IMG/VR virus record: IMGVR_UViG_3300033155_000965
Location: 1-53,101 of that record
Length of the DNA: 53,101 nt
Reading direction: 5' to 3' (one strand)
Source: a virus
In this document: piece by piece, positions 1-53,101 of the stretch
How positions within the stretch are numbered: position 1 is the first letter of the stretch
Layout: each line of letters opens with the position of its first letter
Translations under genes and position numbers: made by a program
Notes under the pieces: model-generated
The model's input: only the letters and a program-made list of their open reading frames with translations
Told to the model about the DNA's origin: nothing
Database searches by the model: none

Positions 1-1064
1 GTCTTCCACGGAGCCCCTACAAGGAACTGCCGTTCTTTCCGTCCGGTCACTGCGCTCATTGCCTCACAATGGGTTTTGATAGGCGCGTGTACCGCCGCCA
101 GCGGGTCAGGTGTCGAGATGAACTGCACATTCTCCGCTTCCATCTGCAACAAGGCCGCTGTCCACTGGGTCGTATCATAGTCACCCTCAACCGCTCCAAC
201 AAGGAACTCTGCGACACTGTTGTCCACGATTTCTACATTGGTTGCGAGGTTTCCCGCCGCCGCTGATACTCTCGCAGACTGCGCGTTGATAACATCAAGC
301 ATCGCGTACATTGAAGATTCTGCTTCAACGGCTGCGGCGTTGATGTCCGCTGCGGTTACTCCGTCCAGTTCCAGTGGGCTATCATTCTCACTGCCCGCAA
401 TCGCAAAACAGGTATAGCCAGTCTGGGCGTTGATGTACGTCGCCAATTCGCCGATAGTGCCATAATCATTCAAGTCGATACTCAGTGGATTCGTGACATC
501 TGTATCGAGTGTTTGTGCTGCACTGGTATTCACGATGGTCATACTGGACGCGCCGCCCGTATTCTCAATCGAAAAACTCTTCTTCCAGATGTTGTCAAAC
601 TCCTCAACCGGATCGCTCTGAAACTCTATGGTGACTTTTTTACCGAACGTGTCGGTACTGGTCGCCACAGTCACTTTAATCTGATTCGTATAGAGACCGT
701 AATCCCTACTGGCCAGATTGATCTTTGTGACTGCCGACGCAACCAAGGCGAGCGCTGCCTGTGTTGCGGCGTTTACACGCATCGCGAAGATGCGCTGGGG
801 GCTTAGTCCTCCCCCCGGACTGAATGCAAGTCGAACAGCCTCCATCAAAGGTCCGCCACGAAGAGCGTCCACTGCTTCGGCGATGGTATTGAACTGTAGA
901 AGGGTAGCGGGCTGACCCCCCGTACATTGGCCCATAACCACGCCATTGTTAGCAGAGGCAAGCCCCGCAGCACCTTTCACCGAGTCGATACGTGAGTATG
1001 CTCCCGGTATGATGTGCGAACTGATCTGACCAGCACTTTGGAATGTGCGATAATTCAGACTCAT
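1..1064 (-). CDS. Contractile tail sheath protein (N-terminal part, runs off window)
   Basis: The gene starts at ATG 1064 and leaves the window at its left edge after about 354 codons, so the C-terminus is missing. The N-terminus (SLNYRTFQSAGQISSHIIPG, then GAYSRIDSVKG and VVMGQCTGGQP) followed by an alpha/beta segment rich in NAATQAALALVASAV is typical of phage tail sheath subunits. These polymerise around the tail tube and contract to drive DNA injection. The start overlaps the stop of the upstream 62-residue gene (ATGA). It is the last gene of the neck/tail series, which fits myovirus order. This call defines the phage as a contractile-tailed virus. The family call rests on overall pattern, not on alignment. 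Confidence 0.82.
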   Translation of the reverse strand, partial: MSLNYRTFQSAGQISSHIIPGAYSRIDSVKGAAGLASANNGVVMGQCTGGQPATLLQFNTIAEAVDALRGGPLMEAVRLAFSPGGGLSPQRIFAMRVNAATQAALALVASAVTKINLASRDYGLYTNQIKVTVATSTDTFGKKVTIEFQSDPVEEFDNIWKKSFSIENTGGASSMTIVNTSAAQTLDTDVTNPLSIDLNDYGTIGELATYINAQTGYTCFAIAGSENDSPLELDGVTAADINAAAVEAESSMYAMLDVINAQSARVSAAAGNLATNVEIVDNSVAEFLVGAVEGDYDTTQWTAALLQMEAENVQFISTPDPLAAVHAPIKTHCEAMSAVTGRKERQFLVGAPWK

Positions 1065-1249
1065 TTGTTACCCTCCAATACTGATTTTAAGGTTTTTGCC
1101 CACTCAGCTTTTGTTTTTAGTATACCACGATACTGCCCTTCAACATAGGCCCTCGTGTACGGATGTATATCCGGTACTTCGAGTTCTATGTACTTAAAGG
1201 CAGGGTATTTCGGTTCTTTTTTAGTTCTGGTAGAACTTGTCTTAGCCAT
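1061..1249 (-). CDS. Small basic hypothetical protein upstream of tail sheath
   Basis: This 62-residue protein has a Lys/Thr/Ser-rich start (MAKTSSTRTKKEPKYPAFKY) followed by a short mixed region with DIHPYTRAYVEGQYRG. It has no signal peptide, membrane segment or Cys motif. The stop overlaps the sheath ATG by four bases, so the two genes are probably translationally coupled. The basic N-terminus resembles that of the zinc-ribbon protein at 10919-11242 (MAKTKTTKKET), perhaps only by composition. I do not recognise the family. Its position suggests a small structural or assembly factor for the tail. Confidence 0.7.
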   Translation of the reverse strand: MAKTSSTRTKKEPKYPAFKYIELEVPDIHPYTRAYVEGQYRGILKTKAEWAKTLKSVLEGNK

Positions 1250-1257
1250 ATAACCCC

Positions 1258-2034
1258 CTATACAGCCCCCAACGTGAAATACGTCGGTAAGGTCTGTGTA
1301 TCTATTGATGCGATACTCGTCAATGAGGTATCAAATACCGTTGCCCGATGGTTCATAGCGAGCGTCACAGTAATATTTGATCCATATAGAAGAGTCCCAA
1401 AATCGAGGTTTATATCCCCCGAACGTCGTCCTTGTATTCCTGACAGGTCATACCCATCCACATTGTGTAGATCAATTCTCTTCTGAGTTACAAAGTGGGC
1501 AACCATATCAAACAGAAAACTCGTTACCTCTTTGCTCTCACTCCACACATTGAAATCGATGCTATGACTCGTATGATATTGCTTTGTTATCCCTACAATC
1601 GACCCGGTTGCTGCGACCCTTGCCAGAACCTTTGCCCAGCCTGCGTCAGAGCAGAACACTTCCTTCGCGTCCCGGTAACCGCCCATGTTTACAATATCTT
1701 CCTCACTCCAAATGGCCGCTGTGTATTCGTCGCCCATAACCTCAACATCTTCTTGCATTGTCGAGTCGACCACGGTCACTGCCGGAAATACGTTCGTACT
1801 CTGACTCTGCCCCAGTACCTCCTGAGACAGAAGGATCGCGAACGGGTGGACCGTACCCACTCTGATATTGTCAAAGTTGGGGAACAGTTGAGAATATCCA
1901 ACCGTCTGAAGAAAGTCCCTGACCTCTCGGGCCAGCTTGATCTCTGGATTCTCAGACTCCAACAAATAGATGAATCGATCATTTGCAGCTACGGGTCTGA
2001 CCTCTGCTCTGGATGTCTTGTAAATATTTCCCAT
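1258..2034 (-). CDS. Putative tail-completion/neck protein upstream of sheath
   Basis: This protein has about 258 residues. I use ATG 2034 because it overlaps the upstream stop (TGATG); a GTG lies one codon earlier. It is a soluble alpha/beta protein with no membrane segment. It carries a central stretch of paired acidic and hydrophobic residues (MQEDVEVMGDEYTAAIWSEE) and a C-terminus of beta strands. It sits between the HK97gp10-like gene and the sheath gene, where contractile phages usually encode tail terminator or neck-completion proteins. That role is inferred from position. The sequence alone gives me no family. Confidence 0.6.
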   Translation of the reverse strand: MGNIYKTSRAEVRPVAANDRFIYLLESENPEIKLAREVRDFLQTVGYSQLFPNFDNIRVGTVHPFAILLSQEVLGQSQSTNVFPAVTVVDSTMQEDVEVMGDEYTAAIWSEEDIVNMGGYRDAKEVFCSDAGWAKVLARVAATGSIVGITKQYHTSHSIDFNVWSESKEVTSFLFDMVAHFVTQKRIDLHNVDGYDLSGIQGRRSGDINLDFGTLLYGSNITVTLAMNHRATVFDTSLTSIASIDTQTLPTYFTLGAV

Positions 2035-2912
2035 CACTTCATATCCTGTTCGAGCGCACGCTGTAGAATCTCTTCAGCATACGGTCGCATGTAATCTACT
2101 ACCGCCTGACGCACGGGCCATGGCGGTTGCTCAGGTACGATCCACGACATCGGGTCACTCCCAGCCGATACGACCCTGAAGGTAAGGTAGCTTGATGACT
2201 TCGCTTTCTGAGTCGACGCCTGCATTGCTACCATACCCGCATATCGTCCAGCCTTCTGAGTGTATTCACCCATCGTCTTGCCGCCCTTGGTTATGGTCTT
2301 TTTCTGGATTCCCCGCTTAGACTTCCTATCAAACCGGGTCCCCCATGAATAATCCCGTCCTCCCTGACTATTGTTATCCACTGTGGACCGTCCCCCGGTA
2401 GGTGACGCCCCGGCTGCTTTCTTCTGATCCGCATCCTTAACCTGTGAACTGAAACTCTTATATACAGATATCGGCATAGGGTTATTCCTGAACTGATCGC
2501 TTCCCGGAGTCCCGTGCCTGAATGCCACTATGTTATATCGGCCTTTCTTACCTACCTTACTCTTCGGACCCTTCAACAGTCCTTCCTTCAGATCAATCAG
2601 ACCGTGCCCTCTTTCCAGAAGGTCTGTGACTGACATACCGTTCTTTGTCGTATACGATGTGAAAACTTCCCATGATGTCGGGCTGATCTGCCTCCGTTCA
2701 ATAGTCCTGTGATACTGCTTTGAGTTGACCACAAACGGCAATCCGGGAAGGTGCCCACCGGCAGCTACCCTCATCCACGCTTCCTGATACATCGTACTGA
2801 GCTTTTCGACTGCCAGCATCGTAGTGCTGAGTACCAGATTCCCTTTGCCCTTCGACATGAGTTGAACGAACTCGGGAACGATCTCTTGTGCTGTTACAGT
2901 CAGGGTCTTCAT
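2034..2912 (-). CDS. Putative head-completion / minor structural protein (HK97 gp10-like position)
   Basis: The protein has 292 residues. The N-terminus is helical (TAQEIVPEFVQLMSKGKGN) and resembles gp10-type head-tail joining proteins that start with a helix around an 'EIVPEF' stretch. The middle part (TDLLERGHGLIDLKEGLLKG, then KGRYNIVAFRHG) is basic and glycine-rich, as in virion morphogenesis proteins. A Gly/Ser/Asn-rich linker near residues 165-185 precedes a second basic patch (KSKRGIQKKTITKGGKTMG). Its start overlaps the stop of the upstream gene and its stop overlaps the next start, so it is part of a coupled neck-gene series. The role is inferred. Confidence 0.6.
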   Translation of the reverse strand: MKTLTVTAQEIVPEFVQLMSKGKGNLVLSTTMLAVEKLSTMYQEAWMRVAAGGHLPGLPFVVNSKQYHRTIERRQISPTSWEVFTSYTTKNGMSVTDLLERGHGLIDLKEGLLKGPKSKVGKKGRYNIVAFRHGTPGSDQFRNNPMPISVYKSFSSQVKDADQKKAAGASPTGGRSTVDNNSQGGRDYSWGTRFDRKSKRGIQKKTITKGGKTMGEYTQKAGRYAGMVAMQASTQKAKSSSYLTFRVVSAGSDPMSWIVPEQPPWPVRQAVVDYMRPYAEEILQRALEQDMK

Positions 2913-4030
2913 CAGTATATCACCTTATCATGGAGCCGGTCCTTCAGTTTAACACTGACACGGTTCACGAACGCTTTATTCTCTGAGTTCCGCAGCGTAT
3001 GAAGGTTGGTCAAGGCTGTGAACGTCGGATGGTAGGTAAACTGGGCCGTATATGGAATTGCAGGCTTCGTAACGTTCCATTTTAGTTCATTTCGACCAAA
3101 AACCTCTACATCGTTGCCCGGACCGGTCGTATAATCGGTTCCGTCCTTCGTGATCACCCTCAAAACCCTACTCAGATCATAATAGGCTGTCACCACGTCG
3201 TTTCCTGCCACTAACGAGGGTTGAATTACCACCGAACCGATCTGCTCCTGCGAGAGGGCTGTGAATAGGTCCTCTGGCGCTGGTTGAGCCCAGTAAGGAA
3301 CCACAAGTATTGCATCCGCATCTTCAAGGACATACGGCTGCTCGTACCTGATTCTCCCGGAGACGCCGGTAAGCATGAAGTCAAACGGCTTCACATACGT
3401 ATAATCCACTTCTAAAACGTCACCAACTTCCCATGTACCCATAGCAGTGAGGGTGATATATTCCTTTGTAGCACTCGCAACCGTATAGGTCTCTGTCTTG
3501 GTCGTATTATATACTCGGGTTACCTCATCAACAGATCCCTCATATGATTTGCCCTTCTCTATGAACCGGGCGGCCACTACTCTCAACACGTTGGTAGCGT
3601 AGACATCAGAGTTCTCGTCGGTCACGGCTACCAGTGGTGAATAGGTATAGGTTGTAGTCAGAAGCCGGTGCAATGCTGGATAAGGTGGGTCGAGTTGAAT
3701 ATAGGACCCATCAGCCGGTTGCGATACAGCCAGCACAAGCGGCACATCCTTATGAAAGACTTGCGGCGTTCCTATTACAGGTATGTACTTTGGATATACT
3801 CGACCGGTGCTGCTATGCCTTGCCACCTCATCAAGAATCTGAAAGCTGTCCGGGTTCCTATAAATCGAACCACGTCCCGCACATACGGTACAATTCGGAT
3901 CGGGTCTCATCGTGTCAGGGTTCAGACAGGAACATTTGACAGCCTGCGTCCACCGGAGCCACTGTCCGTGTCGGGCGAGAGCTTCTTCATATCTGCGAAC
4001 GGTTTGAAATGTCCTGAAGGCGTCAGCCAT
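2912..4030 (-). CDS. Putative neck/structural protein with N-terminal Cys4 motif
   Basis: The 372-residue protein follows a good ribosome site (GGGGAGAGGATATG). Around residues 33-52 there is a compact CxC...CxxC motif (CSCLNPDTMRPDPNCTVCAG) of the kind that binds one metal ion. The upstream helix contains RRYEEALARHGQWLRWTQAV. The rest is mostly beta, with repeated stretches such as YTYSPLVAVTDENSD and YTVASATKEYITLT, like an Ig or beta-sandwich structural protein. It lies between connector-like and head-completion genes. I infer a neck or tail-tube-proximal structural role in which a metal-binding knot stabilises the N-terminus. Confidence 0.6.
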   Translation of the reverse strand: MADAFRTFQTVRRYEEALARHGQWLRWTQAVKCSCLNPDTMRPDPNCTVCAGRGSIYRNPDSFQILDEVARHSSTGRVYPKYIPVIGTPQVFHKDVPLVLAVSQPADGSYIQLDPPYPALHRLLTTTYTYSPLVAVTDENSDVYATNVLRVVAARFIEKGKSYEGSVDEVTRVYNTTKTETYTVASATKEYITLTAMGTWEVGDVLEVDYTYVKPFDFMLTGVSGRIRYEQPYVLEDADAILVVPYWAQPAPEDLFTALSQEQIGSVVIQPSLVAGNDVVTAYYDLSRVLRVITKDGTDYTTGPGNDVEVFGRNELKWNVTKPAIPYTAQFTYHPTFTALTNLHTLRNSENKAFVNRVSVKLKDRLHDKVIY

Positions 4031-4040
4031 ATCCTCTCCC

Positions 4041-5171
4041 CTACGTTATGATGCTGATCGGTATCGGTGCAAACTTGTACCGGTTCTTTTCCAACCATGA
4101 AGTAATTTCATCTGAATACTGTTTGATCCTCGCTCCAAAATAGGCGCTCGTTGCACTTTGAGTTGAGCTAAAGCTCTCACTGAGCCCATCCAGACTGACC
4201 GACTGGCTTGAGAATCCTGCCAGCAGCCCATCACCGATGACCGAGAGACACTTAATTGTAGCATATTTAGCTATCACACTTCTAAGCCCGTCCGGTACGA
4301 GGTCGGCATTCTTGTATCCGGTCTCATAATCGAACTCGAAAGCGTCAGGGTACTTGGCTCCATTATTTCTTGTCCATAAGGGACCATACACAGAGTACGG
4401 ACCATAACTGAAACCGCCCTGCGGGAACATATGAACCTGTCCGAGTTGCTTCTCTACCCTGAGCCAGTCATTCGCGATCATGTCCATAATCTCACCGCCG
4501 ACCGGAGAGTTCCACTTCGCTCGGGTGACCTTGATGATCGGAAAATGCCTGAACTGAATGAAGCCATACTTGGTCCACAGTTGTGGATCGAACTCATAAG
4601 GCTCATCCTCATTGGTATAATCCACACCTTCTCGCCAGAGCCTCGACTGTACCAGTGAATCCGCTGGTCGTGTGACCCATGACTTTCGTCGGATGTCCAT
4701 AGTCAAAAGGGATTCGAACTCGCTCACGGCTTCCCGTGCAATCTGCCGGAACTGCTCATCCTCCCATTCACTCTGCGCAATGTCAGAACCGATACTATCG
4801 ATTCCCCACATCATGGTATATCGTAAATCGTCAGGGGTGTAGATGTCTCCCCACTCTCCCGGAGGTGGTTTGTAATTTCCAAAGGTGTACCCGATCTTAT
4901 CGACCTCTGTCCCACCCTGAATCGCTGCGGACTGATCACTCTCCGCCCCCGCCGGTTCTTTAAAATAGGAGGTCTTATACCACTTCGTACTGTCGCCTGC
5001 CGCATCATCATAATAGTATTTTGTCTGTTCAGGAATAAGCGGAAGCCGTGTATTTACATCAGTAATCTCAACATACGCACCACCCTCAGTATCAGATCGA
5101 TATATCTTGATCCGGTCATAGTATTCCAAAACATGAGAGATGTTATTTACGTCTACTAATAGTCTTACCAT
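4041..5171 (-). CDS. Putative head-tail connector protein with N-terminal FN3/Ig-like domain
   Basis: The protein has 376 residues. Residues 1-60 look like one fibronectin-III or Ig-like repeat (YYDRIKIYRSDTEGGAYVEI, then LPLIPEQTKYYYDD). A linker leads to a helical connector-like body that starts near WEDEQFRQIAREAVSEFESL. Its later part contains LVPDGLRSVIAKYATIKCLS followed by a Ser-rich loop (SLDGLSESFSSTQSATSAYF). This arrangement is often seen in phage head-tail connector proteins. The start overlaps the preceding stop (TGATG). Placement upstream of the neck proteins agrees with a connector role, which stays an inference. Confidence 0.6.
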   Translation of the reverse strand: MVRLLVDVNNISHVLEYYDRIKIYRSDTEGGAYVEITDVNTRLPLIPEQTKYYYDDAAGDSTKWYKTSYFKEPAGAESDQSAAIQGGTEVDKIGYTFGNYKPPPGEWGDIYTPDDLRYTMMWGIDSIGSDIAQSEWEDEQFRQIAREAVSEFESLLTMDIRRKSWVTRPADSLVQSRLWREGVDYTNEDEPYEFDPQLWTKYGFIQFRHFPIIKVTRAKWNSPVGGEIMDMIANDWLRVEKQLGQVHMFPQGGFSYGPYSVYGPLWTRNNGAKYPDAFEFDYETGYKNADLVPDGLRSVIAKYATIKCLSVIGDGLLAGFSSQSVSLDGLSESFSSTQSATSAYFGARIKQYSDEITSWLEKNRYKFAPIPISIIT

Positions 5172-5356
5172 CAGTTTCCTCCTGTCAGGGCGCTCGTTAT
5201 TTCAGGGGCAACAATCTTCGCCCCTGCTGCATCGGGTTCACCCGTAACCTCTGCCTCCGCTATCTCCGGCTCTTTGGGAATACTCGCCCCTGCCACACTG
5301 GGAGACCCCGGAAGTGACGCAATCGTCAACGGTGTGAATGCCGGATCAGTAGCCAT
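5171..5356 (-). CDS. Small Ala/Pro/Glu-rich hypothetical protein
   Basis: The 61-residue protein is of low complexity. It is rich in Ala, Pro, Glu and Ile, with spaced motifs such as IASLPGSPSVAGASIPKEPE and EVTGEPDAAGAKIVAPEI. It shares the 'LPG(S/G)P' and 'GAxI' flavour with the neighbouring 70-residue protein, so the two may be diverged copies of a short structural peptide. It overlaps the connector start at its 3' end and the 70-residue gene at its 5' end. A disordered linker, or a small protein attached to the fibre or neck, is plausible. I recognise no family. Confidence 0.55.
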   Translation of the reverse strand: MATDPAFTPLTIASLPGSPSVAGASIPKEPEIAEAEVTGEPDAAGAKIVAPEITSALTGGN

Positions 5357-5558
5357 AAACCAAACCCCTTATTATCAATTGTAACACACGATATACAGAT
5401 GTCGGAGTGTGGGCCTTAACAAGCTCGGGACCTCCCGGAAGTGCCGCCCTTTCCAAGCTCGGAGTGAATGTGGGTAGAATACCCGCTCCCACACCCTCAC
5501 CAAACCCATCCGTAATAATAAGATTGCTGTCTCCATACCCTTCAAGAATCAAACTCAC
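5346..5558 (-). CDS. Small hypothetical protein after the beta-helix protein
   Basis: The 70-residue protein begins at a GTG whose bases overlap the stop of the 749-residue gene (GTGTGAG), indicating translational coupling. It is Gly/Pro-rich in the middle (FGEGVGAGILPTFTPSLERA) and has a hydrophobic C-terminus (VYRVLQLIIRGLVYGY). Similar mini-proteins with GGPELVKAHTPTSV-like text sit next to fibre genes in phages, but I cannot name the family. It may be a small structural accessory of the large protein encoded immediately upstream. Confidence 0.55.
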   Translation of the reverse strand: MSLILEGYGDSNLIITDGFGEGVGAGILPTFTPSLERAALPGGPELVKAHTPTSVYRVLQLIIRGLVYGY

Positions 5559-7804
5559 ACCCGAACCCTCTCAAAAACATTCTGATAGGCAGGGTTACCA
5601 TCTACATCCAATAAATTAAAACGCATGACCTCAGTCACATTATCAGCCTTATAGAAAATCTCTTGATTGGCGTCCTCATCTATGAGCCTTCGTCCACCAG
5701 CCTGATCCCACAATAGGACCATAAACTCACCCATGCTTCCAGATATCGGAGTACCCGGAACAAGGTCCCACACCGCCGCAGATATGGTATTCAGAGACTT
5801 AATGGTATCTATCACTGTCATCCCGGCTGAGTTGTCAGTCACGATTCCTGTACCTTTGATTATTGCCAAACCACCTGTACAGGAAGCATCCAGTATGATA
5901 GTTACCTCACGGGCGCTTATATCAACAACACATCCCGCCACCGCATTCACTATCTGAACAGTTCCCGCATCGGCTATTAAAGAAACTGTCGAAGCTACAC
6001 CGTTGAAGTCGATGATCGTCGGCACGCTTCCAAATGATACATTCCGTCCACTGACAAGACTCCCTGCTCCGAGCGTTATGGTATTGTACAGTCCACAACC
6101 CTCCATCAGGAGACTTGCCGTCACGGTGATCCCGTCAACGAGACAATCAATAAACTGACAGTTGACCAGTGCGGCAGCCCCGGCGATATACAGTCTTTCA
6201 AATCCACAATTGGTATACGTATCAGCAACCCCGAGCGTGAATACATCCGAGACTACTGCCCCGGCTCCGAAGAAACTGTACCCGCTAAACGATTGTCCCG
6301 GCGTAACCGCTCCTTTGACTGAATACCTATACAGGTTGTAGTTGGCAGCTATCAAGATCGCATCAGCAAAGTCATCTACCGGAGCGCTTATCGTACCGAA
6401 CGGAAATACCGTTCCTGAATCGCCACTACCAGAATCATAATAAACCTGATCCCACGTCGGAATCGTAATGCTCTCAGGATTGATCAACTCGTTATCGACC
6501 GTCGCACCGTTAGAATTATCAGTGAGTTTCGCAGTACCTCGACAAACAATCGTTCCACCGGTCACCGTCGATTCCAAGATGATCTGCCCTGTAGCCATAT
6601 CAATACTGACCGCATCGGCTCCTGTCTTGTTGATGAGTCTAATCCCACCATTGTACCCACGAAGTGCCAGCGGTTGACCTGCTCCACCGCAATCTATTGT
6701 CGGAGTCGCTTGTCCCGGCACACCACTGAAACAGTTCAGGATATGAGCAACTGCTGACCCACCTAACGTGATTATTCCAAGAAGAATAGAGTCGTGAATC
6801 TCTCCGTTGACATAGTTCAGCGTACCTACATGACAATGCTCTATCGTCGTCCCACCATCCAGCACCCCTGAAACGGTACAGTCTCGTATCTCACAGTTGA
6901 GAGTTAGTGCATCTGTACCTATAACCAAAGCAGTCTGGGTAGCATTCCTGCCGATCAGCGTGAAGTTCGCTACGTTGTCTCCCGATCCTAATGTGATATT
7001 GGACAACATCTGTAGCGTATCAAATCCTTTCACGTTAGCAATCAGAACCGCATCAGGTATGTTGTCCACCGGAAACTCTCTCGTACCTATTGGATAACCA
7101 ATACCAGAGATTCCAGAACCGGTATCCACCCACACCGCATTCTGATAACTACTGTACTGGATTGCTTCAAGTTCCTGCGTGGTACCCGATGATGATGATT
7201 CCTTCGAGACTGTGGTAAACGCGGTTGATATGAGCGCCGGTATCGGGTCGCCTACGTCATCAACCGCTACCAGATTCCCAGATTTAATATCGCACTCTAC
7301 CACATGATAAAAGCTATACCCGTCTCCCGATTCCCACGTATCATCTGACCCACCCGTTAGTGGGTAGGTTTTCACGTGGGTCGCGTCTATCCGCTCAATG
7401 ACTGTCGCCAGTGAACCATCGGTGTTGTTGAAAGCGACATCCCCCGGCTCGATCAGATCTGAAACGAAGTCAGCCAAACCATCGGTAAGGATAACGCCGG
7501 GGAGTCCATTTGTTGTTTCTCCTGCTGTGGTGGTCCCTGTAGAGGAAACGGTAACCCGTTGCTCAAACGCCAGTTGAGCATTCTGCAACGTAGCGGTGAT
7601 ACTTACTAACGAAGCCCCACCAAGCGCTTCCTTTCCACCAGCATCGAGTAATGGTTTATCGTCAAGGCTTTCCTGTGCTGGCTCAAGTATACCGCGAATG
7701 GTATCCACCAAATCTTGAACTGAGATGGTAATGGACGGAGCCTCGACTACTATTACCCGAGGACTCCTCCACCATTCTACATGAACATCTGACCGTTCAG
7801 CCAC
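5555..7804 (-). CDS. Beta-helix fibre-like structural protein with two tandem modules
   Basis: The 749-residue protein starts at GTG 7804 with a GGGAGAAAG ribosome site. Residues 1-90 are a mixed adaptor (APSITISVQDLVDTIRGILE). Two copies of a module of about 220 residues follow, near 230-450 and 455-690. Each opens with DxGSGxSG...PxGTxxxPVDxxxDAxLIA, continues with short repeating strands typical of a right-handed beta-helix (IRDCTVSG; FIDCLVDG), and closes with TGGxIxxGTxxxTDNSxGxTV. The C-terminus (GEFMVLLWDQAGGRRLID) resembles tails of phage baseplate or capsid fibres. It lies in a block of large beta-rich proteins between capsid and neck genes. Receptor-binding fibre and capsid whisker are both possible. 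Confidence 0.72.
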   Translation of the reverse strand: MAERSDVHVEWWRSPRVIVVEAPSITISVQDLVDTIRGILEPAQESLDDKPLLDAGGKEALGGASLVSITATLQNAQLAFEQRVTVSSTGTTTAGETTNGLPGVILTDGLADFVSDLIEPGDVAFNNTDGSLATVIERIDATHVKTYPLTGGSDDTWESGDGYSFYHVVECDIKSGNLVAVDDVGDPIPALISTAFTTVSKESSSSGTTQELEAIQYSSYQNAVWVDTGSGISGIGYPIGTREFPVDNIPDAVLIANVKGFDTLQMLSNITLGSGDNVANFTLIGRNATQTALVIGTDALTLNCEIRDCTVSGVLDGGTTIEHCHVGTLNYVNGEIHDSILLGIITLGGSAVAHILNCFSGVPGQATPTIDCGGAGQPLALRGYNGGIRLINKTGADAVSIDMATGQIILESTVTGGTIVCRGTAKLTDNSNGATVDNELINPESITIPTWDQVYYDSGSGDSGTVFPFGTISAPVDDFADAILIAANYNLYRYSVKGAVTPGQSFSGYSFFGAGAVVSDVFTLGVADTYTNCGFERLYIAGAAALVNCQFIDCLVDGITVTASLLMEGCGLYNTITLGAGSLVSGRNVSFGSVPTIIDFNGVASTVSLIADAGTVQIVNAVAGCVVDISAREVTIILDASCTGGLAIIKGTGIVTDNSAGMTVIDTIKSLNTISAAVWDLVPGTPISGSMGEFMVLLWDQAGGRRLIDEDANQEIFYKADNVTEVMRFNLLDVDGNPAYQNVFERVRV

Positions 7805-7813
7805 ACTTTCTCC

Positions 7814-10800
7814 CTACGGTAGATTTACTACCGAGTCAGTATTCAATACCGCACCTATGGACACTCCCGCCTCACCGAAGATAGCGTCCGTTTCGAACGG
7901 TTCCTTTCCCTTAACCCTCGCTACCGCAACAAGATTGATCGGCGCTACATACTGGATCAGATTACTCAAGCTCGCGCCACCCGCAGTTGTCTCGATAAAC
8001 ACGACGTGTGCATTATCGGTAGGTGTAAGATCCACACCTCCGGTGATATCTCCAATGGTTCCCGAGGCCAACGTGTAAATGTTGGTTACCCGGTCCACTG
8101 AACTATAGATAAAACTTAGATAGTTTCCCGTGTCGTTCGGGTCCAAAATCCTTATGACCCCTGAATCAGGTACGTCATTCGGTGTTGGAGATACCGAGCG
8201 GGTTCCAAGCGCCAGCAAGATTGTCGCGTCTCCCAGCCTATTATTCGGGTTCAATGTTCCGACTGTAAACTCACCGCGCAGGATAGCTCTACTTCCTACT
8301 CCATCAGATCGATATGCCGCTGCCTTAACCCCAGAAGTCAAACCAATAATCGCCAAGGTCTGAAGGTTCGGTGGATCGTAGGTGTCACCAGCATTGTCGA
8401 TAAGCTGGATATTCCTAACATCTGCCGTAGCAAGGTAACCCTTCTCGATGTACACACCCTGAGCGCCCTGAACCAGTGTACCGGCTCTTGCACCCATCTG
8501 AGATGCACCACGCACCTCTGTAAAGGTAGACCATGCCCGCCTGTAGATTCTGCCCTCGGTATAATCGGCATCCGTCAGACCGGCCACATTTACCTGATAA
8601 ACCGATTCCTTCATTAAGATGAACTTCCAGTACTCATACACGGCCTTGACCGCCTGAGCGTTTACCGGGGTTCCAGCAACCGTTCGAGTAATATCACCCG
8701 AAACAACTATCTTGTAGTTCTTGTCGCCCACACCCCCACCGATGTCTTTCGGTGCGCCATCAGCCGCCGCCGCATCACCCCAATCTGCCACCACTGAGGG
8801 GGTAAAAGTTCCACCGGAACCGGCCCCTGTCACAAGGTTTACAGCGTTGAACGGAGTAGCATTTGCCATCTCAACATAAACGTAGGTGTCATCGTACTCC
8901 ATGAAATATCCCTGAGCCCCCGAAGTGGCCTGAGTCAAAAGCTCGCCAAGAACAAGGGCAATCGAGGGGGTCGCAGAGGTGAGACGCTTCTGAACCATCA
9001 TGACCCGAATATCGGTATCGTATCCAGCTACCTCATCAGCGACCGCATTCACGGTACTGGTAGCGCCAGAAACTACTCCGGTGATTGTATCAGTGTTGAC
9101 AAGGTTCGTAGCGCCCTTATTGTTCCAATAAATTGTTCCTGTTCCACCGACCGTAGCCTCAGTAACTACAACCCGTTTCGTAATAACCCCCGCGCCATCA
9201 ACTATGATCGCCTCTTCACCGGCTTCGAAGGTTCCTGTTCCACCACTCTGCGTGGATGAATACTGCGCGGTATTGTTGTTCAAACTATCAGAACCGTTCG
9301 AGATGAATACTGCATTCTGACCACCAGCAGGGGTGTTAACCTGTGCGGAGTCATAGGTACTGAAGTATGGCCGCAAGTGCCATGTCAGCGATCCCGCGTT
9401 GATCAACTGTCCCAGTGCTGGAACGGTCGGGTTGATATATCTCGGATTTGTAGATGTCTTGATTTTCACCAGCGCATCCACATGACCTTCCAACCACCAC
9501 GAGTCCTGAACCTCTTCGTCCTGCTCTAAGAATAGATCCGGCTGCGGAGTCGGGTTCGAAATACTGTAGAAGAATCCATGATCCCCGATAGCGTTGACAA
9601 CTCCCGCTGACTGGTAGTTTCCGATGAGGTTGTTTCCAGCACTATCCTTGAAAGCTCCCTTTTCAATGAACCTGAAAGAAAGGTCCGGGATAAGATAGTC
9701 ATTCAGAATCGTATACAACTGGTCTCGTACATCACCATCAAGGGCCGGTTTGTCATCCAACTGCCCAAGCTCTTGAAATAGCTCAACCGCGTATGTGTAA
9801 AAGGCATTCGCACTTCTCACAAGGTTCAAACTGAGAGTGGGGAAGATACCTCCCTGATTCACTCTCTGTTGTTTCCGTGAACCGTCCGGGATGTTTACCA
9901 GTGCCCCGGTATCCAGATAGAAGTTCTGAGCATTCTCAACCTCTGCAACTTTAAGCCATGTATCATCGGACTGAAGCACTTCGATGTCTGCCGCGTCGTT
10001 CCAGTTTGCTCCTGTCTTTCCAGCAAGTATAAGTTTTCCACTGGCGTCACCGTCGTCGATCACCGCAAGGACACGTCCCTGAATGGTATTGGCAACCGAA
10101 TCCTGTATGACATCCCCTACCGAGAAAACCGAACCGGCAACAAGGTTGTCGTAATACACAACATCTTGAATGTAGAGCGCATTGTTATTGATCCATGCTG
10201 CCGCTGAAACGTCCGAGTCGATCACACGTATGGACCCAAGTAGCGCTGTCCCGAACACTTTCTGAGCGTACCCTTGAGCCCCTGTCACTCCTGTAGTATC
10301 AGATATACGTGCATCGTCCGGTACAATGAGCGTTCCAGCATCATCGTAGTGGATGATCTCACAGTTGTTCGTATCTGTCGCTCCCGGAACTTCAAGAATC
10401 CCAGCAACCTGAGTGGTCCCGAGTTTCACACTATTATCCGTCTCAGTTCCGTCTGCCGCACATACGTTTGTGGCACTGATATCCAGAGTCTCATCATTCA
10501 CAAAACCCGTTGTCAGTGTGTCTCCGTAGAATGTACCATGCCCTGCTACCCCATCAATATTGTACTCGATGAACCGGATCGTCATGATCCCGGTCGCGCC
10601 CGATATCACAGCCCCGATCCTGATCAGGTCCTTTCCAGCTTCGATCACTCCATCAAAATCAAGTGTGCTTAGGACTTCGATGAGTTCGTTGTCCTCGAAT
10701 TGTCCAAGTACGTTGGTGAGGGCCAACACACCGGTAACAATCGGAGTTCCACCGGTTACCGACAAAATCTTTCCAAGCGCCCCGCTGTCTGCTCCCCGAA

Positions 10801-10915
10801 CGTAGTCGCCGACTTCAGGGGCATTCGATGTACCAATATCATAGGTCAGGAGACCGTCGATATGTGATATAACTTTAGCACTGTAATTAAAATCCCAACA
10901 ATCTGATATAGCCAT
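7814..10915 (-). CDS. Very large repetitive structural protein (putative fibre/decoration)
   Basis: The protein has 1033 residues. The first 350 residues contain repeated small beta units with the pattern 'SGAxG-hydrophobic-T/V' (SGALGKILSVTGG, SGATGIMTIRF, TGAQGYAQKVFG), suggesting stacked beta-barrels. The middle (LVRSANAFYTYAVELFQELG, then LDDKPALDGDVRDQLYTI) is more helical. Similar barrels return near residues 610-680 (SGATSTVNAVADEV, SGAQGYFMEYDD). The C-terminal third is beta-rich and ends in SVVNLP, the same last four residues (VNLP) as the 754-residue protein. No catalytic motif is visible. It is likely a multi-domain virion protein; its site on the particle is unknown. Confidence 0.7.
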   Translation of the reverse strand: MAISDCWDFNYSAKVISHIDGLLTYDIGTSNAPEVGDYVRGADSGALGKILSVTGGTPIVTGVLALTNVLGQFEDNELIEVLSTLDFDGVIEAGKDLIRIGAVISGATGIMTIRFIEYNIDGVAGHGTFYGDTLTTGFVNDETLDISATNVCAADGTETDNSVKLGTTQVAGILEVPGATDTNNCEIIHYDDAGTLIVPDDARISDTTGVTGAQGYAQKVFGTALLGSIRVIDSDVSAAAWINNNALYIQDVVYYDNLVAGSVFSVGDVIQDSVANTIQGRVLAVIDDGDASGKLILAGKTGANWNDAADIEVLQSDDTWLKVAEVENAQNFYLDTGALVNIPDGSRKQQRVNQGGIFPTLSLNLVRSANAFYTYAVELFQELGQLDDKPALDGDVRDQLYTILNDYLIPDLSFRFIEKGAFKDSAGNNLIGNYQSAGVVNAIGDHGFFYSISNPTPQPDLFLEQDEEVQDSWWLEGHVDALVKIKTSTNPRYINPTVPALGQLINAGSLTWHLRPYFSTYDSAQVNTPAGGQNAVFISNGSDSLNNNTAQYSSTQSGGTGTFEAGEEAIIVDGAGVITKRVVVTEATVGGTGTIYWNNKGATNLVNTDTITGVVSGATSTVNAVADEVAGYDTDIRVMMVQKRLTSATPSIALVLGELLTQATSGAQGYFMEYDDTYVYVEMANATPFNAVNLVTGAGSGGTFTPSVVADWGDAAAADGAPKDIGGGVGDKNYKIVVSGDITRTVAGTPVNAQAVKAVYEYWKFILMKESVYQVNVAGLTDADYTEGRIYRRAWSTFTEVRGASQMGARAGTLVQGAQGVYIEKGYLATADVRNIQLIDNAGDTYDPPNLQTLAIIGLTSGVKAAAYRSDGVGSRAILRGEFTVGTLNPNNRLGDATILLALGTRSVSPTPNDVPDSGVIRILDPNDTGNYLSFIYSSVDRVTNIYTLASGTIGDITGGVDLTPTDNAHVVFIETTAGGASLSNLIQYVAPINLVAVARVKGKEPFETDAIFGEAGVSIGAVLNTDSVVNLP

Positions 10916-10918
10916 AGT

Positions 10919-11242
10919 TTACTCCTTAAACTCTTTGGGCCACTCGTCTTCAGGTATGCCCCACTGCTTCGCCATCTCTACGAAGGCTTGCTTTTCGTCA
11001 TGGAACGCCTTTATGAGCCTGCCATTACGCATCCAGATAAGATTCCCAGACACGGTATTTACTGTTTTCACAGCGCCGCACAAGCGACATCTGTGACCAT
11101 CTATGAATACACCACAGGAGGGGCATATGGCATTAGCCCGTCCCTCCTCAGTAGATAGATCGGTACTTACTTCAACTTCGACCTCTCCTGAACCGTCCAT
11201 GGCTCGTAAAGTTTCCTTCTTTGTAGTCTTCGTCTTAGCCAT
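10919..11242 (-). CDS. Zinc-ribbon protein
   Basis: The 107-residue protein has a basic, Thr/Lys-rich start (MAKTKTTKKETLRAMDGSGE), an acidic stretch (EVEVEVSTDLSTEEG) and a compact zinc ribbon near residues 40-57 (CPSCGVFIDGHRCRLCGA). The C-terminus is helical and ends in IPEDEWPKEFKE. It sits between the genes for the two largest fibre-like proteins, only a few bases from either. The metal site is clear from the Cys spacing. The function is not, and an assembly chaperone or a small virion component are both possible. Confidence 0.68.
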   Translation of the reverse strand: MAKTKTTKKETLRAMDGSGEVEVEVSTDLSTEEGRANAICPSCGVFIDGHRCRLCGAVKTVNTVSGNLIWMRNGRLIKAFHDEKQAFVEMAKQWGIPEDEWPKEFKE

Positions 11243-11251
11243 AAAACCCTC

Positions 11252-13516
11252 CTATGGTAAATTGACTGACTTATCTCTGATCATCGTAAAGGGAACACTG
11301 AAGGTTCCCGTTATGGTATCACTTGCTGCGTTGAACTTGAAGCCTTTCTTTCTGGCAATCACGCTCACAGCTTGACTTCCTTCATAATTATAGTTGTCCG
11401 TAAAGATGCCGCTCGCGTTCGTGACACCCTCCGTGATCAACACCCCTACATCAGTCTCAATTCTTACATTAACATCGGACACTGCCAACCCTGCTTCGTT
11501 TTTACAGGTCACTGTGAGAGACACCGTATTGACGATTATCACCGCGCCTTGAGGACTGCCCGTAAAGTAATCGCTTCCGGGATTCGATGTTCCCGAAGCG
11601 TTGATTTTCACAATACCGTCCCGGTTGACCTGAAATCGGCAGTCATAGGTTTGTGATCCCCATGTTCCAGTATAGGTATTACACGTCTCGCTTCCTGAAC
11701 CGGCAGCAAGGTACTCAACCTCCAACCTATTGGTAGCATCCCCGCCTGAGTACTCGATAGCTATATGATATTCGGTCGCGGCGACTAAGGTATACTCGTC
11801 CTCGAACTCAAAAGATACATCTGCAAAAGAGGTTAGCAGTGTGGATATATCGAGCGTGTTGCTCGTTGCCAACGCGGTCCCGGTAGGCGCACCACCTGAA
11901 TTGGCGTACAGCTTGCAAACTACATTTCCGGTCGGAGAGTTCTGCTTGCGGATACTCCAAATAGCCCGCGATAGACTTCCCGCCGTTCCTGTGAACTGCT
12001 GGGCTACTCGGGTTATCGAGCCTGAGTAGACATCAACATCCCCATCCTCTGTAGGTTGGTAGGAATCGACCAACGTCGCGTTCGTCGAGTTCTCGATATC
12101 TCCGGTCACCGATCCGGTGAAGACCATATCGTCGTATCCGAAGGTTCCAACAACAGAATGATGAGCGCCTATAGTACACGCAACAAAGGAACAATCCTTT
12201 ACATTGTGCGACGTGGACGCGAGCCGGACCGCTCTGCCCGGTGAATTGATAAACTGGCAGTATTGAACAAGCAAGGTAGATACAAGAATCTCAGCGCAGT
12301 TTTCAAAGGTGGATGAGAGTACCTTCTTGTCTATGTTCTCCACCTGTAGTGTGATTGTCGATAGATTCTGAAATATACAACCTCGAACACCGAACTTATC
12401 GACGTTCGTATCCGAAACATCCAACAACACGCCCACTGATCCTGCGTCTTTGACGGTGAACCCTGAAATACCCCGTCCACCAGTTTCAGTTCCCATATAG
12501 ATTTCGGTCGTACCTGTCCCATTGCCTACGAAATTGAGTTCGTAGAAGTCGGCCGGGAATGCGGTGTCTTTGAAAACCAGAATCTGGGACTCATCCTCAA
12601 AGAACGTGTTATCCGTCCCTACGTTATCCCCGATAATGATCTTCCCTTGAATGAAATAAACTCCCTCTTTTTTTTCTATGATCCCGAACTTCTTGAGGTC
12701 CTCCCCATTGGAGGCATCGGTCATGAAGTCATCAAACGTAGCAGGAGCGCCAGAGGTGCCTTGCTCTAAGGTCAGACCTGTCCCATAGTACATAACATCC
12801 CACCAGCAGTTGATCTTTGAACCAAGAGCGGTAACCGTGAAGGACCAGCCCACATAATCGATATCTTCTGGATGCGGACCTATCGTGTAGGATGCTTCGA
12901 TATTGTCATAGGCCGCATCCACGTGCATGGCAAACGGCACCCATCCACCATCGTAACCCTGATCAGACCCGGCAAGCTCCCACTCCCCGTAGTTGTTGGT
13001 CGTGATCGTAGTAACTGAGTTAGTGGTCCCCGCTCCGGTCCCGGTTGGAATAGCCATCACGGAGCCTGAGACAATCTGTGTGGCACTCTCCACATACCAC
13101 GTATTGGTCCCGTTATCATAGGACAACAGTTGCCCAATCTGAACACCGTCATCAGTGACTTGTTTACCAACGTCAGAGGCCACACAGTTGGTGTATCCCG
13201 CAGAAGATAGCGTGAACCATCTAACCTCGGCCTCGACCCTCATAATGATCCCACCATTGGCCTTGAGGTCAAACTGAGAGGGGGTAGCACCGAGCATCCA
13301 TCCGACAATCAATCCCCCGCTCATATCAGTATGTGTGCCATCACCCGCTGACAGTAAATCGTAGAGATGGACGGAGGTCGTCTTGGATACCTTCTTGGAG
13401 AGCGAACCTGTTCCTTCGACATAGACCTCCTCATCCAGCGTGGGCGAACCACTCCAATCGGTGGTTGCGTCTGCTGCTGAGATTAAGGTCATATTAGGGA
13501 CGACTACGCCTGCCAT
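11252..13516 (-). CDS. Beta-helix fibre-like structural protein with jelly-roll and CarboxypepD-like domains
   Basis: The protein has 754 residues. The N-terminal part is a beta-sandwich (VHLYDLLSAGDGTHTDMSGG). The centre, about residues 270-480, has pectate-lyase-like strand repeats (GCIFQNLSTITLQVE, YCQFINSPGRAVRL). A jelly-roll-like section follows (AQQFTGTAGSLSRAIWSIRK). The C-terminus resembles a carboxypeptidase-regulatory or Ig-like fold (LTVTCKNEAGLAVSDVNVRI) and ends in DKSVNLP. A start ATG at 13516 overlaps the 3' end of the Cys-cluster gene. The fold suggests a surface fibre or decoration protein that may bind cell-surface sugars; no hydrolase residues are obvious. Confidence 0.7.
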   Translation of the reverse strand: MAGVVVPNMTLISAADATTDWSGSPTLDEEVYVEGTGSLSKKVSKTTSVHLYDLLSAGDGTHTDMSGGLIVGWMLGATPSQFDLKANGGIIMRVEAEVRWFTLSSAGYTNCVASDVGKQVTDDGVQIGQLLSYDNGTNTWYVESATQIVSGSVMAIPTGTGAGTTNSVTTITTNNYGEWELAGSDQGYDGGWVPFAMHVDAAYDNIEASYTIGPHPEDIDYVGWSFTVTALGSKINCWWDVMYYGTGLTLEQGTSGAPATFDDFMTDASNGEDLKKFGIIEKKEGVYFIQGKIIIGDNVGTDNTFFEDESQILVFKDTAFPADFYELNFVGNGTGTTEIYMGTETGGRGISGFTVKDAGSVGVLLDVSDTNVDKFGVRGCIFQNLSTITLQVENIDKKVLSSTFENCAEILVSTLLVQYCQFINSPGRAVRLASTSHNVKDCSFVACTIGAHHSVVGTFGYDDMVFTGSVTGDIENSTNATLVDSYQPTEDGDVDVYSGSITRVAQQFTGTAGSLSRAIWSIRKQNSPTGNVVCKLYANSGGAPTGTALATSNTLDISTLLTSFADVSFEFEDEYTLVAATEYHIAIEYSGGDATNRLEVEYLAAGSGSETCNTYTGTWGSQTYDCRFQVNRDGIVKINASGTSNPGSDYFTGSPQGAVIIVNTVSLTVTCKNEAGLAVSDVNVRIETDVGVLITEGVTNASGIFTDNYNYEGSQAVSVIARKKGFKFNAASDTITGTFSVPFTMIRDKSVNLP

Positions 13517-13920
13517 TCAGCCTCCCTCTTCTTTGCAAACTCGGCGATCTCTACACGGTCGTCTCCCCGGCAGTCATAGGACAAGCACGAGGCTGGTGGG
13601 TTCGGCCATACAGAACATTTCCCATCGATATGATAAGGACACCCTTTATGGGGATCGACCGCCAAGGTAGCGAGATGAGTAGGCCGACCTGTTTTCTCTT
13701 TGAGCCAGTCAGGTGTATCGATATAGTGCATCTTGAACTTTCGGTTCAGGAACTCATCTCGATTCATGACGGGGAATAGACTCCCTTTGCAACACGGAGC
13801 CTCACACCCTTCACACATGGATGGTTGACGCGGACCTTGCTCTATGGTCGCTACTTTGAGTTTGTCGCCGTTAGCGGCTATCGTGATGTTCCACACTTGA
13901 ACAAGGTGTTTATCTTCCAT
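13504..13920 (-). CDS. YkgJ-type Cys-cluster (putative metal/Fe-S binding) protein
   Basis: The 138-residue protein has the eight-Cys signature of the YkgJ/UPF0153 family. It has MCEGCEAPCCKGS near residues 35-47 (CxxCxxxCC), then GCPYHIDGKCSVWPNPPASC and LSYDCRG near residues 93-118. Members of this family bind zinc or an iron-sulfur cluster; their cellular role is mostly unknown. The N-terminus (LVQVWNITIAANGDKLKVAT) resembles no other gene here. It overlaps the start of the 754-residue fibre gene by 13 bases, so its expression is tied to the structural genes. A maturation role for a virion protein is speculation. Confidence 0.72.
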   Translation of the reverse strand: MEDKHLVQVWNITIAANGDKLKVATIEQGPRQPSMCEGCEAPCCKGSLFPVMNRDEFLNRKFKMHYIDTPDWLKEKTGRPTHLATLAVDPHKGCPYHIDGKCSVWPNPPASCLSYDCRGDDRVEIAEFAKKREAEWQA

Positions 13921-13929
13921 CCTGTTTTC

Positions 13930-14706
13930 CTACGGTATCTGATCAAGTGTCAGATACGCAATTCCACCCGACGGGGCAGCTATAAGTTCAACCTCATGTA
14001 CTGCCATCCGTACTTCAATCTGCTCCGTCAACCTTGAAGCCGCAGTAACTATAACGAACGTGGTGTTATTCAACCTCACAGAGTATGAGCCCTCTGTGGT
14101 CCCTGTTACAATAATACTAACTACGGGAGCGGGAACACCTTCGATCACACCCCCACTGCTAACTTCAAGCAACTCAATAACACCGTCGGCATTTCTTCTT
14201 ACAAATATCACGTTATACTTTGCATAAAACGCCGCGTTGTAACTATCCAAAGCCGTAGTGGGTACACCATACGGATCAGGAAGAGAACTTTGACCGGTCA
14301 GAGTTACACGTCTAAGGCCACCCGTGGTAGCCTCATCATAATTGTTAGTAGCAGCACATTGAACTACTATCCAATAAGTAGCTCCGGCAACTAATGGAAA
14401 AGCTGCGATAACAGCAGAGTACCAACCCACCGTATTTAATATCGTTGTACCCCTTCCGATGGCACTTACAATATTTCCGGGTCGATCATTTCCAGAATCA
14501 TGATCATATAGAGCTATTTCAAAATCTTCAGAGGTATTCGACGCCAATGATTGATACCAGCCAAGTTCCTTAATTTCGTTTACACCCGCCGGGGCCGTGA
14601 CCTTTATACCAATGGCGCTGTCACCCAAAGATTCACTTGTTCCAACGGGATCAACTGTAGGCGCAGTTAATACAAACCCCGCATTGGTTCCTGTTACTAT
14701 AGCCAT
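13930..14706 (-). CDS. Beta-sandwich structural protein with duplicated C-terminal domain
   Basis: The 258-residue protein follows GGGGGACGAATAG and ATG. Residues 20-160 form a jelly-roll-like unit (GIKVTAPAGVNEIKELGWYQ, then EDFEIALYDHDSGNDRPGNI) similar to sections of the 754-residue protein. Residues 165-258 are a second domain that is nearly repeated as the entire neighbouring 95-residue protein: both have SYSVRLNNTTFVI and end in GGIAYLTLDQ(I/M)P. This points to duplication or fusion of a small structural module. Likely role: capsid decoration or fibre component. Confidence 0.65.
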   Translation of the reverse strand: MAIVTGTNAGFVLTAPTVDPVGTSESLGDSAIGIKVTAPAGVNEIKELGWYQSLASNTSEDFEIALYDHDSGNDRPGNIVSAIGRGTTILNTVGWYSAVIAAFPLVAGATYWIVVQCAATNNYDEATTGGLRRVTLTGQSSLPDPYGVPTTALDSYNAAFYAKYNVIFVRRNADGVIELLEVSSGGVIEGVPAPVVSIIVTGTTEGSYSVRLNNTTFVIVTAASRLTEQIEVRMAVHEVELIAAPSGGIAYLTLDQIP

Positions 14707-14721
14707 CTATTCGTCCCCCGC

Positions 14722-15009
14722 TTACGGCATCTGATCGAGAGTGAGATATGCAATTCCGCCTGCCGGTACAGCTACAAGTTCAACCTCGTTCACTGACATT
14801 CTAACAAAAATCTGCTTGGTCAACTGAGCCGCCGCCGTGAGTATCACAAACGTGGTATTGTTCAACCGAACAGAATACGATCCCGCTGTAGCCCCGGATA
14901 CAATGATACTTGTTACCGGAGCCGGAATGCCGTCAAGAGGTGTAGCATCACTGTTCGTGGCATTCATCTCAATGATACCGTCTGCCCTTCTTAAAATTGC
15001 TAAAGCCAT
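14722..15009 (-). CDS. Small structural protein, stand-alone copy of neighbour's C-terminal domain
   Basis: The 95-residue protein matches the last 90 or so residues of the 258-residue protein next door. It starts with ILRRADGIIEMNATNSDAT, has SYSVRLNNTTFVILTAAAQL in the middle and ends with GGIAYLTLDQMP. It appears to be a single beta-sandwich domain. A ribosome site (GAGGAGTAACAA) precedes ATG 15009. A separate domain copy beside a two-domain version suggests two forms of one particle-surface subunit. The exact function is unknown. Confidence 0.65.
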   Translation of the reverse strand: MALAILRRADGIIEMNATNSDATPLDGIPAPVTSIIVSGATAGSYSVRLNNTTFVILTAAAQLTKQIFVRMSVNEVELVAVPAGGIAYLTLDQMP

Positions 15010-15029
15010 TTGTTACTCCTCATGCTTAA

Positions 15030-15404
15030 TTATAGCACGTTCCGCCACTCCCAAAGAGTGCCGGTCTTGTCTGCTTCTATCAATAGAACCTTATCCTCAT
15101 CCACGCACCGTAACCCGATGAGCCACACATGACTTCTGCTTGTGGACCCTCCACTTACGGATACCTGAACTGAGGTTCTTTTCCTGTATTCAATTTTAGT
15201 CTTTCCCATCTCGGGGAACTTGATACGACGCCCACCGTGTATGATGAACGTGTTACTCACGCAATCCACATAAATGGAGTTCGCATTCCATAGGAACATG
15301 ATCGACTTGATCTGATCCTTGATAGCGAATAGGTCTTCGAACTTTACTTCGTGAGGGCTGGGTTCATTCTCAACCGACACGATTATTTCCAGTTTATCTT
15401 CCAC
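15030..15404 (-). CDS. Hypothetical protein downstream of the decoration-like genes
   Basis: The 124-residue protein starts at GTG 15404 after AGGAGAAGAGAGAA. The N-terminus (KLEIIVSVENEPSPHEVKFE) leads to a helix (DLFAIKDQIKSIMFLWNAN). A beta region follows (SIYVDCVSNTFIIHGGRRIK), and then a basic segment with a Ser/Gly stretch (VQVSVSGGSTSRSHVW). There are two Cys residues but no metal motif. It follows a short GC hairpin that could attenuate transcription from the upstream gene. I do not recognise the family. Confidence 0.58.
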   Translation of the reverse strand: MEDKLEIIVSVENEPSPHEVKFEDLFAIKDQIKSIMFLWNANSIYVDCVSNTFIIHGGRRIKFPEMGKTKIEYRKRTSVQVSVSGGSTSRSHVWLIGLRCVDEDKVLLIEADKTGTLWEWRNVL

Positions 15405-15432
15405 TTCTCTCTTCTCCTGAGAAAATGCACAA

Positions 15433-15450
15433 ACCCCCGATTAAGGGGGT
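15433..15450 (-). terminator. Short GC hairpin, possible weak terminator/attenuator
   Basis: On the minus strand ACCCCC pairs with GGGGGT across a 6-nt loop, followed by TTGTGCATTTT. It lies between the stop at 15456 and the GTG at 15404. The stem is only 6 bp and the T-run is broken, so partial attenuation is more likely than full termination. Confidence 0.45.
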
Positions 15451-15455
15451 AGCGC

Positions 15456-15989
15456 TTACTGTTCGTCGTACTGGAAAGTGATCGTTTTTTGGTTGAGCCC
15501 TCCTGCGGGAGTGTTCTCGGTCACATCCAGTTGCAGAACTATCCAATCGCTGTACGCCGGGGCCGCAGTGATCTGGCCCGAAAGCCCGCCGCCTATCCCG
15601 ATGTTGGCGCTGGCCGGTTCTACTTCAGGCATGACTTGATCCGCATCTGCCGAGTCCGCTTCAATAGGCCCACCTACAAGGTAGGACGCTGCTGAGTAAC
15701 CCGATATACGTAGATTTGTAGACATGCCCTCTTCTGTTAGCCATCCACCACCGAGATTCGACAACCATATTTTGATGTTGTCCACGATGGTGGACCCACC
15801 CATATCAGACACGAATAACCGGAGCCACTTCTCGAAAGCGTGACCGTCGGCTTGCGCGGTTATAGGGTAAGTTGCAGGGACCAACTCCGAAGAGTCATCG
15901 GACCCCATATTGATATTGTTCGGATCGACCGTTTCTACGGAACCGGCCTGCGGACCATTTGTCTCCGCTATGACGACTGTGGCAGCCAT
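15456..15989 (-). CDS. Putative capsid-associated structural protein
   Basis: The 177-residue protein has an acidic, Ser-rich N-terminal third (GSVETVDPNNINMGSDDSSE). A beta-sandwich-like body follows (AFEKWLRLFVSDMGGSTIVD, then IKIWLSNLGGGW) and the C-terminus is strand-rich (SDWIVLQLDVTENTPAGGLN). No enzyme motif is visible. It comes immediately after the decoration-like gene, four bases from its stop, and probably is part of the capsid shell module. No clear ribosome site precedes ATG 15989, so translation may be coupled to the upstream gene. Confidence 0.62.
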   Translation of the reverse strand: MAATVVIAETNGPQAGSVETVDPNNINMGSDDSSELVPATYPITAQADGHAFEKWLRLFVSDMGGSTIVDNIKIWLSNLGGGWLTEEGMSTNLRISGYSAASYLVGGPIEADSADADQVMPEVEPASANIGIGGGLSGQITAAPAYSDWIVLQLDVTENTPAGGLNQKTITFQYDEQ

Positions 15990-15992
15990 GGG

Positions 15993-16316
15993 TTATTCAG
16001 CCCACGCAAGCCATGTCACGATCAGAGCATCCCCGGAGGTATCAGTTCCGCCTGTATTGTCAATTTCAGCGTCCACTCGGATCAACTGACCCTCATCAGT
16101 ATTCAAAACAAACTCTGCGGTCCTATCTACCAGTGCAGCGGTTGTGGTTGTCACCTCAATAACGCTCACAAGCTGATCGCCCTTCTTGATGTCAGCAACA
16201 GTAAAAATACCTGCGGTGGAACCATCAATAGGTGCCTGACGTACAAAAGGCGTCGGACGCTCAAGCATCTGTCGCCATATTGGAATAGCTCTCTGGATTC
16301 TTTCTTTAAAACTCAT
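15993..16316 (-). CDS. Putative capsid decoration/stabilisation protein
   Basis: The protein has about 107 residues. I choose ATG 16316 because GAGGAG stands five bases upstream; an in-frame start 39 bases earlier lies in the preceding hairpin and lacks such a site. A short helix (SFKERIQRAIPIWRQMLERP) is followed by a small beta-rich domain (GIFTVADIKKGDQLVSVIEV, then AEFVLNTDEGQLIRVDAEID) and a C-terminus ending in SGDALIVTWLAWAE. Size, fold pattern and position right after the major capsid gene fit a head decoration protein. The assignment is by context. Confidence 0.62.
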   Translation of the reverse strand: MSFKERIQRAIPIWRQMLERPTPFVRQAPIDGSTAGIFTVADIKKGDQLVSVIEVTTTTAALVDRTAEFVLNTDEGQLIRVDAEIDNTGGTDTSGDALIVTWLAWAE

Positions 16317-16337
16317 TTCATTTTCTCCTCGATCAAG

Positions 16338-16371
16338 ATAACCGGGAGCCCTCATTGAGGACCCCCGTTAT
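16338..16371 (-). terminator. Hairpin between major capsid and decoration genes
   Basis: On the minus strand ATAACGGGGG pairs with CTCCCGGTTAT (one bulge) around an inner CCTC/GAGG stem and a 3-nt AAT loop. It sits after the capsid stop and before the SD of the next gene. No T-run follows, so it may act as an mRNA stabiliser or processing point that keeps capsid message abundant. Confidence 0.5.
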
Positions 16372-16401
16372 GAATAATCTCAATTCAAAAGGTCAACGAC
16401 C

Positions 16402-17796
16402 TTAGAACCAACCGAGATTAGCTGGACTGACATTTTTGATGTAAGCGTGCTGCTCTTCTTTCTTCAGCGCCAAGGCACCAAATAAGAGCATGAGGAAAGG
16501 ATACACGGCTTCATTTGTGGGATACAAATCGAATTTCATTAATGGCAAAAATTGAAACCACTCTATCGCATCGTATATCTCATCCATGGTAAGGATGAAG
16601 ATGTCAGATGTTCCGGGGAGGCTCGCATTGTCGTCAACGATTGCATCTGCATCGCCGTCCACATAGGTTGAAAAATATCCCATGAAACGAACATCGCTGC
16701 CGTCGGCTGCACCCACTTTGGACCTGTATACCGCATAAGCGGTGATCGAGGCGTCAGGGGTAACCGATACGGAAAATACGTTCGTATCGCCGACAGTCGT
16801 AATAGTATCAGAATCTTCAGTGGAGGCAAGGCCCTCACCATATCGATTCACTGCGGAAACTTTATAGTGATACTCACCAAGGTCCCCTGCTGCAAAGTAC
16901 GAATCGCCGGTTGCTGTTCTGGTAATGCTGTTGATGGTGACCTGTGCAGGTCGAAGCGCTGTCAGGGTTGAAGCTACGGGAGCCGCACCTTCGTTGATGA
17001 ATACGTCATCGAGCATTTCCAGTTTCCCGAATGGAGTCGGATACTCATTGAATATGGCAGCACCAACATCCTGACCTGACTGAAACCGCACGCGATCTCT
17101 GATCAAGTTCTGAAGATCCTGATGGACCATGGTGGAAGAAAGCAGCAAGCTACCTTTTCCATACTGATCACGAATCTGGCGTGAGCCATCATTGATCAGT
17201 TTTTCTACCGATGAACCGGAAGCAGTCGCCCCACGTGCATCAAGCACATTGGATGTAGCCTGCTGTTTGATTCCTTTCGGCTGTTCGGGAAAGATTGTGT
17301 CATTCCCGTTAAACATTGCCTTCTCAACTTCGCGGATTACCCACAAAGCTCCGGCATTCTGTTCAATGGTCAGGGCATTCTCGATCATGTTCGAGAGAGT
17401 CGCCTGCAAAGTCGCCTTTCGGAGAGTCTGCAAGTACTTGGCTGTCTCATACACACGAGCAATGGTCTGGTCAGCTTCCTGACTCTGGCCACCTTCAGGC
17501 ACCCATGCTCCATCGCTGGAACCTACTGCCGTACGCTTGTCCCACTGGTGAACAGGGCTGGCTATGGGTTTCTTTTTCACCCGCTGGAAGAGGCGAGCCT
17601 CATCCTGCGACCACAACACGTTTACGAGCGTGTTTTCAAGGGATTCCGGGATCAATGCACGGCCACCAGCAAACCCGCTGGCGTCTACACCTGATCCGGC
17701 TTCTAACGCTTTAGTGAGTTCCTGTAGGACCTCAACGTTACCGAAGTCTCCGTGTCCCACGAAGTTCTGAGGGAATAGTTCAGGATTTATGTTCAT
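16402..17796 (-). CDS. Major capsid protein with inserted Ig/FN3-like domain
   Basis: The 464-residue protein follows directly after the scaffold gene. The N-arm (residues 28-60) contains SGVDASGFAGGRALIPESLE, then a typical HK97-fold start (LFQRVKKKPIASPVHQWDKR; YLQTLRKATLQATLSNMIEN). The body has GSLLLSSTMVHQDLQNLIRD and the C-terminus WFQFLPLMKFDLYPTNEAVY. Between residues about 285 and 385 lies an insertion that looks like a fibronectin-III/Ig domain (GEYHYKVSAVNRYGEGLAST). Such insertions are known to decorate capsid surfaces. The N-arm shares a 26-residue block with the prohead protease C-terminus, 20 of 26 identical. Confidence 0.85.
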   Translation of the reverse strand: MNINPELFPQNFVGHGDFGNVEVLQELTKALEAGSGVDASGFAGGRALIPESLENTLVNVLWSQDEARLFQRVKKKPIASPVHQWDKRTAVGSSDGAWVPEGGQSQEADQTIARVYETAKYLQTLRKATLQATLSNMIENALTIEQNAGALWVIREVEKAMFNGNDTIFPEQPKGIKQQATSNVLDARGATASGSSVEKLINDGSRQIRDQYGKGSLLLSSTMVHQDLQNLIRDRVRFQSGQDVGAAIFNEYPTPFGKLEMLDDVFINEGAAPVASTLTALRPAQVTINSITRTATGDSYFAAGDLGEYHYKVSAVNRYGEGLASTEDSDTITTVGDTNVFSVSVTPDASITAYAVYRSKVGAADGSDVRFMGYFSTYVDGDADAIVDDNASLPGTSDIFILTMDEIYDAIEWFQFLPLMKFDLYPTNEAVYPFLMLLFGALALKKEEQHAYIKNVSPANLGWF

Positions 17797-18477
17797 TTAA
17801 TTACCCTCCTTCATGAGCGCTTCAACCTTCTGGTCTACCCGGTCATTCCGGTTTCCCAGTTGGTTCTTGTTGATGCGTCCCTCGATCATACCGGCCTCAG
17901 TGAGGTCGATCTTCCCGGCGCGGACCCATTCTCGTGATTTCTGAAGCACGGTCATATTGTCGTACTCCACTTTCCCGCCTTCAAATCGGCTCTTATTCAG
18001 AACCTTGACGGACTGGCTTCGAACCGGAGTGCCCCCGATCTGACGGATCATATCGGCTGTACTTTTTTCGAGTTTGGCAGTCATCAGGAGAACTTCTCCC
18101 TGACTCTTCACCATTTTCTCTACCCGGTTGAACTTTGCCTGCATGGACTTGCTTAGCTGCATGATGGTTTCATCCATCGCTTTAGTAAGCTGGCGCAGGA
18201 AAGGTTCGACATCAATTGCCGCAGCCGCGTTCGGATCTTCGGCAAGGATTTCAGAGATGGACTTTTCGTAATCCATATCCTCTTCTTCCTCTTCCTCAGA
18301 CTCGTCTTCGTCTTCGGCATCTTTTGACTTGCCCTTGGGCTCGTCGTCATCTTTGGCCTTCCGAAGTGATTCTTCCGAATCGGATTCCAACGACTTCTGG
18401 AGGTCGGTCAAGGCGTCGTTGAAATCCTTTTCGATGAGTTCATCATCCAGAAGAACTTCTTGTATTGCTTCACTCAT
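17797..18477 (-). CDS. Capsid scaffolding protein
   Basis: The 226-residue protein is very acidic in its first 75 residues (runs of Glu/Asp around residues 40-68). It then turns into a long helical, coiled-coil-rich region (FLRQLTKAMDETIMQLSKSM; LLMTAKLEKSTADMIRQIGG) and ends in a basic helical tail (NQLGNRNDRVDQKVEALMKE) of the kind that binds capsid protein. Its position between protease and major capsid genes, its size and its charge pattern are typical of phage scaffolds. The ATG is preceded by CACTTGGAGGGTTTC, a strong ribosome site. Confidence 0.82.
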   Translation of the reverse strand: MSEAIQEVLLDDELIEKDFNDALTDLQKSLESDSEESLRKAKDDDEPKGKSKDAEDEDESEEEEEEDMDYEKSISEILAEDPNAAAAIDVEPFLRQLTKAMDETIMQLSKSMQAKFNRVEKMVKSQGEVLLMTAKLEKSTADMIRQIGGTPVRSQSVKVLNKSRFEGGKVEYDNMTVLQKSREWVRAGKIDLTEAGMIEGRINKNQLGNRNDRVDQKVEALMKEGN

Positions 18478-18503
18478 ACTGTGAAACCCTCCAAGTGATA
18501 TTT

Positions 18504-19301
18504 TTACCTTCCCGCCCCAACAACGTTAGGGATTTTCCGGGATAGGTAGTTGATAATTTTAGCTGCTGAATTGCCTTCATATCCTCTATCGTATACGAAG
18601 TTAAGCATGTCATTATAGCTACCAATCTTATTATCTCTGACTGCTTTTAAAAGGTCACCAAACATTCCCCGTAGTTCTTCCGGGGGAACCATATTGTCGA
18701 CCGTTGATCCCTGAAGACTCTCAGGACTGAGGGCACGACCGCCTGTAAATACAGACGCATCTACTCCACCACCCGCCATGAGTGCTTTAGCGAAAGCGGC
18801 GAACGGTACCATCTGAACACCACCAAGAGTCCCATCATTGACGGGCCTATGTGTGATCGCGGTTTCGTCCCATATAACTTGCTTGATTGCATTCTCGCTC
18901 TTTTGGAGAATACCACCACCGATTGAAGCGCCGAGGCGCTTTGCCCCACTCTGGATATTCTTCCAAACCTTCTGTGCGATGTCGTTGGCCTGATACAGAT
19001 AACCTTTTACAAGGGTCCTGTGATCTTTAGTGAACTTCACTTCCAACGGTTCGCCGATGATGAATCCCGGATCATGTGTCGCTTTATGCTTGTGATCCCA
19101 CGATAGAACACCGTGCGAGAGGAAGTAGTCGGCGGCTTTCTGTAAGGCCGCCATGTCTACGGTCTCTCCGTCCTGATCTTTCATCTCGTTAGAGGCTTGG
19201 AGATAGACTATCCACTGCCCATTTTCTTCGGCGCCCTTGATAAGGACATCGCTGAATGGGCTGTAGAATGGGTTGCTAAGCTGTGCAATTCCCTGTCTCA
19301 T
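18504..19301 (-). CDS. Prohead (capsid maturation) serine protease
   Basis: The 265-residue protein has a strand-rich N-terminal part (GQWIVYLQASNEMKDQDGET). It then shows His-containing HGVLSWDHKHKATHDPGF (residues 63-80), a conserved turn IIGEPLEVKFTKDHRTLVKG and the catalytic Ser region KRLGASIGGGILQ (Ser near 126), followed by AITHRPVNDG. This order of His and Ser motifs is that of phage prohead proteases (S78/herpesvirus-assemblin-like fold). It processes scaffold and capsid N-arms during maturation. The C-terminal 90 residues are unusual: residues 171-196 resemble the capsid N-arm, and the rest (KAVRDNKIGSYNDMLNFVYD) is helical. Confidence 0.82.
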   Translation of the reverse strand: MRQGIAQLSNPFYSPFSDVLIKGAEENGQWIVYLQASNEMKDQDGETVDMAALQKAADYFLSHGVLSWDHKHKATHDPGFIIGEPLEVKFTKDHRTLVKGYLYQANDIAQKVWKNIQSGAKRLGASIGGGILQKSENAIKQVIWDETAITHRPVNDGTLGGVQMVPFAAFAKALMAGGGVDASVFTGGRALSPESLQGSTVDNMVPPEELRGMFGDLLKAVRDNKIGSYNDMLNFVYDRGYEGNSAAKIINYLSRKIPNVVGAGR

Positions 19302-19318
19302 CGTTTCACTCTCCCATT

Positions 19319-19363
19319 AAAAAAACCCATCTCACCTGATATTGCAATATCAGCCAAGATGGG
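19319..19363 (-). terminator. Strong rho-independent terminator upstream of the protease gene
   Basis: On the minus strand CCCATCT pairs with AGATGGG around an inner CTGATATTGCAATATCAG stem, followed by seven T. It lies just downstream of the Com-like zinc-finger gene and 18 bases before the protease start. It may set the ratio of early head genes to protease/scaffold/capsid message. Confidence 0.8.
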
Positions 19364-19392
19364 GCTTCAATGAGCCTCTTTTAGTAAAGGTC

Positions 19393-19418
19393 CAAATGGT
19401 CACTCGGGAATCCATTTG
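19393..19418. repeat. 26-nt hairpin repeat, copy 1
   Basis: The arms CAAATGG and CATTTG flank a core with CACTCGGG. The same architecture occurs at 35294-35319 and, inverted, at 44056-44081. Here it lies in the intergenic stretch after the stop at 19430, next to the terminator. Confidence 0.65.
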
Positions 19419-19429
19419 CCTTAATTAAA

Positions 19430-19828
19430 CTATACCACAGGATGGCCGTTTGAAACAAGTGCTTTGCAGTGGCGACATTTCACCTCCACAAGTGCCTTCT
19501 CTAACCCTCGACCTTTCAACAGAAGAGCGCCGCAATCAGGACACCGAAACTCATCAAGGTCCCCTCCAATCACAAGATTGAAACTCTTCTTGACTGTTTT
19601 CTTCCAATCCTTCTTGCCGCCCTTCCACTCATCCACTGTTTGCTTCTTCTTCGCTCGTTCCTTACTGAACTTCGGTTTGAACTCACCCGTCCGGGCCATA
19701 CGTTTATAGATTCCTACAATGTACTCGTAGTCCTCACCGTGACCTTGTTCTTCGGCGCGTTCTTTGGCGAGCTTCCACTTCTCTTCGTCGAAGGGCTCAC
19801 CATGTACCGTCTTCCAGTTAGGAGGCAT
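19430..19828 (-). CDS. Com-like zinc-finger protein
   Basis: The 132-residue protein has a helical N-terminal half (EEKWKLAKERAEEQGHGEDY, then EYIVGIYKRMAR) and a very basic linker (KKQTVDEWKGGKKDWKKTVK). Its zinc finger is at residues 94-125: FRCPDCGALLLKG, then EVKCRHCKALV. The finger pattern matches the Com-type ribbon of phage Mu and relatives, which binds nucleic acid or protein. A terminator follows the stop. In phage head operons such small fingers may act in assembly or translation control. The function here is not shown by sequence. Confidence 0.65.
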   Translation of the reverse strand: MPPNWKTVHGEPFDEEKWKLAKERAEEQGHGEDYEYIVGIYKRMARTGEFKPKFSKERAKKKQTVDEWKGGKKDWKKTVKKSFNLVIGGDLDEFRCPDCGALLLKGRGLEKALVEVKCRHCKALVSNGHPVV

Positions 19829-19833
19829 TTGAT

Positions 19834-20145
19834 TTATTCGCCGAATACTTTCGGAAAGCTCTTCACCAAAAGGTCTAACTCCACGGCGGAAAGAGAGCGG
19901 GCTGCAAGTCTTTTCATTGCAACGCGAAGGTCTTCCACATCCAACGGTTTCACTTTCTTCGCTTTCGCTTTGGGTGCTTTCACAACTTCTGCTTCACTGG
20001 TTTTCTCAACCGCTCCCTCATCAGGCTCGGTTGCCGGGGTCTCAACGGTGGGAGTATCTGCTCCGGTTTCGTTGATCTCTTCGTCCTTAGATTTTTCGTC
20101 TCCTGCTGTCAGCACATCGGCCTCCTTGTCTTTGTCTCTTGCCAT
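19834..20145 (-). CDS. Acidic Lys/Glu-rich hypothetical protein
   Basis: The protein has about 103 residues from ATG 20145, chosen because AAGGAG stands eight bases upstream; a start nine codons earlier lacks a good site. It is low complexity (TPTVETPATEPDEGAVEKTS) and ends in a helical domain (VEDLRVAMKRLAARSLSAVE, then LDLLVKSFPKVFGE). It resembles internal head or scaffold-accessory proteins in composition. It is the first gene of the protease/capsid-side cluster downstream of the promoter at 20191. Confidence 0.6.
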   Translation of the reverse strand: MARDKDKEADVLTAGDEKSKDEEINETGADTPTVETPATEPDEGAVEKTSEAEVVKAPKAKAKKVKPLDVEDLRVAMKRLAARSLSAVELDLLVKSFPKVFGE

Positions 20146-20190
20146 CGGTTTGTCTCCTTGCCCGCTCTTCACGGGTTATTTAATACTCTA

Positions 20191-20218
20191 AGTATATCAC
20201 AGGTCCAACGGACCTCAA
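20191..20218 (-). promoter_or_regulatory. Putative sigma70 promoter with inverted repeat in spacer
   Basis: On the minus strand TTGAGG is followed 16 bp later by TATACT, preceded by TG (extended -10). A GGTCC/GGACC inverted repeat lies in the spacer. It sits in the 95-base gap between the minor-head gene and the acidic protein, and would drive the protease, scaffold and capsid genes. Confidence 0.55.
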
Positions 20219-20240
20219 AACCTTGTTCTGCTATAATTGT

Positions 20241-21404
20241 CTAATTCCACGGGGTCGGTTTGATCAATTTTTCAGGATCGTCTATAGGCTTCTGAAGCCT
20301 TGCGCCCTCCCGCATAGCCGCCTCCATAGACGCTCTGAACTTCGCATCGATGTCCTCAAACCCCTGAATGTACTTCACCCACGTACATCGACAGTGCGGG
20401 TGCTGAGTCCCAGCAGCTACCCACCAGTCAGCACGTCGGCGGCCATAGTTGTCTTTCCCCGGCCAGATCGCAGTGTACATTGTACCATCTATCATTACCT
20501 GATCGCCACTGTCAGGGGGTTCCGGCAATAGGACCACGACCCTATCATTCACTTGACCCACACAAAACGGGCACGCCTCCGATGAGGATATGCCCTTCAT
20601 GAATATCGTTTCATCCGGTCGCGCCCGGTCCATCTCTGTAATGAGTTGACCGTTGTTCATGGAGTTTCCGATCTCGGTCTCAGCTATACGCCGCCAGTCC
20701 CGATTCATCTCTCCGAACTTATCGAATAGATTCTCCCGGAGTTCCCGGTGACTCTGCCGATTCTTGATACCAGTTTGTAGGGTGTCATGGATCTTTTTGT
20801 ACTGGTTCTGCTTCAGGTCCACAATCAACTCACCAGCGTGTTGCTGAGCAAAAGCTACGGTGTTCTGCCATAGCGGACCCTTCAGTTTGTTCATAGTGTC
20901 ATCTACTGCATCCCGGACACTCAGATATCCGGCAGACAGAGAATCGTCAATGCTCATACCTTTGAGCAGCTTCCCCAGCGCAAGAGCGTGAGATGCGATC
21001 CGTTCCTCTTCTGGTGCATAGATATAATTGAATACCTTCAGGATGTCCCGCTTGATGATCTTCCACTGGCCTTTTGTCAACGGCTTCCCACTCTTTGGAT
21101 CTATGAATATTCGGTTGTTCAACAGGAAGGGATCAGTCGAGGCTTTCGCCATGCCGATCCACTTCGAGGATATGACATTGTACATCTTGATCAGGTGCCG
21201 CTCGATACGGTCCTTGCTGAATGCTTCCAGTTCCCGGACAGATCGAAACGGGGAGACCTCTTTCTGCTGTCTCTCAGAGTCGTATCCCAGCGCCTTGGTC
21301 AGCGCTGTTATTGCTTTGTCAAACTTCAATTCGGGATGGTGATGAAGGTTCTTGAGTTCAAGTACTATATGTGATTCACGAGTTTGAGAGCAAAGTTCAC
21401 ACAC
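20241..21404 (-). CDS. Mu-F/SPP1-gp7-like minor head protein
   Basis: The protein has about 387 residues from GTG 21404. I prefer it because GGAGGGG lies eight bases upstream and the codon overlaps the upstream stop. The long helical N-terminal region (DRIERHLIKMYNVISSKWIG) is followed by the Mu F-like domain: RRIAETEIGNSMNNGQLI, then SSSEACPFCVGQVNDR and the hallmark TQHPHCRCTWVKYI near the C-terminus (Cys and His residues that bind zinc). Proteins of this family are minor capsid components that attach to the portal vertex and are often ejected. Neighbours are other head-vertex genes. Confidence 0.8.
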   Translation of the reverse strand: MCELCSQTRESHIVLELKNLHHHPELKFDKAITALTKALGYDSERQQKEVSPFRSVRELEAFSKDRIERHLIKMYNVISSKWIGMAKASTDPFLLNNRIFIDPKSGKPLTKGQWKIIKRDILKVFNYIYAPEEERIASHALALGKLLKGMSIDDSLSAGYLSVRDAVDDTMNKLKGPLWQNTVAFAQQHAGELIVDLKQNQYKKIHDTLQTGIKNRQSHRELRENLFDKFGEMNRDWRRIAETEIGNSMNNGQLITEMDRARPDETIFMKGISSSEACPFCVGQVNDRVVVLLPEPPDSGDQVMIDGTMYTAIWPGKDNYGRRRADWWVAAGTQHPHCRCTWVKYIQGFEDIDAKFRASMEAAMREGARLQKPIDDPEKLIKPTPWN

Positions 21405-21606
21405 GTCCGTGGCCCCTCCCTGCAAGGAAGGAACAATAGTTCAACCAGATCGAGGTATCCGTGGTCAGGTAGTCTTTTATCATTCTGCTACCCTCATCCA
21501 TACTCCGATTCAGTGCGGCTTTAATATTTTTAGGGGGAGCTTTCCGGCCCATGTACTTACACCACTTTGCGAACCTGTCACCGGTTCTTAATGCTTCTGA
21601 TCTCAT
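21397..21606 (-). CDS. Small basic hypothetical protein upstream of minor head gene
   Basis: The 69-residue protein overlaps the preceding stop and the following GTG start by a few bases on each side, so it is embedded in a coupled series. It has basic helices (FAKWCKYMGRKAPPKNIKAA; MDEGSRMIKDYLTTDTSIWL). Its Cys residues are too far apart for a simple finger. It may be a separated N-terminal piece of the minor-head protein or a small vertex factor. I do not recognise a family. Confidence 0.6.
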   Translation of the reverse strand: MRSEALRTGDRFAKWCKYMGRKAPPKNIKAALNRSMDEGSRMIKDYLTTDTSIWLNYCSFLAGRGHGRV

Positions 21607-22505
21607 GCTCCATACCTCTCCATATAGTTCCGATACCCTGACGAATGCTCCATCCTGAAGATGAAGTTATTCCGGGTACGCTTACTCGCGATCTGGTTCA
21701 GTAGGAATGCCTTGGCGAACGAATATGGAATCTTGATCTCCGCCTTCGCTGTCGCCCGTGTACGTTCCTTCTTTTTAACAATCTGCTTCACTCGGATCGT
21801 GAGGCTATCACCTTTATATTTCAGGTCCATGTCCTCAGCTTTCTTCGGGAGAATCCATTTCTTCTTCCCATTCGGTAACCCGGCTGTCAGCTTCGCAACC
21901 TTGGTTTTTATCATAGCACGAATATGAGAAGTAGACAGGTCCCCGGTCACTGACCAGCCGCCCATCCTCTTCTTTTCAGTCTTCACTCGGGACGCTTTCA
22001 TAACCGGCAGCGCCGTGTCGTGCTTGCCTTCCTCATAGGTCCTGTATTCCTTGCCTTTCTTCGAGGTCTTTGTAATCGTCAGCTTGACCTTGGGCTTGGT
22101 AGAAAATCGTTCCTTCAATTGAATCAGTGACCGACCGATCAGGTCCACAACTGCTTTCTTGTCACCAACAGGTGCGGGGGTTGATTTTACCCGGTCGACC
22201 ACATCCTTATAGATTTGATGGGCCGTATCCGCTGGACCGTTCTTGATCGCTTCTACCAGACCCTCGAATCCTTTGATGTTCCGGGCCTGCATAACAGCGT
22301 CAACCTCGCTGCCAAGGTTGGTTGTCATTGCATAGTTGAAATATTCCCGGCCACGTCGCCACGAGTCAGCGAGTACCTGCTTTTCACCTTTCTGACCGCC
22401 CTCTACGACAACCCATTTCTTGCCGACCTTCTTACGGGTTGTCCCGTCGGCCCATGTGTGGGTTTCGCCCTGTGCGGCTGCCTTAGCTTTCAGTATCAGG
22501 TTCAT
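21603..22505 (-). CDS. Basic head-associated hypothetical protein with linker-type N-terminus
   Basis: The protein has about 300 residues from ATG 22505 (ribosome site GGAAGAAAG); an upstream in-frame ATG lies inside the previous gene. The N-terminus (ILKAKAAAQGETHTWADGTT, then RKKVGKKWVVVEGG) is of the type found on several putative vertex/ejected proteins here. It is rich in Lys/Arg throughout (VKLTITKTSKKGKEYRTYEE; KKWILPKKAEDMDLKYKGD). The C-terminal region is helical and hydrophobic (YSFAKAFLLNQIASKRTRNN). A DNA- or capsid-binding internal protein is plausible. The family is not recognised. Confidence 0.65.
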   Translation of the reverse strand: MNLILKAKAAAQGETHTWADGTTRKKVGKKWVVVEGGQKGEKQVLADSWRRGREYFNYAMTTNLGSEVDAVMQARNIKGFEGLVEAIKNGPADTAHQIYKDVVDRVKSTPAPVGDKKAVVDLIGRSLIQLKERFSTKPKVKLTITKTSKKGKEYRTYEEGKHDTALPVMKASRVKTEKKRMGGWSVTGDLSTSHIRAMIKTKVAKLTAGLPNGKKKWILPKKAEDMDLKYKGDSLTIRVKQIVKKKERTRATAKAEIKIPYSFAKAFLLNQIASKRTRNNFIFRMEHSSGYRNYMERYGA

Positions 22506-24261
22506 CTTTCTTCCTATGAAGCGGTTCGTCGAAGATGGATTCCATTCTCGCGATCCGGTCGTCGAATGCATTCTGCATAGCCTTCAGCAAAGCCATCTCA
22601 GATACGGTGGCATATACCATATTATAAACGCCCTGCGTCTCAACCTTGGTGATCGTGATAGAGGGGGCCCTCACTATAAACTCATGCTCATGTGCATGTT
22701 CAGATATGCCACTGGCCTCAGCCGCGCTATAGTTGACTTCGTTCACATCCTCAATCAGTTCGTCAATATCAATACCTTTGATCTTCTTGCTCTCACTGGT
22801 AAAGTCGTTGGCCAGAACAATGACAGTTCCTCCGGCATTCGCGAATCCTTTTGCTGTTGACTCCTGAGTAGAAAATGAAGCCATGCCTACAGGAATCACA
22901 TCCCCTACCTTCGCTACCTTCCAGTCATCATTACCTGTTCCCCTGTACAGTTCATTATGAGTAGCGGTCATCATTTTAGCCAAGACCACATCCCCTGTAT
23001 TGTTGTAAGCTACTGACCCCGGATCGAGCCCGTCCCGTCGTTTGGTATCCGCTTCCTTTACAATAGATCGAGTTTCCCTAACATTATTTCCACGGACCCA
23101 TTCACCAATAGTATTCAGATCGTCAGCGTCCCATTCAAGATCACTACGATCAGTCATGGTAAAATCTTCAAGGTCACCTCCGGCCTCTTCCTCAGCCTCA
23201 TCCAATACTTTTTGTACCCAGTCCTCAGTACCAGATATGCTCATACCATTATTGATCATCATGGAAAGCGCTTCACCTTCCTCAACTTCTATATAATCAT
23301 TCGAATCTGAAAAGCTCCATACATCACTATCGGACAAAATCGGATTTCCTTGATGCTCCCACCAATCCTTGATTTGATCTATATCCACCTCGCCATACTC
23401 ATCAGTAGCATTATTATTGATATACGCAAAAGCCTCAGATGTAGCTACAGCATCATCCCAATCAAGATCCCCTTCCATAGCAAGGCCCATTTCAAACCAT
23501 TGACTATCATTGGAGTTATCGATAAAACCTTGAATATCCTCATTCGTTTTCAGGTGTTCACGAATCCATGTCCGAGCATCCAATCGGAGACCTTCGTTGC
23601 CGTAGTCCTCATCCTCATCTTCCCGGTCCATAACCGTGTTAATGATATGAATGGTTGCTCGTTTGATATCGTCTTCAGTAATCGGTTTTGGTGCTTCTTT
23701 CATATCGAAGTCAGCCGTATCCTCAAACCAACTCTCGGCCTTGTCCTGAATGAGTCCCGCCTTGCCGATTATATCATTCATCTTGTCTTCGCCATGCGTA
23801 TCCAATGTATTTATCGCACGCTCTTTGAGATCCGCCGCAGATTCCCCGGACCCGCCGGTTACTACTTTCAGACCGGTGGATACCTCAGTCACCACCACGT
23901 CAGGGCCTACGCTGTTGTTTCTCTCAATCTCCCGGTGAACCACAAACGACTTACCGAACTTATCGAATCTCTCCACAATAGCTTTGTCAGGTATTCGTAT
24001 CGCCTCTTTAACAACATTAGTGGAACCCTCGTCCGGCTGCTTGTCCCGGAGAACGTACACACGGTTATCGCCCTTCGGTCCTTTCGGTACCGGAGCCGGG
24101 AGCATAACAAGGTCTTGATGGTTGATGATCGTGGGATTCTTTGGGGCCTGATCAGGGCGCACATAGAATGTCTGGATAAAAGGCTTTCCCTTCCTTGAGA
24201 CCATTCGTTTTACTGGCACGAGCCCTTTCCGACTCATGGTTGCCTTGATCAGTAGTCGCAT
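22483..24261 (-). CDS. ADP-ribosyltransferase-like virion protein
   Basis: The protein has 592 residues. The N-terminus is basic (KATMSRKGLVPVKRMVSRKG) and the middle 200-430 is very acidic, with Asp/Glu-rich repeats. The C-terminal 430-540 segment has the R-S-E pattern of ADP-ribosyltransferases: NELYRGTGNDDW (Arg about 440), GMASFSTQESTAKGFA (STQ-type Ser-Thr block near 462-465) and HEHEFIVRAPSI (ExE at about 525 and 527). Enzymes of this fold transfer ADP-ribose from NAD to host proteins. Phages such as T4 eject related enzymes. Placement next to minor-head genes suggests packaging. Activity is inferred from motifs only. Confidence 0.68.
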   Translation of the reverse strand: MRLLIKATMSRKGLVPVKRMVSRKGKPFIQTFYVRPDQAPKNPTIINHQDLVMLPAPVPKGPKGDNRVYVLRDKQPDEGSTNVVKEAIRIPDKAIVERFDKFGKSFVVHREIERNNSVGPDVVVTEVSTGLKVVTGGSGESAADLKERAINTLDTHGEDKMNDIIGKAGLIQDKAESWFEDTADFDMKEAPKPITEDDIKRATIHIINTVMDREDEDEDYGNEGLRLDARTWIREHLKTNEDIQGFIDNSNDSQWFEMGLAMEGDLDWDDAVATSEAFAYINNNATDEYGEVDIDQIKDWWEHQGNPILSDSDVWSFSDSNDYIEVEEGEALSMMINNGMSISGTEDWVQKVLDEAEEEAGGDLEDFTMTDRSDLEWDADDLNTIGEWVRGNNVRETRSIVKEADTKRRDGLDPGSVAYNNTGDVVLAKMMTATHNELYRGTGNDDWKVAKVGDVIPVGMASFSTQESTAKGFANAGGTVIVLANDFTSESKKIKGIDIDELIEDVNEVNYSAAEASGISEHAHEHEFIVRAPSITITKVETQGVYNMVYATVSEMALLKAMQNAFDDRIARMESIFDEPLHRKKDEPDTES

Positions 24262-24264
24262 CTG

Positions 24265-24693
24265 TTACCCCCTGAAGTATGTTATTATGACTATGAGGAC
24301 CATACACACAGCCATAAACCCAGACAGAACTTCAACCCGGTGAGTCTTGAGCCATCTCTTTTCAGATTGTATCTTCATCTCCCGCTCATCCATCTTCCGA
24401 TGGACAATGTTCTCAATCTGGTTCTGGTCCACTCCTCCACGCTGATACATTTCTTTAACTGTCGTGGCTATCTCAGTCACCCGTTCATTGGTATTGCTGA
24501 TCTTTGTATCGTATCCGTCAAATAGTTTCTCACGGACCTCTCCCACCTTTTCAGAAATCTCTTTCTGGTGGTTGTTTTGATTATGTTCCATTCTGTCCAA
24601 CCGTTTATCCATAGCCGTCAATAACACCTCATGCTGTGATATTAAATTAGCATTGTATAGGCACTGTTTACTTGCGCCGGGCGTATCACTCAT
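24265..24693 (-). CDS. Putative holin/XhlA-like coiled-coil membrane protein
   Basis: The 142-residue protein has a long coiled-coil region (LLTAMDKRLDRMEHNQNNHQ; DTKISNTNERVTEIATTVKE) followed by one C-terminal membrane segment (VEVLSGFMAVCMVLIVIITY) and a short positive end. This layout is that of XhlA-type holin-associated proteins and of some virion membrane anchors. It sits in the head-vertex cluster, far from the M23 lysin, so a membrane-attachment role during ejection is an alternative. It is adjacent to another coiled-coil gene (24693-25031). Confidence 0.6.
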   Translation of the reverse strand: MSDTPGASKQCLYNANLISQHEVLLTAMDKRLDRMEHNQNNHQKEISEKVGEVREKLFDGYDTKISNTNERVTEIATTVKEMYQRGGVDQNQIENIVHRKMDEREMKIQSEKRWLKTHRVEVLSGFMAVCMVLIVIITYFRG

Positions 24694-25031
24694 CAGTACT
24701 CACTCCTATCAAACTCTCCCGGAATTACGTTCAACTTCGCTGCGGAGATGCTTTCCTCTGCCATGATGCGGGCCTTCTGTAACGAGTCCCGCTCCCCCAA
24801 CTTGTTTACATAGCGATCTTTCAGATCGTGGTACACTTCATCGTACGGTCCTTCCTTTTTCTGATCGAGCCGTTTTCGTAAAGCATCCATATCAGAGTTC
24901 AGTCGGTCGATCCCTTTATTGGCCGCTTCGATAACCTGTTCCTGTTCGCGAACAATGATAGCAGCTTTCGTATCCAGTTTTACCTTGACCGCATCGAGTT
25001 GGTCTGCGCTCTTCTCCGCCTGATTACGCAC
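24693..25031 (-). CDS. Coiled-coil hypothetical protein
   Basis: The 112-residue protein is helical almost throughout, with heptad patterns (SADQLDAVKVKLDTKAAIIV; GIDRLNSDMDALRKRLDQKK). A short C-terminal extension contains AAKLNVIPGEFDRSEY. It overlaps the stop of the large polyvalent gene (ATG 25031 against 25024) and its own stop overlaps the next start, so it is coupled to both. It may be a partner of the coiled-coil membrane protein downstream. I do not recognise the family. Confidence 0.6.
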   Translation of the reverse strand: MRNQAEKSADQLDAVKVKLDTKAAIIVREQEQVIEAANKGIDRLNSDMDALRKRLDQKKEGPYDEVYHDLKDRYVNKLGERDSLQKARIMAEESISAAKLNVIPGEFDRSEY

Positions 25032-28000
25032 TTCGGGCCTCCTCTTCGTATTTGTTCAGCATACCGATAAATCCCTTATCATCCAATGCCGTTACCGACC
25101 GAGGATTGCCGATGATATTCATTTCTTTCCGCTTCGTGGCCATCAAGTCTTCAGACCGCATATCCATAGGGTTCACACCGGACAGAACATAGGTCGAAGT
25201 ATCCCTATCCTGACCCTTCCTGAATATCCGGGCGTTCCGCTGATCAAATGCGGCTGCGCTGTCCGGTATATCCAAGTGAAAAGTGACCGATCCCCCAGCC
25301 TGTAAGTTATGGCCGGATTCGAGAGTCTTAGTCCCTACAATGAACCTGAGCGGATTGCCCGGATCATTAAATGCGGCCTTAGTCTTTGCCATCTCTCCGG
25401 GACCGGTCTCACCGTGAATCATCGCAACGGACCCTACACCAAACTCTTTCTCAAGTCTCTTCTGAGCCGTTCGCATAGCCTTCAGTACGGGTTTACCCGG
25501 CTGGGATACGTGAACAACTGCCTTCTCTCCGGGATGGTTATTCTTCATCGTGTCGATAATCGTATCGACCTTAGCATTACTCTCGGTATAGCCGTCAGAT
25601 AGAATCGAATAGTTTCTGGAATCTCTACGAGCCGAAGCTCCGGGAAGTTTCTGTTCCCGCTCATCCCTATATTGCCTCTCACTTGCCGCATACGCTTTCC
25701 GCTGTGGAGCAGACATTGGAATACGGAGTGTATTGACCTTGTTCTCAACCGGTAGTTGATTCTTCTGCGTGTAAACCCAGTCTCCGGTCTCTTTCCTGAA
25801 CGCATCGTTGGCAGCGTCCTGAAATATGCCGGTACCTTGGTTGAGTCCCTTATATCGCTTCTCAAAATCAGCCATTGAACCCATACCATGTTCAGGATCA
25901 ATGAAGTTGATCTTCCTGTAGAGTTCCTTCTTTGACGTTTTGATGTTCGTACCTGACATAGCCATCTTCAGAGGAACGTCTGCGAGTTGATCTAAAGCCT
26001 TATATCTCCCAGCCGCACCAGTACCGGCAGTCATTTCATGAATCTCATCTAAAACAACCATATCGTATCCGGCATCTTTCAGGATCGAAGCGTCTTCCCT
26101 GAGTGCATCCTGTGAAACGATATGAATACCGTCCTGTTCAAGGTGTCGGCGGTGACGTTCAGTCTTCGAAGTGTTGGAGGTCGACTGCCTGACGAGCTTC
26201 TGCATATCCTTATCAAGGAAAGTCTCGCGTTGTTTGTGGAAGTCGCCACGAGTACCTGACGGGGTTACTACCAGAATCTTCTTAGCTCCCTTATTAGCCA
26301 TAGCATCCATGATCCCCGCATAGGCAATTCCTGTCTTTCCAATACCCGCTTCAAAGTCTAACAGAACCCTACCCTTCTCATTGAAGAAACGGAGTCCGGC
26401 TTCCTGTGCTGCATCGAACTTGATACTGTCCTTAATACCCGGTGGTTTATATCCGGTATTTGATTCATGAGCCTTGATAGCTGCAAGATTATCCTTCTCT
26501 GCCGACTTGTCAGCAGCACCCTGAAAGAAGTTGTTCAGAGACTCTTTCGGAATCTCCATGACCAGCCGCTTAGCGCGCCCTTTCTTAACGGTTCGTATCG
26601 AATAGGTACCTTTCTTCAAACCGGCATTCTTAGCCCTGTCACGAGCCCGTGCAAGGTCCTTACCCATATCTACCTGTACAACATCAGCCGGTGGATCTTC
26701 CAGCGCGTTGATCATATGCGCGGCTGCTCTCAGAGAACCTACAGCCGTACCCAGTGCGCGCTGTGCTGCGGTGATCTGCTTCAGAGCATGACCATTAGCT
26801 GAGGCCATGGACAGGATTGCTTCGGCATCGTCTTTGTCCCGCGCCAGTCCCCTAATATCATCAGCGTTGGCCAGTCGTTTCTTGGTTTCCTTCAATGCAC
26901 GGTCAACGACTTTCTCACGTTCTGTGGCTACATACTCTTCAAGGGCCTTACGCACGACTTCGCCCTTACCATCCAATTGGATCTTTGCGGTGACCGCTCG
27001 GGCCACAGCTTCAATCCCCAGTTCCTTTACAGTGTCAGTCGTGAAAGTAGCACCGGAACCGTACACATCTCCGATCAATCCGTTCAATGCGGAGATTGCA
27101 CCTTGGTCAACATGCCCGTTGATCGCCTGACTCTGAGCATTGAGGATGTCATACATCTGAATATTCTTTGCTGTCTCGGCCTGATCCTTGACCTGTCTCT
27201 GGATCTCATCCATTTCACTGGTCGTGGCTGCGGCAAACACCGCTCCAACCTTCAGGTCGGAAGGAATGTCAGCACTCTCCGCACCGATGGCCTTAATCGC
27301 TTTCCTGAACTGCTTTCTGGCTGCCAGTACTTCAAGAGCCTTGTCCTTATCGAGTAAGGTCTTCAGTTCCGGTGCTGCGTTAGGGTCCTCGGGCATATAG
27401 TCTTTCATCAGGGTGTTGAGCGCTTCCCGCTCCACATTCTTGACTTGCTTCTGGACCGCTTTCTTGAGTTCCTTCTCAGACTGCTTATCAACTTCGTTTT
27501 CAATAGCCTTCTCATCCATGGTCTTAAACGCCTTTCGCGCTTCAACCATCTTCCGGGCCTTGTCCTCAAGTTCTTTCATCTGCTTAGCACTAATATTATC
27601 TCTGATCTCATCAGGGGTAACACCCAGAATATCTGTAACCACCTCAGTATAGGCGGCTCGGGCTGTCTTTCGTGCTGCGTGCTGAACTTTACGGGTTGCT
27701 GCGGCCTCGCTGATCTCTTCCTTGGTCAGCGCCTTCGTTTCTTCTTTTTTCTTAGCCTCGATCCGTTTCCGCTTCACAGTATAGTCTTCACGGCTCATGA
27801 TATTGTCAATCTTCAGGTGATTCAGTTTCCCACCGGCCCCGCCGACCACGACATAGCCGCCGTCACTGGTTCCCTGCAACAGGACCCTTGCACCCCGGAT
27901 CGTAACCCAGCGCATTCCACGAGCTTTCACTTCATCGGCTGAGTAATATTTCTTACCCTCGCCGTTTGCTTTCATAAGATCACCCAGCCAGAAGAACTTG

Positions 28001-29997
28001 ATCAGCTTATGATTGCGATGGAGAAACCATTGTCCGCTATCGCTCTTGAGCAAGTCCCCTTCTCCGAATGATTTGTTCACTCCGAACCTGTCTACCAGAT
28101 TCGTAATTCTCTGTTCCATAATTCGCCTCAGTTTCGGGTCTTCAATACCCGCAAGGATTACGCCTTTCTTAGACAGTACGTTTGTCAGTTGTTCACGGAT
28201 ATCATTATCACTCACGAGGCCGAACACCGAGGAAGCCGAACGGGAGGGATCTCGAAGACTCTCGACTTCGGTAACATCCCCACCAAATGAATCGCCTTTC
28301 GGAGCGCCCTGTGCCCTGTAGCGTAATGATCCACCATTGTCGATTCTCCATGCTCTCGCACCGTCCCATATAACATTATCATTATCCATACCCAGAACAT
28401 CCCAGTTACTCACCAACGCGTCGGCCAGAAACCCATCCCGAAGCTGCTTCATAGCCTCAGACTGTTCATCTCCATAGAGGTCGGAAAGTGGTACGCCCTC
28501 AATATAGTCGGCAACCTGTACGAGCTTCCCCTCACTGTCGTGTGAAAGTTGAACATCAGGGACCGCCACACCGAGCGTTTTGTAGATTCGGTTCGCCATG
28601 TATTCATCTTTGAGATGACCTTCACCGGTTGAACGTTTCAGGACCTTCTCTTCACCATTGGCCAGCCTGACATGGGCTGCGCCTCCGGTAGTCCCTCCAA
28701 GATTCTTGAGGGTGGCATAATGTCCCATACCTCTGGGCCGCTTCCCACCATTATCAGGATATGTATAATGCCATCGACCGTTCTTGAAGTACTTATTGAT
28801 ATACTTTGACTTCTGTAGCTTCATCGATTCTTTAATCTCATCAGGTCCGAACAGGTGCATAGCGTATTTCAAGGAAAGCTCTTCGAATGCGGTTGTCATG
28901 CCTTCTGACTTACTCTTCATAACCTTCGCCGGGTTCAATTTCATATAGTTGACATTCGGCCTTCCATGCGCTTTATAGTCCCAAGCCTTCGGCGCGTACT
29001 GGTCATCCCATGCCACGGTCTCAGTCACCTCGAATCCATATTTCGAATATATCTTAGGTAACACGTCACCCAGACAATCCAATGACTTCGCTCCATTCTT
29101 TATAGCCGTCTTCATGATTGAAGCGCCTTCATGGGCACCCGGTTCAGAGAAAACAGATATAAGGTCTCCGTCACCGGTAACCGCATAGCCGCTCTTACCT
29201 GTCTCGGAGATATACGCCTTGGCACGCTTGCCCTCATATTCTTTCGCAGTGTAGGAAGTAACAAACGCATCGAACTCTTTTGGAGTCTTTGCGTCTCGAA
29301 CAGGTACAAACTCAGCTAAGGGAACATTGGAATAAGTTGTGACCAGTTTGATAGCGTCCTTCTTATCCACGAAGGTCGCCAGTTCTTTTTTAGCTGGCTT
29401 ACGCCCTTTCTTGTCACCGGGGTATTCATAGTACCAGCGTCCATCCTTGCCCCGCCATCGTTTGGTATACTTTGCCTTCTCCAAGTGACCGATACTGTCA
29501 TTATCCGCAGTCAGAATGTATGTTTTAGACTTCCGTAATTTCTTAGGCGGCTTCAGAGTCAACCCTTTCCGGTCCTTCAACATCTGTTTGAAGGTTGCCA
29601 TATCTACCTGATCACAGGACCCGTAATAATCTGATCGGTCATACTGTCTCTGGTATGCTGCCTTGGCTTCTACCTGACTGTTGAACCCGAGCATACACTT
29701 GTCTTCATCATAGTTACCGGTATATGGATCATTTTGGTGTACGATATATACCTTATCGGAGAACTTGCTGGGTCCCATATATACATCCACATGATCACCG
29801 TCGACACCGAGAGTAAGACGCACATAGCCATAAGCAATATGCATAAAAGTACGCCACATATTCCCATGATCGTCCTCCCCCTGCCTGTAAGTTCCTCGTT
29901 CATTCTCAATTGAGATGGGTAATCCCTGAAATGTGCATTTGCCTTGGAGCTTGCGACTGCGCCAGTCTACTGCATTAGTAATAATGCCTCGTTTCAT
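25024..29997 (-). CDS. Polyvalent protein: pyrophosphatase-like, GNAT-like, kinase-like and SNF2 helicase domains
   Basis: The protein has 1657 residues. Residues 1-150 match the phage pyrophosphatase-like domain (VDWRSRKLQGKCTFQGLPIS, then IAYGYVRLTLGVDGDHVDVY). Residues 205-355 look acetyltransferase-like (AHEGASIMKTAIKNGAKSL). Residues 395-640 look kinase/HipA-like (HLKDEYMANRIYKTLGVAVP, then SNWDVLGMDNDNVIWDGARA). Two WYYEYP/WHYTYP linkers separate these domains. A coiled-coil stretch spans about 740-1150. An SNF2-type helicase fills 1178-1657, with FEAGIGKTGIA (Walker A about 1208), LDEIHE (about 1307) and FDQRNARIFRKGQ (motif VI about 1576-1586). Such polyvalent proteins are known from phages and are thought to be ejected with DNA to counter host defences. 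Confidence 0.78.
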   Translation of the reverse strand: MKRGIITNAVDWRSRKLQGKCTFQGLPISIENERGTYRQGEDDHGNMWRTFMHIAYGYVRLTLGVDGDHVDVYMGPSKFSDKVYIVHQNDPYTGNYDEDKCMLGFNSQVEAKAAYQRQYDRSDYYGSCDQVDMATFKQMLKDRKGLTLKPPKKLRKSKTYILTADNDSIGHLEKAKYTKRWRGKDGRWYYEYPGDKKGRKPAKKELATFVDKKDAIKLVTTYSNVPLAEFVPVRDAKTPKEFDAFVTSYTAKEYEGKRAKAYISETGKSGYAVTGDGDLISVFSEPGAHEGASIMKTAIKNGAKSLDCLGDVLPKIYSKYGFEVTETVAWDDQYAPKAWDYKAHGRPNVNYMKLNPAKVMKSKSEGMTTAFEELSLKYAMHLFGPDEIKESMKLQKSKYINKYFKNGRWHYTYPDNGGKRPRGMGHYATLKNLGGTTGGAAHVRLANGEEKVLKRSTGEGHLKDEYMANRIYKTLGVAVPDVQLSHDSEGKLVQVADYIEGVPLSDLYGDEQSEAMKQLRDGFLADALVSNWDVLGMDNDNVIWDGARAWRIDNGGSLRYRAQGAPKGDSFGGDVTEVESLRDPSRSASSVFGLVSDNDIREQLTNVLSKKGVILAGIEDPKLRRIMEQRITNLVDRFGVNKSFGEGDLLKSDSGQWFLHRNHKLIKFFWLGDLMKANGEGKKYYSADEVKARGMRWVTIRGARVLLQGTSDGGYVVVGGAGGKLNHLKIDNIMSREDYTVKRKRIEAKKKEETKALTKEEISEAAATRKVQHAARKTARAAYTEVVTDILGVTPDEIRDNISAKQMKELEDKARKMVEARKAFKTMDEKAIENEVDKQSEKELKKAVQKQVKNVEREALNTLMKDYMPEDPNAAPELKTLLDKDKALEVLAARKQFRKAIKAIGAESADIPSDLKVGAVFAAATTSEMDEIQRQVKDQAETAKNIQMYDILNAQSQAINGHVDQGAISALNGLIGDVYGSGATFTTDTVKELGIEAVARAVTAKIQLDGKGEVVRKALEEYVATEREKVVDRALKETKKRLANADDIRGLARDKDDAEAILSMASANGHALKQITAAQRALGTAVGSLRAAAHMINALEDPPADVVQVDMGKDLARARDRAKNAGLKKGTYSIRTVKKGRAKRLVMEIPKESLNNFFQGAADKSAEKDNLAAIKAHESNTGYKPPGIKDSIKFDAAQEAGLRFFNEKGRVLLDFEAGIGKTGIAYAGIMDAMANKGAKKILVVTPSGTRGDFHKQRETFLDKDMQKLVRQSTSNTSKTERHRRHLEQDGIHIVSQDALREDASILKDAGYDMVVLDEIHEMTAGTGAAGRYKALDQLADVPLKMAMSGTNIKTSKKELYRKINFIDPEHGMGSMADFEKRYKGLNQGTGIFQDAANDAFRKETGDWVYTQKNQLPVENKVNTLRIPMSAPQRKAYAASERQYRDEREQKLPGASARRDSRNYSILSDGYTESNAKVDTIIDTMKNNHPGEKAVVHVSQPGKPVLKAMRTAQKRLEKEFGVGSVAMIHGETGPGEMAKTKAAFNDPGNPLRFIVGTKTLESGHNLQAGGSVTFHLDIPDSAAAFDQRNARIFRKGQDRDTSTYVLSGVNPMDMRSEDLMATKRKEMNIIGNPRSVTALDDKGFIGMLNKYEEEARSA

Positions 29998-30488
29998 TCG
30001 ACACCCTCCAACATCTTATTCGAATAGGTGGTCTTCCTCTTAGCGCTCCAATCTTTCCAGACTCCATTCAGACCGTAACCATATTTAAAATCCCCCGGAG
30101 CTAACGGGTTACTGGGTAGGCTGTTCTTGACATTGAACGTCACCTCCCCAAAGTCGGCATACATCACCACGTACTTACCCGGATACTTCCTGCTCATAGC
30201 CGCACCGTACTTCTTAGCATCGGCGACCTTCCAGCCTTTCTTATTAGCGTCAATCCTCACGGATACATTGCCGGTGGTCCCACTACTCGAAGGTTTACCG
30301 GAGATTTCTAAAGGCATAGGCTTCTTATGCGCGGATTCACGCCGCTTCGTTGGTGGGGGAGACTTAGGTCGGGGCGCGCTCTTTTTCTTCTTAGCCCCGT
30401 AGTAGTACTTATAGTTCCCCGGCGTGCCAGTCCGTTTCGTGTAATTAGACTTCAACAACTCGATGGGATCAACAATTATAATTCTCAT
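29994..30488 (-). CDS. Small basic head-associated protein with YTKR...YYYG linker
   Basis: The 164-residue protein overlaps the polyvalent gene start by four bases (ATGA). The N-terminus (VDPIELLKSNYTKRTGTPGN, then YKYYYG) is the same linker type found inside the polyvalent protein. A strongly basic Pro/Lys/Ser stretch follows (residues 33-58). The C-terminal half is a small alpha/beta domain (WKVADAKKYGAAMSRKYPGK; YVVMYADFGEVTFNVKNSLP). It may be another packaged protein or a partner that anchors the large enzyme in the head. I do not recognise a family. Confidence 0.6.
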   Translation of the reverse strand: MRIIIVDPIELLKSNYTKRTGTPGNYKYYYGAKKKKSAPRPKSPPPTKRRESAHKKPMPLEISGKPSSSGTTGNVSVRIDANKKGWKVADAKKYGAAMSRKYPGKYVVMYADFGEVTFNVKNSLPSNPLAPGDFKYGYGLNGVWKDWSAKRKTTYSNKMLEGVE

Positions 30489-30512
30489 CTACACCTCACC
30501 TTTATGAACGGT

Positions 30513-31373
30513 TTAGCTCCGTGGCTTTTTTACATTCTTAACCGGTGTGTGTTTTGTGGTTGACTCAGGTTTGCTCGACCCTATCTCTTCGGGTTTCACA
30601 ATGATGGTCCTGCGACCAAAATTGTCATGAGCGCGGCTGCCTGAACCTGACGCACTGGCATTGTAGTTTTTGTGAGGTGCTTTCGCGCCCTTCACTCGAC
30701 CCTTGCCATCAACACGTTTGGTGTCGGCGTACTTGCCCTCATCTTCGGGCTTGCTTGAGCCGATCATCCTTTCCGCTGCCATCTTCGCGAACTTCATTCG
30801 TTCGGCATGACCTTCGTAGGGAATCTTGCTCTTAGTCTTACCACTCACATTTGAGAGGCTTGCCGGATGGTCTGCTTTCTCCAAAGGTTCAATCTCTCCG
30901 GGAACCAGAATCAGTGCAAATCTTGTTTTCATATCACCCTCCAATAGTGACTTGTTCACGTTTTCATTTTCCATCTCGATGAGATGGGTATAGTATTTCG
31001 AATCTTCGTGCAAGTGATCCAACGCAATCTCTCGCGCTACCCCTTTGCTTGAAGTGTGTTCCATTTCAATCTTGATCCCGAGCTTCAATTCTTTCGGGTC
31101 CACTTCCATTGTATCGCCTTCCTTGTGAAGACCTTCTTTCTTCAGGTGGTCAACTGCCGCTTTGGATTTAGAAAGACTGCTTACAATCGACTTAACATCG
31201 CGCGGACTCATTTTATACTTGGCGCCTATCGCATTGAGCGTAGACTCTGAAGGATTCGAGTTCTTGAGAAACAACTGAGCAATAGCTTTCGCAGTCATCT
31301 TGTATCCAATCTCATCACCACAAGAACCGGTCACAGGTCCTGTAGCTACGGACTCAAGTTTCTTCTTATTCAT
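30513..31373 (-). CDS. DUF5661-like protein with second basic domain
   Basis: The protein has about 286 residues from ATG 31373. This start overlaps the end of the 47-residue gene (GATGAATAA); in-frame alternatives lie 6 and 18 bases upstream. The centre, about residues 90-145, fits the DUF5661 pattern (ELKLGIKIEMEHTSSKGVAR, then EIALDHLHEDSKYYTHLIEM). The N-terminal helices contain MTAKAIAQLFLKN. The C-terminal half (PYEGHAERMKFAKMAAERMI) is basic and disordered. A strong internal ribosome site (GGAGGGTGAT) precedes an in-frame ATG at 30932, which could give a shorter second product of about 139 residues. Confidence 0.68.
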   Translation of the reverse strand: MNKKKLESVATGPVTGSCGDEIGYKMTAKAIAQLFLKNSNPSESTLNAIGAKYKMSPRDVKSIVSSLSKSKAAVDHLKKEGLHKEGDTMEVDPKELKLGIKIEMEHTSSKGVAREIALDHLHEDSKYYTHLIEMENENVNKSLLEGDMKTRFALILVPGEIEPLEKADHPASLSNVSGKTKSKIPYEGHAERMKFAKMAAERMIGSSKPEDEGKYADTKRVDGKGRVKGAKAPHKNYNASASGSGSRAHDNFGRRTIIVKPEEIGSSKPESTTKHTPVKNVKKPRS

Positions 31374-31509
31374 CGTCATCCGCCGGATCAAATCCTAATA
31401 TCTGAACAACCTCTTTCGGGGTTGACTCCTGCTTGTCATCATCCGGGGAAGTATCGGGAGTCCATGCAACTTCCTCGGCTGATCCGATATACACATCAGG
31501 TGCTTTCAA
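31366..31509 (-). CDS. Very small acidic protein between topoisomerase and DUF5661 gene
   Basis: The 47-residue reading frame starts at TTG 31509 with GGAGG eight bases upstream, inside the end of the topoisomerase gene. It stops at TAA 31366, overlapping the next ATG. The product is acidic (YIGSAEEVAWTPDTSPDDD) and ends in KEVVQILGFDPADDDE, a pattern that looks like a conserved C-terminal peptide. Both overlaps and the SD support a real gene, although it is below common size cut-offs. Confidence 0.6.
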   Translation of the reverse strand: MKAPDVYIGSAEEVAWTPDTSPDDDKQESTPKEVVQILGFDPADDDE

Positions 31510-32386
31510 CTTTCCGCCTCCACTTTTCAAAGATCGCCGGGTTCACATAGCTGCCCAGCGCCACCACTCGGGTGTTGCCCAGTTGCTTAGCTACTGCATT
31601 GCCCACAGCAATCACAGCCTTCTTATACTCGACCATGGTCTTAGGGGCATTACCCCTCATTGCTTTCATAGCAACCTCAGTTCCGAGGTGGGTTCTGAAA
31701 TCCTTGCTCTGGAACTTCGCCCCGTCTCCCAGCCGGTGGGTATATCTCAAAAGGCCGTCGCCGGTAACACCGAACAGCCGACCTGTTTTTCCTGTCTCAC
31801 GCTTCCTCTTCAGAAGCATCTTTGCCACACTCGCATCGGTTACGGGGATTTCCAAGTCGATCCCTTTCTTCCCGACGAACTTCAGGACCACACCAGAATC
31901 GGTACGTTTTACGTGTCGCCCTTCCAGTGTCGTAGCGCCGAATGCGTCGACGCTCCCTTTCGTATTCTTCTCGCTGCCCGGTCTGATCCCCGTACTCATG
32001 ATCAACCATAAGACCGTCGCCGCCTCGTTCTTCCCCTTCACGTCGGCAGCAACCTCTTGATTGATCCCGTCGAAGGCTTTGTTCAGCGCTCGTATCCTTG
32101 CAAACTTTTCCTTGCTTGCCGAATCCACATGAGCCGGATTGTAGATGTACTGCGTTCGCCCTTTGGCATCGTCGCCCTTCACCCACAGCTTGGATTTCGG
32201 ATCGCTGAAATACTGAAGGTTCGTCCACGCGGGAGGAACCTTGAACTTGTTCTGTATCCGGGCGGGCAGCTTGTCCCTGTTCTTCACAGGAACCCATCTC
32301 CCCTCGGCTATCTTTACATACTTGCCGCTCTTGCTTTTCGCACCGATGGCGGCCCGTTTTGCTTTGGTGAAGATGATCAGTTTCAT
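31496..32386 (-). CDS. Type IB DNA topoisomerase
   Basis: The protein has 296 residues. Residues 1-45 are a linker-like basic segment (FTKAKRAAIGAKSKSGKYVK). The bacterial/poxvirus IB core then starts at KVPPAWTNLQYFSDPKSKL, with GDDAKGRTQYIYNPAHVDSA. Catalytic residues seem complete: Arg in IMSTGIRPGSEK (about 135), Lys in KFVGKKG (about 173), Arg in SKDFRTHLGT (about 231), Asn in LGNTR (about 271, the bacterial replacement for His) and the nucleophilic Tyr in ALGSYVNPAIF (about 280). It relaxes supercoils by transient 3' Tyr linkage. Its place in the head operon suggests packaging or an ejection role. The family is confidently recognised. Confidence 0.88.
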   Translation of the reverse strand: MKLIIFTKAKRAAIGAKSKSGKYVKIAEGRWVPVKNRDKLPARIQNKFKVPPAWTNLQYFSDPKSKLWVKGDDAKGRTQYIYNPAHVDSASKEKFARIRALNKAFDGINQEVAADVKGKNEAATVLWLIMSTGIRPGSEKNTKGSVDAFGATTLEGRHVKRTDSGVVLKFVGKKGIDLEIPVTDASVAKMLLKRKRETGKTGRLFGVTGDGLLRYTHRLGDGAKFQSKDFRTHLGTEVAMKAMRGNAPKTMVEYKKAVIAVGNAVAKQLGNTRVVALGSYVNPAIFEKWRRKVEST

Positions 32387-32740
32387 TTAGCCCCATACTC
32401 CCACAACCGTCATCCAGAAGAATCCATTATAGAATGCCGTCATCAAGATGCGCCCGATGGGTGTTTTCTTGTTGATGATCTTCATCCGATCCCCTTCAGT
32501 TTTCACATATGCAAACAAAGCTACCAGCAACGCACCGGCCAGTTGTCCCAGCTTCAAGGGCTGCCAGACCATAGTCAAATCACTTTTCAATATGAGCGCC
32601 TGACTTCCTAATACTCCCAGAACCAACATCCCGTATACACCGAACTTGATCATCCATCGCCGGTGTTTTGACTTCGCCTCTTCGATGACTCGTAATCGCT
32701 CTTCAAGGACTGCGCGGGGTATTGGTTTCCTTGCGGCCAT
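32387..32740 (-). CDS. Small membrane protein, possible holin
   Basis: The 117-residue protein starts right after the portal stop and ends next to the topoisomerase start. A basic amphipathic N-terminus (RAVLEERLRVIEEAKSKHRR) is followed by three hydrophobic segments: FGVYGMLVLGVLGSQALIL, GQLAGALLVALFAYV and MTAFYNGFFWMTVVGVWG. The middle loop is positive (EGDRMKIINKKTP). The size and segment count suit a holin or a membrane anchor. Since it is encoded beside the portal, a portal/ejection membrane role is also possible. Confidence 0.6.
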   Translation of the reverse strand: MAARKPIPRAVLEERLRVIEEAKSKHRRWMIKFGVYGMLVLGVLGSQALILKSDLTMVWQPLKLGQLAGALLVALFAYVKTEGDRMKIINKKTPIGRILMTAFYNGFFWMTVVGVWG

Positions 32741-34309
32741 CTACTCCACCAATATGCGGAGTGTCCGCTCTTTAGATTTAGTTAGGGTCTGTAATTCCTT
32801 CAAAGACTTCTCAGCCTTATCGTCATCTTTTTCCGTTCTGGTAGAATCTGGTTGTTCGGCGGCCTCTTCAGCCTCCTGACCCTGAGCGCTTTCGCCCTGA
32901 TCTTCCTGACCAAATCCACCCATTCCCATGCCCTGTTCAGCCATTTCCTTCTGCTGCTCGGCCTGTTTGTCACCCATGGCCATCTGTACAGCCTGAGCAT
33001 TCATAGGCATCTCTGACCAGTCTTCTTTGAAAGGGTCGAGTCCGTCCTCTTCACGGACCTCATCGATTGTTCTCCATCCCATGATCTGCTTGTTTCGGAC
33101 TTCGGCTTTCTTCTGTTCGTCCTCACGTTCGAGACCGACAAACTTAAACCGGTATTTCTGAGTGACCTTCCTGATCACCTTGTTGACGTGTTGTTCTGTG
33201 AATCCCAGCATTGAAGCAAGGCCCCGATCCTTAGAGGATTGTATCCGGGGCTCTGCATTCTCACCGATGATCGATGTGCTGTCGTCTGTTTTTATTCCAA
33301 GCTCTGCAAGGTCCATCGAGAATACAGCACCCACGAGCGAAGATACGAACATCATGGTTTTATGATATTCCATATCCTTGTTCGACGTGGACAGGTTCTT
33401 GAAGTCGACCCCCACACCGTCCTTTCCACTCGGTAAGATAGGGATCGAGAATTGCGCTCCCGATCCGGTCATAGCTGCATACCAATAATTTCGTATGCTA
33501 TCCAATTGAGGCTTGGCCACATCACCCATGACAGAAATGAAACCTTTCGGTACACGGTCCTTAATCAACTGATCCCGGATGTAATTGTATCCAAATAGCA
33601 GCGTGGTAATAATGTTGATACACATCTCAACCGGGCTGTATCCATAACCACGATACTTGACATCAGACCGCTTGAACTTGTAGTCAAATATCAGATTCTC
33701 GCTCTTGTACTCTGCATATATTTTCTCATCGATCTTCTGAACGAAGCGGACCCCTTGGCCCCATCGCTTTTCGTCTATGACGCGTCCGATGGTTGCTCCG
33801 TCTAACCCCCAGAACGCCACCGGTTCACCCAGTCTGTTATACTGGATTTCCGTGGCGACTTGATCGATTTCATACGTGTCGCGAACCAACATAGAAACAT
33901 AATCCATGAAGTCGTCTTCACGTTCCCCGTCAAATACGAATCCAGTCTGCTCTATGAAGTTGGTCAACTCTATTATTTCACTTTCGTTCTCTTTCTCACC
34001 TCGGTACTCTTGCGTCCGGTTCTCAATCTCAAATCGAAAGCCGCGATCATTCTGTTCTGTCGCGTACTTCAGAAAGGGGAGAATCTGGTCCTGTCGGGTA
34101 TTGATAATTCCATTGATCAACGGCAACTGACCAACAGATCGTCTGAGCGTATCAAAGTTAAGTTGAAGTATCCGTTCCCGGACTCCCTGCGCTCCGCCCC
34201 AGAGCCATGTCTGGACCCTTGGATCGACGAGTTGACTGGTAAGTTTTCTGATTGTTGCATCCTCGTTAAAGGATACGGCTGTATTTGATTTCTTCCTTTT
34301 TCTTGCCAT
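32741..34309 (-). CDS. Portal protein
   Basis: The protein has about 522 residues from ATG 34309. An upstream in-frame GTG at 34354 lies inside the promoter. The HK97/PBSX-type portal core is visible: LPLINGIINTRQDQILPFLK, FWGLDGATIGRVIDEKRWG, YGYSPVEMCINIITTLLFGY and VPKGFISVMGDVAKPQLDSI. This is followed by the clip/stem region (FSMDLAELGIKTDDSTSIIG) and GFTEQHVNKVIRKVTQKYRF. The C-terminal tail (residues 440-522) is acidic and Gln/Glu-rich. Portals form the dodecameric DNA channel and nucleate head assembly. It is the first gene of the morphogenesis operon behind the promoter near 34350. Confidence 0.86.
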   Translation of the reverse strand: MARKRKKSNTAVSFNEDATIRKLTSQLVDPRVQTWLWGGAQGVRERILQLNFDTLRRSVGQLPLINGIINTRQDQILPFLKYATEQNDRGFRFEIENRTQEYRGEKENESEIIELTNFIEQTGFVFDGEREDDFMDYVSMLVRDTYEIDQVATEIQYNRLGEPVAFWGLDGATIGRVIDEKRWGQGVRFVQKIDEKIYAEYKSENLIFDYKFKRSDVKYRGYGYSPVEMCINIITTLLFGYNYIRDQLIKDRVPKGFISVMGDVAKPQLDSIRNYWYAAMTGSGAQFSIPILPSGKDGVGVDFKNLSTSNKDMEYHKTMMFVSSLVGAVFSMDLAELGIKTDDSTSIIGENAEPRIQSSKDRGLASMLGFTEQHVNKVIRKVTQKYRFKFVGLEREDEQKKAEVRNKQIMGWRTIDEVREEDGLDPFKEDWSEMPMNAQAVQMAMGDKQAEQQKEMAEQGMGMGGFGQEDQGESAQGQEAEEAAEQPDSTRTEKDDDKAEKSLKELQTLTKSKERTLRILVE

Positions 34310-34334
34310 GGGTATCTGGTACCTCCACAACTTG

Positions 34335-34362
34335 ATTATAACATGATAGTCCACTCAAACAA
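34335..34362 (-). promoter_or_regulatory. Putative sigma70 promoter of the head operon
   Basis: On the minus strand TTGTTT (34362-34357) is followed 16 bp later by TATAAT (34340-34335). It lies just downstream of a terminator and 26 bp upstream of the portal ATG. It would start the portal-to-capsid transcript; the SD GGAGGT follows at 34324-34319. Confidence 0.6.
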
Positions 34363-34371
34363 AAGGGCATG

Positions 34372-34397
34372 AAAAAGGGGAGCCGTATAGACTCCCC
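34372..34397 (-). terminator. Rho-independent terminator before the portal gene
   Basis: On the minus strand GGGGAG pairs with CTCCCC around a 14-nt loop, followed by TTTTT. It lies after the secreted-protein gene and before the portal promoter, separating the small-gene region from the morphogenesis operon. A second, overlapping fold of the 34400-34440 sequence (AGTGG/CCACT) is possible. Confidence 0.7.
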
Positions 34398-34450
34398 GGT
34401 GGGTTTCCCCAGTGGACTTGTAGCCCACTTAATTTATGTGAACATCCGTA

Positions 34451-34792
34451 TCAGCCCCCGAAGGGGCTGGGCAAAGGACCTTTCAGTCGGATACCTATGG
34501 CTGCCCAATTGGTCATCGCACCCGTTTGATAGGGTCCCAGAAGTAGCTGGGATTCTCCTATATAGTTGTCGGTTGCAACAGTTGTTTCGTTCGTTTCGAT
34601 AACGGCTTCCGCATAGACCATATTCGCGAAGTCGTAGTCCAACGTATCGACGGTTTTGTGATCGGGAAGCATTAAGGCATTAACCGTCAAACCCGTTTCT
34701 TCAATGAACTGGTTGACGCCCCCGAACACGGGAAAACAGACGAGTACGAGTGCCATGATCACAAGGATCAACAGCAACATTCCGTGCTTCAC
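34451..34792 (-). CDS. Small secreted protein
   Basis: The protein has 113 residues from GTG 34792 (SD GGAGGAGGAT), overlapping the upstream 42-residue frame (GTGA). A hydrophobic N-terminus (LLLILVIMALVLVCFPVFG) acts as signal sequence or membrane anchor. The rest is a soluble domain with beta character (TVATDNYIGESQLLLGPYQT; MTNWAAIGIRLKGPL). The last residues PSPFGG are Pro/Gly-rich. No lipobox is clear. It may be exported to the periplasm or host surface, for example in superinfection or lysis control. I recognise no family. Confidence 0.6.
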   Translation of the reverse strand: MKHGMLLLILVIMALVLVCFPVFGGVNQFIEETGLTVNALMLPDHKTVDTLDYDFANMVYAEAVIETNETTVATDNYIGESQLLLGPYQTGAMTNWAAIGIRLKGPLPSPFGG

Positions 34793-34917
34793 TTCATATC
34801 CTCCTCCTGTTTTGATCTTAAAGTAAGCAGCGACGCGAGATTTCCCCGTACACTCGCCCGGTGCATGTTCGCCGCTGTTCCTACGGCCTTCCGCTCCCCT
34901 ATCGTCCCACGCTGCAT
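34789..34917 (-). CDS. Very small basic hypothetical protein
   Basis: The 42-residue reading frame (ATG 34917, stop TGA 34789) covers a stretch otherwise left without a gene. Its product is basic and helical (TIGERKAVGTAANMHRASVR, then GNLASLLTLRSKQEEDMK). Its stop overlaps the GTG of the following secreted-protein gene. The SD is weak (GAGTAATAAC), so it may only be a leader peptide for the next gene. Confidence 0.4.
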   Translation of the reverse strand: MQRGTIGERKAVGTAANMHRASVRGNLASLLTLRSKQEEDMK

Positions 34918-34961
34918 TGTTATTACTCTATTCTACACCGATAACCTCGTATCACCAAGGG

Positions 34962-35138
34962 TTATCTGCTAACCGATGTGTCCAAAGGTTTCAATGCCAT
35001 CACAATGAACACACAAAGTGGGGTAAGAAGAATCGTCAGAAAGAACCAACCTACTGCGCTCCTGTTCTTATTCGACGCAATGATTCCTGCCACGATTCCT
35101 GCTACAATCCAAATCACAAACACTGCAAATATTTCCAT
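34962..35138 (-). CDS. Small two-segment membrane protein
   Basis: The protein has about 58 residues from ATG 35138 (SD AAGGAGAG). I prefer this to the upstream in-frame start because of the SD. Two hydrophobic segments are visible (EIFAVFVIWIVAGIVAGII; GWFFLTILLTPLCVFIVMAL) with a short Asn/Lys/Arg loop, typical of small phage membrane proteins such as holins or superinfection-immunity proteins. A palindrome (GATAACC/GGTTATC) lies at its 3' end. The function is not known. Confidence 0.6.
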   Translation of the reverse strand: MEIFAVFVIWIVAGIVAGIIASNKNRSAVGWFFLTILLTPLCVFIVMALKPLDTSVSR

Positions 35139-35160
35139 CTTTCTCTCCTTATACATTTCT

Positions 35161-35186
35161 CAAATGGGTCTTCGAGGACCCATTTG
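35161..35186. other. Perfect 10-bp hairpin between two small genes
   Basis: CAAATGGGTC and GACCCATTTG form a perfect 10-bp stem with a 6-nt loop. It lies between the stop at 35190 and the SD of the membrane-protein gene. There is no T-run on the minus strand, so it is probably an mRNA-stability or translation-control element, or part of the wider CAAATGG-hairpin group. Confidence 0.5.
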
Positions 35187-35189
35187 GAT

Positions 35190-35462
35190 TTATTTCAACA
35201 CCTTCCGTAAGATGTCACAATTCGGATTTCCGGGACACTTCTCAGGGTCCACACCTGTACATCCAATCTCTTTACACACTTCTTCAAATTGGTCAAATGG
35301 TAACTCGGGTGTACATTTGGTTTCTTCCTGCAAGGACATGCCACACCACGGGCACACCTTAAACGTACTGCCGGTGTATTCCATTCCATGTATCCGGGCG
35401 AGGGTCTGCGCGCCGTCTATCTGCGGCATACTCAATTTCCATTCTTGACAATCACATATCAT
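35190..35462 (-). CDS. Small Cys-rich protein
   Basis: The protein has about 90 residues from ATG 35462. That codon overlaps the previous gene's tail and has GAGG nine bases upstream. It has several Cys motifs: CDC near the start, KVCPWCGMSLQ, then CTP...VCKEIGC and DPEKCPGNPNCDI. At least one zinc site is likely. The 26-base hairpin repeat (35294-35319) lies inside this gene and is translated as part of KCTPELPFDQF. The family is not recognised; many small Cys-rich phage proteins bind host factors. Confidence 0.62.
   Translation of the reverse strand: MICDCQEWKLSMPQIDGAQTLARIHGMEYTGSTFKVCPWCGMSLQEETKCTPELPFDQFEEVCKEIGCTGVDPEKCPGNPNCDILRKVLK
35294..35319. repeat. 26-nt hairpin repeat, copy 2 (inside a gene)
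   Basis: It differs by only one base from the inverted copy at 44056-44081 and shares the arms and core with 19393-19418. This copy is read as protein in the Cys-rich gene. Confidence 0.7.
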
Positions 35463-35739
35463 AACTTGGCACCTCTGCACCCTCTGAGGTCCATCCCCAG
35501 TCTTTCTCTATCACCATCGTGATCCTGAACTCTGGACCCTTACGAGCCCACTTGTTGATACGAATCCTGAAGACCCGCCTCGGTATCACCGATTCGTACA
35601 CATACGCTTTATGCCCTTCCTTATCGTCAAGGATCACAGCGTGGCCCGTGTAAATCGTTCCACCCCGGACCGTCTCGCTCTTATGAATATTGATCAGACA
35701 GAAACCATCCACATCGCGCCATATCCCGTCAACATTCAC
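35452..35739 (-). CDS. Small hypothetical beta-rich protein
   Basis: The 95-residue protein starts at GTG 35739, overlapping the stop of the 35-residue gene. It is strand-rich (ETVRGGTIYTGHAVILDDKE; GHKAYVYESVIPRRVFRIRI) with Trp-rich ends (GIWRDVDG, EKDWGWTSEG). The C-terminus overlaps the next start by eleven bases. No Cys, membrane or enzymatic motif is visible. It is one of a run of very small phage genes with tight coupling, so it is probably expressed with its neighbours. Confidence 0.58.
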   Translation of the reverse strand: MNVDGIWRDVDGFCLINIHKSETVRGGTIYTGHAVILDDKEGHKAYVYESVIPRRVFRIRINKWARKGPEFRITMVIEKDWGWTSEGAEVPSYDM

Positions 35740-35843
35740 CCGTTCTCTCTGAACTTCACAAGCCGATTGACCACCTGATCCACAGCCTTGTCCACTGCTT
35801 TCCGTAGTTCCGCATCCTGCTTAATATCAATCGTCAGTTTCAC
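35736..35843 (-). CDS. Very small helical hypothetical protein
   Basis: The 35-residue frame starts at GTG 35843, overlapping the stop of the TOPRIM gene (GTGA), and stops at TGA 35736, overlapping the next GTG. GGAGG lies 4 bases upstream. The product is an amphipathic charged helix (LTIDIKQDAELRKAVDKAVD, then QVVNRLVKFRENG). It is below usual size limits; the chain of overlapping starts and stops argues it is real. Confidence 0.55.
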   Translation of the reverse strand: MKLTIDIKQDAELRKAVDKAVDQVVNRLVKFRENG

Positions 35844-36739
35844 ACACCCTCCGCGATCTCTTTCAATTTCTCCCTGCTGGCCACTTCCAAATCCACAGCC
35901 TGATCCCATGCAGCCATATCAATATGGTCGGTCACTGCGTCCTCAACCAGTGCTTCAAGTACTGAAGGTTGAAGCGCATCAAGCTCCCATGACTTCGTTC
36001 CGTACAGGTCCGCATAACCTTCGAATCGTGAGTCGGTCTGCTTGGCTGGATTCTCCGGGGGATTGTACTGCTGGACCTGATCCATATTCAGGGCAATCCG
36101 TTCCATGGTAACCGGTATATGTTCTTCGGCTATCCCATCGCGCCAGTCCAAGAATGTAGCCATCCGATCAGAAACATCTCGTGTCATATCCATACCTGAC
36201 GGATCGTGGTCTCCCAGATAAATCAAGTGCAAAACATGGCCCTCGAAATGTGCCGCCGTGAATCTCTGACTCGCCTCATACAGTGCGCTTTGAGATGAAT
36301 ATCCCCGGTTCGCCATGAACGTCACATCCCATTTGGAACACACCGGCTGAATAATATTTGATACGGCATCCTTCTCACACCACACCTCAACGAAATGCTC
36401 TTGCGTAAGCCATCTGTTTTCGTAGTAGTTCTTGACTGCTGCATCAAGGATCTGTCTCGGGCTCTTCCAGTGAGTATTCGACTCGGGCTTCCGCACACGG
36501 TCCTCAATCATGGACCAATCGATCATCCCGGCAAGCCGTCCCTTATTCACTACGCTCCCGATCTTCTTATACTCACTCTGGCTATTCGGTATGAAGTCAC
36601 CAGCAACCAGTTGATAGTAAAGCTGCCGCAATGTCAGTATGTATCCTTGGCTTCTGTAGTCATCCAGAATATCATTTATTGTATCAATCAGATCCAAAGA
36701 CCTCTGAGTCGGGTTCCAATCTATAAACTTGTCTTCCAT
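35840..36739 (-). CDS. Spo11/TopoVI-A-like TOPRIM protein
   Basis: The protein has 299 residues with SD GGGGGAGAG. An N-terminal winged-helix-like part contains LTLRQLYYQLVAGDFIP, where the tandem Tyr resembles the catalytic Tyr region of Spo11/TopoVI-A. It continues with KIGSVVNKGRLAGMIDWSMI. A TOPRIM domain follows: EVWCEKDAVSNIIQPV (Glu about 122), ANRGYSSQSALYEASQRF and IYLGDHDPSGMDM (DxD about 177-179). The C-terminal QTDSRFEGYADLYGTKSWEL is conserved in related phage proteins. No B-subunit gene is near. It may cut or relax DNA, or regulate replication; the activity is untested. Confidence 0.68.
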   Translation of the reverse strand: MEDKFIDWNPTQRSLDLIDTINDILDDYRSQGYILTLRQLYYQLVAGDFIPNSQSEYKKIGSVVNKGRLAGMIDWSMIEDRVRKPESNTHWKSPRQILDAAVKNYYENRWLTQEHFVEVWCEKDAVSNIIQPVCSKWDVTFMANRGYSSQSALYEASQRFTAAHFEGHVLHLIYLGDHDPSGMDMTRDVSDRMATFLDWRDGIAEEHIPVTMERIALNMDQVQQYNPPENPAKQTDSRFEGYADLYGTKSWELDALQPSVLEALVEDAVTDHIDMAAWDQAVDLEVASREKLKEIAEGV

Positions 36740-36757
36740 CTCTCCCCCTACCTGAAT

Positions 36758-37168
36758 CTATCGGACAGCCTCCGAACTTCTAACACCGGCCCATGAAGGT
36801 TCACACCAGTACCGGCCTTTCTGATCATACGTAAACTCTGAATACTCTTTCAAAAGTCTCTGACGATCAATCGCACGCTCAGCATGGCGTCTCAATCCTT
36901 TTGAATTAGAATACACCGTGAAAGCCTTAAACCGGATCACACCATCCGGCTCACACCACACATCCTCAGTACTTTGTGGGGCAGTGTTACAAAAGACCTT
37001 AACCTTGTGTGCCCCGTCCTGAGCTAAAATATGCAGAATCGTACCCACAACCACTCCACTGAATAACTGCGCACCACTCCGGTACACTTCAATGGATACC
37101 GGCATAACTAAATACTCTTCAGGAAAGTATATCGTCAGCATCCCCGGCTTGATGGGCCATCGACTCAT
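36758..37168 (-). CDS. Hypothetical protein next to the TOPRIM gene
   Basis: The 136-residue protein starts at ATG 37168, overlapping the upstream stop (ATGA). The beta-rich N-terminal part has MLTIYFPEEYLVMPVSIEVY and SGVVVGTILHILAQD. A basic helix (RRHAERAIDRQRLLKEYSEF) sits in the C-terminal half, and the end is Trp-rich (YWCEPSWAGVRSSEAV). Two short CEP motifs are spaced widely and do not form a metal finger. It is in the run of small genes leading to the TOPRIM protein. I do not recognise a family. Confidence 0.55.
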   Translation of the reverse strand: MSRWPIKPGMLTIYFPEEYLVMPVSIEVYRSGAQLFSGVVVGTILHILAQDGAHKVKVFCNTAPQSTEDVWCEPDGVIRFKAFTVYSNSKGLRRHAERAIDRQRLLKEYSEFTYDQKGRYWCEPSWAGVRSSEAVR

Positions 37169-37464
37169 TCCTTACAATCCGGGCATGACCAAATATGATA
37201 CCCGTGATAGTACCAACCATACTTCTCAGATCGGTAGTCAAGCCCGATAGCGTCACAACTCTCGCACTTGACTATACTGACCTTCGAGAAGGCGTTGAAA
37301 CCCTCAATAAACTTTTTAATCGGTTCGAAGCGTACCTTCGGATCTGCAACAAGTCTTTTATACATTTGTCTTCGTAGGAAAGCAGATCGCCAGCAAACCC
37401 ACGCTTTAATAAAGAGTACTTTATGTGCATAATAAGTTCCCCACTGGAATGCAGTTCTACTCAT
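37165..37464 (-). CDS. Small protein with C-terminal CxxC pair
   Basis: The protein has 99 residues from ATG 37464 (SD GGGAG six bases away). The N-terminus is helical and aromatic (TAFQWGTYYAHKVLFIKAWV). The C-terminus has two CxxC pairs about 29 residues apart: VKCESCDAI and WSCPDCKE at the very end. Such pairs often form a zinc ribbon. The gene overlaps the next start by 4 bases. No annotation is evident. It may be a small nucleic-acid-binding or host-interaction protein. Confidence 0.58.
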   Translation of the reverse strand: MSRTAFQWGTYYAHKVLFIKAWVCWRSAFLRRQMYKRLVADPKVRFEPIKKFIEGFNAFSKVSIVKCESCDAIGLDYRSEKYGWYYHGYHIWSCPDCKE

Positions 37465-37475
37465 CACAGACTCCC

Positions 37476-37853
37476 TTAAAACTTGTAAGCAAGTTCGGCC
37501 TCTGGATCACCCAGCGGCGCGTTGTCACTCATCAGGACTTCCTCCGAATGCCACTCGATCAGACTCGTAGTCATGAACCCGTCCGGGTAGGTCGGCCCCA
37601 GTACTTTGTGAGCGCTGATCTTCATATCACCAAGCGATCCTCCCAGTGAATCCAAGTAGTCACCCACAATAAAATCGCTGTCGTTCTCTCCCCAAGTAAC
37701 CACTACATAGAGGGCGCCATCATCCAACGTGTTCTCAGCAAAGATGTAATACTCTCCACTGAACTCCACATGGTAAACATACTCCGCGTCCGGTTCCAGC
37801 GCGCAGCCCATCGTAACCACTACAATAATCAATAGTAAAAATAATCGTTTCAT
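37476..37853 (-). CDS. Small lipoprotein
   Basis: The 125-residue protein begins with MKRLFLLLIIVVVTMGCAL, a signal peptide with a lipobox-like VTMGC, so Cys17 would be lipidated and the protein anchored in a membrane. The mature part is acidic and strand-rich (YVYHVEFSGEYYIFAENTLD; ALYVVVTWGENDSDFIVGDY). Phage lipoproteins near lysis or immunity genes often act in superinfection exclusion or as outer spanins. It is followed by a second small lipoprotein gene upstream on the map (37856-38032), so the two may form a pair. Function not shown. Confidence 0.65.
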   Translation of the reverse strand: MKRLFLLLIIVVVTMGCALEPDAEYVYHVEFSGEYYIFAENTLDDGALYVVVTWGENDSDFIVGDYLDSLGGSLGDMKISAHKVLGPTYPDGFMTTSLIEWHSEEVLMSDNAPLGDPEAELAYKF

Positions 37854-37855
37854 AT

Positions 37856-38032
37856 CTACCTCCCCGCCGGTCTATCATACCCATTGTCATCAAGCCACTG
37901 ACACGCTGCCGCATCGCCATCCTGACACCGAGAATAATTGACGTCATGCTCGATCAACTTGATCAGGGTATCAGTGTTTATACACCCTGCCATCGCAATC
38001 ATCACAGCCACAATCAAAATCATTTTCTTCAT
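37856..38032 (-). CDS. Very small lipoprotein
   Basis: The protein has 58 residues from ATG 38032; GGGGGATACG precedes it, better than the in-frame ATG five codons earlier. MKKMILIVAVMIAMAGC is a signal peptide with lipobox AMAGC. The mature part of about 42 residues has NYSRCQDGDAAACQWLDDNG, with two Cys that could form a disulfide. With the adjacent lipoprotein it makes a two-gene lipoprotein cluster, a layout seen for spanin pairs or superinfection factors. Confidence 0.62.
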   Translation of the reverse strand: MKKMILIVAVMIAMAGCINTDTLIKLIEHDVNYSRCQDGDAAACQWLDDNGYDRPAGR

Positions 38033-38101
38033 CGTATCCCCCTTCACTTAGAAATAATCGGTCCTATCTTCCTTTCCTTACAGCCATCCCGTTTTCAGGA
38101 T

Positions 38102-38347
38102 TTAGTCGGCAAGACGACGGATAGCTTCCGCACATCTCCCAGCTATTATCTTAGCGGTCTCACACGTGGCATTACGGACCTCTCTATCGCATATCCGGGC
38201 ACACGCTTCTATAGTACTCACCGGTTTAGTCCACAAGACAACAATCAAATACTGGCCTTTCTTCTTGTACAGAAATTGGAGTACATTATCCTCAGTGTAT
38301 TGCAGATACAGCGCCCTCACCCGTAGGGACCATTTACATTTATTCAT
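38102..38347 (-). CDS. Small hypothetical protein
   Basis: The 81-residue protein starts at ATG 38347, overlapping the upstream stop (TAATG), with AAGGAAG upstream. It is mixed alpha/beta: MNKCKWSLRVRALYLQYTED, then a hydrophobic strand (YLIVVLWTKPVSTIEA) and a Cys/Ala helix (CETAKIIAGRCAEAIRRLA). The Cys residues are not in a metal pattern. It is one of the compact small-gene run. Nothing suggests a specific function. Confidence 0.55.
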   Translation of the reverse strand: MNKCKWSLRVRALYLQYTEDNVLQFLYKKKGQYLIVVLWTKPVSTIEACARICDREVRNATCETAKIIAGRCAEAIRRLAD

Positions 38348-38547
38348 TAGACTTCCTTCGCAGAGAAACACGTACAGCACTCGGCTTCTTTATCACCGGG
38401 GCCCACAAATAGTTCATCCCAGTCCCAGCAGTAATGATACCCCTCTAACCTCTCCGCCTCGGTTAGCTCTTCGCCTTTCGGTATCGGGCATTTCTCATCG
38501 CCAGAGATGGAATTGTTTACAAACATATCATGTCGTTCTTTAGTCAT
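38347..38547 (-). CDS. Small Cys-rich hypothetical protein
   Basis: The protein has 66 residues from ATG 38547 (GGGGGATGAG before it). A longer in-frame start would run into the preceding gene. The N-terminus is MTKERHDMFVNNSISGDEKC and the C-terminus HYCWDWDELFVGPGDKEAEC followed by CTCF. Five Cys residues suggest metal binding, but the spacing is unusual. It overlaps the next start by one base. The function is not recognised. Confidence 0.5.
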   Translation of the reverse strand: MTKERHDMFVNNSISGDEKCPIPKGEELTEAERLEGYHYCWDWDELFVGPGDKEAECCTCFSAKEV

Positions 38548-38548
38548 C

Positions 38549-38800
38549 TCATCCCCCGTAAAGTCGGTCTTCACAATAGACCGGTGTCTTCTCTCCCATA
38601 TAAGCTCCAACAATATTAAACTCATACCACTCTTGCGCATCGTCTGAACTCATACCGGATTCCATTAAGGTTTCAATTATCTTCTCAACCGAATAGATCA
38701 ATCTCATAGACTTTTCATCCACACCGATAATACAATTATCATACCCATCAGCCTTGAGAAAGGTGTCTTCTGAATAAGCCTCCAAAATAGCATCTAACAT
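38549..38800 (-). CDS. Small acidic hypothetical protein
   Basis: The 83-residue protein is helical and acidic. Its first part reads MLDAILEAYSEDTFLKADGY, followed by EKSMRLIYSVEKIIETLMES and DDAQEWYEFNIVGAYMGEKT. There is no Cys pair or membrane segment. The stop lies next to the SD of the following gene. Many phages have small acidic proteins of this type that bind host enzymes; this one is unnamed. Confidence 0.52.
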   Translation of the reverse strand: MLDAILEAYSEDTFLKADGYDNCIIGVDEKSMRLIYSVEKIIETLMESGMSSDDAQEWYEFNIVGAYMGEKTPVYCEDRLYGG

Positions 38801-38830
38801 CGGTTCGTTCTCTCATCCCGTGATGGTCCT

Positions 38831-39022
38831 TTATATCTTAGCTCTGCCATTCTCCACTATCTCCCTGTCAAACCCTATATCTTCCCATCTATCCCGAATC
38901 ATATCATCCGGGTTCCATGACCCATAAACGTGTTGCTCAAGCCCACACTTCATACAGGTCCTTGAGCATGGATTATTCTTACGCCACTTGTGGAACAGTA
39001 AACATCGCTTAGGTTCTGCCAT
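38831..39022 (-). CDS. Small zinc-finger-like protein
   Basis: The protein has 63 residues from ATG 39022, overlapping the preceding stop (TGATG). The N-terminus carries Cys/His residues: PKRCLLFHKWRKNNPCSRTC and then MKCGLEQHVYG. A compact CxxxCxxC site with nearby His is likely. The rest is charged (DDMIRDRWEDIGFDREIVEN). It belongs to the run of small overlapping genes. I do not recognise a named family. Confidence 0.55.
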   Translation of the reverse strand: MAEPKRCLLFHKWRKNNPCSRTCMKCGLEQHVYGSWNPDDMIRDRWEDIGFDREIVENGRAKI

Positions 39023-39216
39023 CACTTTTCATCCCCCAAATATTCCTTACAGTAGCTCTTGAATATGTCTTCAACCTCTTCCAAGGTATCAAACGGTCCA
39101 TTCAGTAGTTCGGCCTCATCACCGAAGTACCAGCCCTTCAGGAACTCCCCATAATCCTCTGTGAGTAGATAAATATGCTCATGCTTCAGACCCGCTTTAT
39201 CTATATACTCGTTCAT
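39022..39216 (-). CDS. Small acidic hypothetical protein
   Basis: The protein has 64 residues from ATG 39216, one codon after a GTG. GGAGGATACGTG stands upstream. The product is acidic and aromatic (HEHIYLLTEDYGEFLKGWYF, then GDEAELLNGPFDTLEEVEDI). The C-terminus has a helix ending in SYCKEYLGDEK. The gene overlaps both neighbours' boundaries by a base or so. I recognise no motif. Confidence 0.52.
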   Translation of the reverse strand: MNEYIDKAGLKHEHIYLLTEDYGEFLKGWYFGDEAELLNGPFDTLEEVEDIFKSYCKEYLGDEK

Positions 39217-39530
39217 CACGTATCCTCCTTATCCGCCGCTTTCCTCAGATCATCCATCTTGCGCGCCATATTCTCAAGCATATGCTCAGATGTTCCGTCT
39301 GTCTCCCATCCCGGACACACAATGCCGTATGCTTCCAGCATCGCGTCAGCAAACTGTTGTATTAGATCAGTAGTGCCTAATGTCCGCTCGACATACCTCA
39401 ACGCCTTCTTGATATCATCTTCCGTCAATCGGCCCTGATACTTGCCTACCACCTGATACAATCCTTGGATTATATCCGCATTCGGCTTCCCACTATCGAC
39501 CCACTCAATTGCAATTGTTTCATTCTCCAT
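39216..39530 (-). CDS. Hypothetical acidic helical protein
   Basis: The 104-residue protein starts at ATG 39530, overlapping the stop of the upstream gene by 11 bases. It is mostly helical: ADIIQGLYQVVGKYQGRLTE, DDIKKALRYVERTLGTTDLI and LENMARKMDDLRKAADKEDT. An N-terminal strand (ETIAIEWVDSG) precedes the helices. No metal or membrane motif is seen. It may bind a host or phage partner through its helical bundle. Confidence 0.54.
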   Translation of the reverse strand: MENETIAIEWVDSGKPNADIIQGLYQVVGKYQGRLTEDDIKKALRYVERTLGTTDLIQQFADAMLEAYGIVCPGWETDGTSEHMLENMARKMDDLRKAADKEDT

Positions 39531-39924
39531 TACTTTTCCTCCCCGGTACCACCCCCGGTACCACCCTCGCTTCTGCGATGCACCCTGCGCACAGGTTTCC
39601 AGTTTCCCACGTACTTACTTTTGACTCCGGGATAATATCGAACTCTGCCAGTCCGCACACGTCGCAATATGTTGGTGATTCGGTTCCATACCATCCCAAG
39701 CTCCTTAATAGTCTCTGTCCTTCCAGTGAATCCCACGCATCCTTGTCGCCCAGTATCTCTTCATACTGATCTGCGTCAGGAATACGTCGTACACGTAATG
39801 CAATATAATCATCCATGTCCAGCCCGTCCTTACCGAACCCTTTCGACTTGGCTTCACTGGGTGTGTTCGCGTATACCAGATATCCGTATTCATACTCCGT
39901 GTCAGTCACGTAATAAGCTTTCAT
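39520..39924 (-). CDS. Hypothetical protein with C-terminal zinc site
   Basis: The 134-residue protein starts at ATG 39924. It is an alpha/beta N-terminal domain (YYVTDTEYEYGYLVYANTPS, then MDDYIALRVRRIPDADQYEE) followed by a Cys4 site (TYCDVCGLAEFDIIPESKVS, then NLCAGCIAEARV). The end has a short tandem repeat (VVPGVVPG), matching a repeated ggtaccacc-type DNA segment. It may be a phage accessory protein with a treble-clef-like zinc finger. No closer identification is possible. Confidence 0.6.
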   Translation of the reverse strand: MKAYYVTDTEYEYGYLVYANTPSEAKSKGFGKDGLDMDDYIALRVRRIPDADQYEEILGDKDAWDSLEGQRLLRSLGWYGTESPTYCDVCGLAEFDIIPESKVSTWETGNLCAGCIAEARVVPGVVPGRKSNGE

Positions 39925-39925
39925 A

Positions 39926-40150
39926 TCACTTCCCCTTCAATATTCCTTTTTCAGACAAGAACGAATGGACCGTGAACCAGTGTGTTGATCCTTTCTCCAA
40001 AGTACCGGTCATCTGATTACTGGTATCCACTACTCTGAGCAATTCCGAATGATCTTCGAAGTCGATCACAGTCGCCTCGTACTGCGTCCGCTTTCCGTCG
40101 ATCTCATTCCGCAGCACATAGAAAACTACTATTCCTAAATCAAATGTCAT
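39926..40150 (-). CDS. Small hypothetical beta-rich protein
   Basis: The 74-residue protein overlaps its upstream neighbour by four bases (ATGA). It consists of strands (LGIVVFYVLRNEIDGKRTQY; EATVIDFEDHSELLRVVDTS) and a C-terminal STHWFTVHSFLSEKGILKG. It could be an SH3-like or Tudor-like small fold, but I cannot name the family. It is part of the small-gene run. Confidence 0.55.
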   Translation of the reverse strand: MTFDLGIVVFYVLRNEIDGKRTQYEATVIDFEDHSELLRVVDTSNQMTGTLEKGSTHWFTVHSFLSEKGILKGK

Positions 40151-40584
40151 GCGAATGCTCCATCAGGCACTATAGATTTAGGCTGGGTCTGCCCTGAATT
40201 GTATGATCCATCATCATACATAAGCTTTCCCCTGATCACGATGCTCCTGATCTTGCCCTTCTTGTTTCGCCCAAACCTGACCATCGTTCTGGCCATGTAG
40301 GTCTCCCGGTTTGGTAAGTGCATCTTCAGCGTATGAGGAAATGATTCCACATCGGTCATCCCGCTGACCTTCTCATACTTAATCAGATCAGCAAACAGAC
40401 TGACGGTACGCTCCTGATATATGCTATTCTTCGGCATGAACTCCCCGGTAACTGCGCGGCGGACTCTGATCAGTACTCTCGCACCTTCAACATCTTTCCA
40501 GAGCCCGAGCAGCTTTTCAACATCCTGAAAATCATTTTCCTGACGCTTCTTTCTGTCCTTCAACGCTCTTCGCCTTGCGCTCAT
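40147..40584 (-). CDS. Hypothetical basic protein
   Basis: The 145-residue protein starts at ATG 40584 (SD GCAGAGG), inside the end of the preceding 84-residue frame. It begins with a very basic stretch (SARRRALKDRKKRQENDFQD), continues with VEKLLGLWKDVEGARVLIRV and then HLPNRETYMARTMVRFGRNK, and ends in YNSGQTQPKSIVPDGAFA. It may bind nucleic acid. No known domain is evident. The overlapping starts indicate coupling. Confidence 0.58.
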   Translation of the reverse strand: MSARRRALKDRKKRQENDFQDVEKLLGLWKDVEGARVLIRVRRAVTGEFMPKNSIYQERTVSLFADLIKYEKVSGMTDVESFPHTLKMHLPNRETYMARTMVRFGRNKKGKIRSIVIRGKLMYDDGSYNSGQTQPKSIVPDGAFA

Positions 40585-40786
40585 CCTCTGCCTTCTTCAG
40601 TGCTTTTTTCTTCGCGATTGTCGAGCGACGCCTCGCGTTCGCAAGCGCCTGCTTTCTGACTTTCTCCATCCGCTCCCGTTCCAATCGGCGGATTTCCCGC
40701 TTCTCGTTGTAGGTCATCTGAGAGCCAAATCTGCCCTTCGTCCCTGTTCCCTTCCCCTGCTTCCCTTTGCTCGCTCGTCTGCCCAT
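40532..40786 (-). CDS. Highly basic helical hypothetical protein
   Basis: The 84-residue protein starts at ATG 40786, overlapping the upstream stop (TGATG). It is extremely Lys/Arg-rich: GRRASKGKQGKGTGTKGRFG, then YNEKREIRRLERERMEKVRK and RRRSTIAKKKALKKAEDERK. A long single helix is likely. Such proteins may bind DNA or RNA. A second reading frame (40581-40919) covers most of this gene with its own SD, so this locus may code in two frames; see the findings. Confidence 0.55.
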   Translation of the reverse strand: MGRRASKGKQGKGTGTKGRFGSQMTYNEKREIRRLERERMEKVRKQALANARRRSTIAKKKALKKAEDERKAKSVEGQKEASGK

Positions 40787-41304
40787 CAATCAACTCCTTC
40801 AGTGTCAGGATCTTTCCATCCTTCAGATGGATCACCACCTCGCAATGCCCCGAATACGTCTGAGAATGTCTCGTTGAATGACTCAAGGTCGGGTCCGTCA
40901 CCACTATCTTTTTGATCATCCTTCTTACCCTCCAATATAGTGCCGTTGACGCTCACAGTAATTCCACTCACATGAAACCCGTTCACCAGTTGAATCAAGA
41001 CGGCCCGAATATCCTGTGATGTTGATCCCGCACCGTAGGTCTTCTCAATCTTGTCACTGGCATCGATCACGAACATCCCCGACTCCCCTGCTTTCTTCGT
41101 TATGAAACCATCTTTGTACAGCCTCGACACGAGGGTCTGCAACATGATCGCTTTCGACGCCCCTTTGCGCTTCCGGCTGTTTATTGGTTTTCCATCCGGC
41201 CCAAGAAGAGATTTGTGGACCCTTCGCCTACTATCCTCTGCAAACTGTCTTCGATGGATCGCATCCAGTTCCGCTTTCGATATTCTCCTACCCAGTTTCG
41301 CCAT
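40786..41304 (-). CDS. Hypothetical basic protein with acidic tail
   Basis: The protein has 172 residues from ATG 41304 (AGGAG eight bases upstream). The first 60 residues are basic and helical (RRISKAELDAIHRRQFAEDS). The middle looks like a winged-helix (SKAIMLQTLVSRLYKDGFIT, then KKAGESGMFVIDASDKIEKT). The tail is acidic (DDQKDSGDGPDLESFNETFS). It could be a DNA-binding regulator. The sequence does not give a family. The stop overlaps the next ATG. Confidence 0.57.
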   Translation of the reverse strand: MAKLGRRISKAELDAIHRRQFAEDSRRRVHKSLLGPDGKPINSRKRKGASKAIMLQTLVSRLYKDGFITKKAGESGMFVIDASDKIEKTYGAGSTSQDIRAVLIQLVNGFHVSGITVSVNGTILEGKKDDQKDSGDGPDLESFNETFSDVFGALRGGDPSEGWKDPDTEGVD

Positions 41305-41704
41305 CTTCAATACTCCTAAGCATATTATTCATTTCAATCCCGTACTCATCATCCGCAAGCAGATCACACAAGCTCGGTCCCCAGTTCAGATAGTCCGTAA
41401 CCAGTACGCGCTCATGAAGCAGGGCACGGTTATGCTCGTTCATAAAAAGCGCCTGCGATTTGAATCGTTTGGTAGTCCCGATTTTGGCTTTCACGTCGTT
41501 GCTGGAAACACTCTCCATACACCTGATAACCCACTCAATGAACCGGCTGGAATTAGCTTCCTTGGTCTGTAATATTGATATGGGTATAGGGTCCGGTCTC
41601 TGTGTCTTTGGTATCCGGTTCATTTTGATATCGTCCCAGTCGAACTTAAACACTTTGATAGTGGTAGAGTCCGCCAGAAATGTAAAGTTTATCTCTTTGC
41701 TCAT
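41288..41704 (-). CDS. Hypothetical protein
   Basis: The 138-residue protein starts at ATG 41704, overlapping the upstream stop (ATGA). A strand-rich N-terminus (SKEINFTFLADSTTIKVFKF) is followed by helices (EANSSRFIEWVIRCMESVSS) and a C-terminal helical region (LHERVLVTDYLNWGPSLCDL). There are no Cys pairs. It is in the small-gene block between the candidate RNA and the zinc-finger mini-proteins. I recognise no family or enzyme motif. Confidence 0.55.
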   Translation of the reverse strand: MSKEINFTFLADSTTIKVFKFDWDDIKMNRIPKTQRPDPIPISILQTKEANSSRFIEWVIRCMESVSSNDVKAKIGTTKRFKSQALFMNEHNRALLHERVLVTDYLNWGPSLCDLLADDEYGIEMNNMLRSIEDGETG

Positions 41705-42024
41705 CTTCCGATCCTTTTCAACCCTCTCTGAAACGGGTTGCCTTCCATGGGCATAGTTGGTGACTCAGCATGAACCACTTCCATTCTCTCCGGGTTCACA
41801 CCGTCCTCGATCAGCAGCAGTCCACGAAACTTGTTCACCGTGATTTCTTTACTCATCTTCTGGCCCATCACTTTCTGACACGCCTCGCTCAGGTAACCCC
41901 GCGCCTTCGTACCTATGATAATCCCAGTAGACGAGTGGCCTATTGAAGCTATCTCGTCAATCTTCGTGTCCAAGTACGCGATCAGATCCATACCATCGCT
42001 TATGATTCTTCCTTCCAATAGCAT
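41701..42024 (-). CDS. Hypothetical protein downstream of the candidate RNA
   Basis: The 107-residue protein has SD AGGAGGGCAGAG before ATG 42024. It begins with LLEGRIISDGMDLIAYLDTK and has a central helix (SIGHSSTGIIIGTKARGYLS). The second half contains MSKEITVNKFRGLLLIEDG, similar in its first residues to the start of the next gene's product (MSKEINFTF). It is the first gene after the structured RNA element and could be controlled by it. No family was recognised. Confidence 0.55.
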   Translation of the reverse strand: MLLEGRIISDGMDLIAYLDTKIDEIASIGHSSTGIIIGTKARGYLSEACQKVMGQKMSKEITVNKFRGLLLIEDGVNPERMEVVHAESPTMPMEGNPFQRGLKRIGR

Positions 42025-42092
42025 CTCTGCCCTCCTGTCAATTGTCCTTCACTAATAAATAATCGGGGTAATCCCGAAAACCTTACGGGCAT

Positions 42093-42249
42093 AAAAAAAG
42101 GCCAAAGTCGGGAGGAACACACACCCGTTACCGGACGGTGTTTCCCACAAAGCCAAGCCGCCAGTCGACTATCCGCTACCTTCTGTCCGAGCCGAAACAC
42201 CGTGACATCAATAGGGGCTCTGTGGTCTGGCACTCCCAAACCTTGGCCT
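42093..42249 (-). ncRNA. Candidate structured RNA: 16-bp closing stem, H-type pseudoknot, U-tract
   Basis: On the minus strand the 5' arm (42249-42233) pairs with the 3' arm (42114-42099) in about 16 bp with one bulge; seven T follow. Inside, 42225-42216 (CCACAGAGCC) pairs with 42154-42145, and 42203-42194 (ACGGTGTTTC) pairs with 42144-42135. Both are 10 bp, one with a single G-U, and they interlock as a pseudoknot or as two competing folds. A CCG-GTAA-CGG hairpin follows. No good promoter is seen, so the element may be the processed 3' end of the M23-peptidase message and at the same time its terminator. Confidence 0.7.
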
Positions 42250-42266
42250 AAATATTACTTTTTAAT

Positions 42267-42959
42267 CTACTTGATACGCTCACCCTCCAAAAACGGGTAC
42301 GGATCTATAGGCCACCACCTGTCACGTGCAAAGACTTCCAACTGAAAATGTAAATGTGGTGCATCAGAATATCCAGTCGATCCCATAAGCCCTAACACTA
42401 TTTCAGTGTCTACAGCATTGCCCTCTTGAGCCTCATAATACGCTTTCCCTAAATGCCATGCACGACTCCGTACACGGTCTCCATGTTCGATGATAAAGTT
42501 CAATCCCTCCACACGTCCCCACTCTAACCAACTGGACACGCCCGGAGCATACGCTCTGATTCTCAAATCCGAACCCACAGCTACCAAGTCCATTCCTAAG
42601 TGACTTGTTCTCGGGTCCCCGCCGTAACCTTGATCTGATCCATACCTTGATGTAACTGACCACTTACTGAAAAATGGATTCCCTTTCGGGATAAGCTCAA
42701 TAAGCTCAGTCATCTCCACGTATGATAAACCAATACTCGCTGAATCGATAGCAGCATAGTAGGCTACCTTTCTAAGTAATTCTTTTTCTCTTTCCTGAGA
42801 CTCCAATTGTGCGGCCTCCAACACATCCACATCACTGTTTAGCGAGCTAACAGTCTCTAAGATTCCCTCATTGATTGCTATGTGCCTCTTATACTCCGAA
42901 TACATAACAAACGATAGAAGGACAAACACCACACTCATTATGATTATGGCTGACTTCAT
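42267..42959 (-). CDS. Membrane-anchored M23 peptidase (putative lysin)
   Basis: The protein has about 230 residues from ATG 42959 (GAGGAGGG upstream). The N-terminus is a membrane anchor (SAIIIMSVVFVLLSFVMY), followed by a coiled-coil (SSLNSDVDVLEAAQLESQER). The C-terminal LytM/M23 domain has TSHLGMDLVAVGSDLRIRAY (metal-binding His and Asp) and GLMGSTGYSDAPHLHFQLEV with the HxH motif. It would cleave peptidoglycan peptide cross-links. Its N-terminal anchor places the domain in the periplasm or cell wall. An anti-SD-like CCTCC stretch in the leader suggests translational control. Confidence 0.8.
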   Translation of the reverse strand: MKSAIIIMSVVFVLLSFVMYSEYKRHIAINEGILETVSSLNSDVDVLEAAQLESQEREKELLRKVAYYAAIDSASIGLSYVEMTELIELIPKGNPFFSKWSVTSRYGSDQGYGGDPRTSHLGMDLVAVGSDLRIRAYAPGVSSWLEWGRVEGLNFIIEHGDRVRSRAWHLGKAYYEAQEGNAVDTEIVLGLMGSTGYSDAPHLHFQLEVFARDRWWPIDPYPFLEGERIK

Positions 42960-43096
42960 TAAACCCTCCTCAAAGTAAAAGGGGAAGAACAACCCGTTTT
43001 AAGGAGGTTTGCCTTTGATCAACTGCAACGCAAATTGATTCGTGGGTCGCTCAACCCCTACATACCTTAATAATCGTATTGTAACCCGAAACCTTA
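42960..43096 (-). promoter_or_regulatory. 5' leader of the M23 gene with possible SD sequestration
   Basis: This 137-base stretch has no gene. It contains AAACCTCCTT, which can pair with the SD region GAGGAGGGTTT just before ATG 42959 (about ten pairs with one bulge). A partial promoter-like TACAAT occurs near the left end of the terminator, without a good -35 box. Confidence 0.45.
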
Positions 43097-43131
43097 CAAA
43101 CAACGAAGCCCCTTCACGCTGAAGGGGCTTC
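43097..43131 (-). terminator. Rho-independent terminator after the HTH gene
   Basis: GAAGCCCCTTC pairs with GAAGGGGCTTC (11 bp, 5-nt loop) four bases after the stop at 43135, followed by GTTGTTTG on the minus strand. The stem is strong and the tract moderate. It separates the early small genes from the lysin. Confidence 0.72.
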
Positions 43132-43134
43132 TCA

Positions 43135-43413
43135 TCAATTCTCAATACCTACTCGCGGACTCATATCCTCATTATACATTGGTCCGAGTTCCAGTTCATC
43201 CCGATCCTCGCCCTTCTCTACTGTTTCTCTCACGGCACGTTCACCGAGGGTCCTCAGACTCCTGATATCTTTCAGGTCATCCAGTGTGAACATCCATGGA
43301 GTTCCCGGTCCTCCCGGCTGAGAGCCGCAGCCAAACTTCAGAGCATAATGCTTTAAAGTATCCTGCTTAACTCCCAGTACACGGGCACCGGACTTTGTAG
43401 TATAAATCTTCAC
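43135..43413 (-). CDS. Small HTH (MerR/excisionase-like) protein
   Basis: The 92-residue protein overlaps the upstream stop (ATGA). The first 50 residues resemble MerR/excisionase winged-helix proteins: TTKSGARVLGVKQDTLKHYA, then GGPGTPWMFTLDDLKDIRSL. The C-terminal part is charged (GERAVRETVEKGEDRDELEL). It may act as a DNA-binding regulator of the early or lysin genes. A terminator follows its stop directly, so it ends this transcript segment. Confidence 0.66.
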   Translation of the reverse strand: MKIYTTKSGARVLGVKQDTLKHYALKFGCGSQPGGPGTPWMFTLDDLKDIRSLRTLGERAVRETVEKGEDRDELELGPMYNEDMSPRVGIEN

Positions 43414-43568
43414 GATAGCTCAGACTCTTTCACAATTTTCTTCAATGGAGCTTTCCTCACACAATACGTTTCGTATGTGATCGCTCCCGCTTTCAACTGT
43501 CTCTTCAGCGCCCCCCACTGATCAACAGCTTCCTCTTTTGTCATAATAGGTTCATTTTTCTTGGCCAT
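43410..43568 (-). CDS. Small hypothetical protein, first gene of HTH pair
   Basis: The protein has 52 residues from ATG 43568, preceded by GAGGAGG. A longer in-frame reading would run through the structured leader. It is helical and charged: MAKKNEPIMTKEEAVDQWGA, then LKRQLKAGAITYETYCVRKA. It overlaps the HTH gene start. It might be a co-regulator. Nothing more can be read from the sequence. Confidence 0.55.
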   Translation of the reverse strand: MAKKNEPIMTKEEAVDQWGALKRQLKAGAITYETYCVRKAPLKKIVKESELS

Positions 43569-43641
43569 ATCTGCCTCCTCGGGCTGATCGCCCGCGTTCA
43601 CACTGGTAAGTATATATACCTACCAGTGTGCCCGTAGATGA
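43569..43641 (-). promoter_or_regulatory. Structured leader L1 (long palindrome plus CGGGC hairpin)
   Basis: It starts right at the previous stop with TCATCTACGGG. A 32-base palindrome (43599-43630, arms CACACTGGTA/TACCAGTGTG, centre with GTATATATAC) follows, then CGGGC-GATCA-GCCCG and GAGGAGG. It is a member of the leader family, with an unusually long first hairpin. Confidence 0.65.
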
Positions 43642-44019
43642 TCAGAGTTTTCCGGCCACTACCAACTGCGCAGTCTTCCGCATGGCATCGCCCGCGTTCC
43701 TTGCCAGATGGTCCATGGCTTTTTTGATCGATGTAATGTTGCTCCGCTTCCCATCGACAGTCACAGAACTTTTGTATAGCACGTGTGCCTTACCGTCTTT
43801 GCTGTCATCCACAGATTCAAAGGTCATTGACTGGACCCACACAATCTGCTTGCCGTTCGCCTCGAACTCCACATACGGTCGGATATGACGTTCGACCAGT
43901 TCGTCCCGCTCATATTGAGCATAAGGAACATTCCAACTCACGTACGCATACCGACATTTCTGATGATGTTCAATCCTCTCCTGCAATGCTTCAACAATTT
44001 CGTCTCCAACTATTCTCAT
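43642..44019 (-). CDS. Hypothetical protein
   Basis: The protein has 125 residues from ATG 44019 (SD GAGGAGGCGAGCT). A longer in-frame extension runs through the leader hairpins and is rejected. It begins with MRIVGDEIVEALQERIEHHQ and contains VSWNVPYAQYERDELVERHI and YVEFEANGKQIVWVQSMTFE. A helical C-terminus follows (SNITSIKKAMDHLARNAGDA). The fold may be a small alpha/beta unit. No family is recognised. Its leader places it in the hairpin-led gene group. Confidence 0.58.
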   Translation of the reverse strand: MRIVGDEIVEALQERIEHHQKCRYAYVSWNVPYAQYERDELVERHIRPYVEFEANGKQIVWVQSMTFESVDDSKDGKAHVLYKSSVTVDGKRSNITSIKKAMDHLARNAGDAMRKTAQLVVAGKL

Positions 44020-44098
44020 AGCTCGCCTCCTCGGACAATCGTCCGCGTGACGATTCAAATGTTCACCCGAGTTACCATTTGAACCGCCCCGTAGATGA
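44020..44098 (-). promoter_or_regulatory. Structured leader L2 (contains inverted copy of the 26-nt hairpin)
   Basis: TCATCTACGGGGC follows the stop, then the 26-base hairpin (44056-44081, arms CAAATG/CATTTG), ACGCGGAC-GATT-GTCCG and GAGGAGG. The first hairpin of the family is replaced here by the mobile-looking 26-base repeat. Confidence 0.68.
44056..44081. repeat. 26-nt hairpin repeat, copy 3 (inverted)
   Basis: On the minus strand it reads with arms CAAATGG and CATTTG and core ACTCGGG. One base differs from copy 2 at 35294-35319. Confidence 0.7.
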
Positions 44099-44290
44099 TC
44101 ATGCCAGATCCGCAGACCAATGCCACTTATCACCCAGCATGAAAAACCGATACCCGTAAACCTTGTCATCCCGTACCCCGACCACATGGACTTCCCGTGA
44201 GTCCGCCCATATAATCTTGACCGTTTCAAGATCCACAATACTGGCAACCATCGCTTCAGCTTCTATAGGGAGTCTTCCGATAGTTATCAT
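44099..44290 (-). CDS. Small hypothetical protein
   Basis: The 63-residue protein starts at ATG 44290, overlapping the upstream stop (TAATG). The sequence is strand-rich: MITIGRLPIEAEAMVASIVD, then ETVKIIWADSREVHVVGVRD and DKVYGYRFFMLGDKWHWSAD. A small beta fold is likely. It is cotranslated with the larger upstream gene. No known family. Confidence 0.56.
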   Translation of the reverse strand: MITIGRLPIEAEAMVASIVDLETVKIIWADSREVHVVGVRDDKVYGYRFFMLGDKWHWSADLA

Positions 44291-44802
44291 TACTCACCCC
44301 CGTATGTGATGTTCTGAAGCTCTTCCAGCTTCCCTTCGATCCAATCTCTGAACTCTTCCGGGATGTCGCCATCAGTAGGAACGTCCGGCCCATCATAGTC
44401 CTCAAGGTCGACATTCTCGTACTCATCTGCCATCGATTCGCCTTCATCGGCACGACTCTCAAGCAGTTCTCCTGTTGGACCTTGTTGGAGACCTTCGGGC
44501 ATGTTGTCCAGACTCCCCTGAGCCTCTTCAGCAGCCTCCCGGACCTCATTGACGGCATCTTCTACCAGTGACTTCAGTTCCTCCGCGTCACGGGCATCAT
44601 CCACATCAAAGTCATAGCTGAACTTCTCTTCAACCGCCGCCATCGTTGACAGAAACGGTGAATTGATCAACTGACTTGATCTCGGCGGAGTCTTGCTATA
44701 GTACTTCCCACCGTAGCGGAACTTCCACCAGTAATACGACTCGCCTTTCTTCGCAACCGGATTGTCTTTCCGGGCGGACTTTACAAATGTTGCTCTTGCC
44801 AT
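44290..44802 (-). CDS. Conserved phage protein with ATFVKSARKD...GESYYWWKF motif
   Basis: The 170-residue protein has SD GGAGGTGAGCAT before ATG 44802. It opens with ARATFVKSARKDNPVAKKGE and SYYWWKFRYGGKYYSKTPPR. This N-terminal motif recurs in small proteins of many phages whose function is unknown. The rest is acidic and helical (AEELKSLVEDAVNEVREAAE; LEDYDGPDVPTDGDIPEEFR). The basic aromatic head and acidic tail suggest a nucleic-acid or protein adaptor. The motif family is recognised by pattern only. Confidence 0.64.
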   Translation of the reverse strand: MARATFVKSARKDNPVAKKGESYYWWKFRYGGKYYSKTPPRSSQLINSPFLSTMAAVEEKFSYDFDVDDARDAEELKSLVEDAVNEVREAAEEAQGSLDNMPEGLQQGPTGELLESRADEGESMADEYENVDLEDYDGPDVPTDGDIPEEFRDWIEGKLEELQNITYGGE

Positions 44803-44872
44803 ATGCTCACCTCCATAGTGTATTCGGCTTGATCAGCCGCGTTGCGGCTCCGTAGAACCGCCCCGTAGGTAA
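44803..44872 (-). promoter_or_regulatory. Structured leader L3 (UACG tetraloop hairpin plus CGGCT hairpin)
   Basis: After TTACCTACGGG come GCGGTTC-TACG-GAGCCGC (UNCG-type loop) and CGGCT-GATCA-AGCCG, then TATGGAGGTGAGCAT. Compensatory changes against L4 (for example G-C against C-G at stem position 3) support the RNA fold. Confidence 0.7.
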
Positions 44873-45229
44873 TCAATCTTCAAATCCATGCCGCTTCAGG
44901 TTTTCTTCAAGCATATCCCGAGCGATACTTCGCAGCATTTCATCTGCATAATCTTGGGCATCAGATACATCCTCAAATATCCAGCCCGTCTTTATGATTT
45001 CACAGTCGTCACGTCCACAATTGCACATGATTTTACCTGCAAACCATCCATCCGACTCGTTCATGTCCGTGGTCGCCATATACTTATCACGGACTTCCCG
45101 CGCTATGGCAGCTTCCAACGACTCCCGCTGGCCGACATCCTTAATGAGTCGGTCCAACGGATTCCGATTTGAAACATTACTAATCGCATTGTCGAGCATT
45201 CGTCTTAACATGCTTGTCACCTCATCCAT
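44873..45229 (-). CDS. Hypothetical protein with short Cys motif
   Basis: The 118-residue protein starts at ATG 45229 and overlaps the upstream stop (TGATG). It is helical at first (MDEVTSMLRRMLDNAISNVS), then basic (RLIKDVGQRESLEAAIAREV). A Cys motif (IMCNCGRDDCEII) and a helical end (ADEMLRSIARDMLEENLKRH) follow. The CxC-x4-C spacing may bind metal. I recognise no named family. Confidence 0.57.
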   Translation of the reverse strand: MDEVTSMLRRMLDNAISNVSNRNPLDRLIKDVGQRESLEAAIAREVRDKYMATTDMNESDGWFAGKIMCNCGRDDCEIIKTGWIFEDVSDAQDYADEMLRSIARDMLEENLKRHGFED

Positions 45230-45921
45230 CAATCTTGTCCCACAGGCATTGCCACAATGTGTTTCAGATTCTCAGTGCCTTTCACATAGCACTTCTCAAA
45301 TCTACACATACTCATGTCATCCTTACCCACACGAATACGCCCCGGCTTCAACGCCATCAAATACGCAGCGTCGAAAGTGACAACAAACGATACCTTCGAA
45401 GTGTCGGCCCCGCCATAATCCAGAACCATTCCGGCCTCATCGTGACGCTCGTACACGTGGAACCCATCCACTCGAATGTTCACATAAGCCGATCTGACTT
45501 TAGGATTAAACGCCTTCAAGCTCCTATAAAACTCTTCAGGAACATCCACTACGTAACCGTCAATCTCTTCACTGAGCAGTTTCTTGATGTTCGGATAGAG
45601 TTGTTTAGCTGTTGTCTTCAGCGTCACAAGGTCCGCAGTAGTCGGCATTTTGGGCATCGAAATAGTCTCACTAAGAAGAACATGCCCATTCGTAAACGCC
45701 CGTTTCCCGGTAGAATTGATTGCCATATTCTCTCCGAGATCCGCAGACCCCATAGATATATTACTCAATTCCCGGCACAGCCTTATAAACGGGTCCTTAC
45801 TCTTAACCTTCCTGCTCGGTTTCTTCTGGGAAGCCTTCACGCACTTGGCACAACGGACTTTGCCATCTTTGTCCTTCGCAGTGAACTTCCCTGTCTCTTC
45901 TCTGCATTCGTCACAGATCAT
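45229..45921 (-). CDS. Hypothetical protein with N-terminal zinc ribbon (possibly clamp-like)
   Basis: The protein has about 230 residues from ATG 45921 (SD GGAGGTGCTT). It begins with MICDECREETGKFTAKDKDG and then RCAKC, a zinc ribbon. The body alternates strands and helices (FIRLCRELSNISMGSADLGE, then YVVDVPEEFYRSLKAFNPKV) and resembles parts of sliding clamps or their regulators (SFVVTFDAAYLMALKPGRIR). That resemblance is weak and should be treated as a guess. It lies in the hairpin-led group and may be a replication or transcription factor. Confidence 0.55.
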   Translation of the reverse strand: MICDECREETGKFTAKDKDGKVRCAKCVKASQKKPSRKVKSKDPFIRLCRELSNISMGSADLGENMAINSTGKRAFTNGHVLLSETISMPKMPTTADLVTLKTTAKQLYPNIKKLLSEEIDGYVVDVPEEFYRSLKAFNPKVRSAYVNIRVDGFHVYERHDEAGMVLDYGGADTSKVSFVVTFDAAYLMALKPGRIRVGKDDMSMCRFEKCYVKGTENLKHIVAMPVGQD

Positions 45922-45993
45922 AAGCACCTCCATCTTGATTATTCGGACTTTAATCGTCCGCGTTGCCGCTCCGTAAAGCGGCCCCGTAGATGA
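45922..45993 (-). promoter_or_regulatory. Structured leader L4 (covarying two-hairpin element)
   Basis: TCATCTACGGG, then GCCGCTT-TACG-GAGCGGC, then ACGCGGAC-GATTAAA-GTCCG and GATGGAGGTGCTT before ATG 45921. It aligns with L3 over the full element with paired changes that keep both stems. Confidence 0.7.
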
Positions 45994-46242
45994 TCATTCC
46001 ACACCACCCCGATCAACCTCACATGAGATGATCTGGGTCTTCTGGACTTCGAAATATTCAAATATCGTGTCCAGCACGTGGTCCCGGTCATGGCTTAACG
46101 CCTCTACCCGAAACGCTTCGATAGCTGCATGGGTCCACCCTGCTTTCTGAGCAACCTTCATACACCCACCTACCAGCGCCAGCGTATTTCCTCCCGGACC
46201 GTCAAAGTCGAGATAGACAGGCGGACGCTCTACGACTCCCAT
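45994..46242 (-). CDS. Small hypothetical protein
   Basis: The protein has 82 residues from ATG 46242 (GGCGGGG upstream); an in-frame GTG at 46269 is an alternative. It is mixed: MGVVERPPVYLDFDGPGGNT, then ALVGGCMKVAQKAGWTHAAI and DHVLDTIFEYFEVQKTQIIS. The first part could fold as a small alpha/beta unit. It overlaps the upstream gene by 13 bases. I do not recognise the family. Confidence 0.55.
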   Translation of the reverse strand: MGVVERPPVYLDFDGPGGNTLALVGGCMKVAQKAGWTHAAIEAFRVEALSHDRDHVLDTIFEYFEVQKTQIISCEVDRGGVE

Positions 46243-46562
46243 CGTAGGAACCCCGCCATCACAGCCCACACATCGTGAAGCTGTTCCATACGGGCATAGC
46301 TCGTACGTTTCTCCATAGCTGCCTTGAAGTTCGGGTAGTCGATCTCCACGGCACGTTCCATTAAATACTCAGCCCACACCAGCTTCGGACAGGTGAGCCG
46401 ATACTGATAATCAGCCTTCGGGGTACGCTGAACCTTATTCAACTTCAGCGCTCTCCCCAGTCGCATGATATCATACTTCGTTCTCGCACGAACCATTACA
46501 CGGTCGGGCATGTCCCGGTGTTCGACGGCACTGAAAAATCCGTCTACAGTGAACACCCACAT
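46230..46562 (-). CDS. Hypothetical protein of common phage type (MWVFTVDGFFS)
   Basis: The 110-residue protein begins with MWVFTVDGFFSAVEHRDMPD and RVMVRARTKYDIMRLGRALK. This opening is typical of small phage proteins of unknown function. A central RLTCPKLVWAEYLMERAVEI and a helical C-terminus follow (FKAAMEKRTSYARMEQLHDV). It overlaps both neighbours. The protein is probably soluble. It may bind a nucleotide or a protein, but no motif proves it. Confidence 0.6.
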   Translation of the reverse strand: MWVFTVDGFFSAVEHRDMPDRVMVRARTKYDIMRLGRALKLNKVQRTPKADYQYRLTCPKLVWAEYLMERAVEIDYPNFKAAMEKRTSYARMEQLHDVWAVMAGFLRWES

Positions 46563-46747
46563 TACTGACCGCTCCGATGTGAATGATCGAAAGTCCGTTC
46601 CATTCGTTCGACTGTTTTCTTATCGATCATGCTTTCCAACATTCCGCGCGTATTAGCACACATGCTCACGCCATTCTGCTGGGCAACCCATCGTCCAGTT
46701 ACCGGATTGCTCGGTATTTCACTAATGCTCCATCCTCTATATTCCAT
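46562..46747 (-). CDS. Small hypothetical protein
   Basis: The 61-residue protein reads MEYRGWSISEIPSNPVTGRW, then VAQQNGVSMCANTRGMLESM and ends KKTVERMERTFDHSHRSGQ. The first 30 residues resemble a short beta-hairpin domain often found in small phage proteins. The start follows the upstream stop with no spacer. No specific function is evident. Confidence 0.56.
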   Translation of the reverse strand: MEYRGWSISEIPSNPVTGRWVAQQNGVSMCANTRGMLESMIDKKTVERMERTFDHSHRSGQ

Positions 46748-46993
46748 TCAAACCCCCTCCATGATCCTATCGATCACGGCTTCTCTTGCTTGTGATACGA
46801 CGCGTACCGAATCACCTCCGCAATCATCCACGAGTTTCATCAACTCATGTTTACTGAATACGAGATACATATGATCCGGCAATTTACCGTCGTCCTCTCT
46901 CGGTGCGTTCTTGCGTAGCCACCTTCGTAGCTCCACACGCTCTGCCGCCCGTACACGTGCAACGTGCATGGACGCATGACTTCTTAAGTCCAT
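46748..46993 (-). CDS. Small basic hypothetical protein
   Basis: The protein has 81 residues from ATG 46993 (SD GGAGGTGCCT), following leader L5. It is basic and helical: MDLRSHASMHVARVRAAERV, then LRRWLRKNAPREDDGKLPDH and KHELMKLVDDCGGDSVRVVS. It may bind nucleic acid through the Arg/His-rich N-terminus. I recognise no family. It shares its transcript with the genes downstream. Confidence 0.57.
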   Translation of the reverse strand: MDLRSHASMHVARVRAAERVELRRWLRKNAPREDDGKLPDHMYLVFSKHELMKLVDDCGGDSVRVVSQAREAVIDRIMEGV

Positions 46994-47044
46994 AGGCACC
47001 TCCAATCGAGCGTCCGAACCTAAGCTCGGGCGCTCTGTTTGAGG
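46994..47044 (-). promoter_or_regulatory. Structured leader L5 (single hairpin)
   Basis: GAGCG-CCCGA...TCGG-CGCTC forms one stem directly after the VWA gene's stop, followed by GATTGGAGGTGCCT and ATG 46993. It is the short member of the leader family. Confidence 0.6.
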
Positions 47045-48223
47045 CTACTGTAATTCCAGAACTTCTCCGAAGGGCGGTTCAAAGTCCGACGCACCTTCGT
47101 AATATTTCTTCTGGACCCACAGTACTGGGTAGGCTGGTGCAACCGGGAACCGGTCACATTCACCATCTGTGAAATAGATCATACAGACCGGCGCTTTCCC
47201 CTGCTCATCGAGCAGATCGAAAGGTGGCCGAAAGTCCGTCCCGCCTCCGCCGTGTACCTTCAGGCTCACGGGTTCTCCGGCTGGGAACTCATCCACTTGA
47301 TTGACTCCGGTGTCACAATAGATCACCGTACAGTCTGCCTGATAGTCTTGCAGGATCGAATTGATCTCACCCGCGAACTGGTCAAGCTGTTCCTGTCCGA
47401 TGCTGCCGCTGGTATCAACGGCTGCTACAACACTTCCAAGCTCATTGCTGTACAGTGCCGGGAGATAAATCCCCTGACCTATCCAACGTCTGTTCGGGCG
47501 GCTCCACGAATAATCATTCTTGGAACACGTATCCACGAACCGGCGAAGGATCTCTTTCCAGTCGAGCTTTGGGTTCAGAATGTTTTCGATGATACGTTCC
47601 ATCGATCCCGGAAGGGTACCCGCTGAGCGAGCTTGCTGCGCGGCCTGAGCCATCGCAACCTTCCAATCCTGAGCCGCCTTGCGCATATCGGCTTCGCCAG
47701 CAGCGGACTTTCCATCCTCTGCTTTGGCGTCCCGAACTTCTCCGCATTTTCCCGGATCACTTCCCGGCTTGCCATCTCCCTGTCCTTCACCTTCGCCGCC
47801 ACCTTGTGGGTCGTCTTGCGGGTCAGGTTCGGGTAGTGAAGAATAGGCTTGCTCGGCAGACATATTTCTGAACTTAGAGTCCATCAATCCACCTTCAGGT
47901 AGTTTCATCCCGGAGTCAACAAGTAATGGGTTGATCACATAATCTGCTGCGATATTCCATCTGTCCTTGTCACGGTCTCCGCGCCTTGTATGATGTTGTA
48001 GTCCACAGTGCATAACTTCATGGCAGATCAAACCTTTCAATTCGTCAAGGCTTAATCCTTCGATGAACTCAGGGTTGTAGCCCAGAGTCGTACCATCGGT
48101 CCACGCGGTTTCACACGCGGGGTCTTCCTCGGTCCTGAGTCTCAGTGCCAGCGATCCGAAGAATGGCTGGTCGAGAATCAATCCCGCTCTTCCCTTTGCA
48201 AACTTGTCACTCATTTTACTCAT
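47045..48223 (-). CDS. VWA-like metallopeptidase-domain protein (DUF2201 type)
   Basis: The protein has 392 residues. The N-terminal domain has a metallopeptidase motif HEVMHCGLQHHTR (about residues 68-80). A Gly/Asp/Pro-rich linker (residues 130-175) leads to a C-terminal VWA-type domain whose MIDAS begins AAVDTSGSIGQEQLDQFAGE (D270, S272, S274). It continues TVIYCDTGVNQVDEFPAG and VCMIYFTDGECDRFPVAP. This architecture usually pairs with MoxR AAA+ ATPases, which are two genes away here. Such pairs assemble or remodel protein complexes. Metal binding and partner role are inferred from motifs. Confidence 0.8.
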   Translation of the reverse strand: MSKMSDKFAKGRAGLILDQPFFGSLALRLRTEEDPACETAWTDGTTLGYNPEFIEGLSLDELKGLICHEVMHCGLQHHTRRGDRDKDRWNIAADYVINPLLVDSGMKLPEGGLMDSKFRNMSAEQAYSSLPEPDPQDDPQGGGEGEGQGDGKPGSDPGKCGEVRDAKAEDGKSAAGEADMRKAAQDWKVAMAQAAQQARSAGTLPGSMERIIENILNPKLDWKEILRRFVDTCSKNDYSWSRPNRRWIGQGIYLPALYSNELGSVVAAVDTSGSIGQEQLDQFAGEINSILQDYQADCTVIYCDTGVNQVDEFPAGEPVSLKVHGGGGTDFRPPFDLLDEQGKAPVCMIYFTDGECDRFPVAPAYPVLWVQKKYYEGASDFEPPFGEVLELQ

Positions 48224-48295
48224 AAGCGAACCTCCTTGACGGTGTTTCCGTCAGGTCAGGGCACTCTTTCGAATGCCCTCCACCAACGTCCCGTA
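48224..48295 (-). promoter_or_regulatory. Structured leader L6 (two hairpins)
   Basis: GGGCATTCGAAAGAGTGCCC and TGACGGAAACACCGTCA are stable hairpins directly before AAGGAGGTTCGCTT and ATG 48223. It sits between the DUF3150 and VWA genes and may control the VWA level separately. Confidence 0.65.
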
Positions 48296-49141
48296 CTACT
48301 TCCCGAGAAAGCCGCTCATTTTGTCGAGGATCGCTTGCGCGTCATCGGCTGCCTTCTGCCTTACCTTCGGAGCGTTCCGAAGATTCTCAGCATCTTGGCT
48401 GGCGAGCTTCTTGGAGACTTCCTTTCGGATCTTCTCCAATTCAGGGTCATTAGCCACGTTGAGTCTGGGCAACAAGTTGACCAGTTCAACAGCGTTCTCC
48501 ACAAGGGAGTCACGGAAGATTGCATCTGGATTTGACAGGGTTTCGGCAAACCGTTTGGTCACCTCAGCCAACCTTCGGAACAAGTCCTCGGTGGCATTTT
48601 TCACTCTGCGATCCACGCTTTCTTCCAGTGCTTTCGATATCCGATCCGAGTCGCGCTTTTGCAGCTTGACCCTAAAATCATCAGCGTGTGGCACGGGTTC
48701 AATGTCAGTTCCGAAGTCGAACTTGCGTTCGATCTCGTGTGTGCTGGGATAGTCCGCCGGATTGAACATTCCGCTCAATCTGGTCTCGGCCTCTTCCCGG
48801 TACTGTGGGTAATTCTGTACGAACTCCCGGACCGCCTCTCCAAACTTTTCCTTCAAAGTCCGCATCTCTTTCGAGTACGCCATGAAGTTCTTGGCTGGAA
48901 GTATCCGACCACCGGCATCATCCCACGGGAGCGTCTGCTCGTAGTGAAATGCTCGGGCTGCGGTTGCGGCCCGGTCGATAACCTGAATAGATTCCTTGGC
49001 AATCAGTACTTTGTTGAATCGACCGCTATCATCGGCAGTTCCGTATTCACGGATAACTTTCTGAGTGATAGTCTTGTCGAACTTCCTTGCAGTCCATTTT
49101 GATATGGACAATCTCACGATCATTGCTTCGTCATGTAACAT
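48296..49141 (-). CDS. DUF3150-like protein
   Basis: The protein has about 281 residues from ATG 49141 (SD GGAGGTGTGCCT). The opening MIVRLSISKWTARKFDKTIT and the central TLPWDDAGGRILPAKNFMAY fit DUF3150, a family often encoded between MoxR ATPases and VWA proteins in phages and plasmids. The C-terminal half is helical and charged (RVKNATEDLFRRLAEVTKRF). It lies exactly between the two partners here. It may be a substrate or an adaptor of the AAA+ machine. Confidence 0.78.
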   Translation of the reverse strand: MLHDEAMIVRLSISKWTARKFDKTITQKVIREYGTADDSGRFNKVLIAKESIQVIDRAATAARAFHYEQTLPWDDAGGRILPAKNFMAYSKEMRTLKEKFGEAVREFVQNYPQYREEAETRLSGMFNPADYPSTHEIERKFDFGTDIEPVPHADDFRVKLQKRDSDRISKALEESVDRRVKNATEDLFRRLAEVTKRFAETLSNPDAIFRDSLVENAVELVNLLPRLNVANDPELEKIRKEVSKKLASQDAENLRNAPKVRQKAADDAQAILDKMSGFLGK

Positions 49142-49234
49142 AGGCACACCTCCATAAATTAGGATGGTTTTGATTTTGGTTTATCCATCCCCCTCCCAGT
49201 CCTCCGAAGAGGGCCGGGTAGGTGAGGGACAATC
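49142..49234 (-). promoter_or_regulatory. Structured leader L7 (UUCG hairpin within nested stem)
   Basis: CCTC-TTCG-GAGG is capped by a UNCG loop inside a longer CCC...GGG stem; CCATCC/GGATGG pairs further out. It comes right after the MoxR stop and before GGAGGTGTGCCT. Confidence 0.66.
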
Positions 49235-50218
49235 TCAGATGAGAACATCCGAATGATCTGCTGACCACTGGATGAACGCTCGGGTTGAAACTAAAGTCTC
49301 ATCCCTTTCGATTGCATCTCGAACCAACAGCACTGAGAACTCGACAGGCAGCCGATTGGCATACTTGACTATGTTCACGAAGTTCTGGTCACTTGCTCTG
49401 TGAGCAAGCGCGCCGCAGATCGCGTACAATGTTGCCGGGTCCGTAGGAACATCCGCCTTGTCAGGTGCCATGATCACGAGGTCGGGATCAGGCAAGCTCC
49501 TGAAGATATTCAGGAACCCGATCAGTTCCGATGCAGCGCCTTCCCCTACAATTCCAGATACCAGATCGTACTCGACAGCACTGCCAGCGACCTTCAATAT
49601 CTGACTTGTGAACTCCCACGACCTTGGAGTCGGGAAAGCCTTCTCGTTTTTCTGGGGATCGAACTGATGGAGCAGTTCCGGGCGGTATCGCAAGAACGCG
49701 ATAATCTCGGTCTGTATTCCAGTAGTCAATGCCCATTTGATCCAATCATCCATGTCAACATCGAAGTCAATGTGGATGAACCGGTTCGCGAGGGGTGTAG
49801 GCATTCTCGATGTAACGGCCCTGTCAGTCTCACGATTACCAGCGGCAATCACGATACAATCTTTGGGCAGTTCGTACTCGCCGACTTTCCGGTCAAGGAC
49901 CAGTTGGTAGCAAGCAGCCTGAACCAACGGCGGAGCCGCGTTCAGTTCATCGAGAAACAAGATGTACTTTCCCTTGCCTTTCGGCAGGAAGCTGGGCGGA
50001 GCCCATCGTGTGTCACCGTCTTCGGTTATCATGGGAATCCCACGAATGTCAACCGGATCGAGTAACAGGGCACGAACATCTATCAACTGTCTTTTGAGTA
50101 GCTTGGCAAGCAGCTTCAGGATGTCGGACTTTCCGACTCCCGGCGCGCCCCACAGAAATGCTGGGCGTCCTGCTGCGATGCAATCTTTCAACGCTTCTAA
50201 TACTCTTGATGGTTTCAT
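49235..50218 (-). CDS. MoxR-family AAA+ ATPase
   Basis: The 327-residue protein has SD GGAGGTTTGC. Walker A GAPGVGKSDILK is at residues 24-35, Walker B YILFLDELNAA near 85-95, sensor-1 IVIAAGNRETDRAV around 123-135 and an arginine-finger region MPTPLANRFIHID near 139-151. These are hallmarks of the MoxR/CbbQ clade. The C-terminal lid has KAFPTPRSWEFTSQILKVAG. MoxR ATPases remodel or activate target complexes, often with VWA partners. Here the DUF3150 and VWA genes follow directly, forming a cassette. Confidence 0.86.
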   Translation of the reverse strand: MKPSRVLEALKDCIAAGRPAFLWGAPGVGKSDILKLLAKLLKRQLIDVRALLLDPVDIRGIPMITEDGDTRWAPPSFLPKGKGKYILFLDELNAAPPLVQAACYQLVLDRKVGEYELPKDCIVIAAGNRETDRAVTSRMPTPLANRFIHIDFDVDMDDWIKWALTTGIQTEIIAFLRYRPELLHQFDPQKNEKAFPTPRSWEFTSQILKVAGSAVEYDLVSGIVGEGAASELIGFLNIFRSLPDPDLVIMAPDKADVPTDPATLYAICGALAHRASDQNFVNIVKYANRLPVEFSVLLVRDAIERDETLVSTRAFIQWSADHSDVLI

Positions 50219-50302
50219 GCAAACCTCCGTTAAATGGAACGGGTTGGATTTTGATTAACCGTTCCCCTCCGCGCTCTCGTGAAAGAGCGCAGTAGGTAAG
50301 GG
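50219..50302 (-). promoter_or_regulatory. Structured leader L8 (two hairpins)
   Basis: GCGCTCT-TTCAC-GAGAGCGC, then a weaker AACGG...CCGTT stem, then AACGGAGGTTTGC before the MoxR ATG at 50218. It resembles L7 in order and content (CTTACCTACT against CTCACCTACC). Confidence 0.65.
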
Positions 50303-50488
50303 TTATATTCCTTTCAGTTCTTCCGGGGTTTTCCCGAACATCAACTGAGCCAGATTCTTGTATCCGATTTTCCTGTTCACTTTCAGGACCGATACGATCT
50401 CAGTGAACGCTTCCGGGTACCGCTTTTCGAAAACCTTTATCTCGGCTTCCGCATTCTTCAAATCTTCGATACTTGCAATTGCTGACAT
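50303..50488 (-). CDS. Small hypothetical protein, first gene of cassette operon
   Basis: The protein has 61 residues from ATG 50488 (SD GGAGGTGGCCT). It is helical: MSAIASIEDLKNAEAEIKVF, then EKRYPEAFTEIVSVLKVNRK and NLAQLMFGKTPEELKGI. It is the first gene behind the long leader and consensus promoter and is probably made in high amounts. A small DNA- or protein-binding protein is possible; no family was recognised. Confidence 0.58.
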   Translation of the reverse strand: MSAIASIEDLKNAEAEIKVFEKRYPEAFTEIVSVLKVNRKIGYKNLAQLMFGKTPEELKGI

Positions 50489-50764
50489 AGGCCACCTCCA
50501 TAGTGTATAGTCCGTCGGGTCTCTTGGAGAGTCGACGATGGAATACACAAGCCGGAGGTTGCCAGAGTGCAAAGTCCGTCAACGACGGGACCGGCACAAC
50601 TTGTGTATTCTATCGCGGACTCTCATCCGCGAGGAGGTATAATTTTTTCCTTCTCTAAGTAAGTACTTTCATCCACGGTTACAATCCCCGCTCCGATTTC
50701 CCCTTGTATGTTAAAGAACTCTCAGGGTCCGAGTGAGGTGGTTGGTGCCTCTCTCTTTTCCTTA
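50489..50764 (-). promoter_or_regulatory. Long structured leader of the MoxR-cassette operon
   Basis: The transcript would begin near 50764. It contains the repeated segment with a BoxA-like TTCTTTAACA (50718-50709). A hairpin CGCGGAT...GTCCGCG follows, then an 11-bp long-range stem GAATACACAAG/CTTGTGTATTC (50610-50600 with 50551-50541) that encloses further hairpins, then CGTCG...CGACG, and finally GGAGGTGG before ATG 50488. No gene fits here. A riboregulator or antitermination leader is likely. Confidence 0.68.
50633..50750. repeat. Leader repeat, copy A
   Basis: A stretch of about 118 bases also present at 52983-53101 in the same orientation. The best-conserved blocks are a 15-base 5' end (AGGCACCAACCACCT), TCTTTrACA, and a block of about 36 bases around GGGGATTGTAACC with only two changes. 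Confidence 0.75.
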
Positions 50765-50770
50765 TACTTA

Positions 50771-50799
50771 ATTATATCACGTTATCGGGATTGTGTCAA
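50771..50799 (-). promoter_or_regulatory. Perfect consensus sigma70 promoter
   Basis: On the minus strand TTGACA (50799-50794), 17-bp spacer, TATAAT (50776-50771) matches the bacterial consensus exactly. It reads toward the long leader and the MoxR cassette. It stands in the gap after the stop at 50826. Confidence 0.86.
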
Positions 50800-50825
50800 C
50801 TTGTTGTTTTTCCAGAGATAACGTA

Positions 50826-51170
50826 CTACCAAGCCTTACCGAGATGGTTCAGAGCAATCCGGCTGACCATCCGTTTCTTAAACCCGGCCACGGTCAACGA
50901 CGATGCGTTCGTGCAAAGTCCGATATAATTCCTGATGTCCTCCTTGGTGAAGGGCCGGTCCGTAGTCTTACCAGTCTCTTCATCGTGTTGCCGCATGTAA
51001 GAACCTAACACGGATTCAACCGCATGGGTTCTTGCATACACCTGATCAACGTTCTTCTCAGTAAACTCCGGTATTCCGATTTCCATCGTTAGCCAGATCA
51101 AAGAATCCAGAACAGGTCCTTTCTTTTCCTTAAAGTTCTCGACGTTTGAAACGTCCCAGTTTAATGACAT
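50826..51170 (-). CDS. Hypothetical protein
   Basis: The 114-residue protein has SD GGAGGTGAGCAT. It begins MSLNWDVSNVENFKEKKGPV and has a helical centre (IWLTMEIGIPEFTEKNVDQV, then TKEDIRNYIGLCTNASSLTV). The C-terminus is basic (FKKRMVSRIALNHLGKAW). It may fold as a small helical domain. The next promoter follows its stop. No family was recognised. Confidence 0.58.
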   Translation of the reverse strand: MSLNWDVSNVENFKEKKGPVLDSLIWLTMEIGIPEFTEKNVDQVYARTHAVESVLGSYMRQHDEETGKTTDRPFTKEDIRNYIGLCTNASSLTVAGFKKRMVSRIALNHLGKAW

Positions 51171-51242
51171 ATGCTCACCTCCATAATAATTTCGAACTTA
51201 AAGTCCGTGATGGGGCTGATCTCTCAGCCCTGTCATAGACCG
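51171..51242 (-). promoter_or_regulatory. Structured leader L10 (two hairpins)
   Basis: GGGCTGA-GAGA-TCAGCCC and CGGACTT-T-AAGTTCG precede TATTATGGAGGTGAGCAT and ATG 51170. Shape and spacing match L3/L4. Confidence 0.64.
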
Positions 51243-51740
51243 TCAACCGAACCGCTCTCCCGTTTCCGTGAAAGTGTATTCGTTTGACCTGATTGAATCG
51301 TCAACACATTCGTCAGAACTGAGCCATGTATACTCATTACCCAGCATGGTCAAATAGGCGGTCAGTAGATTCTTCTGAAGTGACGCGGCTGCCTGATTGT
51401 ATTCCTCCGTACCCCGATAATCATCCTCACCTTTGAGCATTCTTACCGGAACAACCTCAGTACAAAATATCTTGGCCAGCTTGTAAGTATCACAGTCAGG
51501 ACCATGGTTCTCTATGATCGCTTTTGCTACAGCTACGGCGTCATCAATCAGCCGCCCTTCGATCTCAACACGGTACACATCAAACGATGTGATCTTAATC
51601 CCGATGGTATCCGCATCCTCATAGGTGTTATCCCACCAGTCATAATCGAACGCGCCTTCTAAGTACCACTCCCGAGCCGTTACTTTGGCCGGGTCACTCA
51701 GTTCATTAAATGTGAAAACCTTTGTTATAATTTCAGTCAT
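51243..51740 (-). CDS. Hypothetical protein of KVFTFNELSD type
   Basis: The protein has 165 residues from ATG 51740 (SD GGAGGTTTGCAT); a longer in-frame reading covers the leader and is rejected. It opens with MTEIITKVFTFNELSDPAKV and REWYLEGAFDYDWWDNTYED, a pattern seen in a group of small phage proteins with unknown role. The centre has VEIEGRLIDDAVAVAKAIIE and the end GNEYTWLSSDECVDDSIRSN. The fold is likely alpha/beta. Function unknown. Confidence 0.6.
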   Translation of the reverse strand: MTEIITKVFTFNELSDPAKVTAREWYLEGAFDYDWWDNTYEDADTIGIKITSFDVYRVEIEGRLIDDAVAVAKAIIENHGPDCDTYKLAKIFCTEVVPVRMLKGEDDYRGTEEYNQAAASLQKNLLTAYLTMLGNEYTWLSSDECVDDSIRSNEYTFTETGERFG

Positions 51741-51818
51741 ATGCAAACCTCCTGCATGTACTCTCGGATGTTGATCATCCGTGGAGTGGACCGGTTGCCC
51801 GGCCCCTACCATAGTTGA
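51741..51818 (-). promoter_or_regulatory. Structured leader L11 (GCAA tetraloop hairpin plus CGGAT hairpin)
   Basis: GGCCGG-GCAA-CCGGTC and CGGAT-GATCAAC-ATCCG stand before AGGAGGTTTGCAT. The second stem is the covarying CGGNN-GAT...-NNCCG type shared with L1-L4. Confidence 0.68.
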
Positions 51819-52658
51819 TCAGTCTAAGAAGTGTCGGCGGTGATGTCTCGCCTTCCGGCCAAACGCGTCGCCAGAAGCTACCATCTCATGAGTTTTTTCA
51901 ATGAGTGCATCCGGTATTCGAACGTCCCCGTCATCGGTCTTGATCTTCCAGTCATCCTTTTCGAATAACCGGACCCATGCTGCTCCCCGTTTCTCACAGA
52001 TTACTGCATAGGCAAGATCGGCTTGAGCCTGAAGCTCGTCGATCTGGGATTCAATGGATTCAATGGCGGCCTTCTCTTTGGATACATCCTCACGCTCATC
52101 CACATACTCGGCCCACTTGTCATACCCTCTGAGGGATTCAACATAGCCGCGCATTGCGTAGTCTTGCTTCTCTCCGATGAACCGTTTGACGCTACTGTCA
52201 ATATGTTCAACCTTCGCAGCTATTCGATCCTTCATCCACTGGGAATCAGAATGCAACCTTGACTTAGCCAATGCTTTGGCGTCGTCGTGTCGGACTTTCC
52301 GAGTTGATTCAGTACGGACGTTCTTGAGTTTCACATCAACATGAACGTTGATATAACAACTAAAGTCGGCAGCCGTATAATCAACTTTCTGATCATACCT
52401 ATAAGCCCCACCAAATCCCCACGCCTTCAGCAATTCTTCCATGTCCCAATTAAAGCGCGCGCTCTTTCCATCGACAATATCCGCCACGCACTTTTGCAGC
52501 TTGCTGCCCAGCAGGATTTTAACGTCAGCACTGTAGTACTTTCCAATCTCACTGTACCGAATCTTTCCAAACTCAAACTTGAGGTCGGACTTTGTGATGT
52601 TCCCGTCGAGTGTCCACCAATCAGGACCGAGTGATGTCTGCTTTCTAATTTTGTTCAT
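51819..52658 (-). CDS. Hypothetical protein
   Basis: The protein has 279 residues from ATG 52658 (SD GGAGGTTTGT). The N-terminal part is mixed (MNKIRKQTSLGPDWWTLDGN; SEIGKYYSADVKILLGSKLQ). A strand-rich centre (FSCYINVHVDVKLKNVRTES) is followed by long helices (SKEKAAIESIESQIDELQAQ). The C-terminus is basic and His-rich (GRKARHHRRHFLD). It is the largest uncharacterised gene of the early cluster. I do not recognise a fold or an active site. Confidence 0.6.
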   Translation of the reverse strand: MNKIRKQTSLGPDWWTLDGNITKSDLKFEFGKIRYSEIGKYYSADVKILLGSKLQKCVADIVDGKSARFNWDMEELLKAWGFGGAYRYDQKVDYTAADFSCYINVHVDVKLKNVRTESTRKVRHDDAKALAKSRLHSDSQWMKDRIAAKVEHIDSSVKRFIGEKQDYAMRGYVESLRGYDKWAEYVDEREDVSKEKAAIESIESQIDELQAQADLAYAVICEKRGAAWVRLFEKDDWKIKTDDGDVRIPDALIEKTHEMVASGDAFGRKARHHRRHFLD

Positions 52659-52746
52659 ACAAACCTCCAACCGCTCCGGGTTGGTATTGTTTACCGGAGC
52701 GCTTCATTCAATGCATCCCGTGAGCGGGCGGATAGCCCGCCGCGCT
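52659..52746 (-). promoter_or_regulatory. Structured leader L12 (two strong hairpins)
   Basis: GCGGGC-TATCC-GCCCGC and CGCTCCGG...CCGGAGCG (8 bp, large loop) precede GGTTGGAGGTTTGT and ATG 52658. It follows directly after the 57-residue gene. Confidence 0.64.
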
Positions 52747-52920
52747 TCAAAAGATTCTACCGTAGTCGACTTCAATCTGTTCAGAATATCCGTGTTCATA
52801 AATGAGGTCGGACTTTACTTGATCGGTGGTAAGGTCATCGTGGTAATCGTAGAACAATCTGTCTACCATCCTCGATCCCTCATACACGATCATCTCTACT
52901 GTTCTCTTTATGTTTTCCAT
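52747..52920 (-). CDS. Very small hypothetical protein, first gene of the right operon
   Basis: The 57-residue frame starts at ATG 52920 (AGGGGGTGCCT) and stops at TGA 52747. The product reads MENIKRTVEMIVYEGSRMVD, then RLFYDYHDDLTTDQVKSDLI and ends SEQIEVDYGRIF. Its codon use and its leader resemble the other genes of this cluster. It fills a stretch that would otherwise be blank. The function is unknown. Confidence 0.6.
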   Translation of the reverse strand: MENIKRTVEMIVYEGSRMVDRLFYDYHDDLTTDQVKSDLIYEHGYSEQIEVDYGRIF

Positions 52921-53101
52921 AGGCACCCCCTGAGCATGTCGCTCACGTGATGCACTGGATGAAAGGGGGAGTCGCCTCCCCCGGAGGTATTTTGTTTTAT
53001 CCTTCCCTATAAGATACTTTCATCCATGGTTACAATCCCCACTCCGATTTTTCTTCTTCTTGTCAAAGATCGCTCCGGTCCGGGACAGGTGGTTGGTGCC
53101 T
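52921..53101 (-). promoter_or_regulatory. Leader of the right operon with second copy of the repeat
   Basis: It contains copy B of the repeat (52983-53101), a BoxA-like ATCTTTGACA (53070-53061), the hairpin GGGGGAG...CTCCCCC (52965-52982) and the SD of the 57-residue gene. The expected promoter lies beyond the right edge of the window. The 5' AGGCACC can pair with GGTGCCT at the SD. Confidence 0.66.
52983..53101. repeat. Leader repeat, copy B (truncated by window edge)
   Basis: Second copy of the leader segment described at 50633-50750, in the same orientation. It reaches the last base of the window, so its full length is unknown. Confidence 0.75.

Follow-up and report, generated by a model that had tools for sequence, protein, structure and literature searches.

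A conserved structured RNA with a terminator-like end and a second hairpin RNA in a group of uncultivated phages

RNA1, RNA2 and their neighboring genes

The window analyzed here is the whole stretch of 53,101 nucleotides of an IMG/VR record of an uncultivated bacterial virus. On its minus strand, a region of approximately 150 nt between an M23 peptidase gene and a gene for a 107-aa protein (42249-42093) is best read as an independent structured non-coding RNA, which we call RNA1; there is one copy per record. A second conserved hairpin RNA (RNA2) lies upstream, and the following features have been assigned at the locus.

43069-43097, minus: promoter-like repeat GTAAGG-N15-CGATTATT, upstream of RNA2
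42975-43065, minus: RNA2, about 0.8 kb upstream of RNA1, with loop CAAACCUCC at 43011-43003
42267-42959, minus: M23 peptidase (lysin) gene, between RNA2 and RNA1 (Pfam PF01551, E 8.9e-11)
42093-42249, minus: RNA1, structured non-coding RNA including the 3' U-run, supported by homologues and by changes on both sides in 35 of 47 pairs
42058-42086, minus: promoter-like repeat GTAAGG-N15-CGATTATT, just past the U-run
41701-42024, minus: 107-aa gene, directly after RNA1 in all four phages (48-85% identity)

The start of the M23 peptidase gene was re-read from the sequence as the ATG at 42959, with the ribosome-binding site GAGGAGGG. The gene in this place has been exchanged among the four phages in which RNA1 was found (the window, L002, L050, and L107): L002 has none, L050 has a 115-aa gene at 4636-4983, and L107 has a gene at 4068-4763 that reads, by sequence inspection, like a lytic transglycosylase. 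The sequence-only reading, which was made of the window before the present analysis, had suggested as one possibility a switch that also terminates the lysin message; given the missing gene in L002 and the different genes in L050 and L107, RNA1 is not specifically connected with the lysin. The 107-aa protein had no match in Pfam or PHROG, and its predicted fold (pLDDT 81) had no PDB match at E ≤ 0.001; the structure search gave only weak matches, to uncharacterized phage proteins.

Copies of the repeat GTAAGG-N15-CGATTATT are located in intergenic gaps, at 43097, 42086, and 38081 (minus strand) in the window and at 10975 and 11264 in L049, and the repeat stands before RNA2 and after RNA1 in the window and L002. 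The repeat of L107 differs (AAGTCCATNATTATAAG, at 4008 and 4970) and occupies the same two relative places. In L050, the next start codon follows the U-run after only about 16 nt, leaving no room for a promoter.

Fold and conservation of RNA1

RNA1 is composed of the helices P1, P2, P2a, P3, and P4 in two nested three-way junctions, with a GNRA loop on P4 and a U-run after P1. The parts in the window are listed from the 5' end.

42239-42249, minus: outer part of P1, 5' strand (partner 42099-42109)
42233-42237, minus: inner part of P1, 5' strand GGGAG (partner 42110-42114)
42226-42232, minus: J1/2, UGCCAGA, unpaired in the nested fold and conserved as UGYCRGA
42216-42225, minus: P2, 5' strand (helix A of the sequence-only reading)
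42176-42214, minus: P2a hairpin, stem 42214-42210 with 42180-42176, apex variable
42156-42170, minus: P3 hairpin, loop ACUGG
42145-42154, minus: P2, 3' strand
42116-42142, minus: P4 hairpin with a GUAA tetraloop at 42131-42128
42099-42114, minus: P1, 3' strand
42093-42099, minus: U-run, putative intrinsic termination site, whose first T pairs in P1

The closing arms that had been noticed from the letters are present: P1 of the window is a stem of 16 bp with a one-base bulge (42249-42239/42109-42099 and 42237-42233/42114-42110) followed by seven T on the minus strand. DNA-level BLAST against a named phage collection found no relatives of the window, and IMG/VR phages provided three RNA1 homologues, one close and two distant. 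L002 was reached by scanning viral contigs with the neighboring 107-aa protein (85% identity), L050 was found by a model of the window and L002 and reached via a DUF2201 gene, and L107 was found with a three-sequence protein alignment of the 107-aa neighbor.

L002, 4789-4935: RNA1 homologue
L050, 4995-5134: RNA1 homologue
L107, 4775-4945: RNA1 homologue

A model (R2) built from the window and L002 only, with the final structure, detected L050 (E 3e-6) and L107 (E 6e-4), each match falling exactly in the gap that precedes the 107-aa homologue; the next-best matches over 71 kb reached only E 0.6. The four sequences fold independently into one topology (z -2.98, -3.52, -3.36, and -4.40). P1 has 12-18 bp, and counterparts of its inner part are GGTGG/CCACC in L050 and CCGGA/TCCGG in L107. 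J1/2 is 7 nt long with the core UGYCRGA in the window, L002, and L050, and P2 has 10-11 positions followed by one C and then by P2a, whose stem is conserved and whose apex varies in length. A joiner of about 5 nt leads from P2a to P3, the loop of which contains CUGG. P4 has 11-13 bp with double changes in 10 of 11 pairs, its tip is GUAA in three phages and GAAA in L107, and the last joiner after it has 1-3 nt. L107 might also form an alternative hairpin at 4799-4830, where GAGUAUGG, the 5' strand of P2, and CCAUACUC, a part of the P2a apex, are perfect complements.

When the four sequences were aligned by the R2 model, 97.8% of pairing cells were standard and, as listed above, 35 of 47 pairs were changed on both sides; neither value was reached in any of 500 shuffles, and slid partners paired at no more than about 50%. 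Since this alignment is biased towards the structure, the helices were also aligned by hand, which gave double changes in 37 of the 42 pairs of P1-P4. Self-pairing within each phage averaged 0.97-1.00, whereas the 5' strand of one phage paired with the 3' strand of another at 0.46-0.60. In the four sequences compared, two of which are close, the structure has been conserved while the sequence has turned over, and the fold has been maintained by compensatory change. Because of this covariation, the closing stem P1 and the first 10-bp helix (P2) are genuine, and RNA1 is almost certainly real, a structured RNA that has been conserved and ends like a terminator. A conserved protein-coding frame, which the sequence-only reading had named as evidence to the contrary, was ruled out because the window and L002 differ by indels of 1, 2, and 4 bases and because turnover is confined to compensated pairs.

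That reading had also described two interlocking 10-bp helices whose 3' arms touch, and both exist in the sequence: helix A (42225-42216 with 42154-42145), which is identical to P2, and helix B (42203-42194 with 42144-42135), a perfect pairing of ACGGUGUUUC with GAAACACCGU. The comparison with homologues that it had proposed yielded compensatory changes in P1 and P2, so that helix A is retained, but did not do so for helix B: 57.9% of its cells are paired across homologues, a level attained by 117 of 500 shuffles, and its 3' arm instead forms the 5' side of P4, a covarying hairpin. The pair probability of helix B in the ensemble of the window RNA is about 1e-4, an indicative value only, from a nested model without pseudoknots. 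The view that chance was an unlikely source of the pairings does not apply to the crossing pair by itself, since crossing helix pairs of at least 10 bp, G-U allowed, occurred in 185 of 2000 dinucleotide shuffles (9%). The nested fold of the whole RNA1 in the window (z -2.98) is unusual, being equaled by 1 of 200 shuffles. The decisive support for RNA1 is the comparative evidence.

An alternative crossing contact connects GCCRG in J1/2 with CUGGC in the P3 loop (in the window, GCCAG at 42231-42227 with 42164-42160). Its pairing is 100% in all four phages, against 50% or less for slid controls, and in all four nested folds the two segments are unpaired or nearly so. The changes in this contact are one-sided (A-U to G-U at one pair, C-G to U-G at another), with no double changes. 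Judging from these sequences, the J1/2-L3 pseudoknot may be a better candidate for a crossing contact than helix B and could replace it.

The proposed terminator-like end is supported in all four phages, P1 being followed by U7 in the window, U8 in L050, U7 in L107, and the weaker CUUUUAU in L002. As in an intrinsic (rho-independent) terminator, a G+C-containing stem, here of 12-18 bp, stands directly before the U-run. An intrinsic terminator has a short loop (3-8 nt), whereas RNA1 has two junctions, with about 118-120 nt between the stem strands.

No match was obtained at gathering thresholds when the whole window was searched against Rfam 15, which includes known ribozymes, riboswitches, and phage pRNA. 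Around RNA1, the search up to E 10 gave only a chance match on the other strand (E 3.3); no Rfam ribozyme with a known self-cleaving core matched RNA1, and no tRNA or tmRNA was found. A pattern based on the window and L002 had 46 matches, among which only the L002 contig resembled RNA1. A three-element pattern detected 23 stretches in approximately 85,000 bacterial and archaeal genomes, and none was RNA1-like when judged by eye, not by model score. DUF2201 relatives at up to 47% identity contained no RNA1, and neither part of Touem01 nor part of phiFa had a match.

Few structured non-coding RNAs are known from virulent phages, and most of them have no known function (PMC4933390). The nearest precedents are the late sRNA1 and sRNA2 of Pseudomonas phage PAK_P3 and the band C and D RNAs of T4 cited in the same report (PMC4933390); like RNA1 and RNA2, they are small non-coding RNAs from gaps between genes of virulent phages, with two of them located near each other and no function assigned. 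In contrast to the setting of RNA1, sRNA2 of PAK_P3 is flanked by tRNA genes and has sRNA1 nearby, and while the PAK_P3 sRNAs were seen in RNA-seq (PMC4933390), RNA1 is known here from sequence alone. The T4 RNAs are likened to it by description, not by sequence, and the four-sequence RNA1 model (R3) had no match in the PAK_P3 genome. Because there is neither an Rfam family nor a PAK_P3 match to the model, RNA1 has been filed as a new class. The earlier claim of a compact non-coding RNA that matches no known class is borne out by the Rfam search and by the covariance in four phages, and RNA1 appears to be a previously uncatalogued class among phage-encoded structured RNAs. Its significance is that such a class, clearly covarying, has been recovered from four genomes.

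RNA2 and shared ribosome-binding sites

The closing stem of RNA2 is long, and its sequence is poorly conserved between distant phages; the loop CAAACCUCC is invariant. The fold z-scores in the four phages are -3.9, -5.5, -5.4, and -5.0.

L002, 4690-4780: RNA2 homologue
L050, 4540-4625: RNA2 homologue
L107, 4028-4105: RNA2 homologue

The reverse complement of the loop is GGAGGUUUG, which is found at ribosome-binding sites, so that the loop is their exact antisense. Among GGAGG-type start sites, GGAGGUUUG is the commonest sequence in three phage contigs and shares first place in the window. There are 3, 3, 3, and 4 such sites per phage, all upstream of RNA2 in gene order, and the shared ribosome-binding-site sequence GGAGGTTTG stands at the following 13 gene starts.

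Window, 52668, 51752, and 50228, minus: gene starts with GGAGGTTTG
L049, 2913, 4124, and 6481: gene starts with GGAGGTTTG
L050, 905, 1821, and 3526: gene starts with GGAGGTTTG
L107, 384, 998, 1269, and 2094: gene starts with GGAGGTTTG

GGAGGTTTG was absent from all 312 comparable start sites in DUF2201 relatives without RNA2. GGAGGUUUG was present at 13 of 76 GGAGG-type start sites of the four phages and at 1 of 579 control sites, which were taken from unrelated viral and bacterial DNA and from DUF2201 relatives without RNA2 (Fisher p 3e-12, the sites being not fully independent because the four phages are related). Putative targets include an AAA ATPase gene (window and L002) and the DUF2201 gene (L002 and L050). 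These results suggest that RNA2 is a multi-target RNA for translational shut-off, antisense to the ribosome-binding sites of 13 genes. They provide a testable prediction, namely that one phage RNA silences a set of the phage's own genes via a shared ribosome-binding-site sequence. The antisense property, a seed against several start sites, is clear in RNA2 and lacking in RNA1, no 8-mer of which complements more than one start site in any of the phages. With no start-site complementarity, RNA1 was rejected as an antisense RNA; it was also rejected as a sponge of RNA2, native RNA1:RNA2 duplexes being no better than cross-phage ones.

Possible roles of RNA1

We consider, with a probability of about 0.5, that RNA1 is a stand-alone RNA acting in trans, recognized by its shape, with P1 doubling as an intrinsic terminator. 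One transcript would begin at the promoter-like repeat that precedes RNA2 and continue through RNA2 to RNA1, covering one variable, usually lysis-related gene where present. RNA1 would form the 3' end of this RNA2-containing transcript, where P1 and the U-run would end transcription and protect the end, and the released RNA1 would be recognized by its shape and act in trans, its probable partner being either a protein or a large host machine. Recognition by shape is proposed because almost nothing is conserved beyond the helices, the GNRA loop, and the proposed J1/2-L3 contact, and because there is no antisense seed. The trans role itself is argued from the absence of other explanations and is given even odds. 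L002 has RNA1 although no gene separates it from RNA2, so that RNA1 is more than a terminator for the lysin, and since repeats stand behind RNA1 in the window, L002, and L107, the next gene need not be read through RNA1 there. These two observations, together with a fold that is elaborate in comparison with the simple hairpin used elsewhere, favor a stand-alone RNA with P1 as terminator; the number of sequences (four, two of them close) and the weak U-run in L002 count against it.

Its end and its gene order also bring to mind a leader acting in cis. As an attenuator, riboswitch-like or responsive to a protein, RNA1 would control the 107-aa gene together with the operon that follows, and the folded core would decide whether P1 closes and terminates before that gene. 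The ZTP/pfl riboswitch has a pseudoknot between J1/2 and a loop. Terminator-coupled riboswitches of this kind share with RNA1 a compact junction fold and a terminator-like end, and have a junction-to-loop contact such as the one proposed for RNA1, and P1 with its U-run is compatible with an attenuator. The same 107-aa gene is directly downstream in all four phages, but this adjacency is weak evidence for a leader because gene order is generally conserved here. Unlike those riboswitches, RNA1 has no Rfam match at E 10 and few conserved unpaired nucleotides, which does not resemble a ligand pocket; there is no conserved alternative antiterminator helix, and a promoter-like repeat separates RNA1 from the gene in three phages. 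A cis leader is less likely than the stand-alone RNA, although in L050, where the U-run lies about 16 nt from the start codon with no promoter room, RNA1 could be the leader of the 107-aa gene.

That RNA1 serves only as terminator and 3'-end protector of the RNA2-lysis transcript, its inner domains keeping P1 closed and resisting nucleases, would accord with the U-run after P1 in all four phages and with the end of a transcription unit ahead of a promoter-like element in three. We regard this as unlikely, since a plain hairpin terminator of 12 bp serves in the same phage at 43131-43105, and an elaborate fold of 150 nt is therefore not needed for termination; neither the J1/2-L3 contact nor the GNRA loop would need conserving. 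A two-state switch, in which helix B and P4 are mutually exclusive and toggle RNA1, is very improbable, though individual phages may have one. The perfect 10 bp of helix B in the window (-14.0 kcal/mol) are comparable to P4 (-13.0 kcal/mol), and in L050 the P2a apex and the 5' strand of P4 likewise share a 10-bp complement (chance 0.017). However, the latter is in another register and uses nucleotides other than those of helix B, this complementarity is not unusual in L002 (chance 0.49) or L107 (chance 0.24), and helix B lacks covariation.

Taking the stand-alone RNA1 and RNA2 together, we tentatively propose that they form a two-RNA control cassette in this group of uncultivated phages, with a gene related to lysis often inserted between them. 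RNA2 would mask the GGAGGUUUG start sites of upstream genes and shut off their translation, and RNA1, a new shape-recognized class from the same transcript, might for example stabilize, deliver, or time RNA2, or capture a host factor.

Elsewhere in the window, at 25024-29997 on the minus strand, we observed a 1657-aa fusion, the N-terminus of which matches phage virion/DarB-like families and the C-terminus a DNA helicase family.
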